Source of the DNA: Methanosarcinaceae archaeon
Lineage (GTDB): Archaea > Halobacteriota > Methanosarcinia > Methanosarcinales > Methanosarcinaceae
Reading direction: 5' to 3'
DNA: 64,000 bases
Assembly: GCA_020055655.1 (NCBI GenBank)
Contig: JAIPUR010000001.1
Coordinates: 62,001-126,000, forward strand
Numbering within the stretch: position 1 is the stretch's first letter; every line of letters starts with the position of its first letter. Positions 1-64,000 of the stretch are shown here, piece by piece. The notes beneath the pieces are model-generated. The model searched no databases and was not told the DNA's origin. It saw only the letters and a program-made list of their open reading frames with translations. A program made the translations under genes and the position numbers.

Positions 1-282
1 AATAGCTCATATTCGAATACCGTTACAGCCATGAAAGCTCCAGAGGATGTTTCAGGAAATGACATAAAGAAGGATATGATGGCAAGAGGAATTACAATTG
101 CCGGTGGTCAGTCTCACCTTAGTGGCAAGATATTCAGAATTGGTAGCATGGGTAATTTTCAGCCAAAGGATCTTCTTCTTACAATACAGGAACTGGAAAT
201 CGTACTCAAGAACAGAGGAGTTATTTCAGAAATTGGTAAGGGTGTCGAGGCTGCAAATAATGTACTTGATAGATTATTTTAA
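1..282 (+). CDS. Class V aminotransferase, C-terminal part (cut by window edge)
   Basis: The reading frame is open from the first base, so only about the last 93 residues are present. The start SSYSNTVTA, followed by a segment on a ligand-dependent loop and the GGQSHLSGKIFRIGSMG stretch, matches the C-terminal small domain of fold-type I class V aminotransferases (alanine-glyoxylate / serine-pyruvate type), where the final arginine of FRIG binds the substrate carboxylate. The PLP lysine lies upstream outside the window. It ends six bases before the riboflavin synthase ORF and probably shares its transcript. Substrate cannot be told from this piece. Confidence 0.8.
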   Translation, partial: NSSYSNTVTAMKAPEDVSGNDIKKDMMARGITIAGGQSHLSGKIFRIGSMGNFQPKDLLLTIQELEIVLKNRGVISEIGKGVEAANNVLDRLF

Positions 283-288
283 TTATAG

Positions 289-777
<489 letters not shown>

Positions 778-857
778 CGATATTCTTTGATAGGGCTACA
801 ATTTATTATGATATTTATAGTATACTACGAAATCAACTACGTGGAGTAGGAATCAAA

Positions 858-1265
858 ATGACTATCAAATTGGGATTTGTAATAGCAGAATTTAACAGAG
901 ATCTGACGTACCAGATGGAATTACTCGGAGAAGAGCATGCTAAATTCCTTGGCGCTGAAGTTGTAGAAAAGATTCTGGTGCCAGGTGTGTATGATATGCC
1001 TATTGCTATCAAGAAACTTTGTGAGGATGATGGGGTGGATGCAGTGGTCACTATGGGCATAGTAATTGAAGGGGCTACAGAGCACGACGAGGTTGTAGTT
1101 CAGAACGCAGCAAGAAAGATCACAGACCTTTCGCTGGAATACAATAAACCTGTATCTCTTGGTATTGCTGGTCCTGGAATGACAAGGATGGAAGCACACC
1201 AGCGTGTTGATTATGGAAAGAAATCTGTAGAAGCTGCAGTAAAGCTTGTTCAGCGTCTGCAATGA
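858..1265 (+). CDS. ribH: 6,7-dimethyl-8-ribityllumazine synthase
   Basis: Condenses 5-amino-6-ribitylamino-uracil with 3,4-dihydroxy-2-butanone 4-phosphate to give the substrate of riboflavin synthase. The 135-residue protein shows the lumazine synthase signatures: FVIAEFN near the N-terminus (substrate-binding aromatic), VPGVYDMPIA, the IEGATEHDEVV loop with the catalytic histidine, and a short archaeal-type C-terminus. A good Shine-Dalgarno region (GGAGTAGGA) lies just before the ATG. The 80-base gap to ribC is AT-rich and may hold its own promoter. With ribC and the convergent ribL this makes a flavin biosynthesis cluster. Confidence 0.95.
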   Translation: MTIKLGFVIAEFNRDLTYQMELLGEEHAKFLGAEVVEKILVPGVYDMPIAIKKLCEDDGVDAVVTMGIVIEGATEHDEVVVQNAARKITDLSLEYNKPVSLGIAGPGMTRMEAHQRVDYGKKSVEAAVKLVQRLQ

Positions 1266-1312
1266 ATAATTGAGACATTTGTATTTAGAATTTAATTAAT
1301 GGAAAGATCAGC

Positions 1313-2455
1313 ATGGCTTCATCAAGGCTAGAGCGTGTAGAAGAATCAGCAACCATCAAAGCTGCTAACCTGGCTAATAAGTTAAGACAAGAAGGTAATG
1401 ATGTCATTAGCTTCAGCTTAGGGGAGCCTGACTTTGATACTCCTAAACATATATGTGATGCAGCTGCGGATGCTATGTACAGTGGACATACCCACTATGC
1501 CCCATCTGCAGGTATTCCTGAATTAAGGGAAGCGATCGCAGAAAAACTTCGAGTGGAAAATTCTCTCGATGTCACATCATCTGGTATCCTGGTTACACCT
1601 GGTGCTAAACAGGCAATCTTTGAAATAATGATGTCAGTTCTTGACGATGGTGATGAAGCACTGTTATTTGATCCTGCATGGGTATCATATGACCCTGGAA
1701 TTAAATTTGCAGGTGCTAATACTGTATGGGTACCTACCGATCCACAGGATGGTTTTAAACCATCTAACATGGAAGAGTATGTGACCGAGAAAACAAAACT
1801 TATTGTGGTCAACAGTCCTGGAAATCCAACAGGTGCGGTTTACGATAGAGCAGTTCTGAAAAACATTGCTGATATTGCAATAGATAATGATATTCTCGTA
1901 CTTTCCGACGAAATATATGAGAAGATCATTTATGATAAAGAGCACATCAGTATTGGTTCATTTAACGGTATGCATGACAGGACAATTACTGTTAATGGCT
2001 TTTCAAAAGCATATGCCATGACTGGCTGGAGGCTGGGTTATGTTTCTTCAACACCTGATATTTTCAAGGGTTTAGTGAAGATCCAATCCCATTCCGTTAG
2101 TAGTGCTACAAGCTTTGTCCAGCATGGCGGTGTAGCTGCACTAAAGGGTCCGCAAGAACCTGTGACTGAAATGGTTGCAAAGTTCAAGTCAAGGAGGGAT
2201 GCACTGGTTGATGGGCTGAATTCCATTGGTATAAAGTGCCAAAAACCAGGTGGCGCATTTTATGCATTTGCTGATGTAGGTGCTTATGGAACCGGTGATG
2301 AGATTGCAGAAAAACTTCTCATGGAAGCTCATGTTGCAGTAACTTCAGGCTCAGCATTTGGTGAAAGTGGTAAGGACTTTGTAAGGATATCCTATGCAAA
2401 TTCACTGGAAAGAATAGAAGAAGGACTTGCAAGAATTGAATCAGCACTTTCCTGA
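1313..2455 (+). CDS. Class I/II PLP-dependent aminotransferase (aspartate aminotransferase type)
   Basis: A 380-residue fold-type I aminotransferase, the usual length for the archaeal/thermophile aspartate aminotransferase group (I-gamma). Visible motifs: SLGEPDFDTP at the N-terminus, HYAPSAGIPELREAIA, the NSPGNPTGAVY cofactor segment, SDEIYEKIIYD, the Schiff-base lysine in NGFSKAYAMTGWRLGY (about residue 232), and FVRISYANS with the carboxylate-binding arginine near the C-terminus. Close spacing to ribH suggests co-transcription. Substrate (aspartate, aromatic or other) cannot be decided from motifs. A T-rich stretch follows the stop and probably ends transcription. Confidence 0.9.
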   Translation: MASSRLERVEESATIKAANLANKLRQEGNDVISFSLGEPDFDTPKHICDAAADAMYSGHTHYAPSAGIPELREAIAEKLRVENSLDVTSSGILVTPGAKQAIFEIMMSVLDDGDEALLFDPAWVSYDPGIKFAGANTVWVPTDPQDGFKPSNMEEYVTEKTKLIVVNSPGNPTGAVYDRAVLKNIADIAIDNDILVLSDEIYEKIIYDKEHISIGSFNGMHDRTITVNGFSKAYAMTGWRLGYVSSTPDIFKGLVKIQSHSVSSATSFVQHGGVAALKGPQEPVTEMVAKFKSRRDALVDGLNSIGIKCQKPGGAFYAFADVGAYGTGDEIAEKLLMEAHVAVTSGSAFGESGKDFVRISYANSLERIEEGLARIESALS

Positions 2456-2525
2456 TCAATTCTCTATTATTTTTATATTTTTGTTTTAAGTTGAAATAAA
2501 AATTGTAATTATGTCTATCTTATGC

Positions 2526-2948
2526 TTAATCACCGTAGCGATTCAATATTCTCTGAATTATTCTCCCGCTGCTGCACAGTGGACATGTTTTTGACTCCTT
2601 TACTCTCACAACCTCTGAATTAAATCCTCTGTCTTGAAGTTCTTTCTTCAGGATATCTATTTCAAATGTCTGGTCATATCCGAGTGCTATGATGTCCGGT
2701 TGTATCTTTTCAATAGGTTCAAACATCTCCGACTCGCTTCCAAGAATTGCATGATCCACAACTTTTAATGATTGTACCATTTTAAGCCTTTGTTCATCGG
2801 GCACGATTGGTCTTGGCTTGTGTGTGATCATTGAATCCCTTGCGACAATGACATTAAGTTCATCTCCAAGCTCACGTGCTTTTTCCAGAAATAATACATG
2901 TCCCGGATGTAATATATCAAAAGTTCCTGTTGCGAGTACTTTAATCAA
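2526..2948 (-). CDS. ribL: FAD synthetase (archaeal RibL, nucleotidyltransferase)
   Basis: Adenylates FMN to FAD. The protein begins IKVLATGTFDILHPGH, the phosphate-binding GTFDxxHPGH motif of cytidylyltransferase-like enzymes, and has HKPRPIVPDEQR and LGYDQTFE further on. Two cysteines near the C-terminus (CPLC) match the conserved cysteine pair known from methanogen RibL. I chose a TTG start because GGTGAT lies a few bases before it and the homology begins there; the longer ATG-started frame would add 17 residues with no family match. About 140 residues is near the family length. It converges on the ribC-ribH side, completing the riboflavin-to-FAD route. Confidence 0.9.
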   Translation of the reverse strand: MIKVLATGTFDILHPGHVLFLEKARELGDELNVIVARDSMITHKPRPIVPDEQRLKMVQSLKVVDHAILGSESEMFEPIEKIQPDIIALGYDQTFEIDILKKELQDRGFNSEVVRVKESKTCPLCSSGRIIQRILNRYGD

Positions 2949-3039
2949 AATATCACCTATTGATGCTTTTAGGGTTAAACATTTTATAAATACTCGCACT
3001 AAATTTATTTTTAATTAGATCGCTTTTTGCTTTGTATGA

Positions 3040-3276
3040 TCATTCTTTGATGACACCAACGACTTCGAAGTCATTTAGTGAGTCAGCTTCATGTGGAGCT
3101 TCCAGGTCAAGTGAGTCTGTAAGGTCTTCTCCTGCTTCATGCAGTCCCATATGTTCACCATCAACCCAGAATTCACTATTAGTAACATCGTAGACTTTAC
3201 CTGAGTAAACCACATAGATCTTCTCATTATCCCTGCCATTATATTTTGCAACTTCTTCCAGTGTAAATTCTTGCAT
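3040..3276 (-). CDS. Small cytochrome b5-like heme-binding domain protein
   Basis: A single-domain 78-residue protein. FTLEEVAKYNG, YVVYSGKVYDVTNSEFW, the GEHMGLHEAGEDLT segment and APHEADSL follow the cytochrome b5 fold; HMGLHEAG replaces the classical HPGG loop, as in many small prokaryotic members, and the histidines there and in APHE are candidate heme ligands. There is no signal peptide or membrane segment, so it should be cytoplasmic. Its partner is unknown. It sits alone between ribL and the PAS kinase on the same strand. Heme binding is family inference. Confidence 0.8.
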   Translation of the reverse strand: MQEFTLEEVAKYNGRDNEKIYVVYSGKVYDVTNSEFWVDGEHMGLHEAGEDLTDSLDLEAPHEADSLNDFEVVGVIKE

Positions 3277-3324
3277 ATTTTCACCATCTCCAGATTTCCA
3301 TTTAGTGTTATAGTTCTTTGGGTA

Positions 3325-5361
3325 TTAATTGAATGGTCCGTTTCTTCTAATTGGAATATTAACTAAAAAGGTGCTTCCTTTAGATAATCCACTATCAATT
3401 TCTATGCTCCCACCGTGCATTTCTGTGAATTTTTGTACAAGTGCTAATCCAAGCCCTGTACCTGCATATTTTCTATTTGTTTTGCAATCCAGTTGCGTGA
3501 AAGGCAAGAATATCTCTTCCATTTTATCGTCTGGTATTCCAATACCCGAATCCTGTACTAATAATTGTACCAGATCATCCATTTTTGTTAATTCTACCTT
3601 CACATACCCCTTCTGGGGTGTAAATTTAATAGCATTACCAATCAAATTATACAGTATCTGAATTATTTTATTTCTATCCGCTTCAATTGTTAGTGGGTCT
3701 GAAAATAAACTACTCTTTAATTCAATACCTTTTTCGTAAGCAACAGGGCCAAGGACATTGATCGCCTCTTCCGCTGAACTGTTAATGTCAATGGCTTCAT
3801 AATATAGTCCAACATCATCATTCTCTATCTTGGAAATATCAAGTATATTATTGATTATATTAAGAAGGTGTCTGCTGCTACTCAAAACATGTGAGACATA
3901 TTTGCTTTGATTATCATTTAGCGGGCCAAATGATTGATCTTCCAAAATTTCGGAAAATCCGATTATAGCATTCAGGGGAGTTCTTAATTCATGGCTAACA
4001 TTGGCAATAAAGTCACTTTTAGCCCGATTTGAAGTCTCTGCAGCCACTTTTGCTTGAATTAATTCACTTTCAGCTAACTTATGTGCAGTAATATCATGGC
4101 TAATTCCAAGAGTACCTATTAACTTGCCCTTTGTCGTATGCAAAGGTGCTTTATATGTTTCAAGCAGCACTCTTCTCCCATCTGGATAAGTAACCCAATA
4201 CTCATTTTTGCAGCAGTTTCCATAACCCAAAGCACTTCTATCATTTTCACGCAAAAGGTCAGCTGTTTCTTTATCAAAAAGCTCATGATCATTCTTTCCA
4301 ATTATTTCATCCACAGGTATACCCGCATATTCTGAAAAAGCTGGATTGCATCCAAGATAGTTTCTATGCAGGTCTTTAAAGAAAACCATCTCTGGTAAAG
4401 ATTCAAGCAGACCTTCAAAAAGAGCTGATTTTTTAATAAGCTTCTTCTCTGCTTTCTTATAATTTGTAACATCGAGCATTATTCCGGCAATGCCAATGAT
4501 ATTCTTTTCTGCATCTTTGATAGCTGCTTTGTTAAAAATAAACTCTCCTACTTCTCCATCTGCTTTTTTTACATGGGTTTCATATTTTTGGGTGTCAACA
4601 TGTGCCATCACTTCCCTGTCGAATCTTTGATGTGCAGATATTAATTCAGGATCTACTGTGTCCGGGAAATCGTATAGGCTCTTACCTATGATCTGCTCCT
4701 TCCTGAATCCAAGAATATCATTTGCAAAGGCATCATTACAGCTCATATATATTCCACTTTTATTTTTGTAATATATGGGGCATGGGATATTATTTAACAG
4801 AGTTTCAATAAGCTGAAACTGGGTTTTAACCTCTTCATGGGCTTTTTTTCTTTTAGATACATCTTCCAGGACTGATGTACATCCTATTATCTTACCTTCC
4901 TTATTGATGTTAGGTGAAGATCTTATTTCCAACTCTGTGTATTTTCCCCATTTTGAGCGATAAGAATATTCTCCACTTACTACTGATGCAGTATCCATGC
5001 ATTTTTTGAATAACTCCGAAATCCCTGAACTAATGAGGGGTGTGAATTTCAGTGCATTGATCTTCTTTATTTCATCTTCAGAGGGTGACCCCAGTATGTT
5101 CAGCAAAAATGAATTTACTGCTCTTATGTTTCCATTTATGTCAATGGAAAGCATTCCTATTGGGAGTTCATTGAGGATGCTCATGCAATCTTCTAAATGC
5201 TCTGCATGTTTTTGCTCTACAGCAGATACGAACTCGGAAAAATTTGGTAGATCTTCAGCAATGGCGAAGGAAAGCTTCTCTCTTTCTTTCGTGGATTCAT
5301 GCACCCGATCAATTCTGCTCTTCAGTTTTGAAGATAGCCCTTTCTTTTTTTTCCGGCTCAT
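3325..5361 (-). CDS. Cytoplasmic PAS-PAS-PAS sensor histidine kinase
   Basis: A 678-residue kinase with no membrane helix. Order: basic N-terminus, PAS1 about residues 58-170, PAS2 about 183-305, PAS3 about 313-430 (each PAS2/3 followed by a PAC-type segment ending in DVTNYKKAE or DITAHKLAE), HisKA with the H-box SHELRTPLNAIIGF (phospho-accepting His near 457), then HATPase with NAIKFTP (N box), DSGIGIP (G1) and GTGLGLALV (G2). The intact boxes predict autophosphorylation. No receiver-domain gene lies next to it, so the output partner is not visible. The PAS domains could sense redox or small ligands; no cysteine or histidine pattern decides the cofactor. Confidence 0.92.
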   Translation of the reverse strand: MSRKKKKGLSSKLKSRIDRVHESTKEREKLSFAIAEDLPNFSEFVSAVEQKHAEHLEDCMSILNELPIGMLSIDINGNIRAVNSFLLNILGSPSEDEIKKINALKFTPLISSGISELFKKCMDTASVVSGEYSYRSKWGKYTELEIRSSPNINKEGKIIGCTSVLEDVSKRKKAHEEVKTQFQLIETLLNNIPCPIYYKNKSGIYMSCNDAFANDILGFRKEQIIGKSLYDFPDTVDPELISAHQRFDREVMAHVDTQKYETHVKKADGEVGEFIFNKAAIKDAEKNIIGIAGIMLDVTNYKKAEKKLIKKSALFEGLLESLPEMVFFKDLHRNYLGCNPAFSEYAGIPVDEIIGKNDHELFDKETADLLRENDRSALGYGNCCKNEYWVTYPDGRRVLLETYKAPLHTTKGKLIGTLGISHDITAHKLAESELIQAKVAAETSNRAKSDFIANVSHELRTPLNAIIGFSEILEDQSFGPLNDNQSKYVSHVLSSSRHLLNIINNILDISKIENDDVGLYYEAIDINSSAEEAINVLGPVAYEKGIELKSSLFSDPLTIEADRNKIIQILYNLIGNAIKFTPQKGYVKVELTKMDDLVQLLVQDSGIGIPDDKMEEIFLPFTQLDCKTNRKYAGTGLGLALVQKFTEMHGGSIEIDSGLSKGSTFLVNIPIRRNGPFN

Positions 5362-5436
5362 GATTCTACAATTAAATTGTTAAATGAAATTTGATATTCA
5401 TTATCTGGCTTCACATGTAATGTTCATGCGAGTTGA

Positions 5437-5949
5437 TCATAAGTGAATAGCACATCCTCCTGAATGGCCCTGCTTTTCAAAATACTGTTGATGGTATTCC
5501 TCTGCCTGATAAAATACAGTTGCAGGCACTATTTCTGTGACTATGTTCCCATTATATCTGCCTGCTCTCTGAAGCTTTTCTTTAGTGGCAAATGCTGTTT
5601 CCTTTTGCAGATCATTATGGTAGAATATTGATGAACGGTACTGTGTACCCCTGTCAGGTCCCTGCCTATTCAAAGTCGTAGGGTCATGTATGTTCCAGAA
5701 TACGTTGAGTAGATCTTCATAAGAGACTATCTTTGGGTCATAGACAATTTCCACAGCTTCAGCATGTCCGGTTTTCCCACTGCATACATCCTTGTATGTT
5801 GGATCCTCAAGGCTTCCTCCGGTATATCCTACCTGTGTGAACTTAACACCTTCAATTTTCCTGAAGGCCGCTTCAACCCCCCAAAAGCACCCTGCTGCAA
5901 AAGTTGCTATTTCGTAACCTTCATTAAGTAGTTCTTCTCGTATCCCCAT
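5437..5949 (-). CDS. msrA: Peptide-methionine (S)-S-oxide reductase MsrA
   Basis: Repairs oxidised methionine in proteins. The catalytic [10 protein letters not shown] motif is at about residues 20-29, with [29 protein letters not shown] and EYHQQYF following in family order. The C-terminal GHSGGC cysteine could act as the resolving residue. Length (170) is normal. Oxidative-damage repair fits with nearby redox genes, but no msrB is seen in the window. Transcribed alone on the minus strand, with AGGAG about 11 bases ahead of the chosen ATG. Confidence 0.97.
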
Positions 5950-6055
5950 ATTTTCATGACTCCTTTTGATATCTTTCTGAGTAAACTGATAAAAAGTCTG
6001 TTGATATATCGTATAAGTTTTTCCATATTTTAAGTGTATATGTCTGCACGAAAGT

Positions 6056-6856
6056 TTAACAGGTCCTATGGATAGCTAATCTTTCTTTCATGGATTTGTA
6101 ACAATCTTGGAATATTTTCTGATGTCCTTCTATCTCATGGATCTCAAAATCAAATATTTCCGCGAACTCATCGACGATATCATCAAACGCTTTTGTGTAA
6201 GGGAGTCCTGTTTTTATCTTTGCTACTCTTTTATAACCAGTGATCTTATTCATCTCTTTGAGCATTTCAATGGTCTGGCCTGCTTCTTCTGAGTCCACGC
6301 GCATTATCTGCCTCCATGAATGAGCGTACATTGGGGTAAAAAAGAAAGTGCCCTTGTCACTGAATTGCTTGAGTGTCTTCAGGTATACATCAGTACTTCC
6401 AAGTGTTGCTCCTATACAATCATCAACGATCCGGTCTCCGTATTTTAATATTCTTACGGGGCAGCTCTTTTCCTGGTCATCAAAGTCCTTTTCAACATTT
6501 GACAACGCATTCCCACAAAGTCCGTAGAACAACAATATTCCACTTGAATGGGGTGTTAGCCTATCTATGGTCTCATATATTCCTGCCTTGAGCTTTTTTG
6601 GAAATTCGTGTAGTGCAAGCTCCATAAAATATATCATGATGGAAAATTTATTGTTGTTGTCTCTTTCTGAAATGACGGGTATATCGTTGATTTCTGGATT
6701 GCTATATTCTAGACCCAATGAATCTAACTTTGCAAGGAACTCTGTCTCCTCATTTCCTTTAACAACAATTATCTCGTCAACTGATATGTCATTCTCCAGC
6801 AAGTGAAGTATTTCATCCTGTAGGATCTTACAGGAAAGGATGGTCATCAATGTCAT
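6056..6856 (-). CDS. DUF1638 domain protein
   Basis: A 266-residue protein that starts [13 protein letters not shown] and continues with a region containing [30 protein letters not shown] and a final segment with FQDCY. These are the marks of DUF1638, a family common in methanogens and often found near corrinoid methyltransferase genes; its activity is not established as far as I know. Several conserved cysteines and acidic residues could bind metal, but that is guesswork. No methyltransferase gene is adjacent here. A short membrane-protein gene lies 22 bases upstream on the same strand and may be co-transcribed. Confidence 0.75.
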
Positions 6857-6878
6857 TTTTTCAAAACCATGGATATAA

Positions 6879-7109
6879 TCACTTTTCGACGTTATTTTTT
6901 TTGTAGCCCAGATAGATAAATGTTATCAGAAATCCAATAATTCCCGCAGGTATGCCTGCAAATATTGAAAAGAATATCTTATCTTCCAAAGCCTGGGTTA
7001 CAAGAATTGTTATCAGAACAAAGGCTATGGAACTGATAAAGACCCTTTTAAGAAAAATGATATTTTCATTTTGACTCTTTTTTCCATTTTTGGAACTTTC
7101 TTTCATCAT
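6879..7109 (-). CDS. Small two-helix membrane protein, unknown function
   Basis: A 76-residue protein with a lysine/asparagine-rich N-terminus followed by two hydrophobic helices (about residues 25-43 and 47-68) and a lysine-rich tail. I do not recognise a family. Codon use and the short spacing to the DUF1638 gene downstream support it being real and part of a two-gene unit. The AT-rich region upstream contains the repeated TCAACTT/GAACTTT-like words and may hold the shared promoter. Confidence 0.6.
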   Translation of the reverse strand: MMKESSKNGKKSQNENIIFLKRVFISSIAFVLITILVTQALEDKIFFSIFAGIPAGIIGFLITFIYLGYKKNNVEK

Positions 7110-7276
7110 TTATCCCCGTCCAAACAGTATCAAAATAAAAGTAGTTATATGTAATAGGTCTATAGATTAAAACCTGACCATGGTCTAATATAACTTTAGT
7201 TCAACTTTAATGTCAACTTGAATCTTGGCTGAACTTTAAAGCTTATCTTCCATGAAATTATCTACGGGTGTAGGGC

Positions 7277-7780
7277 ATGCAAAAAACATCAGAAAATCCA
7301 ATTATAACTATCAGGAAAGCATCTAAATCCGATATTCCTCTGCTTTTGGATTTTATAATGGGTATAGCAGATTTCGAAGGTCTCACTGATCATGTCATAG
7401 CTACAGAGGAAAACCTTGAACAATCTCTTTTTGGTGATCGTCCATATGTAGAAGCTGTAATTGCCGAAGTATTAAGTGAATCAGCTGGCTTCTTAATATT
7501 TTTCCATAATTTCTCTTCATTTGTTGGAAAGCCGGGGATGTTCATTGAAGATATCTATGTACGTCCTGAATTTCGCGGAAAGGGTGTAGGTAGGGCTTTA
7601 ATGGTCTATTGCGCAAATGTGGCAAAAGAAAGAAACTGTGGCAGGTTGGATTGGAATGTCCTGGACTGGAATCCTGCCAGAAATTTCTATGAAAAACTTG
7701 GTGCTCAGTCCCAGGATGGATGGTTGCTATATCGTCTTGACGAAAAAGGAATTAAGCAACTTGCAAAAAAAGAAATTTAG
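7277..7780 (+). CDS. GNAT family N-acetyltransferase
   Basis: A 167-residue protein with the GNAT fold: [18 protein letters not shown] at the N-terminus, the central strand [21 protein letters not shown] with the acetyl-CoA-binding R/Q-x-x-G-x-G/A loop, and [19 protein letters not shown], the segment typical of diamine (spermidine/spermine) acetyltransferase-like members. The acceptor is not known; a polyamine or small amine is a reasonable guess because of that last motif. GGGTG lies shortly before the ATG. The stop overlaps by four bases with the stop of the convergent ABC ATPase gene. Confidence 0.9.
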
Positions 7781-8499
7781 AGAACTTTGCTAAGGAATGA
7801 TCTGGTCCTCTCATTCTGTGGATTGGAAAAGAGTTCCTCTGGTGTGCCTTGCTCCATTATTATCCCCTCATCCATGAAGAGTACCCTGTCAGCAACCTCA
7901 CGTGCAAATCCCATTTCATGGGTTACCACAACCATTGTCATACCTTCTTTTGCAAGGTCTTTCATAACATTGAGAACCTCACCAACCATCTCCGGATCAA
8001 GTGCGGAAGTAGGTTCGTCAAAAAGCATTATTTTTGGCTGCATGGCAAGTGCTCTTGCAATAGCAACTCTCTGTTGCTGGCCACCCGAAAGTGCACCTGG
8101 CAGGACATCTGCTTTCTCTTCAAGTCCAACTTTTCGAAGCAAGCTCATTCCCCTGTCATTAGCTTCGCTCTCACTTAATCCACGCACGCGGATTGGTGCC
8201 AGGGTTATGTTCTTTAAGGCTGTCATGTGGGGGAAGAGATTAAAGCGCTGGAATACCATGCCGACCTCTTCGCGTATCTTATTGATATTAACAGAGGGAT
8301 CTGTGATGACCTCACCATCAATATATATCTGACCTGTGGTTGGTTCCTCAAGAAGGTTCAGGCATCTTAGGTAAGTACTTTTACCTGATCCGGAAGGACC
8401 AATGACGCATACTACTTCACTGGATTCAACTTTGGTCGATATACCTTTTAAGACCCTCAGGTCACCAAAATATTTGTGCAGGTCGTGCACTTCAATCAT
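7777..8499 (-). CDS. Polar amino acid ABC transporter, ATP-binding protein
   Basis: A GlnQ/HisP-type ATPase that powers amino acid import. Walker [11 protein letters not shown]-loop [11 protein letters not shown], signature [15 protein letters not shown], Walker [14 protein letters not shown] and the H-loop VVTHEMGFA are all present. I use the ATG of [15 protein letters not shown] codons six and twelve bases upstream are in frame, and the first of these has better spacing from GGAGG, so the exact start is open. The gene overlaps the end of the permease gene only if those TTG starts are used. It is the last gene of a substrate-binding protein, permease, ATPase operon. Confidence 0.95.
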
Positions 8500-9181
8500 T
8501 GCCAACGCCAAGCCTCCTTTCTGAATAATGTACTAAACGTGAAATGGTCAGTGTCATGACCAGGTATACAAGTGCGACCCCGATGTAAACCGGGAATGAT
8601 GCAAATGTAGTAGCAACATAGAGCTGTCCGCTCTTGAGCAGCTCAGGAACACCTATCACTGCCAGGAGCGAGGAATCCTTCAGAAGTACAATGAACTCAT
8701 TCCCCATCGGAGGGATGACTCTTCTGAATGCTTGTGGAAGGATAATGTCTTTCATGGTCTGGCTATGGGTCATTCCCAGTGACCTTGCAGCTTCCTTCTG
8801 ACCTTTTTCTATGGACTGGATACCTGCCCTGACGATTTCTGCAACATAAGCCCCGCTGTTTATACTACAGACGACCACACCGGCAAGAATAGGATCTATC
8901 CTCAAAGGCTCACCTGTAACACTGCTGATAAGTCCCGGGATACCATAGTAGAATAAAAGGATCTGCACAAGTAAGGGTGTACCTCTTATAAAATCAATGT
9001 AAATCAGACTTGGTATACGTAATATCTTTTTTGTGGACAATTTTCCAAGGGCCATGAATATGCCGATAATTGTTCCAAAGAATACTGATAATGAAGTAAC
9101 TTCTATCGTAATCACAGCACCTTGCAATAAACTTGGCATCACATTGATGATATGACCGATGTATGATTGGAGAACATCCAC
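8492..9181 (-). CDS. Polar amino acid ABC transporter, permease
   Basis: A 229-residue HisM/GlnP-family inner-membrane permease with about five hydrophobic helices. The EAA loop that docks the ATPase is seen as [49 protein letters not shown] is the conserved N-terminal segment of amino acid permeases. A single permease gene implies a homodimer. The gene ends inside the start region of the ATPase gene, so translation of the two is probably coupled. It lies about 75 bases after the substrate-binding protein gene. Confidence 0.95.
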
Positions 9182-9256
9182 TTAAGATCACCTTAGGATA
9201 AATAAAATAGATGCGTGCTATAAAAAACACGCATTCAAGTCAGATCGATAGACCTT

Positions 9257-10036
9257 TTAGCTGAAATATTTAGTCTGGATCTCATCATAGGTTCCGTCTT
9301 CAATAACATTCTGAAGACCGGTGTTTATCATAGTAAGCAATTCTTCATTGCCACTTCTGACAGCAAAACCGTATGATTCACTTTCCAGTTTTTCGCCTGC
9401 GATCTTTATGACCCCTGGCTGCTGGTTAATGTATGCCTGGGTAACTGGCATATCGTTGATTACAACATCAACACCGCCATTGACAAGCTCCATCATGACA
9501 ACATCAACTGAAGCAAATGTCTTTACCTCTGAAAGAACTCCTGCATCCACGAGTTCCTGTGCTTTTGCATGGCCAGTTGAACCGATCTGTGCTGCTGCAA
9601 CAAGATCCTGAAGGTCGTCAACGCTTTCAATGTCATCATTGTCAGCTGCAACTGCAATAGCAAGTCCTGCCTCGATGTATGGTTCACTGAAGTCGATCTC
9701 CTCCTCACGTGCTTCGGTGATCGTCATGCCGGATGCAATAAGGTCAATGTTGCCGCTCTGTATAGCAGGGATGAGTGCATCAAAACCGATACTCTGCACC
9801 TGAACCTCAAAGTCCTGATCTTCAGCAATTGCATTGATAAGGTCAATATCAAAACCTATAATTGCGCCTGAATCATCTGTCATCTCAAATGGTGGGAATG
9901 TTGGTTCTGTTCCAACTATGTATACAGGCACTTCGTTTTCGGATGCCTCGGTTTCTGTGCTGTCTGCACAGCCTGATACAGCCACCAATCCGACTAATAA
10001 AAGCCCGATTAATACCATGCTTAATGCTTTTTTCAT
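9257..10036 (-). CDS. Amino acid ABC transporter substrate-binding lipoprotein
   Basis: A 259-residue periplasmic-binding-protein type 2 (family 3). The N-terminus has a lysine pair, a hydrophobic stretch and the lipobox VAVSGC, so it should be lipid-anchored on the outer face of the membrane. PTFPPFEMTDDSGAIIGFDIDLINAIAE and SGMTITEAREEEIDFSEPY are the family 3 signatures; the R of TITEAR and the D of INDMPV are typical amino acid contacts. It heads the operon and has AGGAG before the ATG. The ligand (glutamine, arginine, histidine or other) cannot be named from sequence. A strong hairpin lies upstream, see the regulatory entry. Confidence 0.95.
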   Translation of the reverse strand: MKKALSMVLIGLLLVGLVAVSGCADSTETEASENEVPVYIVGTEPTFPPFEMTDDSGAIIGFDIDLINAIAEDQDFEVQVQSIGFDALIPAIQSGNIDLIASGMTITEAREEEIDFSEPYIEAGLAIAVAADNDDIESVDDLQDLVAAAQIGSTGHAKAQELVDAGVLSEVKTFASVDVVMMELVNGGVDVVINDMPVTQAYINQQPGVIKIAGEKLESESYGFAVRSGNEELLTMINTGLQNVIEDGTYDEIQTKYFS

Positions 10037-10167
10037 AATGATAACTCCTATATTTTTCTATATAGTCTATAGTATCTATGCATAATTGAGCAATTAACTT
10101 AAGGCTTTCTATTTTTACCATAATTTTAAATTATATTTGAATCCAAAAATAAAAGACTGTTGGGTAT

Positions 10168-10208
10168 ACTTTGATCCCACACATCTTCAATGATGGTGGT
10201 ATCAAAGT
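10168..10208 (-). promoter_or_regulatory. Strong hairpin upstream of amino acid ABC operon (candidate attenuator or sRNA terminator)
   Basis: Outer arms ACTTTGATCCCAC and GTGGTATCAAAGT pair at 12 of 13 positions, and inner arms CATC and GATG extend the stem around a six-base loop. The single mismatch is C-A on the plus strand but G-U on the minus-strand RNA, so the fold favours minus-strand transcription. A T-rich run follows on that strand. It sits in a divergent intergenic region about 130 bases before the binding-protein start, so it is not the terminator of either neighbour. Confidence 0.6.
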
Positions 10209-10226
10209 CTATAAAAAGTTTGAGTG

Positions 10227-10268
10227 TTATTCATCTGCTATATCTTCTGAATGCTCTTCTTTATGCAT
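10227..10268 (-). other. Candidate leaderless mini-ORF (13 codons) ahead of the hairpin
   Basis: On the minus strand an ATG opens a 13-codon frame reading MHKEEHSEDIADE before a stop, about 20 bases before the hairpin. A TATA-like AATATAAAAATA lies about 25-35 bases upstream, which would place transcription start close to the ATG. It may be a leader peptide, part of a small RNA, or the scar of a lost gene. Nothing shows that it is translated. Confidence 0.25.
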
Positions 10269-10306
10269 GAAAATGTTTTAATGTGGAACTACTATTTTTA
10301 TATTGA

Positions 10307-10750
10307 ATGAAGAAGTGTTCAAATTTGGATTACCGTTGGGTGCAGGGTAGCAGAGATTTTGCAGATGCATTTTCTGTTCGCAAGGATGTCTTTATCGTTG
10401 AGCAGAATGTACCAGAAGACATTGAAATTGATGAATTTGATAATTTTGCGTTACATCTTACTCTTTATGATACTGGCAAGCCTATTGCAAGCGGAAGAAT
10501 ATTTCAAAAGATAGATTCATGTGTTATCGGAAGAATTTGTGTACTGAAAGATTATCGTGGACTATCAGTAGGTAACCTTTTAATGCAACATCTTTTGCAA
10601 AAAGCCAGTGAATTGGGTGCAAAAAGGCTGGAGTTAGACTCTCAGATCTATGCTATTGATTTCTATAAAAAATTTGGTTTCTGGGAATATGGTTCTATAT
10701 TTATTGATGCAGGTATAGAACACATAAAAATGATAAAAGAGATCAAATGA
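10307..10750 (+). CDS. GNAT family N-acetyltransferase (ElaA/YjcF-like)
   Basis: A 147-residue GNAT protein. FADAFSVRKDVFIVEQNVPEDIEIDEFD is the N-terminal block of the ElaA/YjcF branch, followed by PIASGRIFQ, VIGRICVLKDYRGLSVGNLLMQ (acetyl-CoA loop), a LELDSQIYAIDFYKKFGF block with the conserved QxxAxxFYxxxGF pattern. The acceptor is unknown. A TATA-like GTTTTAATG about 25 bases before the ATG suggests a short or absent leader. It is divergent from the amino acid transporter and convergent with a small membrane protein gene, stops being two bases apart. Confidence 0.88.
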   Translation: MKKCSNLDYRWVQGSRDFADAFSVRKDVFIVEQNVPEDIEIDEFDNFALHLTLYDTGKPIASGRIFQKIDSCVIGRICVLKDYRGLSVGNLLMQHLLQKASELGAKRLELDSQIYAIDFYKKFGFWEYGSIFIDAGIEHIKMIKEIK

Positions 10751-10752
10751 TA

Positions 10753-10959
10753 TTAGTTATTGTATGCGTCATAGATCTGCCACAACCATATAATAGGTCC
10801 GGTGACCAATCCAATAATCACAAATGAAAGTACCCAGCTAATAGCAAGTGCTGTCCAGATACCCAGAGCTTTAAATAACTCTCCTTTGACTATCTGTCCA
10901 AGTCCTGGGACAAAAAATGAAAGCAATGCTGGGATGCCATATGTCTTTTTTTCAGTCAT
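10753..10959 (-). CDS. Small membrane protein, TM2-like
   Basis: A 68-residue protein starting with a charged segment, then PALLSFFVPGLGQIVKGELFKALGIW, a pattern typical of TM2-like and related small proteins (FxPGxGQ...G), then a second hydrophobic helix ending in IWLWQIYDAYN. Two helices with a short loop are predicted. The C-terminal W-x-x-D-A-Y pattern is also typical of these proteins. Function is not known. Confidence 0.7.
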   Translation of the reverse strand: MTEKKTYGIPALLSFFVPGLGQIVKGELFKALGIWTALAISWVLSFVIIGLVTGPIIWLWQIYDAYNN

Positions 10960-11019
10960 GGTGCTTATTCCGGCCTATATATATTTATAATTATGTTCTA
11001 ATTTTCAATATTTATGCCT

Positions 11020-11562
11020 TTATTCTACGAATACCATGGCAGCTACCGTAGTTGTCCACCTACCTTCAACATCTCCATTAGCTATCTGACAGCAATGTGT
11101 TGTATCAAATATGTGGCCGCTTGCTTTATATACTCGTTCCCTTTCGTGCCATGCGGAATCGGCATCGAAGTCAATTCCCAGGGTTGTTGCCAGCATGGTT
11201 GCTGCAAGGTCCTCTGCATACTCTCCTGCTTTGTATTCATTTTCTCCAAAAGAATGATGTTCTGAAATGTATCCATAGTTGTTTTCGTTAACAGGAAGTG
11301 CAGTTCCAACTGCTGACGCCACTAACCTGTGAGGTTCATTTGTCTGATTCCTTGCAAGTACACAGTGAACGATCTCCCCGGCTTCTAATTCTTTTACACC
11401 TTCATTGCGAGGAACTATCTTACAGTTAGGCGGTAGTATACTTGAAACACTAACAAGATTGAATTTTTCGATCTTTGCAGCTCTTAATGCAAGTTCAAAA
11501 GATGCCAATTTATCTTTGTGTACTCCAAAGCCTTTAGTCAAAAATGCCTTCTTAGGTACCAT
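11020..11562 (-). CDS. pdaD: Pyruvoyl-dependent arginine decarboxylase
   Basis: Decarboxylates arginine to agmatine, the precursor of polyamines and, in archaea, of the agmatidine base in tRNA-Ile2. The proenzyme cleaves itself between two serines: VSVSSILPP shows Ser40-Ser41, the second becoming the pyruvoyl group of the alpha chain. KGFGVHKDKLASFELAL, GEIVHCVLARN and the C-terminal TTVAAMVFVE also fit. At 180 residues it is slightly longer than the Methanocaldococcus protein. It lies directly downstream of a CAT-anticodon tRNA on the same strand, with a TATA-like GATATAGAAA in the gap that may give it a separate promoter. Confidence 0.96.
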   Translation of the reverse strand: MVPKKAFLTKGFGVHKDKLASFELALRAAKIEKFNLVSVSSILPPNCKIVPRNEGVKELEAGEIVHCVLARNQTNEPHRLVASAVGTALPVNENNYGYISEHHSFGENEYKAGEYAEDLAATMLATTLGIDFDADSAWHERERVYKASGHIFDTTHCCQIANGDVEGRWTTTVAAMVFVE

Positions 11563-11656
11563 TTTACATCACTCTATTACTTATTATTTTGTGGATGTAC
11601 GAAAATCCGATCACCTGTGAATTTTCTATATCCATAACTAAGCAATCGTTATTGTA

Positions 11657-11731
11657 TGGGCCTAACCGGATTCGAACCGGTGGCCGCTCGGTTATGAGCC
11701 GAGCGCTCTAACCTGGCTAAGCTACAGGCCC
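11657..11731 (-). tRNA. tRNA with CAT anticodon, probably tRNA-Ile2 (agmatidine type), otherwise elongator Met
   Basis: 75 bases fold as a clover-leaf: acceptor GGGCCTG with TAGGCCC (one G-U), D arm with GCTTAGCC, anticodon stem CTCGG/CCGAG around CTCATAA, T arm CCGGT/ACCGG with TTCGAAT, discriminator A. No CCA is encoded. It lacks the initiator features (three G-C pairs in the anticodon stem, A1-type end). The GGGCC acceptor with A73 resembles archaeal tRNA-Ile, which is why I favour Ile2, but I could not compare it with the other CAT tRNAs of this genome. Confidence 0.9.
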
Positions 11732-11754
11732 ATTAGGAAAAGAGAATTATTGAG

Positions 11755-11827
11755 CGCCGCAAACAGGGCTCGAACCTGTGACATTCTGGTTAACAGCCAG
11801 ACACTCTACCAACTGAGTTATTGCGGC
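11755..11827 (-). tRNA. tRNA-Asn (GTT)
   Basis: 73 bases with acceptor GCCGCAA/TTGCGGC, D arm with ACTCAGTTGGTAGAGT, anticodon stem CTGG/CCAG around CTGTTAA (anticodon GTT), T arm CAGG/CCTG with GTTCGAG, discriminator G, no encoded CCA. It is 23 bases upstream of the CAT tRNA on the same strand, and the two are probably made from one precursor. A TATA box lies about 44 bases upstream. Confidence 0.96.
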
Positions 11828-11867
11828 TCTATCGTGGCGCTTCCGCGCGATTCCTTCTAAAGCATCT

Positions 11868-11880
11868 ATTATATTTAAAC
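11868..11880 (-). promoter_or_regulatory. TATA box of the tRNA-Asn / tRNA(CAT) unit
   Basis: On the minus strand GTTTAAATATAAT stands about 41-53 bases before the tRNA-Asn 5' end, a good archaeal TATA element. Between it and the tRNA the leader is GC-rich in an AT-rich setting and contains GCGC-GGAA-GCGC, a small tetraloop hairpin that would be part of the 5' leader removed by RNase P. Confidence 0.6.
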
Positions 11881-12065
11881 ATGTTGATTGCTCTCTTATT
11901 TTTGCTGAGTGCCTAACAAAGAAGCACCTCATAATGATGACTATGGTTATATACACTTCGCTGTATATGTTCCATTGGAAACAGGGGGGTTGGGTGTCAA
12001 CGCATTATATTCTTCAATGTAACAATTCAATGTTACGATAAATGTCTGTATTAGTATATTATTCA

Positions 12066-13097
12066 TTATATTTTCTTACCGGTTCCTGTACCAAATATCA
12101 TAATCGCTGCGCCACATTTCACACATTTTGACTCATCGGTTATGTTGTACTCTTCCACTCCGAAAAAGCTCCTTTTTATTAATAATTGTTGGCAATTAGG
12201 GCAAAAAGTGTGCTGTTTTTCATTATCGGGTATATTTCCAAGGTACACAAAGTGCAGACCTTCCTCCTTTGCAATACTATAAGCCATTTCCAATGTTTCC
12301 ATGGATGTTGCTTGTAGATGATCTAACTTATATTCAGGGTGAAAACGTGTAAAATGAACAGGTGTATCTGCACCCAGGTTTTCATATATCCACTTTGACA
12401 TCTCTCTGATCTCTTCAGGTGAGTCATTCAATGTAGGAATCAGCAGATTTATGATCTCGATATGCATTCCAAGCTCTTTTGCAAATAATGTTGCATCAAG
12501 GACCGGTTGCAGCTTTGCACCTGCAATATCTCTGTAAAATTTATCGGTAAAACCTTTGATGTCAACGCTGAAAGCATCAAGGTAAGGTGCTATTGTCTCT
12601 AATGCTTCACGAGTGATATATCCATTTGTTACATATATTGTTGCAAGTCCCGCATCTTTTGCAAGTTTTGCACAGTCGTATGTATATTCAAACCATATGC
12701 TTGGTTCGTTGTATGTCCAGGCGATACACTTTGAACCGGATCTCAATGCCCTTGAGATTGCGGTTTCTGGATCGATTTCAATTGCGCCAGATCTATCAAT
12801 ATCTGCCTGTGAAATGGTCCAGTTCTGGCAATGCTTGCATTTGAAGTTACAGCCAAAAGTTCCAAGTGAATATGCAAAAGAACCCGGATAGAAATGGTAC
12901 AGAGGTTTTTTTTCAATAGGATCTAGACCTTCACTGGAAACAACATTATAATTAATTGTGTACAATGTTCCATCTTTGTTTTCCCTTACTTTGCATATGC
13001 CTCTTTTCCCCTGCGATATTCTGCATCTGTGGCTGCAAAGCTTGCATTGGACCTTTCCAGAATCTAATCTATCATAAAGCATCGCTTCCTTGATCAT
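12066..13097 (-). CDS. amrS: AmmeMemoRadiSam system radical SAM enzyme
   Basis: A 343-residue radical SAM protein of the PflA-like group that goes with AMMECR1 and MEMO proteins. The SAM cluster motif CNFKCKHCQN is at about residues 83-92. Before it lies CKLCSHRCRISQGKRGICKVR, the N-terminal cysteine motif of this family, and the C-terminus ends in a zinc-ribbon-like pair (CPNC and CVKC). The start I give has GGGG some ten bases upstream; an ATG 10 codons earlier is possible. The AMMECR1 and MEMO partners are not in this window. Reaction remains undefined in the family. Confidence 0.92.
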   Translation of the reverse strand: MIKEAMLYDRLDSGKVQCKLCSHRCRISQGKRGICKVRENKDGTLYTINYNVVSSEGLDPIEKKPLYHFYPGSFAYSLGTFGCNFKCKHCQNWTISQADIDRSGAIEIDPETAISRALRSGSKCIAWTYNEPSIWFEYTYDCAKLAKDAGLATIYVTNGYITREALETIAPYLDAFSVDIKGFTDKFYRDIAGAKLQPVLDATLFAKELGMHIEIINLLIPTLNDSPEEIREMSKWIYENLGADTPVHFTRFHPEYKLDHLQATSMETLEMAYSIAKEEGLHFVYLGNIPDNEKQHTFCPNCQQLLIKRSFFGVEEYNITDESKCVKCGAAIMIFGTGTGKKI

Positions 13098-13171
13098 AAT
13101 ATTCCCCATATAAAGATTTGATTTCATTATTGAAGAAACTAAGCATTACAAAAACTATAAAGAAATCATTC

Positions 13172-14110
13172 TCATGACAGGAGATTCAACCTAGCATTAA
13201 AATAAGTCTTTGTCACATTGATCTTAATATCTTCCCCGGGACTGCCCTCAAGCACGAATACAACAGCAGTATTATTTGAGCTAACGGAATATTCAGCAGG
13301 TTCAATGCCAGCATCATCTGCAATTGTTTCAAAATAGATAATCCATGAAGAAGGATATGATGTCCAGACAGTCATTGTCATATCAGTAAAAAGAATGCTT
13401 TCCCAGTACAGGGAATCTGATCCGTTTGTTCTGAAGTTGACCTCCTCAATGGAATTACTACTTATTGCCCTTTGCGGACCATCTATATCAATAGCGTTCA
13501 GCTCCAAACTGATATTAGTGGAATTGTCTGTCCTACTAAGGTCCATCTGTGGGGCAAGACGCATCAACGAAAAATTATCTTGTGACAATATAAGAGCGCC
13601 ACTTTCATAAGCAAATTTTTGATTGACAAAGTTACTGTTGTCAGACAAATAACTTACAGTACCAAGGTCAAGAAGCAAAGGATCACTATTGTAATCAAGT
13701 CCGGGAGTAGCACCTACAATACTCATCCCGAAATCACCTCCATTACCCATAAGTATATTGCCGATATTTACATCAAGTCTTCCACTTGATTTTCCGGGGC
13801 TGAACAATGGAATCGATGCTCCACCCATTTTTACCGGAACACTTACAGAAAGGCTTGTAGAAGAATCTGTCCGTGCATATGCAGAAAGGATATCAAGCTC
13901 ATTTTTCATTTCTGCCATATCATAGAAGACATCATTCATATGTGATTGTTCTGCAGATGTTTTCCATTCAGGAATGTATTGCACGTTAACTACAGTTATC
14001 GCAGATACTACTATACCAAGAATAAGAACAGCAGAGACAGCAGCGGAGGTAGCGTTTTCACAGGACATCATCTTTTTCATCGTCACTTGCCTCCGCATAT
14101 TTTGGTCCAT
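13172..14110 (-). CDS. Archaeal pilin-like surface protein (DUF7289-type)
   Basis: A 312-residue protein with a short basic leader, then CENATSAAVSAVLILGIVVSAITVVNV, a hydrophobic helix of the class III signal / archaeal pilin kind, and a long extracellular part rich in serine, asparagine and beta-strand. DMAEMKNELDILSAY after the helix is a coiled stretch typical of such proteins. It is the last gene in a set with a secretion ATPase and platform protein, 13 bases after the LamG protein gene. Likely a minor pilin or a pseudopilin partner. The start may be the ATG at MKKMMSCENA. Confidence 0.7.
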   Translation of the reverse strand: MDQNMRRQVTMKKMMSCENATSAAVSAVLILGIVVSAITVVNVQYIPEWKTSAEQSHMNDVFYDMAEMKNELDILSAYARTDSSTSLSVSVPVKMGGASIPLFSPGKSSGRLDVNIGNILMGNGGDFGMSIVGATPGLDYNSDPLLLDLGTVSYLSDNSNFVNQKFAYESGALILSQDNFSLMRLAPQMDLSRTDNSTNISLELNAIDIDGPQRAISSNSIEEVNFRTNGSDSLYWESILFTDMTMTVWTSYPSSWIIYFETIADDAGIEPAEYSVSSNNTAVVFVLEGSPGEDIKINVTKTYFNARLNLLS

Positions 14111-14123
14111 ATCATAATTTCAT

Positions 14124-16052
14124 TCATGGATTTGTCCTCGCATAGTATTCTGCCATATCTGATTCGCTCAGTGTTACATTGTACATCTCGATCTCATCAA
14201 GATAACCACGCAGATAAAAATTATTGCTGCCGTAATTCTGCCTGCCTATCCACAGTTCGTTGTTGTTCGGTGCAAGAGGTACTCCTCCCATGGAATGTTC
14301 CTCTACGAAAGCACCATCCTTGTAGAACTTCACATTTGTCCCGTCAACAACAACTCCTATTTGATACCAGTTATTCCCTCCCAAGTTCATTCCCGTCGTC
14401 TGTACGTAATTTGAAGAACTGTCATCCCATTCAAAATAAAGTTCACCACCAATGACGAGCAGATCGAAATTGTCTTGGTCATTCAGGCCTTTACCAATTA
14501 ATGCAACTCCACTATTTGTTTGGAGTCTTAACCACATCAATATACTCATGTTTTGATCAAAATCCAACGAAGGTTCATCACTTACTACAAGATGATCGCC
14601 ATTACCATCAAAACGAATAGCAGTTCCATTAACACCATTATTCAACCACCGCGCATTTACAAGCTGGCCGTTATTATTCCCCGCGCTATCATAGGCTATA
14701 GAACCAGAACCTTCGTTAAATGTCCATCTTGATACCGGTTTAACTGATAGCTCTTCAGATTGTTCTGAAGATAGGATCTGATAGTAACCACTGCACTTCA
14801 CATATGTGCTTGAAGGACCAAAATTGATTTGAGTGTTTCCTGAACCGTAAAAGCCTATATTTGAAATGTTGATAGCAGAATTGTTTGTTTCCCAATTGAT
14901 AATTGCACCACCATCTGCTTCAAGGTATGTCTGGCTGTTATGCGATGGTAGCTCATATGTTAATGTAGAATAATAATTAGATATTGGCTGGACATAGATA
15001 TTTGTAACCTGGCCAGTATCATACAAGACATCGTTTATATATAGATCAACATTTAGATCAAAGGATGATATCTGGGAATTACCAGCATTCATAGAAATAG
15101 TACCTGTTGTTTGATTATTCACAACTTCAAGTTTAATGTTATCGTTTTGATTCAAATTGTATCTGGTACCATCTATGTCTATGTATCTGTATTTTCCATC
15201 ATTTGTAAAACTGATATAACCTCCTTCTTTTATTATACCACCTTTTGATGGTTTATTCAGGATGATCTGGTTTGCAAAGATGCCTGGAGGAGCCGTAACA
15301 GTCACAACCTTGGAAGTACTATTTGTATTACCGTCATCATCCATTGCAGTAAGAGTTATGGTATAATTTCCTGTAGTGGAGTATTGATGAGTAGGATTTT
15401 GATTGATAGAAGTCCCTCCGTCACCAAAGCCCCATGACCAGTTGACAATATTTCCATCAGAATCGAATGAGTTGTCAATAAAAACGACTGGCTCATATAC
15501 TCCGGGGTTTGAAGGAGAATAAATGAAATCAGCAAAAGGAGATTGCTGTTCTTCACTACCATTGCCATTTTCACTTGATCCAGAACCTAAGAATGTTTCA
15601 TCTCCAAGTAAAGAACCACTTTCAATCACATCATTTGAATCGGTTTGTATCATTATCATTCCAACATAGTCATTCTCACTGATGCTGATATTCCAAAGGA
15701 CATCCGTATCAATAGTAATTCTTTCCCCAAGGTACCAGCTATTGCTTCCAAGTATATATTCAAGCTGGGACGAAGACATATCCTGTCGACTACCATTCAA
15801 ATTAAGGATAATCTTAGTCTTTTTCAGATCAATTTTTTCTCCACCTGAGTGTCTTATATAGATTGTGTCAGATTCAACATCAACCCAAGCACTGATATCT
15901 GCATGCACTCTTTCCTGTGGCTCAGCATATGAGAATACGAAAACTGCGATAATAGAGAATGCAAGCACTGCTATGGCCATAAGCAGAACCTCTCCGATCA
16001 CTTCAGTGACAGCTTCTGTATCTTTGCAGAATGATCTTTTTTGTGTTCTCAT
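14124..16052 (-). CDS. Pilin-like adhesin with PKD and LamG domains
   Basis: A 642-residue protein. Residues about 1-45 are a type IV pilin N-terminus: basic KRSFCKD, then TEAVTEVIGEVLLMAIAVLAFSIIAVFVFSY, like archaellin/pilin N-domains cut before the hydrophobic helix. A PKD domain follows (about 175-255, with SWGFGDGGTS and YSTTGNYTITLTAMDD), then a beta-rich middle, then a LamG/concanavalin-like domain (about 440-635, with WTFNEGSGSIAYDSAG and GYLDEIEMYNVTLSESDM). Such domains bind carbohydrates or other ligands. With the ATPase and platform genes directly upstream it probably forms a pilus-displayed adhesin. Target is unknown. Confidence 0.82.
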   Translation of the reverse strand: MRTQKRSFCKDTEAVTEVIGEVLLMAIAVLAFSIIAVFVFSYAEPQERVHADISAWVDVESDTIYIRHSGGEKIDLKKTKIILNLNGSRQDMSSSQLEYILGSNSWYLGERITIDTDVLWNISISENDYVGMIMIQTDSNDVIESGSLLGDETFLGSGSSENGNGSEEQQSPFADFIYSPSNPGVYEPVVFIDNSFDSDGNIVNWSWGFGDGGTSINQNPTHQYSTTGNYTITLTAMDDDGNTNSTSKVVTVTAPPGIFANQIILNKPSKGGIIKEGGYISFTNDGKYRYIDIDGTRYNLNQNDNIKLEVVNNQTTGTISMNAGNSQISSFDLNVDLYINDVLYDTGQVTNIYVQPISNYYSTLTYELPSHNSQTYLEADGGAIINWETNNSAINISNIGFYGSGNTQINFGPSSTYVKCSGYYQILSSEQSEELSVKPVSRWTFNEGSGSIAYDSAGNNNGQLVNARWLNNGVNGTAIRFDGNGDHLVVSDEPSLDFDQNMSILMWLRLQTNSGVALIGKGLNDQDNFDLLVIGGELYFEWDDSSSNYVQTTGMNLGGNNWYQIGVVVDGTNVKFYKDGAFVEEHSMGGVPLAPNNNELWIGRQNYGSNNFYLRGYLDEIEMYNVTLSESDMAEYYARTNP

Positions 16053-16062
16053 ACGAAAGCTC

Positions 16063-18018
16063 TTAAATGAATAATGTGAATATCAGGTAAGCAGTGGACA
16101 TCATGAATACCGAATGCTTGAGTCCGGAATGGATATTTCCATTTCCCATTTTACCTGCTACGATCCCAGAGCAGAATCCCTGTATCAAAGCTGCATGGAA
16201 AAAGAGCATTGTGTACGCTTCCAGGTCAAAGTTAGCGATCAGTGGCAAACCTGCTTGCAGTTCTCCTGTTGAAGAAGGCATAGCTGGAAGGAAATACGCT
16301 GCAAGTATGTATACGATGAACAGGAATACCATGAATGATATGTAGATAATGAACACATACACAAACATCTCTGCATTTCTTTCTTTTTTAAGACTGTGCT
16401 GGATATCTGCGTCATGTGCAGCAATTGTAAGGACACTTTTAATATCTCCTGTTGTTTCATTGGCCTTGATTATCAGTGTAATGATCCTTCTTGTCATTTC
16501 TGTTCTGATACGATACTCGAATTTTCGGAGTGCTTCATCGACCCTGGAACCCCATGAAATGTCATTTACAAGATGCTTTACTTCTGAATTAAGGACGCCA
16601 ACTTTCATCTGCATGCTCATTTGAATAGCATCCACAAGCAAAATACCAGCTTCATTAATGCTGGCAAGGTTCTTCAGGAACTCAGGAATATGAGCTTCAA
16701 TTTGTCTTATTCTATAACTTTTGATCTCATCAAATATTATGAATGGGATCAGCAAAATGATCATAGCGATAAAAATGTGATCATCGATTATGTTAAGAGT
16801 GTAAATGCCTATGTTTTTGTAACTGCCTATATTTGCCAGATTTATGTAATCTCCAATAGTAAAATGAGCATATATAAGTGCAAGAGGCAGGCTTATCAGG
16901 AATACGTATGGTGGATTGTTTTTCATTATGTTGAAAGGATGCCTAAGCATGTAATTCAAATAGTTGATCCTTTCAAAAAGTTTGAACTTCTTTCTAAGCT
17001 CTTCTTCGTCATCGTCCCCTTCTCGTATATTCACATTTGAGAATACATCGAGCTTCTTTTCACGTACATATACTGCCTGGGGTAGCTTTACCTTTTCACC
17101 GGTTAATGAGTTTAATAATAATATGAATATAACAGTACTTATCGGTATTATCACATAGACGATAAGGTTTAGAATACTTGCAGAACTGGGATTAACCAAT
17201 CCCAGAACAACTAATATTGTAATCAGGAACAGTGGACCTGCAACAAATGCTGATATGTATACTTCCGCAAGAACCCCAAGTGTTTCGAAGAATACCTTTT
17301 GCTCTTTTAATGCTGTCAGGCGATATTGATCATTTTTGGCTTTGAGGTATGCTGTAATATCTCCTCCACTTGTAACAATGGAATTCAACCCTTCAATAAA
17401 GTCCTTGAACTTGTGCGATGGGGTTCTGTTGCCTGCTTTTTCAAGAGCTGTCAGCAGATCAGTTCCATAGTATTCCATATCTTTGACTATATATCCGATC
17501 TCTTCTGCTGCTGCACCATATATTTGATAATTTTCAGTTATTGAACGCATGATGTCCAGCAGGTTGAGTCCACCTCCTCTGCTGAGTGCGTAAAGGTATG
17601 CTGTGGCATGTGGCAAGGATTGGTTTATGAAGTTGCTTCTGACATTTCCTTGCACATCCAGAATTGATATGAATACGTAGTAAGTGAGTGCAGCAGCTAC
17701 AACAAAGAACGTTGTGCTAAGTAGTACAGTAAATATTTCCGGGAAATTTGATGATATGATCGGGTGAATGTTTTTTCCAAGATTGTCCAAACTAATTGAA
17801 TGAAAGAACCTTAATCCTATTAAAAATCCCGATATTGCTGCCAGTATTCCAACTATCAAAGACATGAGGCACGCCTGGGATATGTACTGCTCGACAAGCA
17901 TACCCATATCAGCACGTCGCATTTTTTCTCTTGTATCCAGAAAATAATCAAAATGCTCTCTGATATATTTTCCAAATAACAAATATGCAACAGAATCTAT
18001 CGGATTCATGGGGTACAC
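16063..18018 (-). CDS. Type II/IV secretion membrane platform protein (TadC/ArlJ-like)
   Basis: A 651-residue polytopic protein with two type II secretion F-domains: one in the N-terminal half (around SRGGGLNLLDIMRSITEN and EALEKAGNRTPSHKFKDFIEGLNSIVTSGGD) and a second in the C-terminal half (around EAGILLVDAIQMSM and IITLIIKANETTGDIKSVL). About nine hydrophobic helices surround them. It forms the inner-membrane base on which the ATPase acts to assemble pili. Two bases separate it from the ATPase gene upstream and ten from the adhesin gene downstream, so this is one operon. Double-length F proteins are normal in archaea. Confidence 0.9.
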   Translation of the reverse strand: MYPMNPIDSVAYLLFGKYIREHFDYFLDTREKMRRADMGMLVEQYISQACLMSLIVGILAAISGFLIGLRFFHSISLDNLGKNIHPIISSNFPEIFTVLLSTTFFVVAAALTYYVFISILDVQGNVRSNFINQSLPHATAYLYALSRGGGLNLLDIMRSITENYQIYGAAAEEIGYIVKDMEYYGTDLLTALEKAGNRTPSHKFKDFIEGLNSIVTSGGDITAYLKAKNDQYRLTALKEQKVFFETLGVLAEVYISAFVAGPLFLITILVVLGLVNPSSASILNLIVYVIIPISTVIFILLLNSLTGEKVKLPQAVYVREKKLDVFSNVNIREGDDDEEELRKKFKLFERINYLNYMLRHPFNIMKNNPPYVFLISLPLALIYAHFTIGDYINLANIGSYKNIGIYTLNIIDDHIFIAMIILLIPFIIFDEIKSYRIRQIEAHIPEFLKNLASINEAGILLVDAIQMSMQMKVGVLNSEVKHLVNDISWGSRVDEALRKFEYRIRTEMTRRIITLIIKANETTGDIKSVLTIAAHDADIQHSLKKERNAEMFVYVFIIYISFMVFLFIVYILAAYFLPAMPSSTGELQAGLPLIANFDLEAYTMLFFHAALIQGFCSGIVAGKMGNGNIHSGLKHSVFMMSTAYLIFTLFI

Positions 18019-18020
18019 CT

Positions 18021-19718
18021 TTAGACATTCAGTTCGACGATATCTTTTAGAGTATCATCTTCAATGGCTTGTATTACCATTTCCGGATTTGCAGAATAGG
18101 CTTGAACAACAAGCGAGATGCTGATATAATCTCTCATATTCTTTTCTAGCAGATACTCGAGTATCTGCTGTCGGGTATCCAGTTCGAATGAAAGCTTTTT
18201 CTTATCCCATCCCCGGTTTAACATTATTGTCTCAAGTGCATATGATTCTCCATTTCGCACGAATGTATCTGTTAAAGGATCCCATTTGTAAAGTTCATTA
18301 ATTCTTATGTATCCAGTCTTGGTATCAATTCCAGTAAACTCTACTAGACTTTGAGTCCTTCTCACACGTTTCTCATCTACAAATGTCTGCTTCTGGATAC
18401 TCAGTATATCTAGGGACTGAAGCATTACATGAGGTACATTAAGTGGCGGACTGTCAAGTCGGTTCACTACGGTCTGTACGTCTCCTGCATGCATGGTGGA
18501 ATAGGTGGCATGTCCGGTAGATATTGCCTGGAATAGCGTGAGAGCTTCCTCTCCTCTTATCTCACCAACAAGGATGTATTCAGGACGTTGACGCAATGCT
18601 GACCTTAGCAGATCATACATACTGATCTCTCCTGTATTTCCGGTCGCCAGTGATTTTCGTGTAACGCCTGCTATCCAGTTCTCATGATGTAATGTTAATT
18701 CACGGGTATCTTCAATTGATACTACTTTTGAAAGCGGGGGAATGAAAAGTGAAACAGAGTTCAGCAAGGAAGTTTTACCAGATGCTGTTCCTCCGGCAAA
18801 GATAGCACAATTTCCATTTTCTATTGTAAGCCAGTAGTACACCATCATTTCAACATTGCACGTGTTGTAATTGATAAGATCAATAGGGGTAATAGGGTCT
18901 CCCCTGAATTTGCGAATAGTAAAAGAGCTTCCTCTTGTTGTGATCTCTTTTCCAAGGGTTGCCTGGAGCCTGGAACCATCTGGAAGTGTAGCATCGACCA
19001 TGGGTTCACTTATGGATATGTGTTTGCCACTTTTCTGGCAAAGTTTGATCACAAGTGAATTCAATTCATCTTCTTCAAAAATAATGTTCGTCTTGATATT
19101 TCGGTATTCATTATGGTACATAAATACAGGAATACCAATTCCATCACAGGAGATATCTTCGATATTCGGATCAAGCATTAATGAATTGATTCTTTCATTC
19201 CCGAGAAAATTACGTATAAGGTAATATACAATTCTGTATTTAGATGCTGTGTCAAGAGCTGCATGATATCGATTAAAGAGTGTCAGCGCCTGCTCGATGA
19301 GCACTTTTTTCTTGTTTTTGTGTGAACTCACACCACCAAGACTCAATATGTCTCGAAGATCATCATATACCCTTTCAAGTATATCCTTTTCATAGAGTGT
19401 TAATGTGGGCTCTATTACATGATAATAATATACACTTCTTTTTTCAAGAATGATTATAAAAGAGTAAGGTTCATTAACCCAATACCTTTCAACTTCTGTA
19501 TAGCCTTCAGGTACTTCATATTCAACAAGTGAGCCATGAATGTTAGAATCATATTCTGGCAATTCGTTTTTTCCTTTGCTAAGGGTCATTAACTGATTTT
19601 TAATACTTGCAAAATAAGATAATTTCTTACCCTCGTCTTTAGTATCAAGGATAAGTTCGTCTTTATTGTGTAAAGCAGCTACATTTGATCCTGCATGATC
19701 AGACTCTTGGCTCATCAC
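18021..19718 (-). CDS. Type II/IV secretion ATPase (GspE/VirB11 family)
   Basis: A 565-residue pilus assembly ATPase, first gene of the operon. The N-terminal half has SLVEYEVPEGYTEVERYWVNEPY, found in archaeal pilus ATPases. The motor domain has Walker A GGTASGKTS, the Asp box SIEDTRELTLHHENW, Walker B ILVGEIRGEE and the His box ISTGHATYSTMHA. NVPHVMLQSLDILSIQ follows as usual. The short C-terminal extension is normal. Together with the platform and pilin-like proteins downstream it makes a compact archaeal type IV pilus system; no archaellum genes or prepilin peptidase are seen here. Confidence 0.94.
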   Translation of the reverse strand: MMSQESDHAGSNVAALHNKDELILDTKDEGKKLSYFASIKNQLMTLSKGKNELPEYDSNIHGSLVEYEVPEGYTEVERYWVNEPYSFIIILEKRSVYYYHVIEPTLTLYEKDILERVYDDLRDILSLGGVSSHKNKKKVLIEQALTLFNRYHAALDTASKYRIVYYLIRNFLGNERINSLMLDPNIEDISCDGIGIPVFMYHNEYRNIKTNIIFEEDELNSLVIKLCQKSGKHISISEPMVDATLPDGSRLQATLGKEITTRGSSFTIRKFRGDPITPIDLINYNTCNVEMMVYYWLTIENGNCAIFAGGTASGKTSLLNSVSLFIPPLSKVVSIEDTRELTLHHENWIAGVTRKSLATGNTGEISMYDLLRSALRQRPEYILVGEIRGEEALTLFQAISTGHATYSTMHAGDVQTVVNRLDSPPLNVPHVMLQSLDILSIQKQTFVDEKRVRRTQSLVEFTGIDTKTGYIRINELYKWDPLTDTFVRNGESYALETIMLNRGWDKKKLSFELDTRQQILEYLLEKNMRDYISISLVVQAYSANPEMVIQAIEDDTLKDIVELNV

Positions 19719-19809
19719 ATATTATTATGGTTATTTATATATAAAAACCCTTTGTTTTTAATAATATTATAATATGCTTTGTACGCAAAATCTTAGAGTT
19801 TAAGCGCAG

Positions 19810-20697
19810 TTATAGTATTCCAAAATGCTTCTGGTATCGCTCTTTCATAGTGTCCCAGTCAGGAAGATCGGTCTGGCATCCAATGCTCTGCACAGCAAAA
19901 GATGCTACAGTTGAGCCAATTTTGCCACAGACTTCAAGGGGATAATCTCTTGTGTATGCAAGCAGGAATCCTGCTCTGTAAGCATCACCTGCACCGGTAG
20001 GATCTACTGCTTTGACAGTTACTACTGGTATGCTGATCTCATTTCCATCATTGTAGATCTTACTTCCTTCTGCATCATAGGTAATAATGACTGTATCTAT
20101 CATTTTCAGAATGTCTGAAAATGATTTCTCGGTCATTTTACAAACTCTTTCTATCTCATATTTGTTGGCAAAAAGAATGTTAGTATTATCAAGTATGATC
20201 TCAAGGTTTTCCCGGGAATATGTGACAAGGTCCTGTCCGGGATCAAAAGATACAAAGTCTGATATTTTTGCAATTCGTGCATTGAATGTTGAATCTGATG
20301 TTGCAAGATGTACAAAATCAACTTTTGGAGGTTCAAGATCTTTCAGGTTGTGTGATGCACCCCAATCAAAATAGGTGCTTTGATGTTGCTCTCTATCTGT
20401 GAATACAAAAGCTCTTGTGCTTTTCTCATCTTCATATCTATAGAGTAGAGAAAGATCTACGCCATGTTTTTGGAACTCTGCCTCAAGGCCGGATATTCCA
20501 AAGTCTCCACCAACAGCTGATATTAGTTGTGACCTTCCTCCAAGTATGGCGATTGCAACAGCTATGTTGGCGGCCCCGCCGCCGTAGTATTCATGATAGT
20601 CAATAATAGGATGTGATTCATCGTGGATAGCAATGTTCTCTACATCAAAAAGTAGGTCAATGGCAGCATGTCCTACCACAGATATTGTTTTATCCAT
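19810..20697 (-). CDS. PfkB-family carbohydrate/nucleoside kinase
   Basis: A 295-residue ribokinase-fold protein. N-terminal GGGAANIAVAIAILGG (substrate-side motif), GGDFGISGLEAEFQKHGVD and the C-terminal DPTGAGDAYRAGFLLAYT, which carries the catalytic aspartate and anion hole, are diagnostic. Archaeal members of similar size phosphorylate nucleosides, adenosine or sugars; the substrate cannot be told. It is the last gene of a minus-strand series that includes DUF555, DUF357, a HerA-type ATPase and dphB. Confidence 0.92.
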   Translation of the reverse strand: MDKTISVVGHAAIDLLFDVENIAIHDESHPIIDYHEYYGGGAANIAVAIAILGGRSQLISAVGGDFGISGLEAEFQKHGVDLSLLYRYEDEKSTRAFVFTDREQHQSTYFDWGASHNLKDLEPPKVDFVHLATSDSTFNARIAKISDFVSFDPGQDLVTYSRENLEIILDNTNILFANKYEIERVCKMTEKSFSDILKMIDTVIITYDAEGSKIYNDGNEISIPVVTVKAVDPTGAGDAYRAGFLLAYTRDYPLEVCGKIGSTVASFAVQSIGCQTDLPDWDTMKERYQKHFGIL

Positions 20698-20729
20698 TTC
20701 CCTACCTTCCTATTTTGTAACTATTTTAA

Positions 20730-21071
20730 TTATTCAAAATCCTCTACGTCTATTACGTTGAGCGGTACATCTCTAAGTGCTCTTCCAATAACGGATTTTG
20801 CAATTCTTGCTGCGTGTTCATCACTTTCAGCATCAAATACCTTCATTTCAAGTACGAGTCCTACAATTGCTGTGTTAGCAGCTAAAAATACACTACCGAA
20901 GTTCTCTCCACAGGCAGGGCAAGGTGTAGTTCCCACGTCAACTTCTACAAAATCAAGTTTTGGGTTCAAACGCTTTCCGGATTCTGATATAGCAACGCCG
21001 ATAGCATCGTCTGCAGTCTTAACATCTCTAACCAACCAGGCAGCTTCAAGTGTAACATGATAATTTGACAT
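20730..21071 (-). CDS. DUF555 / UPF0212 family protein
   Basis: A 113-residue protein: YHVTLEAAWLVRDVKTADDAIGVAISE, then FVEVDVGTTPCPACGENF, then LVLEMKVFDAESDEHAARIAKSVIG. The CPxCG pair and the surrounding residues identify the UPF0212 (DUF555) family, which is found across euryarchaeal methanogens and has no known function. The two cysteines could bind metal with another pair from a partner, but only one CxxC is present. It lies 32 bases before the PfkB kinase gene, and AGAGAGAAGAAAA precedes the ATG. Confidence 0.88.
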   Translation of the reverse strand: MSNYHVTLEAAWLVRDVKTADDAIGVAISESGKRLNPKLDFVEVDVGTTPCPACGENFGSVFLAANTAIVGLVLEMKVFDAESDEHAARIAKSVIGRALRDVPLNVIDVEDFE

Positions 21072-21121
21072 TTTCTTCTCTCTCCGTTTAACTTCTTTTC
21101 TTCTTCACTTATTTTTTAGTA

Positions 21122-21403
21122 TTAAATTGTAAATAATACATCGTCATCGACATCAAATAAACCAAGTCGGGCACCCGCATCCAGCCACGCATGTCCATAG
21201 CTGAAACATACAAGCGCATTTACAGGATCATCGATCTCAACGAAATGCAATCCGTCATTGTAATATGAACTCGCCATATTCTTGTGATCTTCAGCAATTT
21301 TGTACATATGGGACTGTTTTATAGATGAATACTCAGCTTTTTCAAGTGCTTCCTTTAATAGTCGTTCATATCTCTTAACCTTTTCATTCAGGTCAGCAGC
21401 CAT
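21122..21403 (-). CDS. DUF357 family protein
   Basis: A 93-residue, mainly helical protein. EKVKRYERLLKEALEKAEY is a predicted amphipathic helix, then AEDHKNMASSYYNDGLHFVEIDDPVNALVCFSYGHAWLDAGARLG, the conserved core of DUF357 (a tetratricopeptide-like helical hairpin). The family is archaeal and of unknown role; a protein-protein interaction part is likely from its fold. It lies between the HerA-type ATPase gene (27 bases) and the DUF555 gene (50 bases), all on the minus strand. Confidence 0.88.
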   Translation of the reverse strand: MAADLNEKVKRYERLLKEALEKAEYSSIKQSHMYKIAEDHKNMASSYYNDGLHFVEIDDPVNALVCFSYGHAWLDAGARLGLFDVDDDVLFTI

Positions 21404-21429
21404 ATTCTTTCCTCTGTTAATAATTTAAT

Positions 21430-23214
21430 TCATTTACCGCCACCAAATATTTTTGAGAATAGCTTGCCACCCTCATTTTTTGGAGGTCTTGATGGTTTCC
21501 TTTTAGGTGGTGGTGCAATATTTGTGTTCTCTTCCATGACTGGTATATCAGCAATAATAGGGGCACCATCAGGTGTTGATGCTGATTCTATGGCTGTTGC
21601 TTTTACTGGTGCTGCCACCATTGGTTCTGCCGACACTTTCTTTACCGGTTCAGTTGGAACGGCTGCCTTCTCCTTTCTTTCAGCAATGATATGTGGTGGT
21701 GGCGGACTTGTTGTTTTTGCAGCCTTTAGCACATTGACGGATTCTCCGCCATGCTTTGATTTCCTGATCCTCACATCCACGAGTACCGGTCTTTCGATAT
21801 CGTTACTTACCAGCATTGCTACGCCAGGCGGAAGTCGCATCAACTCCTCCTCTACGTAAGAGTTTACTCCCTCAAGACCCTTGCTGATAGCTTTAAGGTC
21901 ATTTGGGTTTGTGACTTTCATTATTATCTGAGTACCACATTGGGAAAGTACGTTCTTATCTATCCTTGCCGGACGTTGGGATATGACCATCATTCCCAGG
22001 CCGAATTTTCGACCTTCGGACGCTATTGTCCGCAGTATATCGGTACTTATAGTTTTACTGAACCCTTTTTCAGGAGCATAGTTATGTGCTTCTTCAACAA
22101 CCAGCATACCCGGTGGTACACGGTTAAGTTTTCTGGCCTCGAAAAGGTTGGAGCACAACTGTGCAACTATCATGCTCTGCATTTCAGGAGGCACGCCCTT
22201 AAAATCAATTACAGCAGCTTTTCCTTTCTGTACCAATGCTTCAATAGGTGTTGGATTTGGTGAGAGTATATCAGTTTCACGAATGTTTTCCAACATGCTG
22301 ATGACAGTCCATCTTGCTTTGCTCTTGTCATTTCCAACAGCAAATATAATATCATCAATAGTGTAAGTTTCCATTTCAGCTCTCAGGCTCTGTATCGCCT
22401 CGTAGAGTATACCTGTGTGAGTAGTGGAAAAATTATCAGGGAATATGCCTGTAAGCTCTTTTAATGTAAGGTTCATTCCATTTAATCGGAACAATTCATC
22501 TGCATTTGAATTAATTGCCTTGTTTGCAGGTGTATAGATTGTTACTTTATCCTTGTAGCTTTTAGGTGATACTCCGAAACGTTTGAATGCTTCTGCATCT
22601 CCTTCTCCTTCATTTTTAAGTGAGGTATACTCGCTATGCGGGTCAAGTATCAAAAGAGGTATGTCCCTGTCGAGTAACTCTTCCAGAAGGACTGCGGCAG
22701 TATATGATTTACCACTACCTGTTTTTGCAAGTATGCTGCAGTGCCTTTGTACAAGACTGTTGACACTAAGTTGTACCTTTATATCTGTACCATCAACCAT
22801 TCCAATATTCATTTCTTTGCCGGAAAGGCCAAGAACTGAGCGTATAAGATTTTCATCTGCTACATAAAGCAGGTCTCCGGGGCTAAAAGGTATCACGGGA
22901 GATTTGAGCAGACCCTCGTCGTTCCTTGAACCTATGACGATGGCTTCTGCAATTATCTTGTCATCACTTTTATCCGTGCGCTGTCCTTTAGCTGCTTCCT
23001 CCAGTGTGAATGAATCACTGGACCTTGTGATCGATATTACTTGGCTAAGTACCCAACCATCAGTTTCATGCCAGGCTTTGATGTAAGCCCCTCTGAAAAC
23101 TGCTGAAATGTCAGTTACCAATAACTTGAATTCCAGAGTTCCTGTTTCTCCGAATATAACGCCTACTGAACCTCGAACCATTTTTAATCCCTCATTTATT
23201 TGGTCTTCAGTCAT
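21430..23214 (-). CDS. HerA-type ATPase (DUF87, FtsK/HerA superfamily)
   Basis: A 594-residue ATPase. An N-terminal beta-barrel (HAS-like) domain precedes Walker A ILAKTGSGKSYT (about residue 165), DPHSEY, Walker B GMLVVEEAHNYAPEKG, and a sensor-like VISQRPARIDKNVLSQCGTQIIMKV with the downstream arginine-rich finger region. These fit HerA hexameric DNA translocases. The C-terminal 100 residues are rich in Pro, Ala and Lys and look unstructured, which is unusual for HerA proper. No nurA, mre11 or rad50 gene is next to it, so a role in end resection cannot be assumed; DNA or conjugation-like pumping is an alternative. Confidence 0.85.
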   Translation of the reverse strand: MTEDQINEGLKMVRGSVGVIFGETGTLEFKLLVTDISAVFRGAYIKAWHETDGWVLSQVISITRSSDSFTLEEAAKGQRTDKSDDKIIAEAIVIGSRNDEGLLKSPVIPFSPGDLLYVADENLIRSVLGLSGKEMNIGMVDGTDIKVQLSVNSLVQRHCSILAKTGSGKSYTAAVLLEELLDRDIPLLILDPHSEYTSLKNEGEGDAEAFKRFGVSPKSYKDKVTIYTPANKAINSNADELFRLNGMNLTLKELTGIFPDNFSTTHTGILYEAIQSLRAEMETYTIDDIIFAVGNDKSKARWTVISMLENIRETDILSPNPTPIEALVQKGKAAVIDFKGVPPEMQSMIVAQLCSNLFEARKLNRVPPGMLVVEEAHNYAPEKGFSKTISTDILRTIASEGRKFGLGMMVISQRPARIDKNVLSQCGTQIIMKVTNPNDLKAISKGLEGVNSYVEEELMRLPPGVAMLVSNDIERPVLVDVRIRKSKHGGESVNVLKAAKTTSPPPPHIIAERKEKAAVPTEPVKKVSAEPMVAAPVKATAIESASTPDGAPIIADIPVMEENTNIAPPPKRKPSRPPKNEGGKLFSKIFGGGK

Positions 23215-23243
23215 ATGTTTATTAAACTATTATTATATATTCC

Positions 23244-24047
23244 TTAGTCATCAATTTCATCCATAATTTCAGAAGGTGCACCTGCCAATTTGAATAATGC
23301 TTCGGCTTCTATGAAGTGCAATGACGCAGGAACTACCAGAATATGCAATGGTCCCCCGAAATTATGGTCCAGCAGGTCTTTTGCGTATCCTGCCTTGATA
23401 GTAGGTTCAGGAGATCCAGCCCTTGAGATTCCGACAACCACAGCTTTTTCCATAACCCCTTCTCCTCTGCGCTTCTCAATTTCAAGAAGTAGCTCGAGTG
23501 CCTTATTAACGGTCATGTAACCTTTGTCTTTGTCAATATCAAGTAGGACCTGCGTATGCATATCATTGGCTTTGTTGAGTTTTATAGTATTATAAGGTGT
23601 TTCGGATATTATGGTATTTCCGCGACTGCTGGTATATGGATGCGGGACTGTAGATGACTTTCCAAAGCGATAGTTCTGCAAACCGGAAAGTCCACAGATG
23701 GCTGATGCAATTGATGCACCGTGGATTAGCTGAGTTTCAATTCCAAGATCTTGCGCCCGGAGCCTGAGATCAACGTGTGTTGTTGCTACCATGGTATCAC
23801 CGCCAGTGAGGAATGCTACATTTTTATCTTTAGCATTTTCCAGCCAGTCAGGATGTTGTTCAACATCTTCTCTTGAGAGGACGGTAACTTTTTTGCCGTA
23901 TAATTCTTCCATTTTTTCAACGGAGCTACCCATGAGGAACGATGTGTAAAACTCTACGTATACCATGTCTGCCCTTTTGATGGCTTCAAGTCCCTTCAAA
24001 GAGATATCATTTTCATCAAAAAGTCCAAGTCCTATAAAAGTAAGCAT
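23244..24047 (-). CDS. dphB: Diphthine synthase
   Basis: Methylates the modified histidine of elongation factor 2 in diphthamide formation, using SAM. The 267-residue protein starts LTFIGLGLFDENDISLKGLEAIKRADMVYVEFYTS and has the GGDTMVATTHVDLRLRAQ substrate/SAM segment and a late VVGISRAGSPEPTIKAG block, all features of archaeal DphB. Length is normal. It is the first gene of the dphB, HerA-type ATPase, DUF357, DUF555, kinase series, and divergent from the thermosome gene. Confidence 0.96.
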   Translation of the reverse strand: MLTFIGLGLFDENDISLKGLEAIKRADMVYVEFYTSFLMGSSVEKMEELYGKKVTVLSREDVEQHPDWLENAKDKNVAFLTGGDTMVATTHVDLRLRAQDLGIETQLIHGASIASAICGLSGLQNYRFGKSSTVPHPYTSSRGNTIISETPYNTIKLNKANDMHTQVLLDIDKDKGYMTVNKALELLLEIEKRRGEGVMEKAVVVGISRAGSPEPTIKAGYAKDLLDHNFGGPLHILVVPASLHFIEAEALFKLAGAPSEIMDEIDD

Positions 24048-24152
24048 GCTTTGAAGATAGTTCTTTATGCCTTAAATCTTTTGAAAATTCATTTCAGTGG
24101 GGAATACTCGCAATATATTTATAGAACCACTCACAGTTAGATTCATTCATAC

Positions 24153-24160
24153 TTTAAATA
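24153..24160 (+). promoter_or_regulatory. TATA box of the thermosome gene
   Basis: TTTAAATA, flanked by AC-rich bases that could be a BRE, lies 45-52 bases before the ATG, which predicts a leader of about 20 bases. A strong GGAGGT Shine-Dalgarno site is eight bases before the ATG. The gap also contains the TATA region for the divergent dphB gene (AATATATTTATAG near 24112). Confidence 0.6.
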
Positions 24161-24204
24161 CTATTGATTATCAATAACATTTCACTGATTGGAGGTTCAA
24201 AATC

Positions 24205-25815
24205 ATGGCAGGACTTATTGTCAATCCGGGTACTCAGCGTACCACCGGGAAAGATGCATTATCAATGAATATAGCCGCTGCAAACGCGGTTGCTAGTATC
24301 ATTAAAACCACTCTTGGTCCAAAGGGAATGGACAAGATGATGGTTAATGTGATGGGTGACATCACTCTCACTAACGATGGCGCAACTATTCTTCAGGAGA
24401 TGGAGATAGAAAATCCAACTGCAAAGATGGTTGTAGAGGTTGCAAAAACTCAGGAGACCATGGCTGGCGACGGTACCACTTCCGCTGTTGTTGTAGCTGG
24501 TTCACTTCTTGAGAAGACAGAAGAACTGATGGATATGGGTGTCCACCCATCTATCATTGTCAAAGGCTATAATATGGCAGCTGAAAAAGCACTTCAGACA
24601 TTGAAGGATTATGCTATTGAGTTTCCAAAAAATGACCGTGAATCTCTTGAAAAAGCTGCTATGACATGTATCACAGGAAAAGCATCCGAGATCGCTCGCG
24701 ATGTACTTGTCAAGATGTGTGTTGATGCAGTTTATGCAATTGAAACCGATGGAGAGGTCAATGTTGATGAGAACATCACTGTTATCAAAGAAGTAGGCGG
24801 CTCCATTGATGACACAGAACTCATCGAAGGTATTGTTCTCAGTAAGGAAGCACTTCACCCTGAAATGCCACTTAATGTGAAAGATGCTAAGATTGCACTC
24901 ATTGATACTGATCTTACATTCAGCAAGACTTCTACAAAATCCAGACTTATCATTGACAGTGCAGAGCAGCTTCTTGATTTCCAGGAACGTGAAAAGGCAG
25001 ATCTCAGAGCAGATGCTCAGAAGATCATTGATTCCGGTGCTACTGTTGTATTTTGTTCTAAGAACATTGATGATTACGCAGTTCACTATCTCAAAGAAGC
25101 AAATGTTTTCGCAACTAGAAGACTCAATGATGATGATATGAGGATGCTTTCCCGTTCAACTGGTGGAAGACTTATCAGAAACGTTTCTGAGATCACATCT
25201 GATGACCTTGGATACGCAGAAGTTGTTGAACAGGTTAATGTCAATGAAGAAAAGACATACGTCAAGGGCTTCAAAGATGTAAAGAACATGACCATTCTCA
25301 TAAGAGGTGGTACTGAACATGTAACTAACAGTGTTGAGCGTGTATTTGACGATGCATTGCATGTTGTACAGACCGTTTATAAAGATGGTACGATCGTAGC
25401 TGGAGGCGGAGCTTCTGAAGTTGAAGTCTCACAGGCATTGCGTACATATGCAGCTTCAGTACAGGGACGTGAACAGCTTGCTATCAATGCATTCGCTGAT
25501 GCGGTCGAGGAAATTCCAAGAACAATTGCAGATAACTGTGGTTTTGATGCCATTAACACCATATTGAAGCTCCGTGCAGCACGTGGTTCTGTAAAATACG
25601 CAGGTGTTGACATTGAAACCGGCGAAGCAGCTAACATGCTTGAAAGGAACATTGTCGATCCTCTCAGAGTAAAGACGCAGGCTATCAAATCAGCTGTAGA
25701 ACTTTGTACAATGATTCTTCGTGTCGATGATATGCTCAAAGCAAGAGAAAAGGCAATGATGGATGTAGCACCTGAGCACAACATCCACAATTATGATGCA
25801 ACAGGAATGATGTAA
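24205..25815 (+). CDS. thsA: Thermosome subunit (group II chaperonin)
   Basis: An ATP-driven double-ring chaperonin subunit, 536 residues. [11 protein letters not shown], the [13 protein letters not shown] nucleotide site, [12 protein letters not shown], a middle apical domain, and the late [14 protein letters not shown] are all typical. The tail HNYDATGMM is a short methionine/glycine end of the usual kind. Methanosarcinales usually carry more than one paralogue, so the letter assigned here is tentative. A short hairpin terminator follows immediately. GGAGGT precedes the ATG. Confidence 0.97.
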
Positions 25816-25834
25816 AGAGGTTCTCACCTCTTTT
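25814..25834 (+). terminator. Hairpin terminator after thermosome gene
   Basis: AAGAGGT and ACCTCTT pair perfectly around the loop TCTC, and a short T run and further T-rich sequence follow. The first arm overlaps the stop codon. The structure would also serve the convergent DUF2119 gene. Confidence 0.7.
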
Positions 25835-25892
25835 CATTAATTACTTTTTAAGATCTGTTATTTTAAATCTTTTTTCAAAATGTATCAGATTT

Positions 25893-26498
25893 CTAGAGTA
25901 TCAGAAATTCATCATCCTGTATTCCATAGAATCTTTTAAAATTCTCAATTGCTTTTCTGGCTTGCTTAGGATACCTTTTAAGCATAAACTCAATAAAATC
26001 ATCTTTGGAGTTGCAGTCTTTCATTCTTCTTATGAAGCGTGCAGCATAGTCTTTTGAATTCGGATTCTCTTTCTGTATCTCAAATGTGAGGCAAAGAGCA
26101 TCCATAGGAAAGTATTCCCTGCGTATGTATGGTGCAACAGAGCCCAGAAGCACATCATTGTCAAGTATGCTAAAAGCCGGAACACCTATCTTATTGATGC
26201 GCTCCGGATCAGTAAGTTTTTCCTTATTTTCAGCAGAATAGGAATGAAGTTCAATGTAAACTTCAGGTTTAAGTTCCTCAATAGTGGCAATTATCTCCTT
26301 CCCCCAATCGGTAAAATAATTGTCATCGAGTGTAGAGATGTAATTCCCCTTGCTTACCATTGGAATAATAACAAGACTACCGATTTTGGGAGCTTCCATG
26401 TCCTCCAGTATATCAGAAGTGTCCTTCCATTCATTTCCATGCAGACCTGCCACAAAAAGTCTTACAGGCCTTCCTTCTCCAAGAATTGTATAATACAT
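25893..26498 (-). CDS. DUF2119 family protein
   Basis: A 201-residue protein: RLFVAGLHGNEWKDT, then VIIPMVSKGNYISTLDDNYF, EVYIELHSY and TFEIQKENPN. The HGNE...ELHSY pattern is like the zinc-binding motif of M14 carboxypeptidase / succinylglutamate desuccinylase-like amidohydrolases (H-x-x-E ... H), so a metal-dependent hydrolase is plausible. The family (DUF2119) is restricted mainly to methanogens and has no settled function. Convergent with the thermosome gene and 26 bases downstream of the S4/methyltransferase gene on the same strand. Confidence 0.8.
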   Translation of the reverse strand: MYYTILGEGRPVRLFVAGLHGNEWKDTSDILEDMEAPKIGSLVIIPMVSKGNYISTLDDNYFTDWGKEIIATIEELKPEVYIELHSYSAENKEKLTDPERINKIGVPAFSILDNDVLLGSVAPYIRREYFPMDALCLTFEIQKENPNSKDYAARFIRRMKDCNSKDDFIEFMLKRYPKQARKAIENFKRFYGIQDDEFLIL

Positions 26499-26524
26499 GA
26501 TAACACTAATTTTATCGAGCAGAA

Positions 26525-27190
26525 TTATTGGTCTGAAACCTTTTCACCAATAACATATATTTCCATTTTCTCCGATTCCAGCACATTAAGAATGTTCAGA
26601 TCAAGCGCTTCTATCTGTGCAATTATGGGTCGCTGGCTCCTGCGATTTTCAATTTTGATGACCTGAAGGAATTTCCCTCCTTCTTTTAAAAGAGGGAGAA
26701 CACGTTCAAGAGCGCGTATTGAAAGTGAAGGTTCCAGTGTCATATCACTGAGCAGCACATCTACTTGCTCAGGTGACATTTCTTCCAGAGGCATCTGGAA
26801 TACGTCACCAAAAATGACCGTAACATTATCTTTTTCAGACTCAATTTTCTCAAGCTCAGGTAGAAAATCAGTACTAAATTCCACACCTCTAATGCTTCCA
26901 ACTATCTCTGATGCATAAAGCAGGAACCCGCCAGCACTTGAACCAAGATCAAGGGAATGATCTCCTTTATTGATAAGAGATGTAGCTTCCTGGATACCTT
27001 TGAGTTTGAAGTAGCCTCTTGGCATATCAAGTCCTTCTTCAACTTCAATAATATCTTTTGCCTTGATGTCCTTTGAAACCTTCTTAACCAAAACTCCGTT
27101 CACCTTTACATTCCCATTGAGTACGGCAGTTTTAGCTCGTCCCCGGGATTTGAACTGTCCTGTTTCCACAAGGTATGCATCCAATCTCAT
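26525..27190 (-). CDS. S4 domain plus SAM-dependent methyltransferase (TlyA-like)
   Basis: A 221-residue protein. Residues about 1-60 form an S4 RNA-binding domain (MRLDAYLVETGQFKSRGRAKTAVLNG, GVLVKK). Then a Rossmann methyltransferase of the FtsJ/RrmJ type: HSLDLGSSAGGFLLYASE is motif I, VTVIFGDVFQMP motif III-like, and LSDMTLEPS motif IV with an acidic residue; lysines expected for a K-D-K-E ribose methyltransferase are visible (K90s and K in VIKIENR). An rRNA 2'-O-methyltransferase like TlyA is likely. It is shorter than TlyA of bacteria (about 270). Confidence 0.85.
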   Translation of the reverse strand: MRLDAYLVETGQFKSRGRAKTAVLNGNVKVNGVLVKKVSKDIKAKDIIEVEEGLDMPRGYFKLKGIQEATSLINKGDHSLDLGSSAGGFLLYASEIVGSIRGVEFSTDFLPELEKIESEKDNVTVIFGDVFQMPLEEMSPEQVDVLLSDMTLEPSLSIRALERVLPLLKEGGKFLQVIKIENRRSQRPIIAQIEALDLNILNVLESEKMEIYVIGEKVSDQ

Positions 27191-27262
27191 AATGTTGCTA
27201 CTATGAGACTTTAGTATTTATATCATAAGCATCCTAGTGAACTCAGATTTTGAGGGATTATC

Positions 27263-27901
27263 GTGCTAAAAGCTATTATTTTTGACATGGATGGTGTGCT
27301 TGTGGATTCTATGACCTATCATGCACAGGCTGTAAACAATGTCTTTGACCAGATGGGTCTGCAAATGGATCAGCAGGATATTTTTGAACTGGAAGGTGAA
27401 CGTACCATTGATATCATTCGATTCCTGCTGTATAAAGCAACAGGAGATCTATCTGCTTTTGATGTTCCATCTATTGTTTCCCGTTATATTGAAGAATTTA
27501 ATCGCATAGTGGAAGTTCGGGCGTTTGATGGTATGAAAGAATGTCTTGAAAAAATTAACAATAAATTTAGCCTTGCAGTTGTATCGGGTTCTAATAGACC
27601 TATTGTTGATGATATTATGCAGAGCAAATTCTCTGATATATTTGAAATTGTGATAAGCGCAAACGATGTTAAAAAAGGTAAACCTGCTCCTGATCCATAT
27701 CTCATGGCAATGGAGAAACTAGGGGTAAAAAGTGATGAATGTATCGTTATTGAAAATGCTCCAATGGGTGTTGAAGCAGCCCAGAATGCAGGTATTTTCT
27801 GCATTGCAGTTCCCACATATCTGCCAGCTGAAAAATTAAGTAAAGCAGATATGATCATTGGGGACCACATCCAGCTTGTAATTTATCTATCAAATCTATA
27901 G
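27263..27901 (+). CDS. HAD-superfamily hydrolase (beta-phosphoglucomutase / phosphatase type)
   Basis: A 212-residue subfamily IA HAD protein with FDMDGVLVDSM (nucleophile and acid Asp), VVSGSN (motif II), KKGKPAPDPY (motif III lysine) and VIENAPMGVEAAQNAG (motif IV). The helical cap spans about residues 16-85. Members of this group include phosphoglucomutases and sugar phosphatases, so the substrate is open. The start is GTG at a position where the family begins, with GGG some eight bases before it. It is divergent from the S4/methyltransferase gene. Confidence 0.9.
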   Translation: MLKAIIFDMDGVLVDSMTYHAQAVNNVFDQMGLQMDQQDIFELEGERTIDIIRFLLYKATGDLSAFDVPSIVSRYIEEFNRIVEVRAFDGMKECLEKINNKFSLAVVSGSNRPIVDDIMQSKFSDIFEIVISANDVKKGKPAPDPYLMAMEKLGVKSDECIVIENAPMGVEAAQNAGIFCIAVPTYLPAEKLSKADMIIGDHIQLVIYLSNL

Positions 27902-27919
27902 CAACCTTAATGGATGCTA

Positions 27920-29014
27920 TTATTCGTCAAAATCATAATTGCATTTGATGCCTGTTTTGTCGGAACAAAGGTTGCATGATACGCACTTTGCCACATAGTT
28001 TTCACTATTTTTTATTTTCAGAGCAAGGTCAGTTTCACAAATGAGTGGCCTGCAAACAGATACCATATCTGCATAATCTTCATCAAGCAGCATCTCCATC
28101 ACCTTTTTGGACCTTATACCACCAACAAGCATAACAGGTATATCTACAGCTTCCTTGATCATTCTGGAATATTCTCTGTAATATGCCTCTTTTTCCTCGG
28201 AATCAATATTCTTCCAGAATAGTTCCTGTCCTGCTTCTGCAATTCCTGCGCTGACCTCGATGGCACAAATGCCATTATCTGCAAGTATTTTTGCGATCTC
28301 CACAGATTCGGGAGCATCAAGTGATTTTTTCTTAGTATTCTTTGGGAACCCATCGCTAGCATTAAGTTTAGTAGTGATCGGATAATCATCGCCAACCAGT
28401 TCACGTGCCCGTTTGATTATGTCTACAATAACCTGTGTTCTTTTTTCAGTGGAACCACCCCATCTGTCCCTGCGTCTGTTGCTGTAGGGGGATATAAAAT
28501 TGCTGAGCAGGAACCCATGTGCGCAATGCAATTGCACTGCGTCAAAACCTGCTTCCTTTGCCCTTCTAATAGCCTGGGCAAAATCTTCAATGGTTTCAAG
28601 TACTTCTTTTTCTGTCATCTCTTCAGGGGTCATTCCTCTGGTTGCTTCGGTTACAGCAGAAGGGGCAAAAGCAAATGGACTCTCCACTGTTATCATGGTC
28701 TGGCGTCCGCCATGAACGATCTGCAGTACGATCTTTGATGGATATTTGTGAACTTTTGAGGTGATATTTTTGTACGGTTCTATGAATTTATCATCATAGA
28801 TGCCCTGTTGAAGATGATCACTTTTTCCTTTAGGATTGACATAAGCATAACCTGTGATTATCAATCCGACCTCATTCTTAGCAAGTTCTTCGTAAAGGTC
28901 CCCAAGCCTTTCTGTTGGAGTTCCATCAGGCTCTGCCATCCACTCATGAGTTGCTGAGCGTACAAGACGGTTTGGAATTTCCATTCCCCCACATTCTATA
29001 GTCTTGAATAACAT
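27920..29014 (-). CDS. NADH:flavin oxidoreductase / Old Yellow Enzyme family protein
   Basis: A 364-residue FMN TIM-barrel. RLVRSATHEWMAEPDGTPT, IVHGGRQT, FDAVQLHCAHGFLLSNFISPYSNRR RD (with catalytic His), RWGGSTEKR and the late VMLVGGIRSKKVMEMLLDEDYADMVSVCRPLI are family motifs. The C-terminus keeps CVSCNLCSD...KC, part of the 4Fe-4S site of the 2,4-dienoyl-CoA reductase type, but the FAD/NADH domains that follow there are missing. It may be a reductase of enoyl or disulfide-like compounds in archaea. The intracellular electron source is unknown. Confidence 0.88.
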   Translation of the reverse strand: MLFKTIECGGMEIPNRLVRSATHEWMAEPDGTPTERLGDLYEELAKNEVGLIITGYAYVNPKGKSDHLQQGIYDDKFIEPYKNITSKVHKYPSKIVLQIVHGGRQTMITVESPFAFAPSAVTEATRGMTPEEMTEKEVLETIEDFAQAIRRAKEAGFDAVQLHCAHGFLLSNFISPYSNRRRDRWGGSTEKRTQVIVDIIKRARELVGDDYPITTKLNASDGFPKNTKKKSLDAPESVEIAKILADNGICAIEVSAGIAEAGQELFWKNIDSEEKEAYYREYSRMIKEAVDIPVMLVGGIRSKKVMEMLLDEDYADMVSVCRPLICETDLALKIKNSENYVAKCVSCNLCSDKTGIKCNYDFDE

Positions 29015-29108
29015 ATATGAATATTAAAGCCACTAGCTTATATGCCTTTCTTTGCAGGTCCTGATGATCTAATTAGATATTTAAATAACATCTAAAAAAG
29101 TGATAAGA

Positions 29109-29810
29109 TCATTGAAGTTCCAATTCAATTTCTTCTTTTAGAACTTCGTTATTGATTCTGTAATTCAATAATATCAGGAACAACAATAAAAAAGCTACCA
29201 TGTTCACAATCAATGTAAGTTGCAGGATTGTTCCACTAAGTCCGCCACCAGTACTTCCATAACTTGCATCACCAAACATCAATGGGTGTGCAGAACGCCA
29301 GAGGCGGATAGAAAGGAAACTCAAAGGTACGGACATAAATGCTACTATTCCAAAGACTGATGATAATCTTGCTTTCTTTTCGGCTTCTTCAACAGCCTGG
29401 CGCAGCATCAGATATGCCATATATACAAGGAAAAGTGCCAGTGAAGTGGTTAATCGTGGTTCCCATATCCAGTACCATCCCCATGTGGCCTTCGCCCAGA
29501 TAGAGCCTGTCAGAAGCACCAGAAATGCAAATATAACTCCTACTTCAGCAGATGAAAGTGCAACTATGTCCCATTTTCTCTCTCCTGTTCTTAGTTGCTG
29601 TATGCTTGCAATGAATACTACAAAAAATGCCAGATATGAGGTAAATGCAATTGGAAGATGGAAATAGAATATTTTAAAACTACTATCAAGTATTTGTCCG
29701 CTGCCACTTTTCATAACCGGTAAATAAGAAAATATCATCCAGATGGCAACGATCATCACTATGCCGCTAATTGCAGCAAGTGACCTCTCTTTATTTTTTT
29801 CAAGGAACAT
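29109..29810 (-). CDS. ccmC: Cytochrome c maturation protein CcmC (heme handling)
   Basis: A 233-residue polytopic protein with about six helices. FYFHLPIAFTSYLAFFVV carries the first heme-ligand histidine and WGWYWIWEPRLTTSLALFLVY is the WWD heme-handling domain; the second conserved histidine is in RSAHPLMFG. It takes heme from the CcmAB pump for delivery to CcmE. It follows ccmB after 86 bases with no CcmD-like gene seen in the gap. C-type cytochrome maturation fits with cytochrome-containing methanogens of this order. Confidence 0.93.
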   Translation of the reverse strand: MFLEKNKERSLAAISGIVMIVAIWMIFSYLPVMKSGSGQILDSSFKIFYFHLPIAFTSYLAFFVVFIASIQQLRTGERKWDIVALSSAEVGVIFAFLVLLTGSIWAKATWGWYWIWEPRLTTSLALFLVYMAYLMLRQAVEEAEKKARLSSVFGIVAFMSVPLSFLSIRLWRSAHPLMFGDASYGSTGGGLSGTILQLTLIVNMVAFLLLFLILLNYRINNEVLKEEIELELQ

Positions 29811-29896
29811 TCTGTCTCCATCTGCACTATTAATGCTTTTTACTTAAATGCTTTTCATTGTTTGCTGGATATGGTCTGGATCAACTGAATAAAGCA

Positions 29897-30571
29897 TCAT
29901 TCCTGCAAGGTATATTCAAAAACAAGTTGTCCTACTACAAAAAAGATCATATCATAGGCAAGTAAGAGACGTATTTCAGAATAAATACTACCAAAAGCTC
30001 CTCCTGAAAGTATCTTTCCCGTTGCCATGACTGCCGGGATCAATACTGGGATTATAAGTGGAAGCAGCAGTATAGGCAGCATTATTTCTCTTGTCCGTGT
30101 GTTCACGGTTAGTGCAGAAAGTAGTGTACCTACAACGACAAACCCAATCGTACCAAGAATTATTATCAGTGCAAGATCAGCGTAACCAGTTATGGTGTAG
30201 TTGAAAAGAACAATGAATATCGGAATGGTTATTATCTCGACTGCAAACATGATAATGGCATTGGATATGCATTTACCCGTGTAGATCGCACTCCAGTCAA
30301 CAGGACATAATTTCAATCCTTCAAGGCATCCATTTTCTATTTCTGCTGCAAATGCCCGGGAAAGCCCCAGTGTTCCTGCAAAAACAAATGCTATCCACAG
30401 AACTCCAGGTGCTATCTTGCTGATTATTTCAGATTGGCTTAACAGATCACCGAGGGATATACTGAAGATGATGATAACAAGAAGTGAGAATATAGCCATG
30501 GAATTTAGCATCTGCTTTGTCCTGAATTCACTTTTCAGGTCTTTTGCTGCAATGTGTATGCTTCGTATCAT
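29897..30571 (-). CDS. ccmB: Heme ABC transporter permease CcmB
   Basis: A 224-residue membrane protein with six helices. RSIHIAAKDLKSEFRTKQMLNSMAIFSLL and AFVFAGTLGLSRAFAAEIENGCLEGLKLCPVDW are family blocks, and LLLPLIIPVLIPAVMATG is the conserved Pro-rich helix of CcmB. It pairs with CcmA (14 bases upstream on the same strand) in the ATP-driven release of heme-loaded CcmE. No CcmE or CcmF is visible here, so these must lie elsewhere. Confidence 0.93.
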   Translation of the reverse strand: MIRSIHIAAKDLKSEFRTKQMLNSMAIFSLLVIIIFSISLGDLLSQSEIISKIAPGVLWIAFVFAGTLGLSRAFAAEIENGCLEGLKLCPVDWSAIYTGKCISNAIIMFAVEIITIPIFIVLFNYTITGYADLALIIILGTIGFVVVGTLLSALTVNTRTREIMLPILLLPLIIPVLIPAVMATGKILSGGAFGSIYSEIRLLLAYDMIFFVVGQLVFEYTLQE

Positions 30572-30585
30572 TCCATCAGCTCCAC

Positions 30586-31341
30586 TTAAAGGTTGGATAT
30601 ACCCTCAATATCTGCATCTTTGCTAAGTATTGAATGGTAGCTTTCCTTAAAAGAGTCGATATTTTCAATATCTTTTTTCATTCTGTCGTAAACTATTTTT
30701 CCTTTATCCATCACAAGTATGCGGTTGCAAAGATGAAATGCCCTTTCGATATTATGGGAGATCATTATCTTTGTAACATTGTCCTTATCGAGTGATTCCA
30801 GAACATATTCAAACGTTTGTGCAGCCTTTTGATCAAGTCCAGTGTAAGGCTCATCCATAAGAATTATGTCAGGCTTATGGATCATTGCTCTTGATATGGA
30901 AAGACGTTGTTTCATTCCTCGCGAATATGGTCTTACTCTGTCATTGGCTCGTGCTGTTAGTCCCACCTGTTCCAGAAGTTCATCAGCATGCTCTTCAATC
31001 TCTGAGCTTTTCATGCCATACATTTTTCCAAAGAACACAAGGTTCTCTTTTGCTGTCAAGTCATCATACAGGTAGCTTTCGTGGGATATGTTCCCGAGTT
31101 TTTTTCTGATCTCTATCGGTTTTTTCTTAAGATCAAAATCACTGATAACAACCTTGCCTTTTGTAGGCTCGATAATAGTTGACAGTATCTTCAAAAAAGT
31201 GGTCTTGCCAGCTCCATTGGGTCCGAATATTGCAACAAAATCCCCTTTCTCAATATCGAGCTCAATATTGTCAATTGCCTTCTGCTTTCCAAAGCTTTTT
31301 GAAAGTCCGCTGATGGAGATGATAGTTTCCATTGAACACAT
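30586..31341 (-). CDS. ccmA: Heme ABC transporter ATP-binding protein CcmA
   Basis: A 251-residue ABC ATPase: Walker A GPNGAGKTTFLK, Q-loop GNISHESYLYDDLT, signature YSRGMKQRLSISRAM, Walker B IILMDEPYTGLD, H-loop MISHNIERAF. SYLYDDLTAKENLVFFGKMYG is typical of CcmA. The assignment is by sequence and by the ccmB and ccmC genes that follow at once. The upstream gene for the molybdopterin-like lipoprotein is 59 bases away on the same strand. Confidence 0.93.
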   Translation of the reverse strand: MCSMETIISISGLSKSFGKQKAIDNIELDIEKGDFVAIFGPNGAGKTTFLKILSTIIEPTKGKVVISDFDLKKKPIEIRKKLGNISHESYLYDDLTAKENLVFFGKMYGMKSSEIEEHADELLEQVGLTARANDRVRPYSRGMKQRLSISRAMIHKPDIILMDEPYTGLDQKAAQTFEYVLESLDKDNVTKIMISHNIERAFHLCNRILVMDKGKIVYDRMKKDIENIDSFKESYHSILSKDADIEGISNL

Positions 31342-31400
31342 AATTATTATTTAGGTAAATTAAACTTGTGTTGTGGTATCTAAAAAAACTGTTTCCTGCT

Positions 31401-32084
31401 TCACTCAAAAGCAGGTCCGCCAACATCAGCATTATTGCTATACCCTGCACGCTCCCAGTATCCTTCGTACGTGTGGGCAATAACTTCAATGCCGATTATC
31501 CATTTGGCCCATTTATAGCCATACTTATCTTCTGCTACCAATTGCAATGGAAATCCTCTATCCGCTGGAAGTGTAATATCATTGAGCTTGTATGCAAGTA
31601 TTATGTCATTGTCACGCAGGTATTCAATATCAAGGGAAGTTGAATATTCATCTGCACAATAGAATATGACCTCTGTTGCATTTGCATTGACCTGTGCCTC
31701 GTCAAAAATAGTATTTAGAGTAACACCTGTCCATTTTGCATCAAATCCCCATCCTTCCACACAATCCATTCTAACGAATCGGCTTTCGGATGGATATTCA
31801 AGCAGATCATCATAACTGAGCTTCAGTTCTTTGTCCACAAGTCCGTAAACTTCAAGCTCATATGTTTCCTGGTCAATGTACTGAGTCCCTTTGATCGCAT
31901 TGTTGCGCTGTTCCATGATAGGAGTCAGTTCTATCCCTTTGAACTCTGTAGCTTCCTCTGATTTATTATATGCCTGTTCTTCTGTATCTGATATACATCC
32001 GGAACTCAATACAATTAAAGCAAAGGTAATAACTAAAAAAATAGATAAAAACAGTTTTCTAAAAATATTTTTATTTCCAGACAT
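31401..32084 (-). CDS. Sulfite-oxidase-like molybdopterin oxidoreductase, lipoprotein
   Basis: A 227-residue protein. N-terminal helix LFLSIFLVITFALIVLSSGC ends in a lipobox, so it is anchored outside the membrane. The rest is a single molybdopterin-binding domain of the sulfite oxidase fold: RFVRMDCVEGWGFDAKWTGVTL contains the cysteine that ligands molybdenum in this family, and EYSTSLDIEYLRDNDIILAYKLNDITLPADRGFPLQLVAEDKYGYKWAKWI matches. There is no dimerisation domain or heme domain. Electrons would need an external partner; the ccm genes directly downstream suggest a c-type cytochrome. Substrate is unknown. Confidence 0.87.
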   Translation of the reverse strand: MSGNKNIFRKLFLSIFLVITFALIVLSSGCISDTEEQAYNKSEEATEFKGIELTPIMEQRNNAIKGTQYIDQETYELEVYGLVDKELKLSYDDLLEYPSESRFVRMDCVEGWGFDAKWTGVTLNTIFDEAQVNANATEVIFYCADEYSTSLDIEYLRDNDIILAYKLNDITLPADRGFPLQLVAEDKYGYKWAKWIIGIEVIAHTYEGYWERAGYSNNADVGGPAFE

Positions 32085-32097
32085 AAGGTCGCCCGGT

Positions 32098-32394
32098 TCA
32101 AATAGTTTCTAGAATTTCAATTCCCTTTTCTGTCAGGGAATACTTACCCTCTATCAAATTCATGAGATCACCATTGATCATGAATTCAGTATGATATTTG
32201 AATGCAGCATCATCAAGATCCAATGTTTCTCTGATCTCTCCTTCAGTGGCTCCAAAGACACCAATTTTTTTGATAAGCTGCCTGCGAACAGGATGTGATG
32301 CTGCTTTATGCATAAATTCATGATGCATCTTCACACGTTCACGTTCAGAGGGTTCTGCTCCAATTATATTGTCAAGTTCATCATCTTCTATCAT
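32098..32394 (-). CDS. Winged-helix transcription regulator heading the ccm operon
   Basis: A 98-residue protein with an acidic N-terminus, a helix-turn-helix (HPVRRQLIKKIGVFGATEGEIRETLDLDDAAFKYHTEFMINGDL) and a beta-wing (MNLIEGKYSLTEKGIEIL). This is a small ArsR/PadR-like winged helix with no evident ligand domain. It precedes the sulfite-oxidase-like gene by 13 bases. Self-regulation through the repeated boxes upstream is possible but not shown. Confidence 0.82.
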   Translation of the reverse strand: MIEDDELDNIIGAEPSERERVKMHHEFMHKAASHPVRRQLIKKIGVFGATEGEIRETLDLDDAAFKYHTEFMINGDLMNLIEGKYSLTEKGIEILETI

Positions 32395-32513
32395 GTTCTG
32401 CCAGCTCCTTTTTTAATTTAAAGTGAGTGTTGAACTCTTAAATATGTTATGGCTTAACTTATCAAGTGCGAAATAGAAATAAAACAAAGGAGAAGCAATT
32501 TAAATAAAAAAAC

Positions 32514-32637
32514 CGTTTTTATGTATTTCCATTTTTAAACAAAACGTTTTTCCGTTTTTGGAATGAATATAAATGCTGGCATTTTAGAAAGCAAACAATT
32601 TTCTAGTATGTAATTTCCGTTTTTTGATTTCGTTTTT
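32514..32637. repeat. Five CGTTTTT boxes upstream of the winged-helix / ccm operon
   Basis: CGTTTTT occurs at 32514, 32545, 32553, 32618 and 32631 (plus strand; AAAAACG on the operon strand). The first three and last two form clusters, and four of the five are preceded by C or T. Five copies in 124 bases of AT-rich, non-coding sequence is noticeable. This 284-base gap shows no gene. Confidence 0.45.
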
Positions 32638-32679
32638 AATGTACATTTACCTGAGGGAATAGGCTGCCAGCATTTATAT
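32567..32679. repeat. Perfect 15-base inverted repeat
   Basis: ATATAAATGCTGGCA at 32567-32581 and its exact complement TGCCAGCATTTATAT at 32665-32679 flank the last CGTTTTT boxes. Both copies, read outward, look like a TATA element followed by GCTGGCA. The right arm abuts the stop codon of the uncharacterised gene that follows. Confidence 0.5.
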
Positions 32680-33023
32680 CAATTGGATATTGCTACTGTT
32701 TGTTCAAAGGCAGTTTTCGATCCATTTTGAGTTACAGATGAATGCTCATTTCTTGCTTCAATACCTTGGTCGGCTGGCAAGAATATTAAATTTCCATCCC
32801 TATATCTCATAGGTGAACCAATGGCTTTGAAATATTCGTTTTTAAGACACTTCATGGCGGCTACAACAGTTTCATAGTCGTAAACAGAATTACCCAGATT
32901 TGCTTTTGCTATGCCGATAAGGAGATCATTGACATGTAGTGCAAGATGCAGATTCCATGTGCTTTTGTTTACAAATTCATGAACTTTTATATTGAATACC
33001 AGATTGCTTTCATTTTCCCTCAT
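32679..33023 (-). CDS. Hypothetical protein, 114 residues
   Basis: The sequence is MRENESNLVFNIKVHEFVN, then ALHVNDLLIGIAKANLG, then AMKCLKNEYFKAIGSPMRYRDGNLIFL. I do not recognise a family. There is no signal or membrane helix; the composition is a soluble alpha/beta protein. It stands alone between the DUF457-type gene and the ccm operon, all on the minus strand, with AT-rich gaps of 155 and about 280 bases on its sides. A real but lineage-restricted gene is the most likely reading. Confidence 0.5.
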   Translation of the reverse strand: MRENESNLVFNIKVHEFVNKSTWNLHLALHVNDLLIGIAKANLGNSVYDYETVVAAMKCLKNEYFKAIGSPMRYRDGNLIFLPADQGIEARNEHSSVTQNGSKTAFEQTVAISN

Positions 33024-33178
33024 TTACAGTTGCCTCCAGAAGTTGACTGCAAACACTAGTTAATGTGAACACGTATATAACCGGTCTGTATAAATTTCAA
33101 AATTTGTGTTCAAAATGATCATATATTTCAATTGAAAATAGGATCTATGTAAGTGAGTGTGTTCATGGTTTTTTTAGT

Positions 33179-34252
33179 TCATCCAAAGTAATTATTTGGC
33201 AAACGCATTTCTTCTTCTGTCTGTCTTTTTACATATGCGGTATAATCATCGTTGTCCCTGTTAAAAATGAATACATAGTTGCTTTTGAAGTATGCCCAAT
33301 ATGGTGTGTATGGAGTTCTTGCATCGGTCAGGGATACAGTAATAAATTTAGCATTTCCAGATACATTGTAAACAGGATAATCTATTTCTCTTGGCAAACT
33401 GGATCTATAAAGCTTTTCTGAACTTTCACGATAATGCTGAAAGTCCTCATCTTGACCTGTACTTATCTTTGGGATGAACATATATCTCTTAATGCCAGAC
33501 AGATAAGTGAATTCCATTATCTTGTAATGTGTCTGGTTGTAGGAATATGCTGAAACAAACTTGCCTGTTGATATTGGGTATGAATTTTGGTAGCTGATAA
33601 CATTTCCTTCTGTCTCAGAAATATGTTCAACAAGAAGGGATTTTGATAGTGGGGTCAGGATGCACCACAGAACAAGAACTATAGCTAATGATCGATAGAT
33701 TCCAGCCCTATTTTGTATGGAATACTTTTTGATTTTTTTGAGTCGAGTATTTGGTTCTGCCTTTTCATTTTCCTTATCTTTTTTACCTTCCCTATATCTA
33801 TCGAGCAAAACAAAGCATATTGGAATAAATGAAATGGCAGTCACAATTGGATCGAAGAAGCTTATGGAACCCATTATGGATGAAATGTTATTGAAAGGAA
33901 AGAACGGTCTCATTTTCCAGCTTGTTGCATAATCCAGATAAAAATGACTAAATATTGATATTGCAGCTATTGAAGTGAATTTTAAGTTCTTCTCATAATA
34001 GTGGATTGTGAGTATCGCTAGAAAAATGAACAAAAAGGAATGCATGAATTCCCGATGTTCAAGCAAATAGAAAAGGCTATTATGCATCTGATGATCAAGA
34101 CTTCCATCTATCAATTTGAACAATAAACTAGTTATGAAATCAAAATCAGGAAGAATTGCCAGTAGGAGTATGATCTTCTTACGTCTTCCTTCAAGTCCTG
34201 CAAGGGAAGCTATCAACAGTCCAATCCCGAAATGTGATAGTGTGTTGACCAT
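33179..34252 (-). CDS. Membrane-bound metal-dependent hydrolase (DUF457/YdjM-like) with C-terminal extension
   Basis: A 357-residue membrane protein. The N-terminal 150 residues have THE DUF457 pattern: LSHFGIGLLIA, LAILPDFDF, HREFMHSFLF and SHFYLDYATSW supply the conserved histidines and aspartates of the metal site, between about four helices. A charged KKDKEN linker, one more helix (about 185-205), and a roughly 150-residue outward-facing domain with SGIKRYMFIPKIST and YPVYNVSGNAKF follow. The extension is longer than in standard YdjM proteins. Substrate unknown; phospholipid or a surface polymer is possible. Confidence 0.8.
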   Translation of the reverse strand: MVNTLSHFGIGLLIASLAGLEGRRKKIILLLAILPDFDFITSLLFKLIDGSLDHQMHNSLFYLLEHREFMHSFLFIFLAILTIHYYEKNLKFTSIAAISIFSHFYLDYATSWKMRPFFPFNNISSIMGSISFFDPIVTAISFIPICFVLLDRYREGKKDKENEKAEPNTRLKKIKKYSIQNRAGIYRSLAIVLVLWCILTPLSKSLLVEHISETEGNVISYQNSYPISTGKFVSAYSYNQTHYKIMEFTYLSGIKRYMFIPKISTGQDEDFQHYRESSEKLYRSSLPREIDYPVYNVSGNAKFITVSLTDARTPYTPYWAYFKSNYVFIFNRDNDDYTAYVKRQTEEEMRLPNNYFG

Positions 34253-34303
34253 CCAATCACCAATTGATTGAAAGTGATACTGGCATTAAATACTAGTGCT
34301 ATT

Positions 34304-34732
34304 TTAATATTTTCCAATTATACGAGCTATCAGGCGGTGTATGCCATGCATACTGGTATCTTTTCCAAGATACATCATAGGACATCGTTTTGTAATTATA
34401 TCAAGCTCCGGATCATATGTCAGGTGTTCTACATCACAGGTATCAGTTCCCATGTGCACCCAGTAATTCTTAATTCCCTTTACTTTCAATTCCTGTATTA
34501 TTAGAGCAGGCTCGCTTTTTGTAACACCAATGACCACATTGTCTGCGTTATTTGGTATTTCTGAAATATCACTAATGGCATCTGGATCTGGTTTATCTGA
34601 AAGATTGACCACAAGAAGATTTTTCCCTCTCTTTCGAAGCTCATTAATAGTCCATTTCATGGCAGGTTTTGTACCATCACTAATGACAACAAAATTCTTT
34701 CGTTCCCAGAAGTCTTCTTGTTTAGAACTCAT
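34304..34732 (-). CDS. CoA-binding (YccU-like) Rossmann protein
   Basis: A 142-residue protein with the CoA-binding fold of the YccU / succinyl-CoA ligase alpha N-domain type: NFVVISDGTKPAMKWTINELRKRGKNLLVVNLSD, a strand-helix pair, and VVIGVTKSEPALIIQELKVKGIKNYWVHMGTD. DITKRCPMMYL in the last part agrees with the family. It lacks a phosphohistidine or ligase domain, so it is probably a CoA or nucleotide sensor or scaffold. The stop is 50 bases from the end of the next gene. Activity is not known. Confidence 0.75.
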   Translation of the reverse strand: MSSKQEDFWERKNFVVISDGTKPAMKWTINELRKRGKNLLVVNLSDKPDPDAISDISEIPNNADNVVIGVTKSEPALIIQELKVKGIKNYWVHMGTDTCDVEHLTYDPELDIITKRCPMMYLGKDTSMHGIHRLIARIIGKY

Positions 34733-34929
34733 ATTGCACCACTCTTTATTCTCTCTATTATAATTAGTACTGTTATAGTATTAATCTCTTTTTTGCTGAA
34801 GGTATTTTAATTGACCTGGGTAAAAACAAGATTATGATGGGAAATAAAAAAGGAAAAAGAATAGATAAATGAGCATATTATCCTCATTTGTTCTAAGCCG
34901 CTGATGCAATAGATGTTGTTTTAAATCAC

Positions 34930-34951
34930 TTGTCAAAGATTTAATTGACAA
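34930..34951. promoter_or_regulatory. Inverted repeat upstream of the methyltransferase gene (possible operator)
   Basis: TTGTCAA and TTGACAA pair across an 8-base spacer. A TATA-like TTTAAATG lies about 10 bases downstream and only some 20-28 bases before the ATG at 34990, so the transcript may be leaderless and the repeat sits where an upstream regulator would bind. Confidence 0.35.
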
Positions 34952-34989
34952 TCGCAGCATGTTTAAATGAATAGTCTAAAAGAAAAAGT

Positions 34990-35595
34990 ATGTCAATAAT
35001 TTCAAAATACAATCGTTTCTCCTATGTTTATGATATGATGGAGTTGCCTATTGAGATCATATGGTACAGGAAATGGAGAAAAGAACTTTTTTCAGGTTTA
35101 TCGGGGCGAATACTTGAAGTGGGTGTCGGGACCGGGAAGAACATAAAGTATTATCCAAAAGACTGTGATGTTGTCGGGGTGGATATAAGCGACCGGATGT
35201 TAGCACGTGCCAAAAAACAATCCACTGGAGCAACAAATTCATCTCTTATGCTTATGGATGCTGAAAACCTAGCATTCAAGAATAATTCTTTCGATCATGT
35301 GATTACAACTTTTGTACTTTGTTCTATACCTCTCCCTGTACCTGCACTTGAGGAAATGAATCGTGTCTGTAAGCTTGAAGGAACAGTAATAAATCTGGAA
35401 CATATGAGAAGCAAGAATAGGATAATAGCTTTTTTTGAAGATCTCTTTAATCCTTTTACTACAGCACTTACCGGGGTAAACATTAATCGTGAAACTGTAA
35501 AAAACATAAAAAAATCAGGCCTTAGAGTGATCGAGGAGAAGAATATCGCTATGCTGGATGTTTTCAGGCGTACTATTTCAAAACCTCCTCAATAG
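34990..35595 (+). CDS. SAM-dependent methyltransferase (UbiE/PMT-like)
   Basis: A 201-residue class I methyltransferase. ILEVGVGTGKNIKYYP is SAM motif I, DVVGVDISDRMLARAKKQ motif II, LMDAENLAFKNNSFDHVITTFVLCSI motif III-IV, and EMNRVCKLEGTVINLEHMRS motif V. The N-terminal FSYVYDMMELPIEIIWYRKWRK is close to phospholipid/quinone-type methyltransferases. Substrate cannot be read from the sequence. It stands alone, plus strand, in a region where neighbours face the other way. Confidence 0.88.
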   Translation: MSIISKYNRFSYVYDMMELPIEIIWYRKWRKELFSGLSGRILEVGVGTGKNIKYYPKDCDVVGVDISDRMLARAKKQSTGATNSSLMLMDAENLAFKNNSFDHVITTFVLCSIPLPVPALEEMNRVCKLEGTVINLEHMRSKNRIIAFFEDLFNPFTTALTGVNINRETVKNIKKSGLRVIEEKNIAMLDVFRRTISKPPQ

Positions 35596-35901
35596 TAAAA
35601 AGACTGTCATGGAAGTTTTAAGAATTGAATATCATTAAATCACAAACTCAGGTTTATGCCTAGCAGTTTCAATAACAATTATTCAAAAAATTCTGAAATA
35701 GCTATGGGGTAGTTTGAATGAATGTGATTATTTTTACCTGTCAAACATTGTATTAATATAGGGTTACGTCCAATATTTCTTTACCAAATCAAGTATGTAA
35801 GGGTTATTTTACCTTAACTGCTATGCTTGATTTTAATATTGCCGTACAAAAGCAAATCATTTCGGGAAAAATGGATTGTACAGATATGTGGGAGTTTTAA
35901 T
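35596..35901. other. Intergenic stretch, 306 bases
   Basis: AT-rich and without a coding frame that I can support. A TATA-like TTTTAATATT near 35831 could drive the phasin-like gene. An imperfect inverted pair (GTAAGGG ... ACCTTAAC) lies near 35796-35819. Nothing else recognised. Confidence 0.4.
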
Positions 35902-36243
35902 ATGGACAAAATGAAGAAAATAGGTCTTCTTGGAGCAGCAGCACTTATTGGTGCCGGACTTTCAGCGTTTTCAGAAGAGAGAATAAAGGAATTCGTAAAA
36001 GAAAAGGTTGATTCAGGTAAGATCAGCAAAGATGAAGGTAAAATACTTGCTGATGATCTTATCAGTGAAACGAAAAAGCAGAAACTTGAGCTTGAGAAAA
36101 ATATTGTTGAAAAACTGCACAGTTCAATAAAAGTAGCAGATAAGGAACTTGCAGAACTCTCGGATAATATCGACGAGATGAAGATCAAAGAACTTGAAAC
36201 TGAACTGGAAAAAATGAAGAGTTTAAGGAAAGCGATAAAATAA
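35902..36243 (+). CDS. Phasin-like coiled-coil protein
   Basis: A 113-residue protein starting with a hydrophobic segment, KKIGLLGAAALIGAGLSAF, followed by two long charged helices rich in Glu and Lys (KEKVDSGKISKDEGKILADDLISETKKQKLELEKNIVEKLHS and ADKELAELSDNIDEMKIKELETELEKMKSLRKAI). The layout resembles phasin-like proteins (COG3937) that coat granules or dimerise by coiled coils. GGGAG precedes the ATG; the longer frame upstream has no support. A storage-granule role is not shown; a stress-related coiled coil is the alternative. Confidence 0.65.
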   Translation: MDKMKKIGLLGAAALIGAGLSAFSEERIKEFVKEKVDSGKISKDEGKILADDLISETKKQKLELEKNIVEKLHSSIKVADKELAELSDNIDEMKIKELETELEKMKSLRKAIK

Positions 36244-36294
36244 GCTTTCAATATTTCTTTTTTCACATGCCTATTAAGTTGTTTTTGCTATGTT

Positions 36295-36588
36295 TTAGGC
36301 AAATATCTTGGCCAGGTCATTAATTTCAAGTTCTATCCTGAACTCTTTTAGCTTAAAGAATTTCTTTGCTCTATTGTCGTTCTCTTCAAGCCGCAGGTCA
36401 CTTTCTACAAATCCGGCCTTCTCAAGCCGATTGAGATGCAGTTGCACTACCTGACGGGATAAACTTAGATCCTTGGCAAGCTCATAGACATATCTCTCCC
36501 TTTCAGAAAGCAGATACAGGAGTTTTAGTCTGACAGGATGTGATATTGCCTCTCCGATGGTTGTGATCTGCTGAAGTGTTTTAGTCAT
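36295..36588 (-). CDS. ArsR-like winged-helix regulator
   Basis: A 97-residue regulator: ISHPVRLKLLYLLSERERYVYELAKDLSLSRQVVQLHLNRLEKAGFVESDLRLEENDNRAKKFFKL is a winged helix with the recognition helix SRQVVQLHLNRL. The tail FRIELEINDLAKIF may make dimer contacts. No metal-binding cysteine pair is present, so metal sensing is unlikely by ArsR rules. It is the last gene of a minus-strand group with a small membrane protein and a PepSY protein, probably co-regulated or controlling them. Confidence 0.85.
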   Translation of the reverse strand: MTKTLQQITTIGEAISHPVRLKLLYLLSERERYVYELAKDLSLSRQVVQLHLNRLEKAGFVESDLRLEENDNRAKKFFKLKEFRIELEINDLAKIFA

Positions 36589-36635
36589 CTGTGAACCGTA
36601 TTTATAAAGCTCGTTTTTTGTTTTGGCAACTGCAT

Positions 36636-36854
36636 TTATATCTCATCGAGTTTGTCTTTTATGGATTCGACCATCTTTTTTATGTCTTCTACATCTTTTT
36701 CCACTCTGGCAATACGTTCATTGTTTCCAGATCCTACAAAGTCTGATCTGTTAAGCAGTGTGACTGATATCCAGACAACTATCAATATAAGAATAATATT
36801 TAAGAGTAAACCCCACATAGTTCCTCCTGTTCCATAATAGTCGTAATGCATCAT
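36636..36854 (-). CDS. Small membrane protein with C-terminal coiled coil
   Basis: A 72-residue protein with a Tyr/Gly-rich N-terminus (MMHYDYYGTGG), one transmembrane helix (MWGLLLNIILILIVVWISVTLL) and a charged coiled-coil tail (ERIARVEKDVEDIKKMVESIKDKLDEI). This matches the layout of small SHOCT-like or cell-envelope stress proteins, but I do not recognise the family. AGGAGG lies nine bases before the first ATG. It lies between the ArsR-like gene and the PepSY gene on the minus strand. Confidence 0.6.
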   Translation of the reverse strand: MMHYDYYGTGGTMWGLLLNIILILIVVWISVTLLNRSDFVGSGNNERIARVEKDVEDIKKMVESIKDKLDEI

Positions 36855-36952
36855 TTTGATTACCTTCCCTCGATCATTATTTCCTAAAGGAGATAATGGG
36901 GAGGTCTGTATTAGTATATTTCCTTCCCCTTAGCAATTCGGTGAAGGTACTA

Positions 36953-37462
36953 TTAATATCTGTAGCCAGCTCCTGCACAACCGCCGCCATATCCATTACC
37001 ACGGACAGAACGGCCAGTTTGGCGGTATTGCCTTCCTTGGTATGCATTTTGATAGAAATCTTCTATGACTTCGCCGGTGAAAGCATCAATACGACCCTGA
37101 GTCTCTTCTCCTTCATCATTAGTGTAGTTAAATATCCACCATCTGCCCATCTGGTAAACATCGCTTTCTGTGATGTCCTGTCCAGTTGCATCCTCTGCTG
37201 CCTCAATAGCTTCTTCTACGGTTGTAATTTCCAGTTCTACAGTTGTAGTAGCTGTATTTCCATCAACTTCGTAGTACCCAAGACCTGGGCAATATGCTGG
37301 AACATTTTCACCAACGTTTCTCATATGAGTTCCTGCCCATCTGTACATTGGCTCAAAGAATGCTGTGTTGTCTGTATCTTCAGCTGCTGCGCTGACAATC
37401 CCAACTCCTGCAATAGTTGCTATAAGCATAGTTGCAAGAAGTATTGATGTTGCTTTTTCCAT
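36953..37462 (-). CDS. Secreted PepSY-like protein
   Basis: A 169-residue protein with an N-terminal signal peptide (ILLATMLIATIAGVGIVSAAA). The mature part holds a PepSY-type region: TVEEAIEAAEDATGQDITESDVYQMGRWWIFNYTNDEGEETQGRIDAFTGEVIEDF, with the usual ...A(I/L)xxA...G...V typical arrangement and a closing acidic strand. The C-terminal tail is rich in Gly, Arg and Tyr and ends with CAGAGYRY. PepSY domains often inhibit proteases or bind metals. Likely exported and acting at the cell surface. Confidence 0.75.
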   Translation of the reverse strand: MEKATSILLATMLIATIAGVGIVSAAAEDTDNTAFFEPMYRWAGTHMRNVGENVPAYCPGLGYYEVDGNTATTTVELEITTVEEAIEAAEDATGQDITESDVYQMGRWWIFNYTNDEGEETQGRIDAFTGEVIEDFYQNAYQGRQYRQTGRSVRGNGYGGGCAGAGYRY

Positions 37463-37650
37463 TTTTTACACCTTCAATATGTTGTATGAATTAAATTATC
37501 TGATATATGTAGCCTTAACACTACATATGTATAGCACATGTGTATTTAAAGATGTTGTTGAACTTCCATTTTTTAGGTTTTACAGCAGTACTCAAAACAG
37601 TACAAAAAAGAATATTCGTAATCATAGGCTCTATTTCAATTATTAGCAGA

Positions 37651-38283
37651 CTATCGATGCCTTTCCACCCACCAGCCGACAAGTGGTGGTATCCAGCACA
37701 GGTTTGCAGCAATGGTTTCAAAGGCAGTGAAAGTTTGTGTAGTTGGGCTAAAGCCAAGTATGCGTCCACTCAAAAGTCCGATGGGTACAATAAGTATCAC
37801 TGCCAGACTTGCAAGCATTACAGGATGATGGATGTATTTGTTAAGTGCAATATTCCATGAACCTTCTTTTCGTTTTAAAAAGAGCATTCCTGATATGTTT
37901 GCACCAATCTGATCGCTGAGTGCGTAAAAATAAGGAATGTAAAAAGCTTCGACACCATAGACATCCACTCCGGCAAGTCTGCTGCCAATATCAATTATCC
38001 ACGGAATTGCAATTCCAAAAAGTTTACCCCATCCATATGCCTCTGCCATTGTACCACTGGCACTTTTAAGTCGCTGACGGATCGAGTAGATTCCCTCTAA
38101 AATACTCTCTCCTTCCCCTGCAAGGGTTCGTACTAGCCACTGACCAATAGCACTGCGCTGGTATCCGTGTGTATCCAGCACTATGCCAACTATCAACCCT
38201 ATAATATAGCCAGGAATTGTGTACTTGATAAGTTCTGAGAATTTTTCAGTCTCGAACTCTTCCTCTTCTTCACTATTTTCCAC
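37651..38283 (-). CDS. Hypothetical polytopic membrane protein
   Basis: A 210-residue protein with a strongly acidic N-terminus ([14 protein letters not shown]), about four hydrophobic helices (around [50 protein letters not shown] and [16 protein letters not shown]) and charged loops. I do not recognise a family. The lone gene lies between the PepSY gene and the plus-strand beta-propeller gene, with AT-rich gaps on both sides. Codon use matches the surrounding genes. Confidence 0.6.
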
Positions 38284-38504
38284 GTATGATTGTATTTTGG
38301 TTTTTCTATAAGAAGATGGTGATTTTTATGATTTGCTAATAGGGGATTATCAAATTAGGCCATCTTTCCCTCCATTCTAATTTGATGCCCTCAATTAGAC
38401 AAATTCCTATAAACTCCTTCGTTAATCAAGCTAACTTATTATACTTCTTCATACTAAATACTAATTAATTCACGTACTAGTACAATTCTATCAAAAGGGA
38501 TTTT

Positions 38505-39824
38505 ATGTTTCAAAAAACAACGTCTTTCACAGTAGGTAAATTCTGCACGGCTGTATTTGTCATCTTCCTGTTGTCAGTGGCGGTTGCCAATGGAGCAGCC
38601 GAAGAATTACAGGAAGATAGATGGGAATCCGTTCTTTTCGGGGAATCTAATGACAATGTAGGTGGTTATTGTGTCGAGCAAACTTCTGATGGAGGTTATG
38701 TAGTAACTGGCTACTACCACCGATACTGGGAAGCAGGCGGAGAACATCATTCAGTGGAAGGTGCCTGTCTGATTAAAAGTGCTGCAAACGGTACTTTTGA
38801 GTGGATGAAGGTTTTTGATGCCAATCACGGTGACACAGGCCGATCCGTCCGGCAGACCACCGATGGCGGATACATCATAACAGGTACTTATACGGGAGAT
38901 GAGCGTGATGTCTGGCTTATTAAGACCGACAGCGTTGGCAATATGGAGTGGAATACCACATTCGGAGGGGAAGACGATGATTTTGCTTATTCCGTTGAGC
39001 AGACTTCCAATGGCGGCTATATTATTGCTGGTTCCACATATTCCTACGGTGCAGGCGGGGAAGATATCTGGCTCATTAAAACCAACTCATCCGGCATCAT
39101 GGAATGGGATAAGGAATTCGGTGGTTCCAGGCATGAAGGCGGGCGTTCCGTCCAGCAGACCACCGATGGGGGTTATATTATCGGAGGCGGCTGGATTGTT
39201 AAGACTGATTCTGAAGGTAATGAGGAATGGATCAGGGAAACAGGTGGAGAAGAGGTCAGACAGACGGCAGACGGTGGTTACATCATAGCCGATGGCGGTT
39301 ATGATATCAAACTTACAAAGATCGGTGCTGAGGGTAATGAGGAATGGAGCAAGAAGTTGTCAGATTCTGGAAGAGCAACTAGTGTCCGACAAACCACTGA
39401 TGGCGGATATATATTGACTGGCTATGGCGGAGGCGATGGATGGGTGCCCTGTAGCATTTTCCTCATCAAAACCGATTCTCAAGGCAATAAGGAATGGGAT
39501 CGTATGTTTGGCGGTGATGGGGAAGACCGGGGCTTTTCCGTTCGGCAGACCACTGACGGTGGCTATATATTAACAGGTGTAACCAATTCATACGGAGGTG
39601 GTGGAGGGGATGCACTGCTTATTAAAACCGATGCCAATGGATACAAAGATGATGACAAAACTAATTTAAAGACACTGGGAATGACCCGTTTAAAGAACAG
39701 TTTTTCCTTTTTACTCTTTGCAATTATTGTAACTATTCTCGGTCTGCTAAAATTATTTGCGTTACCGCTTATGTTAATTTTTATTATCTTAATCCTGGTT
39801 TATATGCGGAGAAGGCGCAGATAA
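38505..39824 (+). CDS. Surface beta-propeller-like protein with C-terminal anchor
   Basis: A 439-residue protein with a signal peptide (around residues 12-30), then seven copies of the motif (V/S)xQT(T/S)(D/N)GGY(I/V)(I/L/V)xG spaced about 40-60 residues apart, each followed by a lysine/threonine-aspartate element (IKTDxxGNxEW). Seven units fit a seven-bladed propeller. The end has a long hydrophobic helix (about residues 405-430) and a basic tail RRRRR, so the protein is membrane-anchored with the propeller outside. No enzyme motif is seen; recognition or scaffold function at the cell surface is inferred. Confidence 0.8.
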   Translation: MFQKTTSFTVGKFCTAVFVIFLLSVAVANGAAEELQEDRWESVLFGESNDNVGGYCVEQTSDGGYVVTGYYHRYWEAGGEHHSVEGACLIKSAANGTFEWMKVFDANHGDTGRSVRQTTDGGYIITGTYTGDERDVWLIKTDSVGNMEWNTTFGGEDDDFAYSVEQTSNGGYIIAGSTYSYGAGGEDIWLIKTNSSGIMEWDKEFGGSRHEGGRSVQQTTDGGYIIGGGWIVKTDSEGNEEWIRETGGEEVRQTADGGYIIADGGYDIKLTKIGAEGNEEWSKKLSDSGRATSVRQTTDGGYILTGYGGGDGWVPCSIFLIKTDSQGNKEWDRMFGGDGEDRGFSVRQTTDGGYILTGVTNSYGGGGGDALLIKTDANGYKDDDKTNLKTLGMTRLKNSFSFLLFAIIVTILGLLKLFALPLMLIFIILILVYMRRRRR

Positions 39825-39903
39825 GTAAATTTTTCATCTGGAACTGATCGCAATTGATCAATAGAATGCAACATTATATGAAAAAAGAAAAAGAGCAGGA
39901 GAG

Positions 39904-40308
39904 TTAGAATATCTCCTTGATTCCGGTTACCTTCTCACCTTTAGCACTTTGAACAACAACTTCAAAGTTCTTGAAGCTCGGAACGCCGGTTCCATGGGTG
40001 TTATCAGATATGAGAGCATTGGACCACGGACTGTTTACCATGTAAGCAACTCCTTCGTGCTTTTCCTCGTATCCTGAAATCTGGGCTTTAACAACAACTT
40101 TTTCAGCACCGCTTTTGACAGTAACTGTTTCTCCATCTTTGATGACAAGCTTTGAGATGTCATTTGGATCAAGTTTGATGATGGCTGAAAGTTCTTCATA
40201 TTTTTCATCGAATCTTGAAACTTCAAGGGCAGAGTTCTGGAAGATGTCCCTGTACGTTACAATAGTAAGTTTGAGTTCAGGTGCAGCAAGGAACTGTCCG
40301 AATCCCAT
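39904..40308 (-). CDS. fwdD: Formylmethanofuran dehydrogenase, subunit D
   Basis: A 134-residue molybdopterin dinucleotide-binding domain. LTIVTYRDIFQNSALEVSRFDEKYEELSAIIKLDPNDISKL, VTVKSGAEKVVVKAQISG and EGVAYMVNSPWSNALISDNTHGTGVPSFKNF follow FwdD/FmdD. It carries the second half of the cofactor site completed by subunit B in the CO2-reducing/oxidising enzyme of methanogenesis. It starts on the base where fwdB ends, so the two are translated in tandem. The tungsten or molybdenum type cannot be decided with confidence from this subunit. Confidence 0.92.
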   Translation of the reverse strand: MGFGQFLAAPELKLTIVTYRDIFQNSALEVSRFDEKYEELSAIIKLDPNDISKLVIKDGETVTVKSGAEKVVVKAQISGYEEKHEGVAYMVNSPWSNALISDNTHGTGVPSFKNFEVVVQSAKGEKVTGIKEIF

Positions 40309-41561
40309 TATAATGCCTCCATTATGCGTGTGAGTACTTCTTTATCTGATAATTTATCTGTTTCTACTATCTGTTTAAGCTCGATCTCGACACCATCCAT
40401 GCGCACAGCAGTACCACCTGACTCAACACCTCCAAGAGCACATGGAATGGTCACATTCGCTTTTGTGGCTGTGAGATTCTGGCAGGGATCAATGTCAATA
40501 AGTGGGATGTCTGCAAGGTATCTTGCAACAGGTAATGGAAGGCTTGATAGTGGGTCTGATCCTATTACAAGTGCTGCATCCACAGATCTTTCCTTGAGAG
40601 CTTCAACAACGGAATATTCGGCACCATGTTTAGCTTGTCCGCTTTCGATGTCAAATTTCACTCTGTTGATGTAGCCGGTTTCCTCAAAGAGATTATGATT
40701 AAAACCTCTCATATTGTATTGTCCGACCATTGGTATGATGTGGAAATTGGAAACAGAGTTGAGTTTATCCATCAGAGCAAAGAGTGGTTCAAGTTCTTCC
40801 AGGGAATAGAGAAGTCCAAGACCTACGCCGATCACACCAAACTTTGCTTTCTTAAGCGTGTTTGAAAGCTCAAGAATCTTTTTCTTATCGAAATTAAAGG
40901 ATGTTTTTGGAACTTTACTGGAAAGACCATCGACAAGAGCGTTCATGAATTCTGCATCGCCTTTGATGGGTATCTGGAAGAATCCACTATTTCCTGCTAT
41001 CTCGGAAGTATCGGATTTTCTGATATCGACAGTGATCAGTGTGCGGTCTTCTTCCCATCCTCTCTGACGTTCCTTTCCTCTTGGAAAATAGGAATATCTG
41101 GACAAGTGCCTTGGGTGGGAATTTGCAGGATCAGCTCCCCAGAAAACAGTAACATCTGCCTTATCTCTCACATCATCAAGGGTGCATGTTTTAAGCTTTT
41201 CCTGAAGTATGGCCTCTATTATCGGTCCCTGGCAGAATGAGGATGTATCATCAATATATGCACCAGTTCTCTTTGCAATTTCAATGGCTACTTTCTGAGC
41301 CTCTGAACTTGAATTACCGTGTCCAAAGATCAATGGATTCTTCGCATCTTTGAGAATTGCAGCTGCTTTCTCGATGGAAGCATCAACATCAGCAGCTTCC
41401 TGCTCAACAGTGCATTCAAGTGGGCTGCTGCAGCCTTTCATGCGTGCAACTCCCTTCATGCAGGCGGTGTACATTTTCGTTATTTTATTGTCCTCTGTCT
41501 CAACCTCTATGTCATCACATAAGAGAGCACAGCCAGGACATACATAGTAATTATCGGTCAA
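40308..41561 (-). CDS. fwdB: Formylmethanofuran dehydrogenase, subunit B (catalytic)
   Basis: A 417-residue molybdopterin-containing catalytic subunit. The N-terminus has YYVCPGCALLCDDIEV, the 4Fe-4S cysteine motif, and YTACMKGVARMKGC. DDTSSFCQGP holds the cysteine that ligands the metal in this family (so a cysteine and not selenocysteine form), followed by VTVFWGADPANSHPRHLSRYSYFP. It reduces CO2 to formate inside the enzyme, passing it to subunit A for condensation with methanofuran. Subunits A and C are not in this window; a separate locus must supply them, as in other Methanosarcinales. Confidence 0.94.
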   Translation of the reverse strand: MTDNYYVCPGCALLCDDIEVETEDNKITKMYTACMKGVARMKGCSSPLECTVEQEAADVDASIEKAAAILKDAKNPLIFGHGNSSSEAQKVAIEIAKRTGAYIDDTSSFCQGPIIEAILQEKLKTCTLDDVRDKADVTVFWGADPANSHPRHLSRYSYFPRGKERQRGWEEDRTLITVDIRKSDTSEIAGNSGFFQIPIKGDAEFMNALVDGLSSKVPKTSFNFDKKKILELSNTLKKAKFGVIGVGLGLLYSLEELEPLFALMDKLNSVSNFHIIPMVGQYNMRGFNHNLFEETGYINRVKFDIESGQAKHGAEYSVVEALKERSVDAALVIGSDPLSSLPLPVARYLADIPLIDIDPCQNLTATKANVTIPCALGGVESGGTAVRMDGVEIELKQIVETDKLSDKEVLTRIMEAL

Positions 41562-41577
41562 TTAGATCACCACTGAT

Positions 41578-42039
41578 TTATACGAACTCTATTGCCTTTG
41601 TCGGGCAAGTATCTATACAGGCTACACAGAGGATTATGTTCTCTCCGAAACGGCGACATTCCTGTACATTGTTCGCTGTTACAACTCCATCTACAACCTT
41701 GAATATCACTTTATCAGTTGTAGGTGCCCTTCCGCTGCCTGCTCCTTGTGGGTCAGCGGCAACATCTACCGGACAGGCGACAACACAGTTCCCACAGCCT
41801 GTACATTTCTCAGTGTGGACTATAAGTCCTGTTTCACTGACACCAGCAACAGGTGTAAACATTCCCGAAAGCTTGTCGTAGTTTTCCTTGTACTTCTCTT
41901 CATTTACAAGAGGTGGACAGTCATCAGCACTGAATTTCCGGGCCAGCAGGTCTACGGCAAATGCCATGCATGTTGTTTTTCCACACTCTTTACAATTCGT
42001 TTTTGGAAGCAACTGATATATTTCCATCACACTTGCCAT
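41578..42039 (-). CDS. fwdG: Iron-sulfur protein of the fwd cluster (FwdG-like)
   Basis: A 153-residue protein: N-terminal (Fe-S) domain LPKTNCKECGKTTCMAFAVDLLARKFSADDCPPL, like that of corrinoid/CO dehydrogenase partners, then a ferredoxin part with CTGCGNCVVACPVD and CVACIDTCPTKAIEF. It sits 16 bases before fwdB and most likely brings electrons to the catalytic subunit. Subunit letter G is a family-based guess; polyferredoxin subunit F of other methanogens is much larger, so this is a different protein. The N-terminal domain could bind an extra 4Fe-4S cluster. Confidence 0.8.
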   Translation of the reverse strand: MASVMEIYQLLPKTNCKECGKTTCMAFAVDLLARKFSADDCPPLVNEEKYKENYDKLSGMFTPVAGVSETGLIVHTEKCTGCGNCVVACPVDVAADPQGAGSGRAPTTDKVIFKVVDGVVTANNVQECRRFGENIILCVACIDTCPTKAIEFV

Positions 42040-42073
42040 AATATCACCTTATTTTCAATTTGATAATTTATAT

Positions 42074-42358
42074 TCATCTCTCTTTTTTGAAGAACAGATC
42101 GCAGTGGCAACTACCATCCGTTTCGATCTCTTCTTCGTGGTAGATGCATGGGCAGACTATCTTGCGATCCTCTTCTTCATTGCCACTGATTATGCGGCAT
42201 GGGCAGTATTGCTTGCCATGTTTTTCCTTGTTCCGGGCAAGCCCTGCGATCACAAGATTCAGCATTTCTTCATTAGGGTTCAGGATAAATCCTTTCTTAT
42301 TTGCATATCGGGATAGGGATTCATGCAATTTATCCATTATTGGTATAAGGTCATTCAT
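42074..42358 (-). CDS. Ferredoxin:thioredoxin reductase, catalytic subunit
   Basis: A 94-residue protein with CPCRII, IVCPCIYH and GSCHCDLF, the three CPC/CHC motifs that hold the 4Fe-4S cluster and the redox-active disulfide in FTR catalytic subunits. The usual small variable subunit is not nearby, which is common in archaea. It is 34 bases upstream of fwdG on the same strand, so it may be co-transcribed with the formylmethanofuran dehydrogenase genes, suggesting thiol-redox control or maintenance of that enzyme. That functional link is an inference from position. Confidence 0.92.
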   Translation of the reverse strand: MNDLIPIMDKLHESLSRYANKKGFILNPNEEMLNLVIAGLARNKEKHGKQYCPCRIISGNEEEDRKIVCPCIYHEEEIETDGSCHCDLFFKKER

Positions 42359-42464
42359 AGATAATCTCCAATAAAGTAGTAAATATATGAATTAATAATC
42401 TTGATGTACTTATTTATCAATTTCCACCAATCGAGTATTTTTGTATGGGAAATGATCAAATGTA

Positions 42465-42498
42465 AAAATAGAAAATAAAATGGGTGCTCTAACACCCT
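42465..42498 (-). terminator. Hairpin terminator after cupin gene
   Basis: GGGTG and CACCC pair around CTCTAA just beyond the cupin stop on the minus strand, followed there by ATTTTATTTTCTATTTTT, giving a hairpin with a U-rich tail. Confidence 0.55.
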
Positions 42499-42506
42499 TG
42501 AAACAT

Positions 42507-42845
42507 CTAGTTGAATTTTGTAGCTTCAGTAGGCTTTGGTGTCTTTGTTACAAGCACACGGAAAGTACTTTCGCTTTCATTCATCATTCTGTGAGGGATT
42601 CTTGCAGGGCTGTCAATGAGCATATCCTTTGTGACCGTTTCCTGCTCATCACCGATCTCTACAATTCCTTCACCTTCGAGAACATAGAAGAACACATCAA
42701 CAGGTGTTGTATGCGTTTTGAGTCCCTCGCCTGGCTTTAATTCAATGTGCATAACCTGTGCGTGTTCATTGTCATGTAGTTTGTTGACAGTAACGCCATG
42801 TGGGTTCTTTTTTGATTCTGCGGTCTTGTAACTTGTGATCTTCAT
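42507..42845 (-). CDS. Cupin domain protein
   Basis: A 112-residue single cupin domain. QVMHIELKPGEGLKTHTTPVDVFFYVLEGEGIVEIGDEQETVTKDMLIDSPARIPHRM holds motif 1 (G-x5-H-x-H-like, here KTHTTPVDVFFYVLEG) and motif 2 (P-x2-IPH). Metal binding is likely: a histidine pair, an acidic residue and a late histidine fit. The ligand is unknown. It lies about 55 bases downstream of hcp on the same strand and may be co-transcribed with it, though hcp has no strong terminator in the gap. Confidence 0.8.
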   Translation of the reverse strand: MKITSYKTAESKKNPHGVTVNKLHDNEHAQVMHIELKPGEGLKTHTTPVDVFFYVLEGEGIVEIGDEQETVTKDMLIDSPARIPHRMMNESESTFRVLVTKTPKPTEATKFN

Positions 42846-42899
42846 TTTGCTCCTTCCTTTTATTTTTATGTTATTTCTTTGTCTATTGCCAAAAAATAT

Positions 42900-44594
42900 T
42901 TAAAGAAGAGTTTTTAGGTCTTCTTCGACTGTTGTGTTTGGCATAACATTGAAATTCTCAACCAGTACATTAAGTACATTTGGTGAAACAAATGCCGGAA
43001 GTGTTGGGCCAAGCATAATGTTCTTGACACCAAGACTTAGCAGTGCAAGCAATACAAGAACTGCCTTCTGTTCGTACCATGCAATGTTGTACGATACTGG
43101 GAGATCATTGATGTCCTTGAGTCCGAATGCTTCAGCAAGTGCCTGTGCAATAACTACGAGTGAATAGGAGTCATTACATTGTCCTGCATCAAGCAATCTT
43201 GGAATTCCGCCGATGTCACCAAGGTCGAGCTTGTTGTATCTGTACTTTGCACATCCTGCTGTAAGGATCACAGTATCCTTTGGAAGAGCTTCTGCAAAGT
43301 TTGTGTAATAGTCTCTTTCCTTGTGTCTGCCGTCACATCCTGCCATTACAACAAATTTCTTGATCTGGCCGCTTTTTACAGCTTCGATGATCTTGTCAGC
43401 AACTGAGAGTGCGGATACATGTGCAAATCCACCCATGATGGTTCCTTCTTCAAGCTGTTCAGGTGCTTTACATGTCTTTGCCTGCTCAATGATAGCTGAA
43501 AAGTCCTTTGCACCATTCTCTCCTGCATCAATGTATTTTACACCATCAAAACCAACAACACCAGTGTTATAGATCCTGTCAATGTAAGAGTCCTTTGGAG
43601 GTGTGATACAGTTCGTGGTCATGAGTATTGGACCGTTGAACTTGTCGAATTCTGTGTTCTGCGCCCACCAGGAGCCACCATAGTTTCCGACAAAGTTATC
43701 GTAATTCTTGAAAGCCGGGTATGAGTTTGCAGGAAGCATTTCACCATGTGTATAAACATCTACTCCGCTACCCTGTGTCTGCTCAAGGAGCTGTTCAAGG
43801 TCTTTGAGATCGTGACCACTGATGAGGATACCAGGCTTATCTCCAACACCGATATTGACTGCTGTTGGTTCTGGATTTCCGTAGCTTGTTGTGTTTGCCT
43901 TGTCAAGAAGTGCAAGTGTTGCAACGCCCTTTGATCCGCATTCAAGTACCATTGGAACAAGTTCGTCAACACCAAGACTGTCGTCCATTGTTGCAAGAAG
44001 TGCCCTTTCGGTGAATTCCATTACTTCATCATCCTTGTATCCAAGAACGTTTGCATGGTGAGCATAAGCTGCAATTCCTTTGAGGCCATAGATAAGTAGT
44101 TCCCTGAGGGAGCGTATGTCTTCATTCTCTGTTGCAAGAACACTTGTGTTGATGCCTGAAATGTTGTCTGCTGTTATTTTTGCCATTACTGGGATGTCTT
44201 CACCAGCATCCGGACTTGCACCAAGAAGTTTTTCCTTGATCCATCTTGGGAATGATGATCCGGATTTCTCATTGATGACCTTTTCATCCATGAGTGTCTT
44301 TTTGATTCCATCCTTGATCGTAAATCCTTCGTTGACGTATTTTTTGATATCAGTGCCACTGAAGTTGGTATTTGTGACGGTTGCGAAAAGCCCGTTCATT
44401 ATGAACTCATCGGTCTTGGCATCATTGAGATTGTTTTCCCTTGCCTTTGAATTGTAGAATGCAACACTTTTCAATACATACAGAAGGTCATCCTGGAGGT
44501 CAGCAACATTGCCTTTCTTTCCACATACGCCATTCTTGGTACATCCAGTACCGTTTAGAGTTTCTTCACATTGGTAACAGAACATTTGATTCAC
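42900..44594 (-). CDS. hcp: Hybrid cluster protein (hydroxylamine reductase)
   Basis: A 564-residue Hcp. N-terminal [24 protein letters not shown] carries the cysteines of the first cubane cluster; [40 protein letters not shown] and [18 protein letters not shown] carry ligands of the 4Fe-2S-2O hybrid cluster, and [13 protein letters not shown] the conserved His/Glu region. Hcp acts on NO and hydroxylamine in nitrosative stress. GGTGA lies a few bases before the ATG. Its promoter has a TATA element fused to an 18-base palindrome (see regulatory entry), so regulation by a dimeric repressor or activator is likely. Confidence 0.96.
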
Positions 44595-44642
44595 CTTTTA
44601 TCATTAAGCTATCTTTAGGATACCAGTATATTGGGGATACCT

Positions 44643-44668
44643 GCATATATAGTTGGAAGTTTCCAACT
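44643..44668 (-). promoter_or_regulatory. hcp promoter: TATA box overlapped by an 18-base palindrome
   Basis: AGTTGGAA and TTCCAACT, separated by two bases, form a perfect palindrome at 44651-44668. On the minus strand it is followed at once by CTATATATG, a good TATA element about 50 bases before the hcp ATG. The palindrome therefore covers the BRE position, a usual spot for archaeal repressors and activators. The words GGATAC also occur three times (44619, 44635, 44669) around it. Confidence 0.55.
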
Positions 44669-45009
44669 GGATACTCATAATTCTGTTGTAAAATAACGAT
44701 AAAGCAGCTAAATTCTTTAGATATTGGCATTTCAATGTGGATTCCTCACTCTGATTTCTAATTTTTTATTTAATACACTAATTCCCATTTTAGTTATGAG
44801 AAATGGACATATGAAATTAACTCTGTAGAAATATTCGAGGGTTGCATATAATATTGGGTATGTCTTACGTCTAATGTATAAAAGATGTCTTTAGATTTGC
44901 ATAGCACTTGCATTTTAATTATCTTGTCTGTAAAAGATCGGTTTTTCGAACAATATGCAAACTTATATGTTTACCTAAGTTGTCATTCCTTTCAAAAGGA
45001 GCCATCAAG
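44669..45009. other. Divergent intergenic region between hcp and hdrA
   Basis: AT-rich and non-coding. The plus-strand TATA-like CTTATATG near 44962 and the Shine-Dalgarno AAAAGGAG just before 45010 belong to the hdrA gene. I see no further gene or structure in it. Confidence 0.5.
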
Positions 45010-47361
45010 ATGCGAATTGGAGTATATATATGTCATTGTGGGCTTAACATTGCCCATGTTATCAATGTTGAATCCCTTCGGGATAAAGCGAGTGAGTTAG
45101 ATGGCGTTCTACTGTCAAAGAACATACAGTTCATGTGCTCAGATTCAGGTCAGGAATCCATCATAGAAGATATTAAGGAAAATGACCTTGACCGTGTAAT
45201 AGTGGCTGCATGTTCTCCACATTTGCATGAGCCTACTTTCAGAAGAGTTCTGAAAAAAGCAGGCCTTAATCCTTACATGCTTGAAATGGTGAATATCCGT
45301 GAGCAGTGTTCCTGGGTACACATGGATAATCCTCAGATGGCTACCCAGAAGGCATCCGACCTCATAAAAATGGGTGTTGCCAGAATAAACTTGCTCGATC
45401 CATTGCAGATCAAGAAAGTTCCGATCACAAAGGATGTATTAGTTATTGGTGGTGGAGTTGCCGGAATCGAAGCATCCCTTACACTTGCAAATTCAGGTTA
45501 TCATGTTTACATGGTTGAGAAGGAACCAACCATCGGTGGAAAGATGGCTCTGTTAAATGAGGTTTTCCCCACCAACGATTGTTCTATCTGTGTGCTTGCT
45601 CCTAAAATGACAGATGTGCATAACCACGAGAATATCGACCTTTTGACAATGGCAGAGGTCAGTGAGGTTGAAGGTTCTGTTGGAAATTTCCAGGTTAAAA
45701 TAGCCCAACACCCACGTTATGTTGATGCTGATAAGTGCAAGGGCTGCGTGGAACTATGTGGCGATGTTTGTCCTGTGGAGATCCCTTCAAGATTTGATTT
45801 CGGTCTGGGTAAGACAAAAGCCATCAACCTTCCTATCCCCCAGGCTGTACCCCAGTCAGTTTACATAGACAACGATTTCTGTGTGGGCTGTGGTTTGTGC
45901 AAACAAGCATGTCCGGCAGATGCTGTAAATTACGAGCAGAAAGAAGAGATATTGGATATCAAGGTCGGAGCCATAATTGTTACAACAGGCTACAGTCATT
46001 TTGATGCAACCCGTAAGACCGAGTATGGTTATGGTGTATGCCCCGATGTGATCACAAACATGGAAGTTGAGCGTCTGATAAATGCTTCAGGACCTACCAA
46101 GGGTAGAATACTTGTGCCTTCCACAAAGGCAGTCCCGAAGAAGATAGCCTTCATTCAGTGTGTAGGTTCAAGGGATGAGAAAGTGGATAATCCCTATTGT
46201 TCAAAGGTCTGCTGCATGTCGAGTATGAAGAATGCACAGCTTATTCTGGAACGTTATCCTGACGTTGAGATCACCATTCATTATATCGATATTCGCGCAT
46301 CCGGTGAGATGTACGAGGAGTATTACATACGCAGCCAGTCCATGGGTATCAATTTCATTCGCGGAAAAGTTGCAGAAGCTGTTTTCGATGACAAGAATCT
46401 CTCTCTGCGTTATGAGGATACCCTTAACGGTGAGATATGCGAGGAAGCATACGATCTTGTGGTTCTGGCAACAGGTATGGAAGCAGTTCCTGATGCAGAT
46501 CGCTTGTCAAGATTGCTGAATCTAAGCAGAAGGTCTGACCGCTTCTTTGCCATAGCTCATCCCAAGATGCGTCCAGTAGATTCTCACATTTCAGGTGTTT
46601 ATATAGCAGGCTGTGCCTCCGGTCCAAAGGAGATCCAGGTTTCTATTGCACAAGGTAGTGCAACAGCCGCCAAGGCAATACAGCTTCTTTCAAAGGGAGA
46701 GCTTGAGACCGATCCTCTCAGTGCTCATGTAAAAACAGATGAGTGCATTGGCTGTGGAATTTGTGTTGATGTCTGCAAGTTCAAGAAAATAACTATGGTG
46801 GACAAGAAGGCAGAGGTTGATGAACTTTCATGTATGGCATGTGGAGCTTGCAGTGCTTCGTGTCCGGTAGATGCTATTACTATGCGTAACAGTACCGATG
46901 AACAGATAATAGCTCAGATACATGCAGCCACTGAGCAGAAATCGCAATATCCGCTTATCATAGCTTTCCTCTGTAACTGGTGCAGCTACACATGTGCTGA
47001 CCTTGCAGGAACTTCAAGGATACAGTATCCTACAAATTCCAGAGTTATCAAGGTCATGTGTGCCGGCAGGGTGGATCCCTCATTTGTGCTTGAAGCATTT
47101 GAAAGAGGAGCTGATGGTGTCCTTGTAGCAGGATGTCGTCTTGGTGAATGTCACTACATCTTCGCCAATTACAATGCCAAGCAGAGAATGGATGCTTTGC
47201 ACGAGGTTCTTGAAGATATAGGAATTGATCCGGGAAGGCTCAGGACCGAATGGATATCTGCTGCAGAAGGTGAGAGATTTGCCAATTCCATGGAAAGTTT
47301 TGTTGAATACCTTGAAGAGATCGGGCCTATAGGTTCAGAGATCAGGGAGGATTCAGAATGA
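45010..47361 (+). CDS. hdrA: Heterodisulfide reductase subunit A fused to an MvhD domain (HdrA2-type)
   Basis: A 783-residue protein. N-terminal RIGVYICHCGLNI and the HdrA-specific cysteine segment lead into the FAD site VIGGGVAGIEASLTLANSGYHVYMVEKEPTIGGKM and the TNDCSICVLAPKM cluster motif. Ferredoxin motifs follow: CKGCVELCGDVCP, CVGCGLCKQACP, CIGCGICVDVCK and CMACGACSASCP. The final 130 residues (AFLCNWCSYTCADLAG, VMCAGRVDP, AGCRLGECHYIFANYNA) form an MvhD domain. This HdrA-MvhD fusion is known from Methanosarcina HdrA2 and serves flavin-based electron bifurcation. The start I use follows a clear AAAAGGAG; an upstream extension has no support. Subunits B and C are not in the window. Confidence 0.94.
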   Translation: MRIGVYICHCGLNIAHVINVESLRDKASELDGVLLSKNIQFMCSDSGQESIIEDIKENDLDRVIVAACSPHLHEPTFRRVLKKAGLNPYMLEMVNIREQCSWVHMDNPQMATQKASDLIKMGVARINLLDPLQIKKVPITKDVLVIGGGVAGIEASLTLANSGYHVYMVEKEPTIGGKMALLNEVFPTNDCSICVLAPKMTDVHNHENIDLLTMAEVSEVEGSVGNFQVKIAQHPRYVDADKCKGCVELCGDVCPVEIPSRFDFGLGKTKAINLPIPQAVPQSVYIDNDFCVGCGLCKQACPADAVNYEQKEEILDIKVGAIIVTTGYSHFDATRKTEYGYGVCPDVITNMEVERLINASGPTKGRILVPSTKAVPKKIAFIQCVGSRDEKVDNPYCSKVCCMSSMKNAQLILERYPDVEITIHYIDIRASGEMYEEYYIRSQSMGINFIRGKVAEAVFDDKNLSLRYEDTLNGEICEEAYDLVVLATGMEAVPDADRLSRLLNLSRRSDRFFAIAHPKMRPVDSHISGVYIAGCASGPKEIQVSIAQGSATAAKAIQLLSKGELETDPLSAHVKTDECIGCGICVDVCKFKKITMVDKKAEVDELSCMACGACSASCPVDAITMRNSTDEQIIAQIHAATEQKSQYPLIIAFLCNWCSYTCADLAGTSRIQYPTNSRVIKVMCAGRVDPSFVLEAFERGADGVLVAGCRLGECHYIFANYNAKQRMDALHEVLEDIGIDPGRLRTEWISAAEGERFANSMESFVEYLEEIGPIGSEIREDSE

Positions 47362-48659
47362 ACGAAGATGAACAGGATGAATCCCTGACCGTCACAAAAG
47401 ATATGGACATAGATGGCTCCCATTTCATTTACAGGCAGATAACCGAGAAATCAGTAAAGTTCCTTGATTATGATTACAAACGGTGTGTGGGTTGTGACAT
47501 ATGTGTAGCTGTCTGTCCCACAAAGGCGCTTGAACTTGGACCCATGCAGGAGATATCCACTGGTCTGGATGCTCCTCCCATTACAATGGACCTTGAGAAG
47601 TGTACCTTCTGCTCAATGTGTGCCAGCTTCTGCCCTGTACATGCATTTGTAATGACAGAAGAGGGCGATTTCCCGGAAGATGAGAAATTCCCGGAATTCG
47701 ATTCTTATGTGAAGATGAACGAGAAGTGCTTGCCATGTTCTATTTGCAAGGCATCATGTCCAGAGGAAGCTATCGAGGTAGAATTCACTTTCAAGAAAAA
47801 AGAGGATATAGCGCCATTTGATGAGAACCAAAAGGGTGAGATTGAAATAGACACTGAAAAATGTAATTTCTGTGGTCTATGTGCTGAGTTCTGTGATGCT
47901 TTCCTCTTAATTGAAAAGGATAAAACTCCCACTGACCCTGCTCCGTTCGACCTTTTGCTTGTCGATGAAGACAAATGTGATTATTGTGTGCTCTGCCAGG
48001 ATCTCTGTCCTGAGGAGGCCATTAAAGTTCAGGGTGAAAGAAGAGGTGAAGCTCCTGAAATTGAAGGCAACCTGACTATCGATGAAAGCAAATGTACTCG
48101 CTGTACATGGTGTCAGGTGGTCTGCCCATATGATGCAGTAGATATAAAGAAACCATTTGAAGGTGAGATAGTCCTAATTGATGCCAATGTGGATCAGTGT
48201 GATCCGCAAGGGTGTCATGGATGTTTTAATGTTTGTCCTTCTCACCTGTGGTATGTTCCGGAAGATCGCAAGATCGCAATTAAAGAGGATTACTGTACTT
48301 ATTGCGGTGCGTGTGTCAATGCCTGTCCCAAGGATGTCATGCGTGTTGTGAGGACTCAGGTAAATCATACCAAGATCCCGGACTCGCCATGGGCGTCACA
48401 ATGGAGGGATGCCATTGATGCGATGGTGACATCCCAGAGAAAATTCCCGAATATCTCAAGGGCCATTGAAGCTGAACCCGAACCTGCAAAAGAGCATGTT
48501 GAGGTGGAGGTCCCGGAGATCGATCCGGCATATCTTGAAGCTGCAAGGAAGCGTCTTGATAAAGCAAAACCATTGCTTTTGAATGCAAAATTTAGAAAAG
48601 TTATTGAAAGTGAAGGACAGGAAAAGGTCAGTAAAGAGATCAAAAAAAGATTGGCATAG
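47358..48659 (+). CDS. Polyferredoxin with eight 4Fe-4S motifs (HdrA partner)
   Basis: A 433-residue protein whose start codon overlaps the hdrA stop by four bases, so the two are translated together. Eight CxxCxxCxxxC motifs are visible: CVGCDICVAVC, CTFCSMCASFC, CLPCSICKASC, CNFCGLCAEFC, CDYCVLCQDLC, CTRCTWCQVVC, CHGCFNVC with an upstream C, and CTYCGACVNAC. They would carry eight clusters in a wire. The C-terminal 90 residues are without cysteines. Its role is probably to link the bifurcating HdrA to ferredoxin pools; an analogous gene pair is known in Methanosarcina. Confidence 0.92.
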   Translation: MNEDEQDESLTVTKDMDIDGSHFIYRQITEKSVKFLDYDYKRCVGCDICVAVCPTKALELGPMQEISTGLDAPPITMDLEKCTFCSMCASFCPVHAFVMTEEGDFPEDEKFPEFDSYVKMNEKCLPCSICKASCPEEAIEVEFTFKKKEDIAPFDENQKGEIEIDTEKCNFCGLCAEFCDAFLLIEKDKTPTDPAPFDLLLVDEDKCDYCVLCQDLCPEEAIKVQGERRGEAPEIEGNLTIDESKCTRCTWCQVVCPYDAVDIKKPFEGEIVLIDANVDQCDPQGCHGCFNVCPSHLWYVPEDRKIAIKEDYCTYCGACVNACPKDVMRVVRTQVNHTKIPDSPWASQWRDAIDAMVTSQRKFPNISRAIEAEPEPAKEHVEVEVPEIDPAYLEAARKRLDKAKPLLLNAKFRKVIESEGQEKVSKEIKKRLA

Positions 48660-48815
48660 TTTTTCTTATCTGACTTCACTTTACTTTACTTTTTATATTT
48701 CTGTTTTTCCATCTACGTTCTTTTTCCTGAATGAACAAACAATAACTTTATACCTCCAAAGGCTGTTTGTTGAGTAAACCGACGACTATGTGAAAATTAT
48801 TTGGTGAGATCCTTC

Positions 48816-50717
48816 ATGAGCGAAAAATTTGATTATAGAGAACTTGGCCTGAAATGCGGACTTGAAATTCACCAGCAGCTTGACTCCAAGCAAAAACTAT
48901 TCTGTCATTGTCCTACTCTGATCAGGGACATTAGTGAATCCAGTTATGAATTCTTCCGATATTTGCGTCCAACTGCAAGCGAGATGGGTGAAACGGACAG
49001 TGCTGCACTGGAGCAGTCTAAATTAAAACGCAAATACATTTACAAAGGTTATGACAGCAATTGCCTTGTGGAAAATGATGATGAGCCACCTACAAAGGTA
49101 AATCAGGAGGCACTGGACATTTCCATGAGCATTACAAAATTGCTTAACATGAAACCTGTTGACCTGATCCATGTAATGCGTAAGATAGTGGTTGACGGTT
49201 CCAATACATCCGGTTTCCAGAGAACTATCTTCTTGGGAAAGGATGGTTATCTTGATACTTCCGAGGGTCCTGTGGGTGTAGGTGTGCTCTGCCTTGAAGA
49301 GGATGCATGTCAGAAGATAGAGGACAAAGGCGATTCTGTTATTTATTCACTGGACAGACTTGGAATTCCACTTGTGGAGATAGGTACTGATCCTGATATA
49401 ATTTCACCGGCTCATGCAAGAGAGACCGCACAACAGATCGGTATGCTACTCCGTTCAACTGGAAAAGTAAAACGTGGTCTTGGTACAATTCGCCAGGATG
49501 TCAATATTTCCATTGCAAAAGGTGCCCGTGTTGAACTAAAAGGTGTACAGGCCCTTGATATGATAGAGACCATGGTAGAGCGTGAAGTGGAAAGACAGGT
49601 GAACCTTCTTGCCATGAGAAATGAACTGCTTGAGCGCAATGCTTCAGTTTGCGAAACTATTTTTGATATAACAGAACTTTTCAAAGACACTAAATCCAAG
49701 GTAATATTAAAGTCTTTGAAGAAGGGTAAGGTACTTGCAGTACTACTTCCGGGCTTCGCTGGTTTTGTTGGCAGGGAGGTGCAACCTGGAAGGCGCCTTG
49801 GTACTGAATTCTCAGATCGTGCAAAAACATCTGGTGTAGGTGGTATCTTCCATACTGATGAACTTCCTAATTATGGTATAACCGAAGATGAAGTTCAATC
49901 TCTTCGCCAGACTGTCGGTGCTGGTGAAAATGATGCTGTCATTATGGTAGCTGACAGGGAGAAACGTGCAAGAGGTGCAATGGAAAGTGTGATAATCCGG
50001 GCAAGAGAAACCCTTAACAGGGTGCCGGAAGAAACACGCCGCGCATTACCTGATGGAAACAGCTCTTATCTTAGGCCACTTCCAGGCGCAGCGAGGATGT
50101 ATCCTGAAACTGATGTGCCTCAGGTGGCAATATCTGATGAATATTTAGGATCAATAGAGGTTCCCGAACTTCTCACAGATCGTGCAAAGCGTTTTGAGTC
50201 TGAGTATTCGCTACACCAGGAACTTGCAGAAAAGATCGCTTATTCAAATTACCTTCCTTTATTTGAAGAATTCATGCAGGAATTTGAAGGTAATAAGAAT
50301 ATAAATGCTACATTTATAGTGAGGACCCTCACTGGAACTCTGCTGGAATTGAAGCGCGATGGTGTGGAAATTTATAAACTGGGGGACGCTAATTTTGCTG
50401 ATATTTTCCGTCTGGTTGCTGCAGGAGATCTAGTAAAAGAGGGTATTGATGATGTTCTTAGGGCACTGGCAAAGGATCCGTCAGCAAGTGCAAAAGACCT
50501 TGCAGAAAAGCTAGGTCTTGGAAATGTCGATACCTGTGATATTGAAAGATTCATTGACAATATAATTGCTGAGCGCCAGGATTTCATCAAGGAAAAAGGT
50601 CCAGGAGCAGTTGGCCCTCTAATGGGTATTGTCATGGCTGAGTTCAGGGGTAAAGTTGATGGTAAGATCTTAAGTGACCTCTTAAAACAAAAGGTTAATA
50701 AATATTTAAGTATATAA
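48816..50717 (+). CDS. gatE: Glu-tRNA(Gln) amidotransferase subunit E
   Basis: The archaeal GatDE amidotransferase turns Glu-tRNA(Gln) into Gln-tRNA(Gln); GatE binds and phosphorylates the tRNA-bound glutamate. Family motifs: [53 protein letters not shown], then [26 protein letters not shown] and a GAD-type insert region. Length (633) is normal. I start at the ATG of [10 protein letters not shown], with GGTGAG about six bases upstream. The gatD partner gene is elsewhere. Confidence 0.96.
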
Positions 50718-50727
50718 TATATTTTTA

Positions 50728-51798
50728 ATGTCAACTTGCTTTTTAACCAGGATTGCAGGTTTAGCCTGCAAATTTATTTTCATAGCATTAGCTTTCTCTG
50801 TTTTTATATCAACATCTTTTGCTGCAATATCGCTAGAGGATAAATTTCAATTAACGGATACTGTGAACTGTGATCATCCATCCTGGAGTCCCGATGGCAG
50901 GAAAATAGCCTATTCATCAGAGCAAGGCATATGGAGCATAAATGCGGATGCTTCCAGATCAAGGAAGCTTTTTGATGCTCTTGCATGGGATGGGGATCCA
51001 GAGTACAATTATGATGGTACTATGATCTATTTTGCAAGTGAAAGTAAGAATGCATTTTCTGCACGGTACATAAGTGTCCACTCAATGGGTGCCGAAGGTG
51101 GCGATATCGTTAAGCTGACAGAATCAGCTGATTCAAGGTCACCTGTAGAAAGTCCTGACGGGAAAAAAATAGCCTATTTATCTAAACTGTCTGGTAACTA
51201 TGATATATGGATAATGGACCTAGATGGTACTAACAAAAAACAATTGACCGATGAACCAGGCGATGCATCTTCTCCTTCATGGAGTCCTGATGGAAGCAAA
51301 ATAATCTATAGCGCCAATGGTGATATTTTCACAATAGGACTTGATTCAGTAAGACCTGTTCAGTTGATAGCAGATTCGTATGATAATATAGATCCTGCAT
51401 ATAGTCCGGATGGTAAATTGGTCATATTCTCATCTGATCGTACAGGAGATTATGATATCTGGATGATGAGTTCTGATGAGAATAGCTTTTTCAGGGCTAC
51501 TTATGATGAGTCTATACAAAAGTCTCCAACATGGTGTCCGGATGGTAGCTCTTTTGCCTATGTTTCTAATGAAGGCGGAGAGTTTAATATATGGGTAAAG
51601 AATGTCTATCTGGAAACAGTTGAATTTGAGATATTGGATAAATATACTGAGCCTGAGAGTATAGAAAGAAATCATTATCTTGAAAGTATTCGGGTATTTG
51701 CCTTAGAAAATCCTGAAAAATTCATCCTATCGGTTCTTGTTATATCTTTCATATCAGTGGTTTCCATCATTTATGCATTTTTAAGCAGACTTAAATAA
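50728..51798 (+). CDS. TolB-like beta-propeller protein, membrane-anchored
   Basis: A 356-residue protein with a signal peptide (about residues 15-33) and several PD40 repeats such as HPSWSPDGRKIAYSSEQG, SPSWSPDGSKIIYSANG and DPAYSPDGKLVIFSSDRTGDYDIW, a TolB-type propeller. The C-terminus has a transmembrane helix (FILSVLVISFISVVSIIYAFL) and a basic tail, so the propeller is on the outside. No TolA/Pal-type partner exists in archaea; a surface binding or scaffold role is inferred. It follows gatE by only 10 bases on the same strand, which looks incidental. Confidence 0.8.
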   Translation: MSTCFLTRIAGLACKFIFIALAFSVFISTSFAAISLEDKFQLTDTVNCDHPSWSPDGRKIAYSSEQGIWSINADASRSRKLFDALAWDGDPEYNYDGTMIYFASESKNAFSARYISVHSMGAEGGDIVKLTESADSRSPVESPDGKKIAYLSKLSGNYDIWIMDLDGTNKKQLTDEPGDASSPSWSPDGSKIIYSANGDIFTIGLDSVRPVQLIADSYDNIDPAYSPDGKLVIFSSDRTGDYDIWMMSSDENSFFRATYDESIQKSPTWCPDGSSFAYVSNEGGEFNIWVKNVYLETVEFEILDKYTEPESIERNHYLESIRVFALENPEKFILSVLVISFISVVSIIYAFLSRLK

Positions 51799-51892
51799 TC
51801 TGCTTTTCTTTTTTATGAAATAATAAATAAAATATAGCATTCCATCGTAATGCTTATAGCCTATTCTTTACATGTAGACGCAGGTTCAAACG

Positions 51893-52990
51893 ATGAAAGC
51901 AGTATTAGGATTAGAAGATGGCACTATTATAAAAGGCACTGGTTTCGGTGCCGAAGGTATCGTTTCCGGGGAGCTTGTTTTTACTACGCAATACACTGGA
52001 TATGAGGAGGCATTGACCGACCCGTCATACAACGGTCAGATATTGATGTTCACTTATCCTCTTATTGGCAACTATGGTGTAAGTGGAAAATGTTTTGAAT
52101 CAGATGGCGTAAAAGCTGAAGGTCTGGTTGTCAGGGAAGCATGTCCTGATCCATCAAATCATCTTTCGCAGCGTAATATCTACAAGTTAATGGAGGATGA
52201 AGGCAAACCTGGTATTGCAGGTGTTGATACACGTATGCTCACAATTAAGACACGTGAGCATGGAACAATGCGTGCGGCTTTTGTTAATGGCAGTGATGAC
52301 GGTGAGGAAGCTGTTCAGTTGGCTCGTGAGCAGCCACACATTTCTAATATCGATCTCATTTCAAAGGTCACATGTCCTGAACCTTATACTATCAAGAGTG
52401 AGTTCAGGGATGAAAAGAACCCGGTAAATGTGGTACTTGTTGACCTTGGAAGAAAATTAAGTATTGAGAGGAGCTTGCTTGCAAGAGGTATTGACGTAAC
52501 AGTAGTTCCCGCAACAGCATCACCTTCAATGATTGAATCATATGATCCGGATCTTCTTTTCTTCTCCAATGGTCCTGGAGACCCACAAAAGGCAACAGAT
52601 GCTGTAAATGCAGTTAATCATTACATGGGTGAAGTTCCAATAATAGGTATTTGTCTGGGGCATCAGGTAATTTCCCGTGCTCTGGGTGCAGAGACATATA
52701 AACTGAAATTCGGGCACCGTGGTGCAAATCAGCCTGTAAAGGATTTTGAATCCGGAATTGTACATATCACTTCTCAAAACCATGGTTTTGCAGTGGATGA
52801 AACTTCTCTTGATGAAAAAGAGGTAGTTGTAACGCAGATAAATGCAAACGATAAGACTGTAGAGGGAATTGCTCACAAGAACCTGGACATGTTCAGCGTT
52901 CAGTATCACCCTGATGCACACCCTGGTCCACTTGATACTGAAGGTATATTCTTCAACAAGGTCTTGAAACTCGCAGGAGGTAAGAAATAA
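51893..52990 (+). CDS. carA: Carbamoyl phosphate synthase, small (glutaminase) subunit
   Basis: A 365-residue protein that makes ammonia from glutamine for carbamoyl phosphate. N-terminal [46 protein letters not shown] is family-specific. The glutamine amidotransferase domain has the SNGPGDP segment, the catalytic cysteine in [10 protein letters not shown], and the His-Glu pair near [11 protein letters not shown]. The product feeds arginine and pyrimidines. The last base of its stop is the first base of carB, so translation is coupled. Confidence 0.97.
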
Positions 52991-55900
52991 TGCCAAAACG
53001 TGATGACATAAAGAAAATACTCCTGATAGGCTCTGGTCCTATTATGATCGGACAGGCTGCAGAATTCGATTTCTCCGGAAGTCAGGCATGCCGTTCCCTT
53101 AAAGAAGAAGGTTATGAGGTTGTGCTGGTAAACTCCAATCCTGCAACTATAATGACCGATCCGGATACTGCAGATGCAGTATATATAGAGCCGATCGATG
53201 CCAAGACTATTGAGAAGATCATAGCAAAAGAAAAGCCAGATGGGCTTATTGCAGGTATTGGCGGTCAGACCGGACTTAACATTACAAGTGAACTCGCCGA
53301 AAACGGTGTGTTCGAAAAATATGGTGTGGAACTTCTTGGAACTTCCCTTGAAGCTATCAAGAATACCGAGGATCGTGAGCTTTTCAAACAGGCTATGGAA
53401 AAGATCGATGAAAAGGTTCCACGTAGTGTGGCAGTTTCTTCATTGAAGGAAGCTGAAGCACTTATTGATGAACTTGGTCTTCCCCTGATTATCCGTCCTG
53501 CATACACACTTGGTGGTGCCGGTGGCGGTATCGCTTATTCCAGAGAAGAACTTCTGGAGATAAGTGAAAGAGGCTTAAGGCGCAGTCGCATTGATCAGGT
53601 ATTGATCGAGGAAAGTGTACTTGGATGGAAAGAATTCGAATATGAGGTCATGCGTGATTCCAACGATACATGTATTGTTATCTGTAATATGGAAAACCTT
53701 GATCCAATGGGTGTTCACACTGGAGAATCCATTGTTGTGACACCATCACAAACACTCAATGATGAGGAGCACCAGACACTAAGAAGTGCTGCCATCAAGA
53801 TCATCCGCTCACTTGGGATCGAGGGTGGATGTAACATTCAGTTTGCTGCAAAGGACGGTGAGTACCGTATTGTGGAAGTCAACCCACGTGTATCCCGATC
53901 ATCCGCACTCGCATCAAAAGCAACAGGATATCCGATCGCCAGGGTAACAGCTAAGATCGGCATTGGAATGGCACTTGATGAGATTCTCAATGATATTACT
54001 AAGAAGACTCCTGCATCTTTTGAACCAACTATTGATTATATCGTTACAAAGATCCCAAGGTGGCCATTTGACAAGTTCGTAACAGCCGACAATACTCTTA
54101 CAACTTCAATGAAGAGTACCGGCGAAGTTATGTCCATAGGGCGTACTATCGAGGAATCACTCCTCAAAGCAGTGCGCTCTTTGGATATCAAGATGGATTT
54201 TGGTTCCCACGAATGGTCTAACAATGAGGTCAAGACACTGCTCAGGACCCCTACAAGCGAGAGGCTTTTTGTAGTCTACCATGCACTTGCAAACGACTTC
54301 ACCATTGAAGAGGTTTCAGAGCTTTCCGGTATTGATGTCTTCTACCTCAAAAAGATCAAGAACATCATTGATATGGAGAACTTCATAAAGGACGCTGCAA
54401 AATCCGGTGAGCTTTCCGCAGATCAATTGAATGATGCAAAACGCATGGGTCTGACAGATGCAAGGATCGCTGAGATGGCAGGTAAGACTCGTGAGGAGAT
54501 CAATGACCTCAGGCGTGAGTTAGGAGTAACATCCACTTACAAGATGGTAGATACCTGTGCAGCAGAATTTGCAGCTGCAACACCTTACTATTATTCATGC
54601 TATGAACAGATGTGCGAGGTCGAACCTACCGAGAACAAGAAGATCTTGATCCTTGGTGCAGGCCCGATACGCATCGGTCAGGGAATTGAGTTCGATTATT
54701 GTACCGTACATGCTGTGACGGCTATCAGGGATGAGGGAATAGAAGCTCACATTATCAATAATAATCCTGAAACCGTTTCAACTGATTACGACACCTCTGA
54801 CAAGCTCTTCTTCGAGCCTCTTACACTAGAAGATGTAATGAATGTCATTGAACGTGAAAATCCAGATGGTGTACTTGTTCAGTTCGGTGGACAAACCTCA
54901 GTAAACCTTGCATTACCACTTGAGAAAGAACTCCAGAGGCGCACTGACCTTAAGACAGTCATTATGGGAACATCTCCTAATGATATCGATGTCGCAGAGG
55001 ATCGTGAAAGGTTCAATTTCATGATGGAAAAGCTGGAGATCAACCAGCCGGATGCAGGTTATGCAACATCACAGGAAGAAGCAATTGCTATTGCTAACCG
55101 TATTGATTATCCGGTACTCGTGAGACCATCATACGTTCTTGGTGGAAGGGCAATGGAAATTGTTTATGACCAGAACGATCTGGAACGCTACATGCGTGAG
55201 GCAGTTAGTGTTTCACCTGAGCATCCAATCCTTATTGATGATTTCCTTGAAGGTGCTGTTGAGATCGATGTGGATGCTGTGTGTGACGGTGAAGATGTAC
55301 TTATCGGTGCTATCATGGAACATATCGAAGAAGCCGGTGTTCACTCCGGTGATTCTGCATGTGTAATTCCACCACAGTCGCTTTCAGAAGAAACACTGCA
55401 AATTGTACGTGATTATACTCGCAAGATAGCACTTGCACTCAATGTCAAGGGCCTGCTGAACATTCAGATGGCACTTCAGGACAACACAGTCTATGTGCTT
55501 GAAGCAAATCCACGTTCAAGCAGGACAATTCCATTCGTATCCAAAGCAGTAGGTCTTCCAATGGCGAAGATAGCAGCTCTTGTTATCATGGGACAGCGGC
55601 TGAAGGACATGGGATTCGCATCACTGGATGAGCCAAAGGTCAAGCATATTTCAGTGAAGGAAGTGCTCTTGCCGTTCGATAAACTCCCTGGTGCTGACCC
55701 GATACTCGGTCCTGAAATGAAGAGTACCGGTGAGGTAATGGGGGTTGATTCCGATTACGGACGTGCATTCTTCAAGGCACAGCTTAGTGCTGACAACATT
55801 CTTCCATTGAACGGCAGGGTTTTCATGTCCATCAGGGATGAGGACAAGGAGCAGTTGCTGGATATTGCACGCAAGCTCAAGGATGCAGGCATCGAGCTTA

Positions 55901-56214
55901 TTGGAACAAGTGGAACAGCAGAATTCCTTGATGAGAACGGTATCGAAATGGGAATTGTCAAGAAAGTACATGACGGCAGTCCAAATGTCATTGACATGAT
56001 GCGCAGGGACGAGGTAAATCTTGTTATCAATACCCCGACCAACAAGGTATCACGTAAGGACGGTTCAAGGATACGCCGTGCAGCAGTTGATTTCAAAGTT
56101 CCGTACATCACTACGATCCAGTCAGCTATTGCAGCATCACATGCTATAGCATCTATGAAATCCGGTGAATCAACTGTAAAATCCATTAAAGAATATCATA
56201 AGGAAATGGCCTGA
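52990..56214 (+). CDS. carB: Carbamoyl phosphate synthase, large subunit
   Basis: A 1074-residue enzyme with two homologous ATP-grasp halves. First half: [30 protein letters not shown] and [12 protein letters not shown]; second half: [41 protein letters not shown] and [16 protein letters not shown]. The C-terminal region with [15 protein letters not shown] is the allosteric domain. It combines bicarbonate, ammonia and 2 ATP. The stop codon is inside the first arm of a terminator hairpin. Confidence 0.98.
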
Positions 56215-56237
56215 TTCTTTCAGGCCTTTTTTATTTT
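56208..56237 (+). terminator. Hairpin terminator after carB
   Basis: GGCCTGA and TCAGGCC pair perfectly around the loop TTCTT, followed by TTTTTTATTTTT. The left arm includes the carB stop codon. It would separate carAB from argG, which then needs its own promoter in the short AT-rich gap. Confidence 0.85.
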
Positions 56238-56275
56238 TACTTTTTTACTATTAATCAAATTCAGGATCAATTATT

Positions 56276-57457
56276 ATGACAAAGAAGGTAGTACTTGCTT
56301 ATTCAGGTGGACTCGACACCTCTGTATGTATTCCTATTCTTAAGGAAGAATATGAATGTGACGAAGTTATCACTGTAGCTGTGGATGTCGGGCAGCCAAG
56401 GGAAGATGTTCAAGAAGCAGAAGATAAGGCACAGAAGATAAGTGACAAACACTTCACTTTAGATGTGCGTGAAGAGTTCGTCAACGACTATATTTTCCCA
56501 CTTATCAGAGCAAATGGTGACTATGAAGGATATGTAATGGGAACATCCATCGCACGTCCGCTTATCGCCAAAAAGGTTGTGGAAATCGCTGAGCAGGAGG
56601 GCGCAAGAGCACTTGCACATGGCTGTACCGGAAAGGGTAATGATCAGCTTCGTTTCGAGGCGGTTTTCCGTCTCACCGATATGGATGTATTTGCACCAAT
56701 GAGGGATATGAACCTCACCCGTGAATGGGAGATCGAATATGCAAAGAAGCATGGAATTCCTGTAGGTGTTACCACAGAGAAACCATGGAGTGTTGACGAG
56801 AACATCTGGAGCCGCAGTATCGAAGGTGGTAAGCTTGAAGACCCCGGATTCATTCCGCCAGAAGAGATCTACCAGTGGACTGTTTCACCGGAAGCTGCAC
56901 CTGAGGGTCAGATAATGGTTATTGGCTTTGAAAATGGTGTCCCAGTCTCAATCGATGGTGAGAAAATGGGCGGTGTTGAACTTATTGAAAAGCTCAACGA
57001 GATCGCAGGTTCTCATGGTGTTGGCAGAACTGACCTGATAGAAGACCGTGTTCTCGGACTCAAAGCACGTGAGAACTACGAGCATCCAGCAGCTACAGTT
57101 CTTCTTGAAGCACATAAGGACCTTGAAAAGCTTGTACTCACAAGAGCAGAGCTCAAATTCAAGAGAAATGTGGATGACCAGTGGTCAGAACTTGCATACT
57201 ACGGTCTTGTGGATGAGCCGCTTTATGCAGCCCTCAATGCATTCATAGACAAGACCCAGGAACGTGTAGAAGGTACAGTTACAGTTAAACTGCACAAAGG
57301 CAGTGTCATCATACTTGCACGTACATCTCCATTTGCACTCTACTCCGAGGAACTTGTATCCTTTGATGGTACAACCATCGATCAGAAGGACGCTGAAGGA
57401 TTCGCAAAGTACCACGGATTCCAGGCAAGAATGTACAAGAGAGTTATTGAAAAGTAA
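56276..57457 (+). CDS. argG: Argininosuccinate synthase
   Basis: A 393-residue ATP-pyrophosphatase of arginine biosynthesis that joins citrulline and aspartate. [18 protein letters not shown] is the P-loop-like PP-motif, then [14 protein letters not shown] (citrulline/ATP site), [14 protein letters not shown] and [17 protein letters not shown]. Length is normal. Its location after carAB brings arginine and pyrimidine precursors together, though the hairpin between them suggests separate control. A U-tailed hairpin terminates it. Confidence 0.98.
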
Positions 57458-57458
57458 T

Positions 57459-57501
57459 ATTGTGTGCCGGGAGGCATGCAATTGTTTTTTGTTTTTTTAT
57501 T
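57459..57501 (+). terminator. Hairpin terminator after argG
   Basis: ATTGTGTGCC and GGCATGCAAT pair with two G-U wobbles that fit plus-strand RNA, around the loop GGGA. A long T-rich run (TGTTTTTTGTTTTTTTATT) follows. Confidence 0.75.
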
Positions 57502-57619
57502 CAGTTGCACTACCAATTATGGTTCTAGTTTTTCTAAATAATTCTTTTACTTTATCTGGAACAGCTTCCTCAGTACATTCTTCTGCAAAAAATCTGCCAA
57601 ATTTACTGATTTTTAAAGT
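57497..57619 (-). pseudogene. Coding-like fragment A without a start codon
   Basis: On the minus strand 40 codons between two stops read TLKISKFGRFFAEECTEEAV then PDKVKELFRKTRTIIGSATE. Codon choice (GAA, AAA, GTA, ACT) and the mix of residues look like those of real genes here, but there is no ATG, GTG or TTG in a useful place. It could be the end of a decayed gene. I do not recognise a family. Confidence 0.3.
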
Positions 57620-57723
57620 TTATGAGTAATTAAAAGGAAAATTAATGAAAAATAAGTTATTGACAGCATTCTACGTTGTATTAATCTATAAATATCATTC
57701 TTCATTAGCTAGGCTAATGAATG

Positions 57724-57867
57724 TCAATTTGTCTGATAAATAATCTGCCAGGCCTGCTCAACATATTGATTCTCTGGGACTTCGCTTTCTACGATGAAGC
57801 ATTTAAGGCTCCGCAAATCTGTTCTACTGATTATTGTAGTACATTTTTTCCATTTGCTAAATAATGA
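57724..57867 (-). pseudogene. Coding-like fragment B without a start codon
   Basis: On the minus strand 47 codons read SLFSKWKKCTTIISRTDLRS, LKCFIVESEVPENQYVEQAW and QIIYQTN before a stop. The sequence has good amphipathic pattern and gene-like codon use but opens directly after a stop codon and lacks an early start. It is separated from fragments A and C by AT-rich sequence. No family recognised. Confidence 0.3.
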
Positions 57868-57932
57868 TTATAAATATAATAATTATAAAAACAATTGTTA
57901 TTAAATTTACAATCGTTAAAAAAAGCTTTCAC

Positions 57933-58037
57933 TCATAGAATTGCTTTAGGGAGGAGTTTTCCTTGTTTTGGAACTGGAGGATTTTCTCTAAAGTTCTGCA
58001 ATTTTAGTCCAAATATTCCTGCGTGACACTTGTCAAT
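57933..58037 (-). pseudogene. Coding-like fragment C without a start codon
   Basis: On the minus strand 34 codons read IDKCHAGIFGLKLQNF then RENPPVPKQGKLLPKAIL before a stop. It has no start codon at its beginning. With fragments A and B it makes three gene-like pieces in the same direction in a 650-base gap, as if one or more genes had decayed here. Family not recognised. Confidence 0.3.
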
Positions 58038-58114
58038 TCAAAAGGTTTTTATCTAATAATGTCCGTCTGGGATTATATTCCTACTCAAAACTAATATTTG
58101 GAGTGAAAAAATAA

Positions 58115-58288
58115 ATGTCAGCAATTATTAACAAAGAAGAATGTACCGGATGCGAATTATGTGTAGACTCATGCCCAGTTGAAGCTATTGCAATGGCAGA
58201 TGGAAAGGCAGTTGTAAATGCAGATGAATGTGTAGACTGTGGCGATTGCGTAGATGCATGCCCAGTTGAAGCTATCTCAATGGAATAA
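58115..58288 (+). CDS. Small 2x[4Fe-4S] ferredoxin
   Basis: A 57-residue ferredoxin of the clostridial type. Two motifs [12 protein letters not shown] and [12 protein letters not shown] each carry one cluster with the last cysteine from the other motif's CP. The halves are nearly symmetric (CPVEAIAM and CPVEAISM). Typical electron carrier for HdrA, Fwd or CO dehydrogenase systems. GGAG lies about 11 bases before the ATG and a TATA-like TTTTTATCT about 65 bases before it. It stands alone. Confidence 0.95.
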
Positions 58289-58385
58289 TTCTTTTCCATT
58301 CTTTTTTTTTGCTCATCTATTATTTTGTTGTAATTTCATTTTGCGGTAATCTCCTTTATATATGAAAAAATTATAATAAGAGCCT

Positions 58386-58976
58386 ATGGCACCAAATTCT
58401 TTTCTAGATGAAATTTTACGGAAAGGCTTTCATTTAATGTCTGTTGCCATTGTTCTGGTCTATGCTTTTTTTGGGAAGGAGATAGTCCTTCAATTTATGA
58501 CACTTTATCTTGTATCAATTCTTGTTGTTGAGCATTTGAGAATTGATCTTGGCTACAAGGTTCCCTTTGTGAACTATCTATTCCGTAAAAAAGAGGAAAA
58601 GGCAGTAGGAGGATATGTTTATTTTACACTTGGTTCCATAGTTGCAGTTTCTGTATTCAGTGAGAATGTTGCTTATGCTGCAATTCTCATGACAACATTT
58701 GGAGATATGATCGCGGCTCTAGTTGGTAAAAGGTTTGGCAATTTAAGGATATTCAGAGGTGGAAAATCTCTTGAGGGATCTCTGGCTGAATTCTTTGTTG
58801 ATCTGATTATAGCTTATGCTTTCCTCTCAAACATCACTATTGCTCTTGTAATGGCATTTGCAGCTACATTTGTAGAAACGAATTTTGAAAAAATAGATGA
58901 TAATCTTGCAATTCCCGTGTTCTCAGGATTTGCTGCGGAATTATTTTTGATACTTTCAGTTTATGTGCATTTTTAA
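58386..58976 (+). CDS. Diacylglycerol/polyprenol kinase family protein
   Basis: A 196-residue membrane protein with about six helices. EILRKGFHLMSVAIVLVYAFF near the start (R-K-x-x-H motif of the family), FGDMIAALVGKRFG with the conserved D and G residues, and GGKSLEGSLAEFFVDLIIAY fit the dolichol-kinase / CTP-dependent lipid kinase group. It probably phosphorylates an isoprenoid alcohol or a glycerolipid intermediate. No lipid gene is next to it. The substrate cannot be deduced. Confidence 0.85.
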   Translation: MAPNSFLDEILRKGFHLMSVAIVLVYAFFGKEIVLQFMTLYLVSILVVEHLRIDLGYKVPFVNYLFRKKEEKAVGGYVYFTLGSIVAVSVFSENVAYAAILMTTFGDMIAALVGKRFGNLRIFRGGKSLEGSLAEFFVDLIIAYAFLSNITIALVMAFAATFVETNFEKIDDNLAIPVFSGFAAELFLILSVYVHF

Positions 58977-59022
58977 GAAAAAGCAGTCTATCTATCAATC
59001 TGAAAGTATCATTCTGTATTCA

Positions 59023-59069
59023 GGAAAAGAGACATCTCTCGTACCACCCTATACAGATGTCCCTTTTCC
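59023..59069 (-). terminator. Hairpin following fragment D1
   Basis: GGAAAAGAGACATCT and AGATGTCCCTTTTCC pair at 14 of 15 positions around a 17-base loop. The one mismatch becomes a G-U pair on the minus-strand RNA, so the structure is fitted to minus-strand transcription. The 5' arm in that direction overlaps the last codons of fragment D1. Confidence 0.55.
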
Positions 59070-59135
59070 TCTACCTTTCTTGGTGCGTATTTTGTAGGCC
59101 ACTCCCCAGCCCGCAATACTAATCATGACACATGT
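59049..59135 (-). pseudogene. Fragment D1: C-terminal-like peptide, related to D2
   Basis: Minus-strand codons read TCVMISIAGWGVAYKIRTKK then GRGKGTSV before a stop. The pattern, a short hydrophobic stretch ending in GWGVAYK and a basic tail, is that of the end of a membrane-anchored protein. Only an internal ATG (MISIAG) is available as a start, and no upstream gene continues it. A hairpin with A/T tails lies at its end. Confidence 0.35.
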
Positions 59136-59301
59136 CTATTTAACATAATTCATTTATGTTTTTTTGTTGCGCAATAAAATTTAATGCCATTAAATGTTTT
59201 GATAAATTCAGACTGTTTGCTACAAAAATAGAATTAATAATGCAAGTCCTATATCATAGTTAATAACTAAATATTAAGATTAAAAAAGCTATATTGGAGA
59301 A

Positions 59302-59343
59302 AAAAGACACCTTTATTACTCCCTGTAAAAAAGGTATCTTTTT
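59302..59343 (-). terminator. Hairpin following fragment D2
   Basis: AAAAGACACCTTT and AAAGGTATCTTTT pair along 13 positions with a single difference that is a G-U pair in minus-strand RNA. It follows the stop of fragment D2 directly, in the same arrangement as at D1. Confidence 0.5.
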
Positions 59344-59347
59344 CCTG

Positions 59348-59410
59348 TTATTTCCCATCACTTGATTTGTAATGAATCACTCTCCAACCCACAATAATAA
59401 TTAGGATTGT
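59348..59410 (-). pseudogene. Fragment D2: C-terminal-like peptide, related to D1
   Basis: Minus-strand codons read TILIIIVGWRVIHYKSSDGK before a stop. It aligns with D1 over T-x-x-x-I-(x)-I-x-GW-x-V-x-x-YK, and the DNA words ATTATTGTGGGTTGGAGAGTG and ATTGCGGGCTGGGGAGTG are alike. Both peptides begin one codon after a stop. No start codon. It looks like the C-terminal end of a small membrane protein whose remainder is lost. Confidence 0.35.
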
Positions 59411-59557
59411 TCAGTATTTAAACTAAACCCAGATGAATTTTTGGATGTGCTGTGTATTGGTTCACTGGAAGCAGCTTATGAAAGACAGTTACAAATAAAA
59501 GGACAGGTATATTACATTCGAAAACTCTCTAATAGGCAGAGCACATGGTTTATTTAG
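59405..59557 (+). pseudogene. Coding-like fragment E without a clear start
   Basis: Plus-strand codons read DCSVFKLNPDEFLDVLCIGS, LEAAYERQLQIKGQVYYIRK and LSNRQSTWFI before a stop, opening directly after a stop codon. The residue mix is gene-like. A TTG at residue 13 is the only start candidate and has no ribosome site. It overlaps the first codons of the longer reading of the next gene. Family unknown. Confidence 0.25.
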
Positions 59558-59589
59558 TAATTTATTCTTTCTGGAAAGGGATTGAAAAT

Positions 59590-60369
59590 ATGAACAGTAA
59601 AACTGCTATGAATTGGAAAATATTCTGGTTAATTTTCATGATGGCAGAGATCTCTATGTTTGCAGCCCTTCCATATTCATTATCAATTTCCGGAGATCTC
59701 ATATATAGCTTAGGTACATCTCTTCCTTTGCTCTTGGCAACTCAGTTTGCTCAGGGGACGGCACTTATCATAATATCTATCGTTACCGGTCTTTATCTTG
59801 GAAATAAACTAGGCTTAAGGACTCCTTTACTTAAATCTTTATTTCAAGGTAGGGGATTGCCTGCAAACTTTAAAAGCTCTTTGAAAATATCTGTATTACT
59901 TGGTCTTTTTCTCAGCATAATTATGCTTTTAGTTGATAAATTTATTTTTTCAGTATACATGAATTCTTTAATATCATTTATCTCATCACCTCCACTGTGG
60001 CAGAGATTCATGTATTCGTTTTATGCAGGCATAGTAGAAGAAATAATATTGAGATATTTTTTGGTAACAATATTGGTATGGATAACATGGAAGATCAAAA
60101 GAACGCCTGAGGACCTTCCTACAAATGTAGGTGTCTGGCTTTCAATAATAATTGTAAGTATAATTTATACACTTGGAAATATATTGTCTTTATCTGATTC
60201 ATTGCAGTTTAACATAGCAACATATTTGGGGTACATTTTATTGAATTTGATGGCCGGAAGTATCTTCGGTTGGCTTTACTGGAAAAAAGGCTTGGAATCA
60301 GCAATAATAGCCAATCTGACCGCCACTTTAATGATATTCACAGTTATTAGCTCTCTGTTACCGATGTAA
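59590..60369 (+). CDS. CPBP-family intramembrane protein with altered active site
   Basis: About 259 residues with seven to eight helices. The CPBP glutamate motif EEIILR lies in YAGIVEEIILRYFLVTIL, so the fold is that of CaaX prenyl protease / bacteriocin-processing enzymes. At the second motif the expected FxxxH is IYTLGN, and at the third the expected histidine in the LxHxxxN helix is asparagine (ESAIIANLTATL). The catalytic metal site therefore looks changed. I use the ATG of MNSKTAMNWKIF, preceded by GGAAAGGGA; the longer start 15 codons upstream is less likely. Function unknown. Confidence 0.65.
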   Translation: MNSKTAMNWKIFWLIFMMAEISMFAALPYSLSISGDLIYSLGTSLPLLLATQFAQGTALIIISIVTGLYLGNKLGLRTPLLKSLFQGRGLPANFKSSLKISVLLGLFLSIIMLLVDKFIFSVYMNSLISFISSPPLWQRFMYSFYAGIVEEIILRYFLVTILVWITWKIKRTPEDLPTNVGVWLSIIIVSIIYTLGNILSLSDSLQFNIATYLGYILLNLMAGSIFGWLYWKKGLESAIIANLTATLMIFTVISSLLPM

Positions 60370-60468
60370 ATAGGTGGATACGTCCATTTGTTGAACATTC
60401 CTTTAAATAGGAATCAAACTTTCTCTTGTCCGCTAAGCTATTAAGCAAAGGAATGCTAAAATGGATAC

Positions 60469-60846
60469 ATGGCATTTTCTTTAGTTATGGTCGTAATTGC
60501 TGTATTGTTTCTTGCAGGGCTTATCCTATCCTTTTTTGCAGTAAAGCTCAAAAGAGATGAATATAAGGTTACAGGAAAATATCCCAAAGGACATTATATG
60601 GGACAGGGAATAGCAATTGGTATTGCAATAGGGATACCAATAGCCATCGCAACAGGTAATATCTTTGGTGGATATGTAGTTGGTCTGGTCGCTGGTACTA
60701 TTATTGGAGCTCGCATGGAGAATAAGCATGTAAATGAGCTTAGACCACTCACTCAAACGGAAAAAGACCTCAGAAAAAAATCAGTTCTGATATTTGGTGC
60801 TTTGCTCGTAGTTGGAATTATCTTAGTATTGACATCTGTATACTGA
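60469..60846 (+). CDS. Small three-helix membrane protein, unknown function
   Basis: A 125-residue protein with one N-terminal helix (VMVVIAVLFLAGLILSFFAV), a glycine-isoleucine repeat helix (GQGIAIGIAIGIPIAIATGNIFGGYVVGLVAG) and a C-terminal helix (VLIFGALLVVGIILVLTSVY), with charged linkers. The GxGIAIGxxIGxPIG pattern is typical of small bacterial/archaeal membrane proteins of no known role. It follows the CPBP-family gene by about 100 bases and could be co-transcribed with it. Confidence 0.6.
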   Translation: MAFSLVMVVIAVLFLAGLILSFFAVKLKRDEYKVTGKYPKGHYMGQGIAIGIAIGIPIAIATGNIFGGYVVGLVAGTIIGARMENKHVNELRPLTQTEKDLRKKSVLIFGALLVVGIILVLTSVY

Positions 60847-60924
60847 TGTGTCCTACTCGCGTAAATTCAACAATGGTTAATCATTTTTGCTCTTTCAACT
60901 TTTTAGTTTTACTAATCCGATAAA

Positions 60925-61500
60925 ATGAAAATCTATTCTTTTAATAATCACAAAAAGAACATTCTTATCGCAATGTCAATTGCTTTATTTGTAATTTTAT
61001 GGTCAATTATTCTGTACTATCATCCACCAAATGAAATTGTTTCAATGATGGGAGTACGCAATATTTACATTTTCATCTTTACGATGGCTCTGGTAGGTGG
61101 GGTTTCAACATTTACTTCTACTGCTTTTTACACTACCTTGATAACAATATCAATTGGTGGAGCTAATGCTTTATGGGTTGCATTTTTTACAAGCATCGGT
61201 CTGACTCTGGGAGATGTCCTGTTCTACTATTTTGGAACGAAATGTAAACAATGTATCAAGGGAAAATATGGGAGTTATGTAGACAGTCTTACAGAAAAAA
61301 TGGAACAAGTTGATGACAGGATCACCATGATATTGATCTTTTTGTACTCGTTGACTCCCCTGCCAAGTGATATAATTGCAATAGCACTTGCAATAGCTGG
61401 ATTTCCATTCAAAAAAATGATTGTTCCATTGCTTGTTGGTAATTTTGTGCTGATCCTGATTCTGGTGGAGCTTTCCAGATTAGGATATAATCTGATATGA
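60925..61500 (+). CDS. DedA/VTT-like membrane protein
   Basis: A 191-residue protein with five to six helices. GGVSTFTSTAFYTTLITISIGGANALWVAFFTSIGLTLGDVLFYYFG resembles the reentrant/glycine-rich half of VTT (DedA/SNARE-associated) domains, and LYSLTPLPSDIIAIALAIAGFPFKKMIVPLLVGNFVLILILVEL its second half, with the P-x-P-x-D pattern. Such proteins scramble or flip lipids in the membrane. Identification is by pattern only. It stands last of three plus-strand membrane protein genes. Confidence 0.6.
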   Translation: MKIYSFNNHKKNILIAMSIALFVILWSIILYYHPPNEIVSMMGVRNIYIFIFTMALVGGVSTFTSTAFYTTLITISIGGANALWVAFFTSIGLTLGDVLFYYFGTKCKQCIKGKYGSYVDSLTEKMEQVDDRITMILIFLYSLTPLPSDIIAIALAIAGFPFKKMIVPLLVGNFVLILILVELSRLGYNLI

Positions 61501-61524
61501 TGATCAGGTCATCATAGTTTGGAT

Positions 61525-62442
61525 CTAAAATTTAGGATCGCTTTTGAATACTTCTTTGAGATACTCCCAATTTTCAATGTCTTCCAGGCTGACCCTTAAG
61601 TCTTCGATGTCCATATCATTGTTTTTCATGATATTCATCAGTTTTAGTGGACTGTAATACCTGGCATTTTTTCGTGTCATGAGTTTCCTTGTGGCTTCAA
61701 AGTACCAGAGTGCAAGACCTGCATAGTATGGGTCTGCAGATATACGTTCACAGAATTCCTCGAACTTATCGTTTACATCAAAGAAATCCTTTGATTGCCA
61801 GTTTTTCTCTAATTCCCTCATGAACTTCATGGAAAACTCGTCGTTGGGTATGAATTGAAGTGCAATACCACAGTTATTCAGCCAGAAAACTGCTTTGCTG
61901 TAAGTTAAGCCCCAGATTCTGGCCGGATGCCTGGACCTCAATGATTTTTTGACGATAGCATTTTCACTGTAGGATGTGATTTTTCCGATGAGTTCTTTTT
62001 CTTCTTCAGTGTTTCCTGCAATCTTTTGCAGGAATTCTGTATCTATTCCAATAAGATCAAACATATCATCAGCATTTTTTAAAAGCATGCAGATATTATC
62101 AATTTCAGCTTCAACCTTTTCTATAGCTTTGACCTTACCCTTGAGATTAGGCTGGTCAGGATCAACGTCATCTTTTGCATCCTGCAGGAATTCAAGTGTA
62201 TATCTGACCCACTCATCTTTCAGCGATTCGCGGTATAGAAGTCCCTCTTCCTCAAGCAGATGATGCATATAGTTCACATCAGCCACACTGCGCTCCCCGC
62301 CAGACAAGGCAGCCTTACAAAAATGATTCCACATATCCTCATCAGACTCAACGACAGGTGGTTTAGTATATCTCTTCTCTATCATTCCGACAAGATCAGC
62401 AAACTTATTTGGGATATGCATAAAAGGGCAAATGACCCTCAT
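61525..62442 (-). CDS. Hypothetical helical protein, 305 residues
   Basis: A soluble, mostly alpha-helical protein without a signal peptide or membrane helix. MRVICPFMHIPNKFADLVGMIEKRYT, DVNYMHHLLEEEGLLYRESLKDEWVRYTLEFLQDAKDDVDPDQPN and NARYYSPLKLMNIMKNNDMDIEDL are its clearest segments. I do not recognise a family. It lies about 200 bases from the lon gene on the same strand and converges on the DedA-like gene. The codon use is that of neighbouring genes, so it is real. Confidence 0.65.
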   Translation of the reverse strand: MRVICPFMHIPNKFADLVGMIEKRYTKPPVVESDEDMWNHFCKAALSGGERSVADVNYMHHLLEEEGLLYRESLKDEWVRYTLEFLQDAKDDVDPDQPNLKGKVKAIEKVEAEIDNICMLLKNADDMFDLIGIDTEFLQKIAGNTEEEKELIGKITSYSENAIVKKSLRSRHPARIWGLTYSKAVFWLNNCGIALQFIPNDEFSMKFMRELEKNWQSKDFFDVNDKFEEFCERISADPYYAGLALWYFEATRKLMTRKNARYYSPLKLMNIMKNNDMDIEDLRVSLEDIENWEYLKEVFKSDPKF

Positions 62443-62637
62443 GGTATAACTTTATTTCTGTGGCTGTGTGTTTGCCTGGAAATCAGATTGGATATTTTCA
62501 TCATCAAAAAGAAGATTGTCACTATTATTTATACTGAATGTAAGAAAATAACCTTTTCTAAATGCATTGCATTACATGAAAAAAAATGGATCAAGGAGAA
62601 CAAAGGTCATTTGTTCACCTGTATCCATTATCTGGTA

Positions 62638-64000
62638 TTAGATATTCCCTGCAGAGGCTATATTCTGTCCTGTGTACGAAACAACCGGTCTGTGAAGGTC
62701 TATATCCAGTGCCTCCTTCAATACCTCTTCGATGGTCTCAACAGGTATGAACCTTAGTTCCTTCCTGACATCCTCGGGAACATCCTCAAGGTCCTTTTCG
62801 TTCTCTTTTGGCAGGATGACCTTCTTTATACCAGCCCTGTGAGCAGCCAGTACTTTCTCTTTTATGCCACCTACAGGCATTACGGCTCCACTAAGGGTAA
62901 TCTCACCTGTCATGGCAAGTTTTGGATCCACCGTTCTGCCGGTGATAAGCGATGTTATTGCAGTGAATAGTGTTACACCTGCCGATGGTCCATCCTTTGG
63001 AGTTGCACCTGAAGGTACATGGATGTGAATATCGCTTTCTGTGAAATCAAAGGTGTTCGCATTGCTGGCAAGTCTTGATCTGGCCAGACTGAGGGAAATA
63101 TGTGCCGATTCTTTCATCACATCTCCAAGCTGGCCGGTAAGTGTAAGCTTGCCTTTTCCAGGCATGAAAGTTCCTTCTATGAAAAGGATATCTCCCCCAA
63201 CAGGTGTCCATGCAAGTCCTGTTACCACACCAGGTACATCCTCTTTCCTTGCCTCGTCCTGACGGATGAGTTCTTTCCCAAGGACCTCTTTCAGCATATC
63301 GGCCTTTATAATGTATGGAAGTTTTACCTTTCCAGAAACGATTTTCTCTGACACGAACCTTGCAGCTCTGGCAAGCTGTTTCTTCAGTCCGCGAACTCCG
63401 GCTTCCCGGGTGTATCTCTCTATCATCAGTTTCAGGGCATCTTCCTCGATCCTTAGCTTGTCTGAATCGAGGCCGTGTTCCTCAAGTATTATAGGTATCA
63501 GGTGATCATTTGCGATCTCAAGTTTCTCATTTTTGGTGTATCCTGATATTTCAATGATCTCCATCCTGTCCCTCAGTGGTCCGGGAATGGTTGCCAGTGA
63601 GTTGGATGTAGCTATGAACAGTACCTCGGACAGGTCATACGGAACTTCCAGATAATGGTCTGAGAATGTATTGTTCTGTTCCGGATCAAGCACTTCCAGA
63701 AGTGCACTTGCGGGGTCTCCTGAATAAGAGGAAGACAGTTTGTCTATCTCATCAAGGATAAATACAGGATTCTTTGTTCCTGCTTTTTTGAGACCTTGTA
63801 TGATCCTTCCGGGCATGGCACCAATGTAGGTTCGTCTGTGTCCTCTGATCTCAGCTTCATCCCTGACACCTCCAAGACTCACACGCACATATTCCCTGCC
63901 AAGGGAATCTGCAATACTTTCACCAAGACTTGTCTTTCCGGTTCCGGGTGGTCCTGTGAAAAGCAGGATAGAACCTTGTTTTTCCTGCTTTAGTTTCATA
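62638..64000 (-). CDS. lon: Lon protease, bacterial LonA type (3' part, cut by window edge)
   Basis: About 454 residues are visible and the gene runs off the end. Walker [16 protein letters not shown], then [28 protein letters not shown], Walker [13 protein letters not shown], the sensor region [23 protein letters not shown], and the C-terminal serine protease domain with the catalytic serine in [13 protein letters not shown] and lysine in [14 protein letters not shown]. There is no transmembrane insert of the archaeal LonB after Walker A, so this is the soluble bacterial type, with the N-terminal substrate domain expected beyond the edge. Processive ATP-dependent degradation of damaged proteins is the expected role. 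Confidence 0.96.

Follow-up and report, generated by a model that had tools for sequence, protein, structure and literature searches.

The window analysed here is a 64,000-nt stretch of contig JAIPUR010000001.1 (positions 62,001 to 126,000) from a Methanosarcinaceae archaeon. Near its right-hand end, between a plus-strand gene for a membrane protein, whose product is possibly dolichol-kinase-like, and a plus-strand gene for a CPBP protease, lie two small minus-strand modules, D1 and D2 (Table 1).

Table 1. Features of the D1/D2 locus, in window coordinates
Feature	Position	Strand	Basis
Membrane-protein gene, 196 aa, convergent with D2	58386..58976	+	no Pfam match
D2, RNA copy 2: model match and predicted transcript body	59023..59122	-	R2, 92.7 bits
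D2 P3 terminal hairpin, loop GUAUAGGGUGGUACGAG	59023..59069	-	fold and alignment A6
D2 P2 hairpin (ACC...GGU), short, variable	59072..59085	-	fold and alignment A6
D2 P1 hairpin GGGCUG-GGGAG-UGGCCU, overlying the apparent 'GW-x-V'	59096..59112	-	fold and alignment A6
D2 TATA-like stretch TTAAATA	59137..59143	-	read from sequence; aligned with other copies
Box upstream of D2 TATA, TTGCGCAACA, operator candidate	59165..59174	-	read from sequence
D1, RNA copy 1: model match and predicted transcript body	59298..59400	-	R1, 47.9 bits; R2, 80.3 bits
D1 P3 terminal hairpin, with six Us close to the end	59298..59345	-	fold and alignment A6, helix 3
D1 P1 hairpin GGGUUG-GAGAG-UGAUUC	59374..59390	-	alignment A6, helix 1
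D1 promoter-like stretch GGGTTTAGTTTAAATA (BRE and TATA)	59415..59430	-	read from sequence
CPBP (Rce1-like) protease gene, divergent from D1	59545..60369	+	PF02517, E 1.3e-8

A first-pass annotation had described D1 and D2 as related modules, each consisting of a short peptide frame and a terminal hairpin, and their strand and location agree with that description. The peptides are present (IIIVGWRVIHYKSSDGK in D1 and ISIAGWGVAYKIRTKKGRGKGTSV in D2, each followed by a stop codon), as is the single G-U pair of each end hairpin (GAUACC/GGUGUC in D1 and GGGAC/GUCUC in D2, by reading). The wording that both frames open directly after a stop codon is not exact, as six codons separate TGA from the core GTG in D1 and three separate TAG from the in-frame ATG in D2. 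The kinship of the two modules is above chance: a covariance model built without D1 found D1 with an E value of 1.5e-8 in 107 kb. The pair is absent from plain repeat-finder output for the window, so the likeness consists of structure and short blocks. Both modules fold more stably than their shuffled versions, at -33.1 kcal/mol (z -4.97) for D1 and -35.6 kcal/mol (z -4.09) for D2, with 0 of 200 shuffles as good in either case. Three other copies that were folded have z values of -3.85, -3.11 and -3.75, with 0, 2 and 1 of 200 shuffles as good, respectively. A 15-nt inverted repeat (93%) with arms at 58948-58962 and 58997-59011, at the end of the membrane-protein gene and just past D2, is perhaps the terminator of that plus-strand gene.

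Copies in the genome, the genus and beyond

BLASTN with D2 found two further places in the same genome, and BLASTN with D1 found one place, in the sister species G002. The covariance model R1, for which D2 and two other copies were used and D1 was left out, recovered D1 and, at 97.2 bits, a copy on contig 33 of the same genome, along with copies in other species; its output also includes weaker, chance-looking matches. The genome thus encompasses five copies, namely D1, D2 and one each on contigs 2, 29 and 33 (C2, C29 and C33). A second model (R2) was built from eight copies, among them all five of these; its alignment, A6, omits a G021 copy that is near-identical to one of G040, as well as a doubtful G002 match (L019). 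With R2, the five copies, all of which are in its alignment, scored E values from 2.1e-16 to 1.1e-11, the latter belonging to D1 in a search of its own genome, and D2, which is in the alignments of both R1 and R2, scored 5.4e-14.

The third model, R3, was built exclusively from other species, using 50 of 55 elements (alignment A7); L009, L065, L070 and L081 were dropped as near-duplicates and L214 because its P2 is replaced, and three of the 50 rows were trimmed at the 5' end. R3 recovers four of the five copies, at 27.1, 23.9, 20.8 and 16.3 bits, the last being D2 (E 0.013), and misses D1 even at E values up to 5; it also misses the second G002 copy (L017), a member of R2. In a search of the whole genome with R3, only two of its copies reached E <=0.01, and none was found under stricter filters at 5e-4. 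As R3 nevertheless finds four of the five, the RNAs of the window fall within the same superfamily as the copies of other species, D1 being tied in through R1. D1 is a divergent member, both in being missed by R3 and in having GGGAGU instead of GGUGG in the P3 loop.

At E <=0.01, R3 has 182 matches in 12 of the 27 genomes of the genus Methanolobus, to which the window's genome belongs, with up to 34 in a single genome, second P2-P3 blocks included. The 16-base loop pattern, allowing one mismatch, occurs in 11 of 111 genomes of the family, all of them from this genus, with 106 matches as opposed to one for the reversed pattern; the G001 match among these lacks the surrounding element and is taken as chance. 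Over the same 111 genomes, 84 of them outside the genus, R2 found nothing outside it with an E value better than 0.0365 (strict filters, 35 candidates per genome). In 185 genomes of the order, R3 gave a single weak match outside the genus at E <=5e-4 (30.1 bits), under filters strict enough to lose the copies of the window's own genome, so distant relatives were possibly missed. This match, in a genome of a different genus (G047:C1:2358956-2359090), lies beside an ABC transporter gene and is clear only in a P3-like hairpin with the loop GCGAGGUGG; possibly a distant relative or a chance hit, it was left uncounted. A locus of Methanolobus sp. Soudan_28 (L103) is a member of the family, with an R3 score of 89.2 bits; it was the only one scored from a contig scan with a 14-base pattern, in which the matches listed came mostly from unrelated organisms. 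Of the 19 IMG/VR stretches in which the loop 16-mer occurs, a single one spans the model, at just 17.0 bits (E 0.022), and the rest give short matches or none. Comparison with Rfam 15 produced no match above the gathering score, either for positions 57400-61000 of the window (seven weak matches, E at least 0.19) or for four loci with copies (two weak matches, E at least 0.12).

Structure and promoter-like stretches

In the large group of copies from other species, a BRE/TATA-like promoter stretch is followed by the hairpin P1 (UUGCGGGUC..GAACCGCAA, UUGUGAGC..GCUCACAA and similar), a linker that frequently contains GGGAGUGG, the hairpin P2 with a GGGG loop, the stretch GGAUUCGUAAGGA and the terminal hairpin P3, which is closed by AAA/UUU and bears the loop GCGUGGUGG. 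Among the 50 copies, there is hardly any variation in the P2 loop GGGG or the P3 apex AAAGCGUGGUGGUUU. For D1 and D2, the predicted RNA is about 100 nt long; in the large group, its length is about 120-140 nt. In the eight copies of A6, which contain GAGU in every P1 loop region, P2 is variable, and the GGGG loop is missing from the five copies of the window's genome. Their P3 loops read GGUGGU in D2, C2 and C33, GUGGU in C29 and GGGAGU in D1. These copies end in a short run of four to six Us, and many copies of other species have none after P3. In some units, a further P2-P3 block follows about 100 nt downstream. At one G040 locus (L214; G040:C1:3027377-3027514, minus strand), P2 has been swapped for a longer hairpin-like stretch, with the start of P1 and P3 retained.

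The proposed stems are supported by covariation. In the 50-copy alignment, 15 of the 28 proposed pairs show changes on both sides, with 87 such cells, and none of 500 shuffles scored as high; sliding the partner by one to three columns leaves only 3-6 covarying pairs. Altogether 92.3% of the cells are paired, P1 has gaps in three rows, and one of its pairs does not form in 26. For A6, which includes the copies of the window's genome and was fitted to a model, 14 of 26 pairs covary, 96.9% of cells are paired and again none of 500 shuffles did as well; every cell of the helix that forms D1 P1 is paired, one pair changing from C-G to U-A. The RNAalifold consensus of the 50 copies has 19 pairs, eight of which have changed on both sides; it retains parts of P1 and P3 but departs from the proposed P2 in pairing GGGGA with its 3' side. 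Single-sequence folds favour the proposed P2, with unpaired probabilities of 0.85 for the P2 loop, 0.66 for the P3 apical loop and 0.49 for the linker. Conservation in the large group is highest in the P3 closing (1.95 bits per column), the P3 apical loop (1.94) and the P2 loop (1.86), as compared to 1.60 in the outer P3 stem, 1.40 in the P2 stem and 1.38 in the P1 stem; the P1 loop (1.06) and the linker (1.01) are the least conserved inner parts. Covariation of the stems together with the fixed loops indicates that selection maintains the stems as paired structures and the two loops as sequences.

As judged by sequence, D1, D2 and the other copies of this genome have a promoter-like stretch of the kind expected of an independent archaeal small-RNA gene (BRE/TATA, about 20-27 nt before the start). 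In D1, the model start lies 22 nt from the first base of TTTAAATA, and the promoter-like stretch is similar to that preceding copies in other species. In G040, 14 of 16 units have, by eye, such a stretch at a near-constant distance. The box upstream of the D2 TATA has counterparts in C29 (TTGTGCAACA) and C2 (ATGTGCAACA), and the near-palindromic (T/A)TGYGCAACA common to these three copies upstream of the promoter (loci L016 and L006) is a candidate operator.

Neighbouring genes

Homologues of the membrane-protein gene on the D2 side are present in all 27 genomes of the genus, and the loci around 30 of 44 matches were inspected. The RNA faces the 3' end of such a homologue in the window's genome and in G040, G021, G010 and G015; a match in G017 (25.7 bits) close to the neighbour gene is on the same strand and was excluded from this count. 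One and the same neighbour in five species was considered and rejected, as the tree of the 30 homologues places the window gene in a seven-row group (100/99) that belongs to another paralogue group than the genes of G040, G021, G010 and G015, which form one branch (93/91). The three aligned RNAs of that four-species branch resemble one another at 0.85-0.88, as opposed to at most 0.76 for any other row. In six other genomes with the paralogue of the window, no RNA match was found beside it, and none of four other window genes that were checked lies beside the RNA-adjoining genes of G040, G021, G010 and G015. A ferredoxin gene of the window adjoins the membrane-protein gene (58115-58976), and a similar ferredoxin adjoins five members of yet another, third group (L252, L256, L261, L262 and L272); this mismatch between neighbourhood and tree perhaps reflects gene conversion or replacement.

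In five species (L036, L037, L038, L039 and L028), the element is followed on the same strand, after about 50-210 nt, by the start of a gene for the RuBisCO large chain, and these copies form a sequence type of their own, with a mutual resemblance of 0.78-0.94 in the five rows and at most 0.71 to others. The element could be a leader at this locus. Copies have thus been kept in place across other species, and D1 and D2 lie outside these sets.

In G040, 19 of the 24 R3 matches make up 16 units, six of which have a FilR1 domain (PF08350) no more than 500 nt away, five of them being convergent with it. Random placement, which was not confined to intergenic space, gave a mean of 0.25 and in none of 20,000 trials as high a number. 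Of 10 units of G007, derived from 14 of its 17 R3 matches, two are near FilR1 (P 0.015), one of them convergent. None of the five copies of the window's genome, D1 and D2 included, has a FilR1 gene nearby. Over 27 species, the numbers of RNA and FilR1 matches correlate with a Spearman coefficient of 0.71, relatedness being ignored. FilR1-type regulators have from 6 to 57 matches per Methanolobus genome in the 27 genomes, in places in tandem clusters. A gene with a DUF1699 domain (Pfam) is found near the RNA copy on contig 33 (L020, 32-445), and a protein similar to DUF1699, judged by eye, is encoded near a cluster of copies in G040 (L084, 730-1134).

Nature of the element and known small RNAs

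The covarying structure, the promoter-like stretches and the multicopy distribution make it very probable that the D1 and D2 elements belong to a family of small-RNA genes. As the stems change pairwise while the P2 loop and the P3 apex hardly change, the loops are most likely the parts that touch a partner. Each copy would be transcribed from its own archaeal promoter-like stretch (TATA, with BRE in D1) into a predicted RNA of about 100 nt that folds into the 5' hairpin P1, the variable middle P2 and the long terminal P3, and the fixed G-rich loops would contact a shared partner, either an RNA-binding protein or a C-rich RNA. We infer that D1 and D2 are transcribed in this species, and the reading that we prefer, on balance a probable one, is that they are sibling regulatory RNAs that act in trans through loop contacts with a shared partner, perhaps under cold induction. 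For loop-mediated action in trans as such, we consider the chances even. Ribosome mimicry was not adopted as a mechanism, as pairing with the 3' end of 16S rRNA is not supported beyond what G-richness accounts for; it beat shuffles clearly in just one of six stretches (C2, 0.012), the others giving 0.07-0.29.

The first-pass annotation had offered two origins for the modules, a repeated RNA element or scars, with retained terminators, of two lost membrane-protein genes. The former is borne out, since similar hairpins are abundant across the genus; the latter we consider extremely unlikely. When nine copies are read in the D1/D2 frame, GW-x-V appears in four (D1, D2, G2a and C33), which is what a scar might leave, and GY in one, but the frame is not kept: TAG replaces W in two copies and a one-base shift occurs in two. 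The bases behind GW are, moreover, accounted for by the P1 stem, and the element is multicopy and has promoter-like stretches. TAG can encode pyrrolysine in these archaea, according to a published report (PMC5378194). Small translated ORFs, either leader peptides or small proteins, are hardly more credible. D2 does have an ATG frame of 25 codons, and the three sense frames of P2-P3 are free of stops in 26, 31 and 4 of 50 copies; however, the antisense frames score 30, 43 and 2 on the same count, which shows that short open frames are frequent in this sequence in any case. A small protein was rejected because every frame is interrupted in at least one copy, the apparent peptide frames have different end points among the copies, and the indels are not multiples of three.

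The main rival to sibling RNAs acting in trans is a set of cis elements, serving as antisense RNAs or terminators at convergent 3' ends (in the window and at FilR1 genes) or as leaders (at RuBisCO genes). It accords with the RNA facing the 3' ends of genes that form one family but fall into two separate paralogue groups, with the FilR1 proximity in G040 and G007, largely or partly convergent, and with the same-strand position before RuBisCO genes in five species. We nevertheless regard it as unlikely: the neighbours vary from locus to locus, 10 of the 16 units in G040 and 8 of the 10 in G007 are away from FilR1, as are all five copies of the window's genome, the window's paralogue has no adjoining RNA match in six other genomes, and a terminator requires neither a promoter nor fixed loops. 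A functionless dispersed repeat, whether resembling a MITE or derived from an orphaned insertion-sequence end, would fit the numerous intergenic copies, scattered and unevenly spread among species, the tandem P2-P3 blocks and the grouping of the window gene apart from the genes at other RNA-bearing sites. Such mobile or selfish DNA is, however, a very unlikely source of copies that hold the same place across species and have covarying stems and some fixed loops, and the IMG/VR stretches with the loop 16-mer yielded one weak match spanning the model.

Few archaeal small RNAs have, to our knowledge, an established action, and we know of few large paralogous families with a shared fold among them. 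Methanosarcina mazei sRNA154 and sRNA162 are intergenic regulatory small RNAs from the same methanogen family as the host, and the comparison with D1 and D2 is one of description. The family described here combines compensatory changes with two near-fixed loops, is conserved in position among other species and is statistically tied to FilR1-type regulators. In bacteria, the Csr/Rsm sponge RNAs (CsrB, RsmY/Z) have multiple hairpins with G-rich loops, occur in several copies and present the binding motif ANGGA. The Methanolobus family is likewise multicopy, with several hairpins and little-varying G-rich loops, and could be a multivalent bait; in contrast to the sponge RNAs, its loops are GGGG and GGUGG, not ANGGA, and in the large group two of them (P2 and P3) are near-invariant and the P1 loop varies. 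No CsrA is known to us in archaea. It is a doubtful, if wider-reaching, proposal that a clade-specific small-RNA family of up to 34 matches per genome has undergone expansion in parallel with FilR1/Msr-type regulators and serves as a cold-switched multivalent bait through GGGG/GGUGG; if true, it would be an archaeal counterpart of Csr/Rsm-type RNA titration.

A search of the Methanolobus literature, in titles and abstracts and mainly open-access, found one paper that bears on such a family and no other describing one. Li et al. (2015; PMC5378194) reported 195 intergenic non-coding start sites in M. psychrophilus R15 and nine highly conserved small RNAs, all cold-induced, that share a motif, the 'cold box', upstream of their promoters. 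In the part of the paper available to us, unlike for the family described here, nothing is said of a structure common to these RNAs, of covariation, of further species or of an association with genes; the two sets have in common the genus, several conserved intergenic small RNAs and a common upstream motif. One species that bears the family has published start-site data together with nine conserved cold-induced small RNAs. G040, with its 24 R3 matches, fits this strain: Mpsy_0031 is placed at 26,651 in R15 (PMC5378194), and in G040 a 1200-aa PAS-HisKA-REC protein (domains assigned by eye) spans that position. The RNA family may well be that of the nine cold-induced R15 small RNAs, and, like the R15 RNAs, 14 of the G040 units have a promoter-like region in common.
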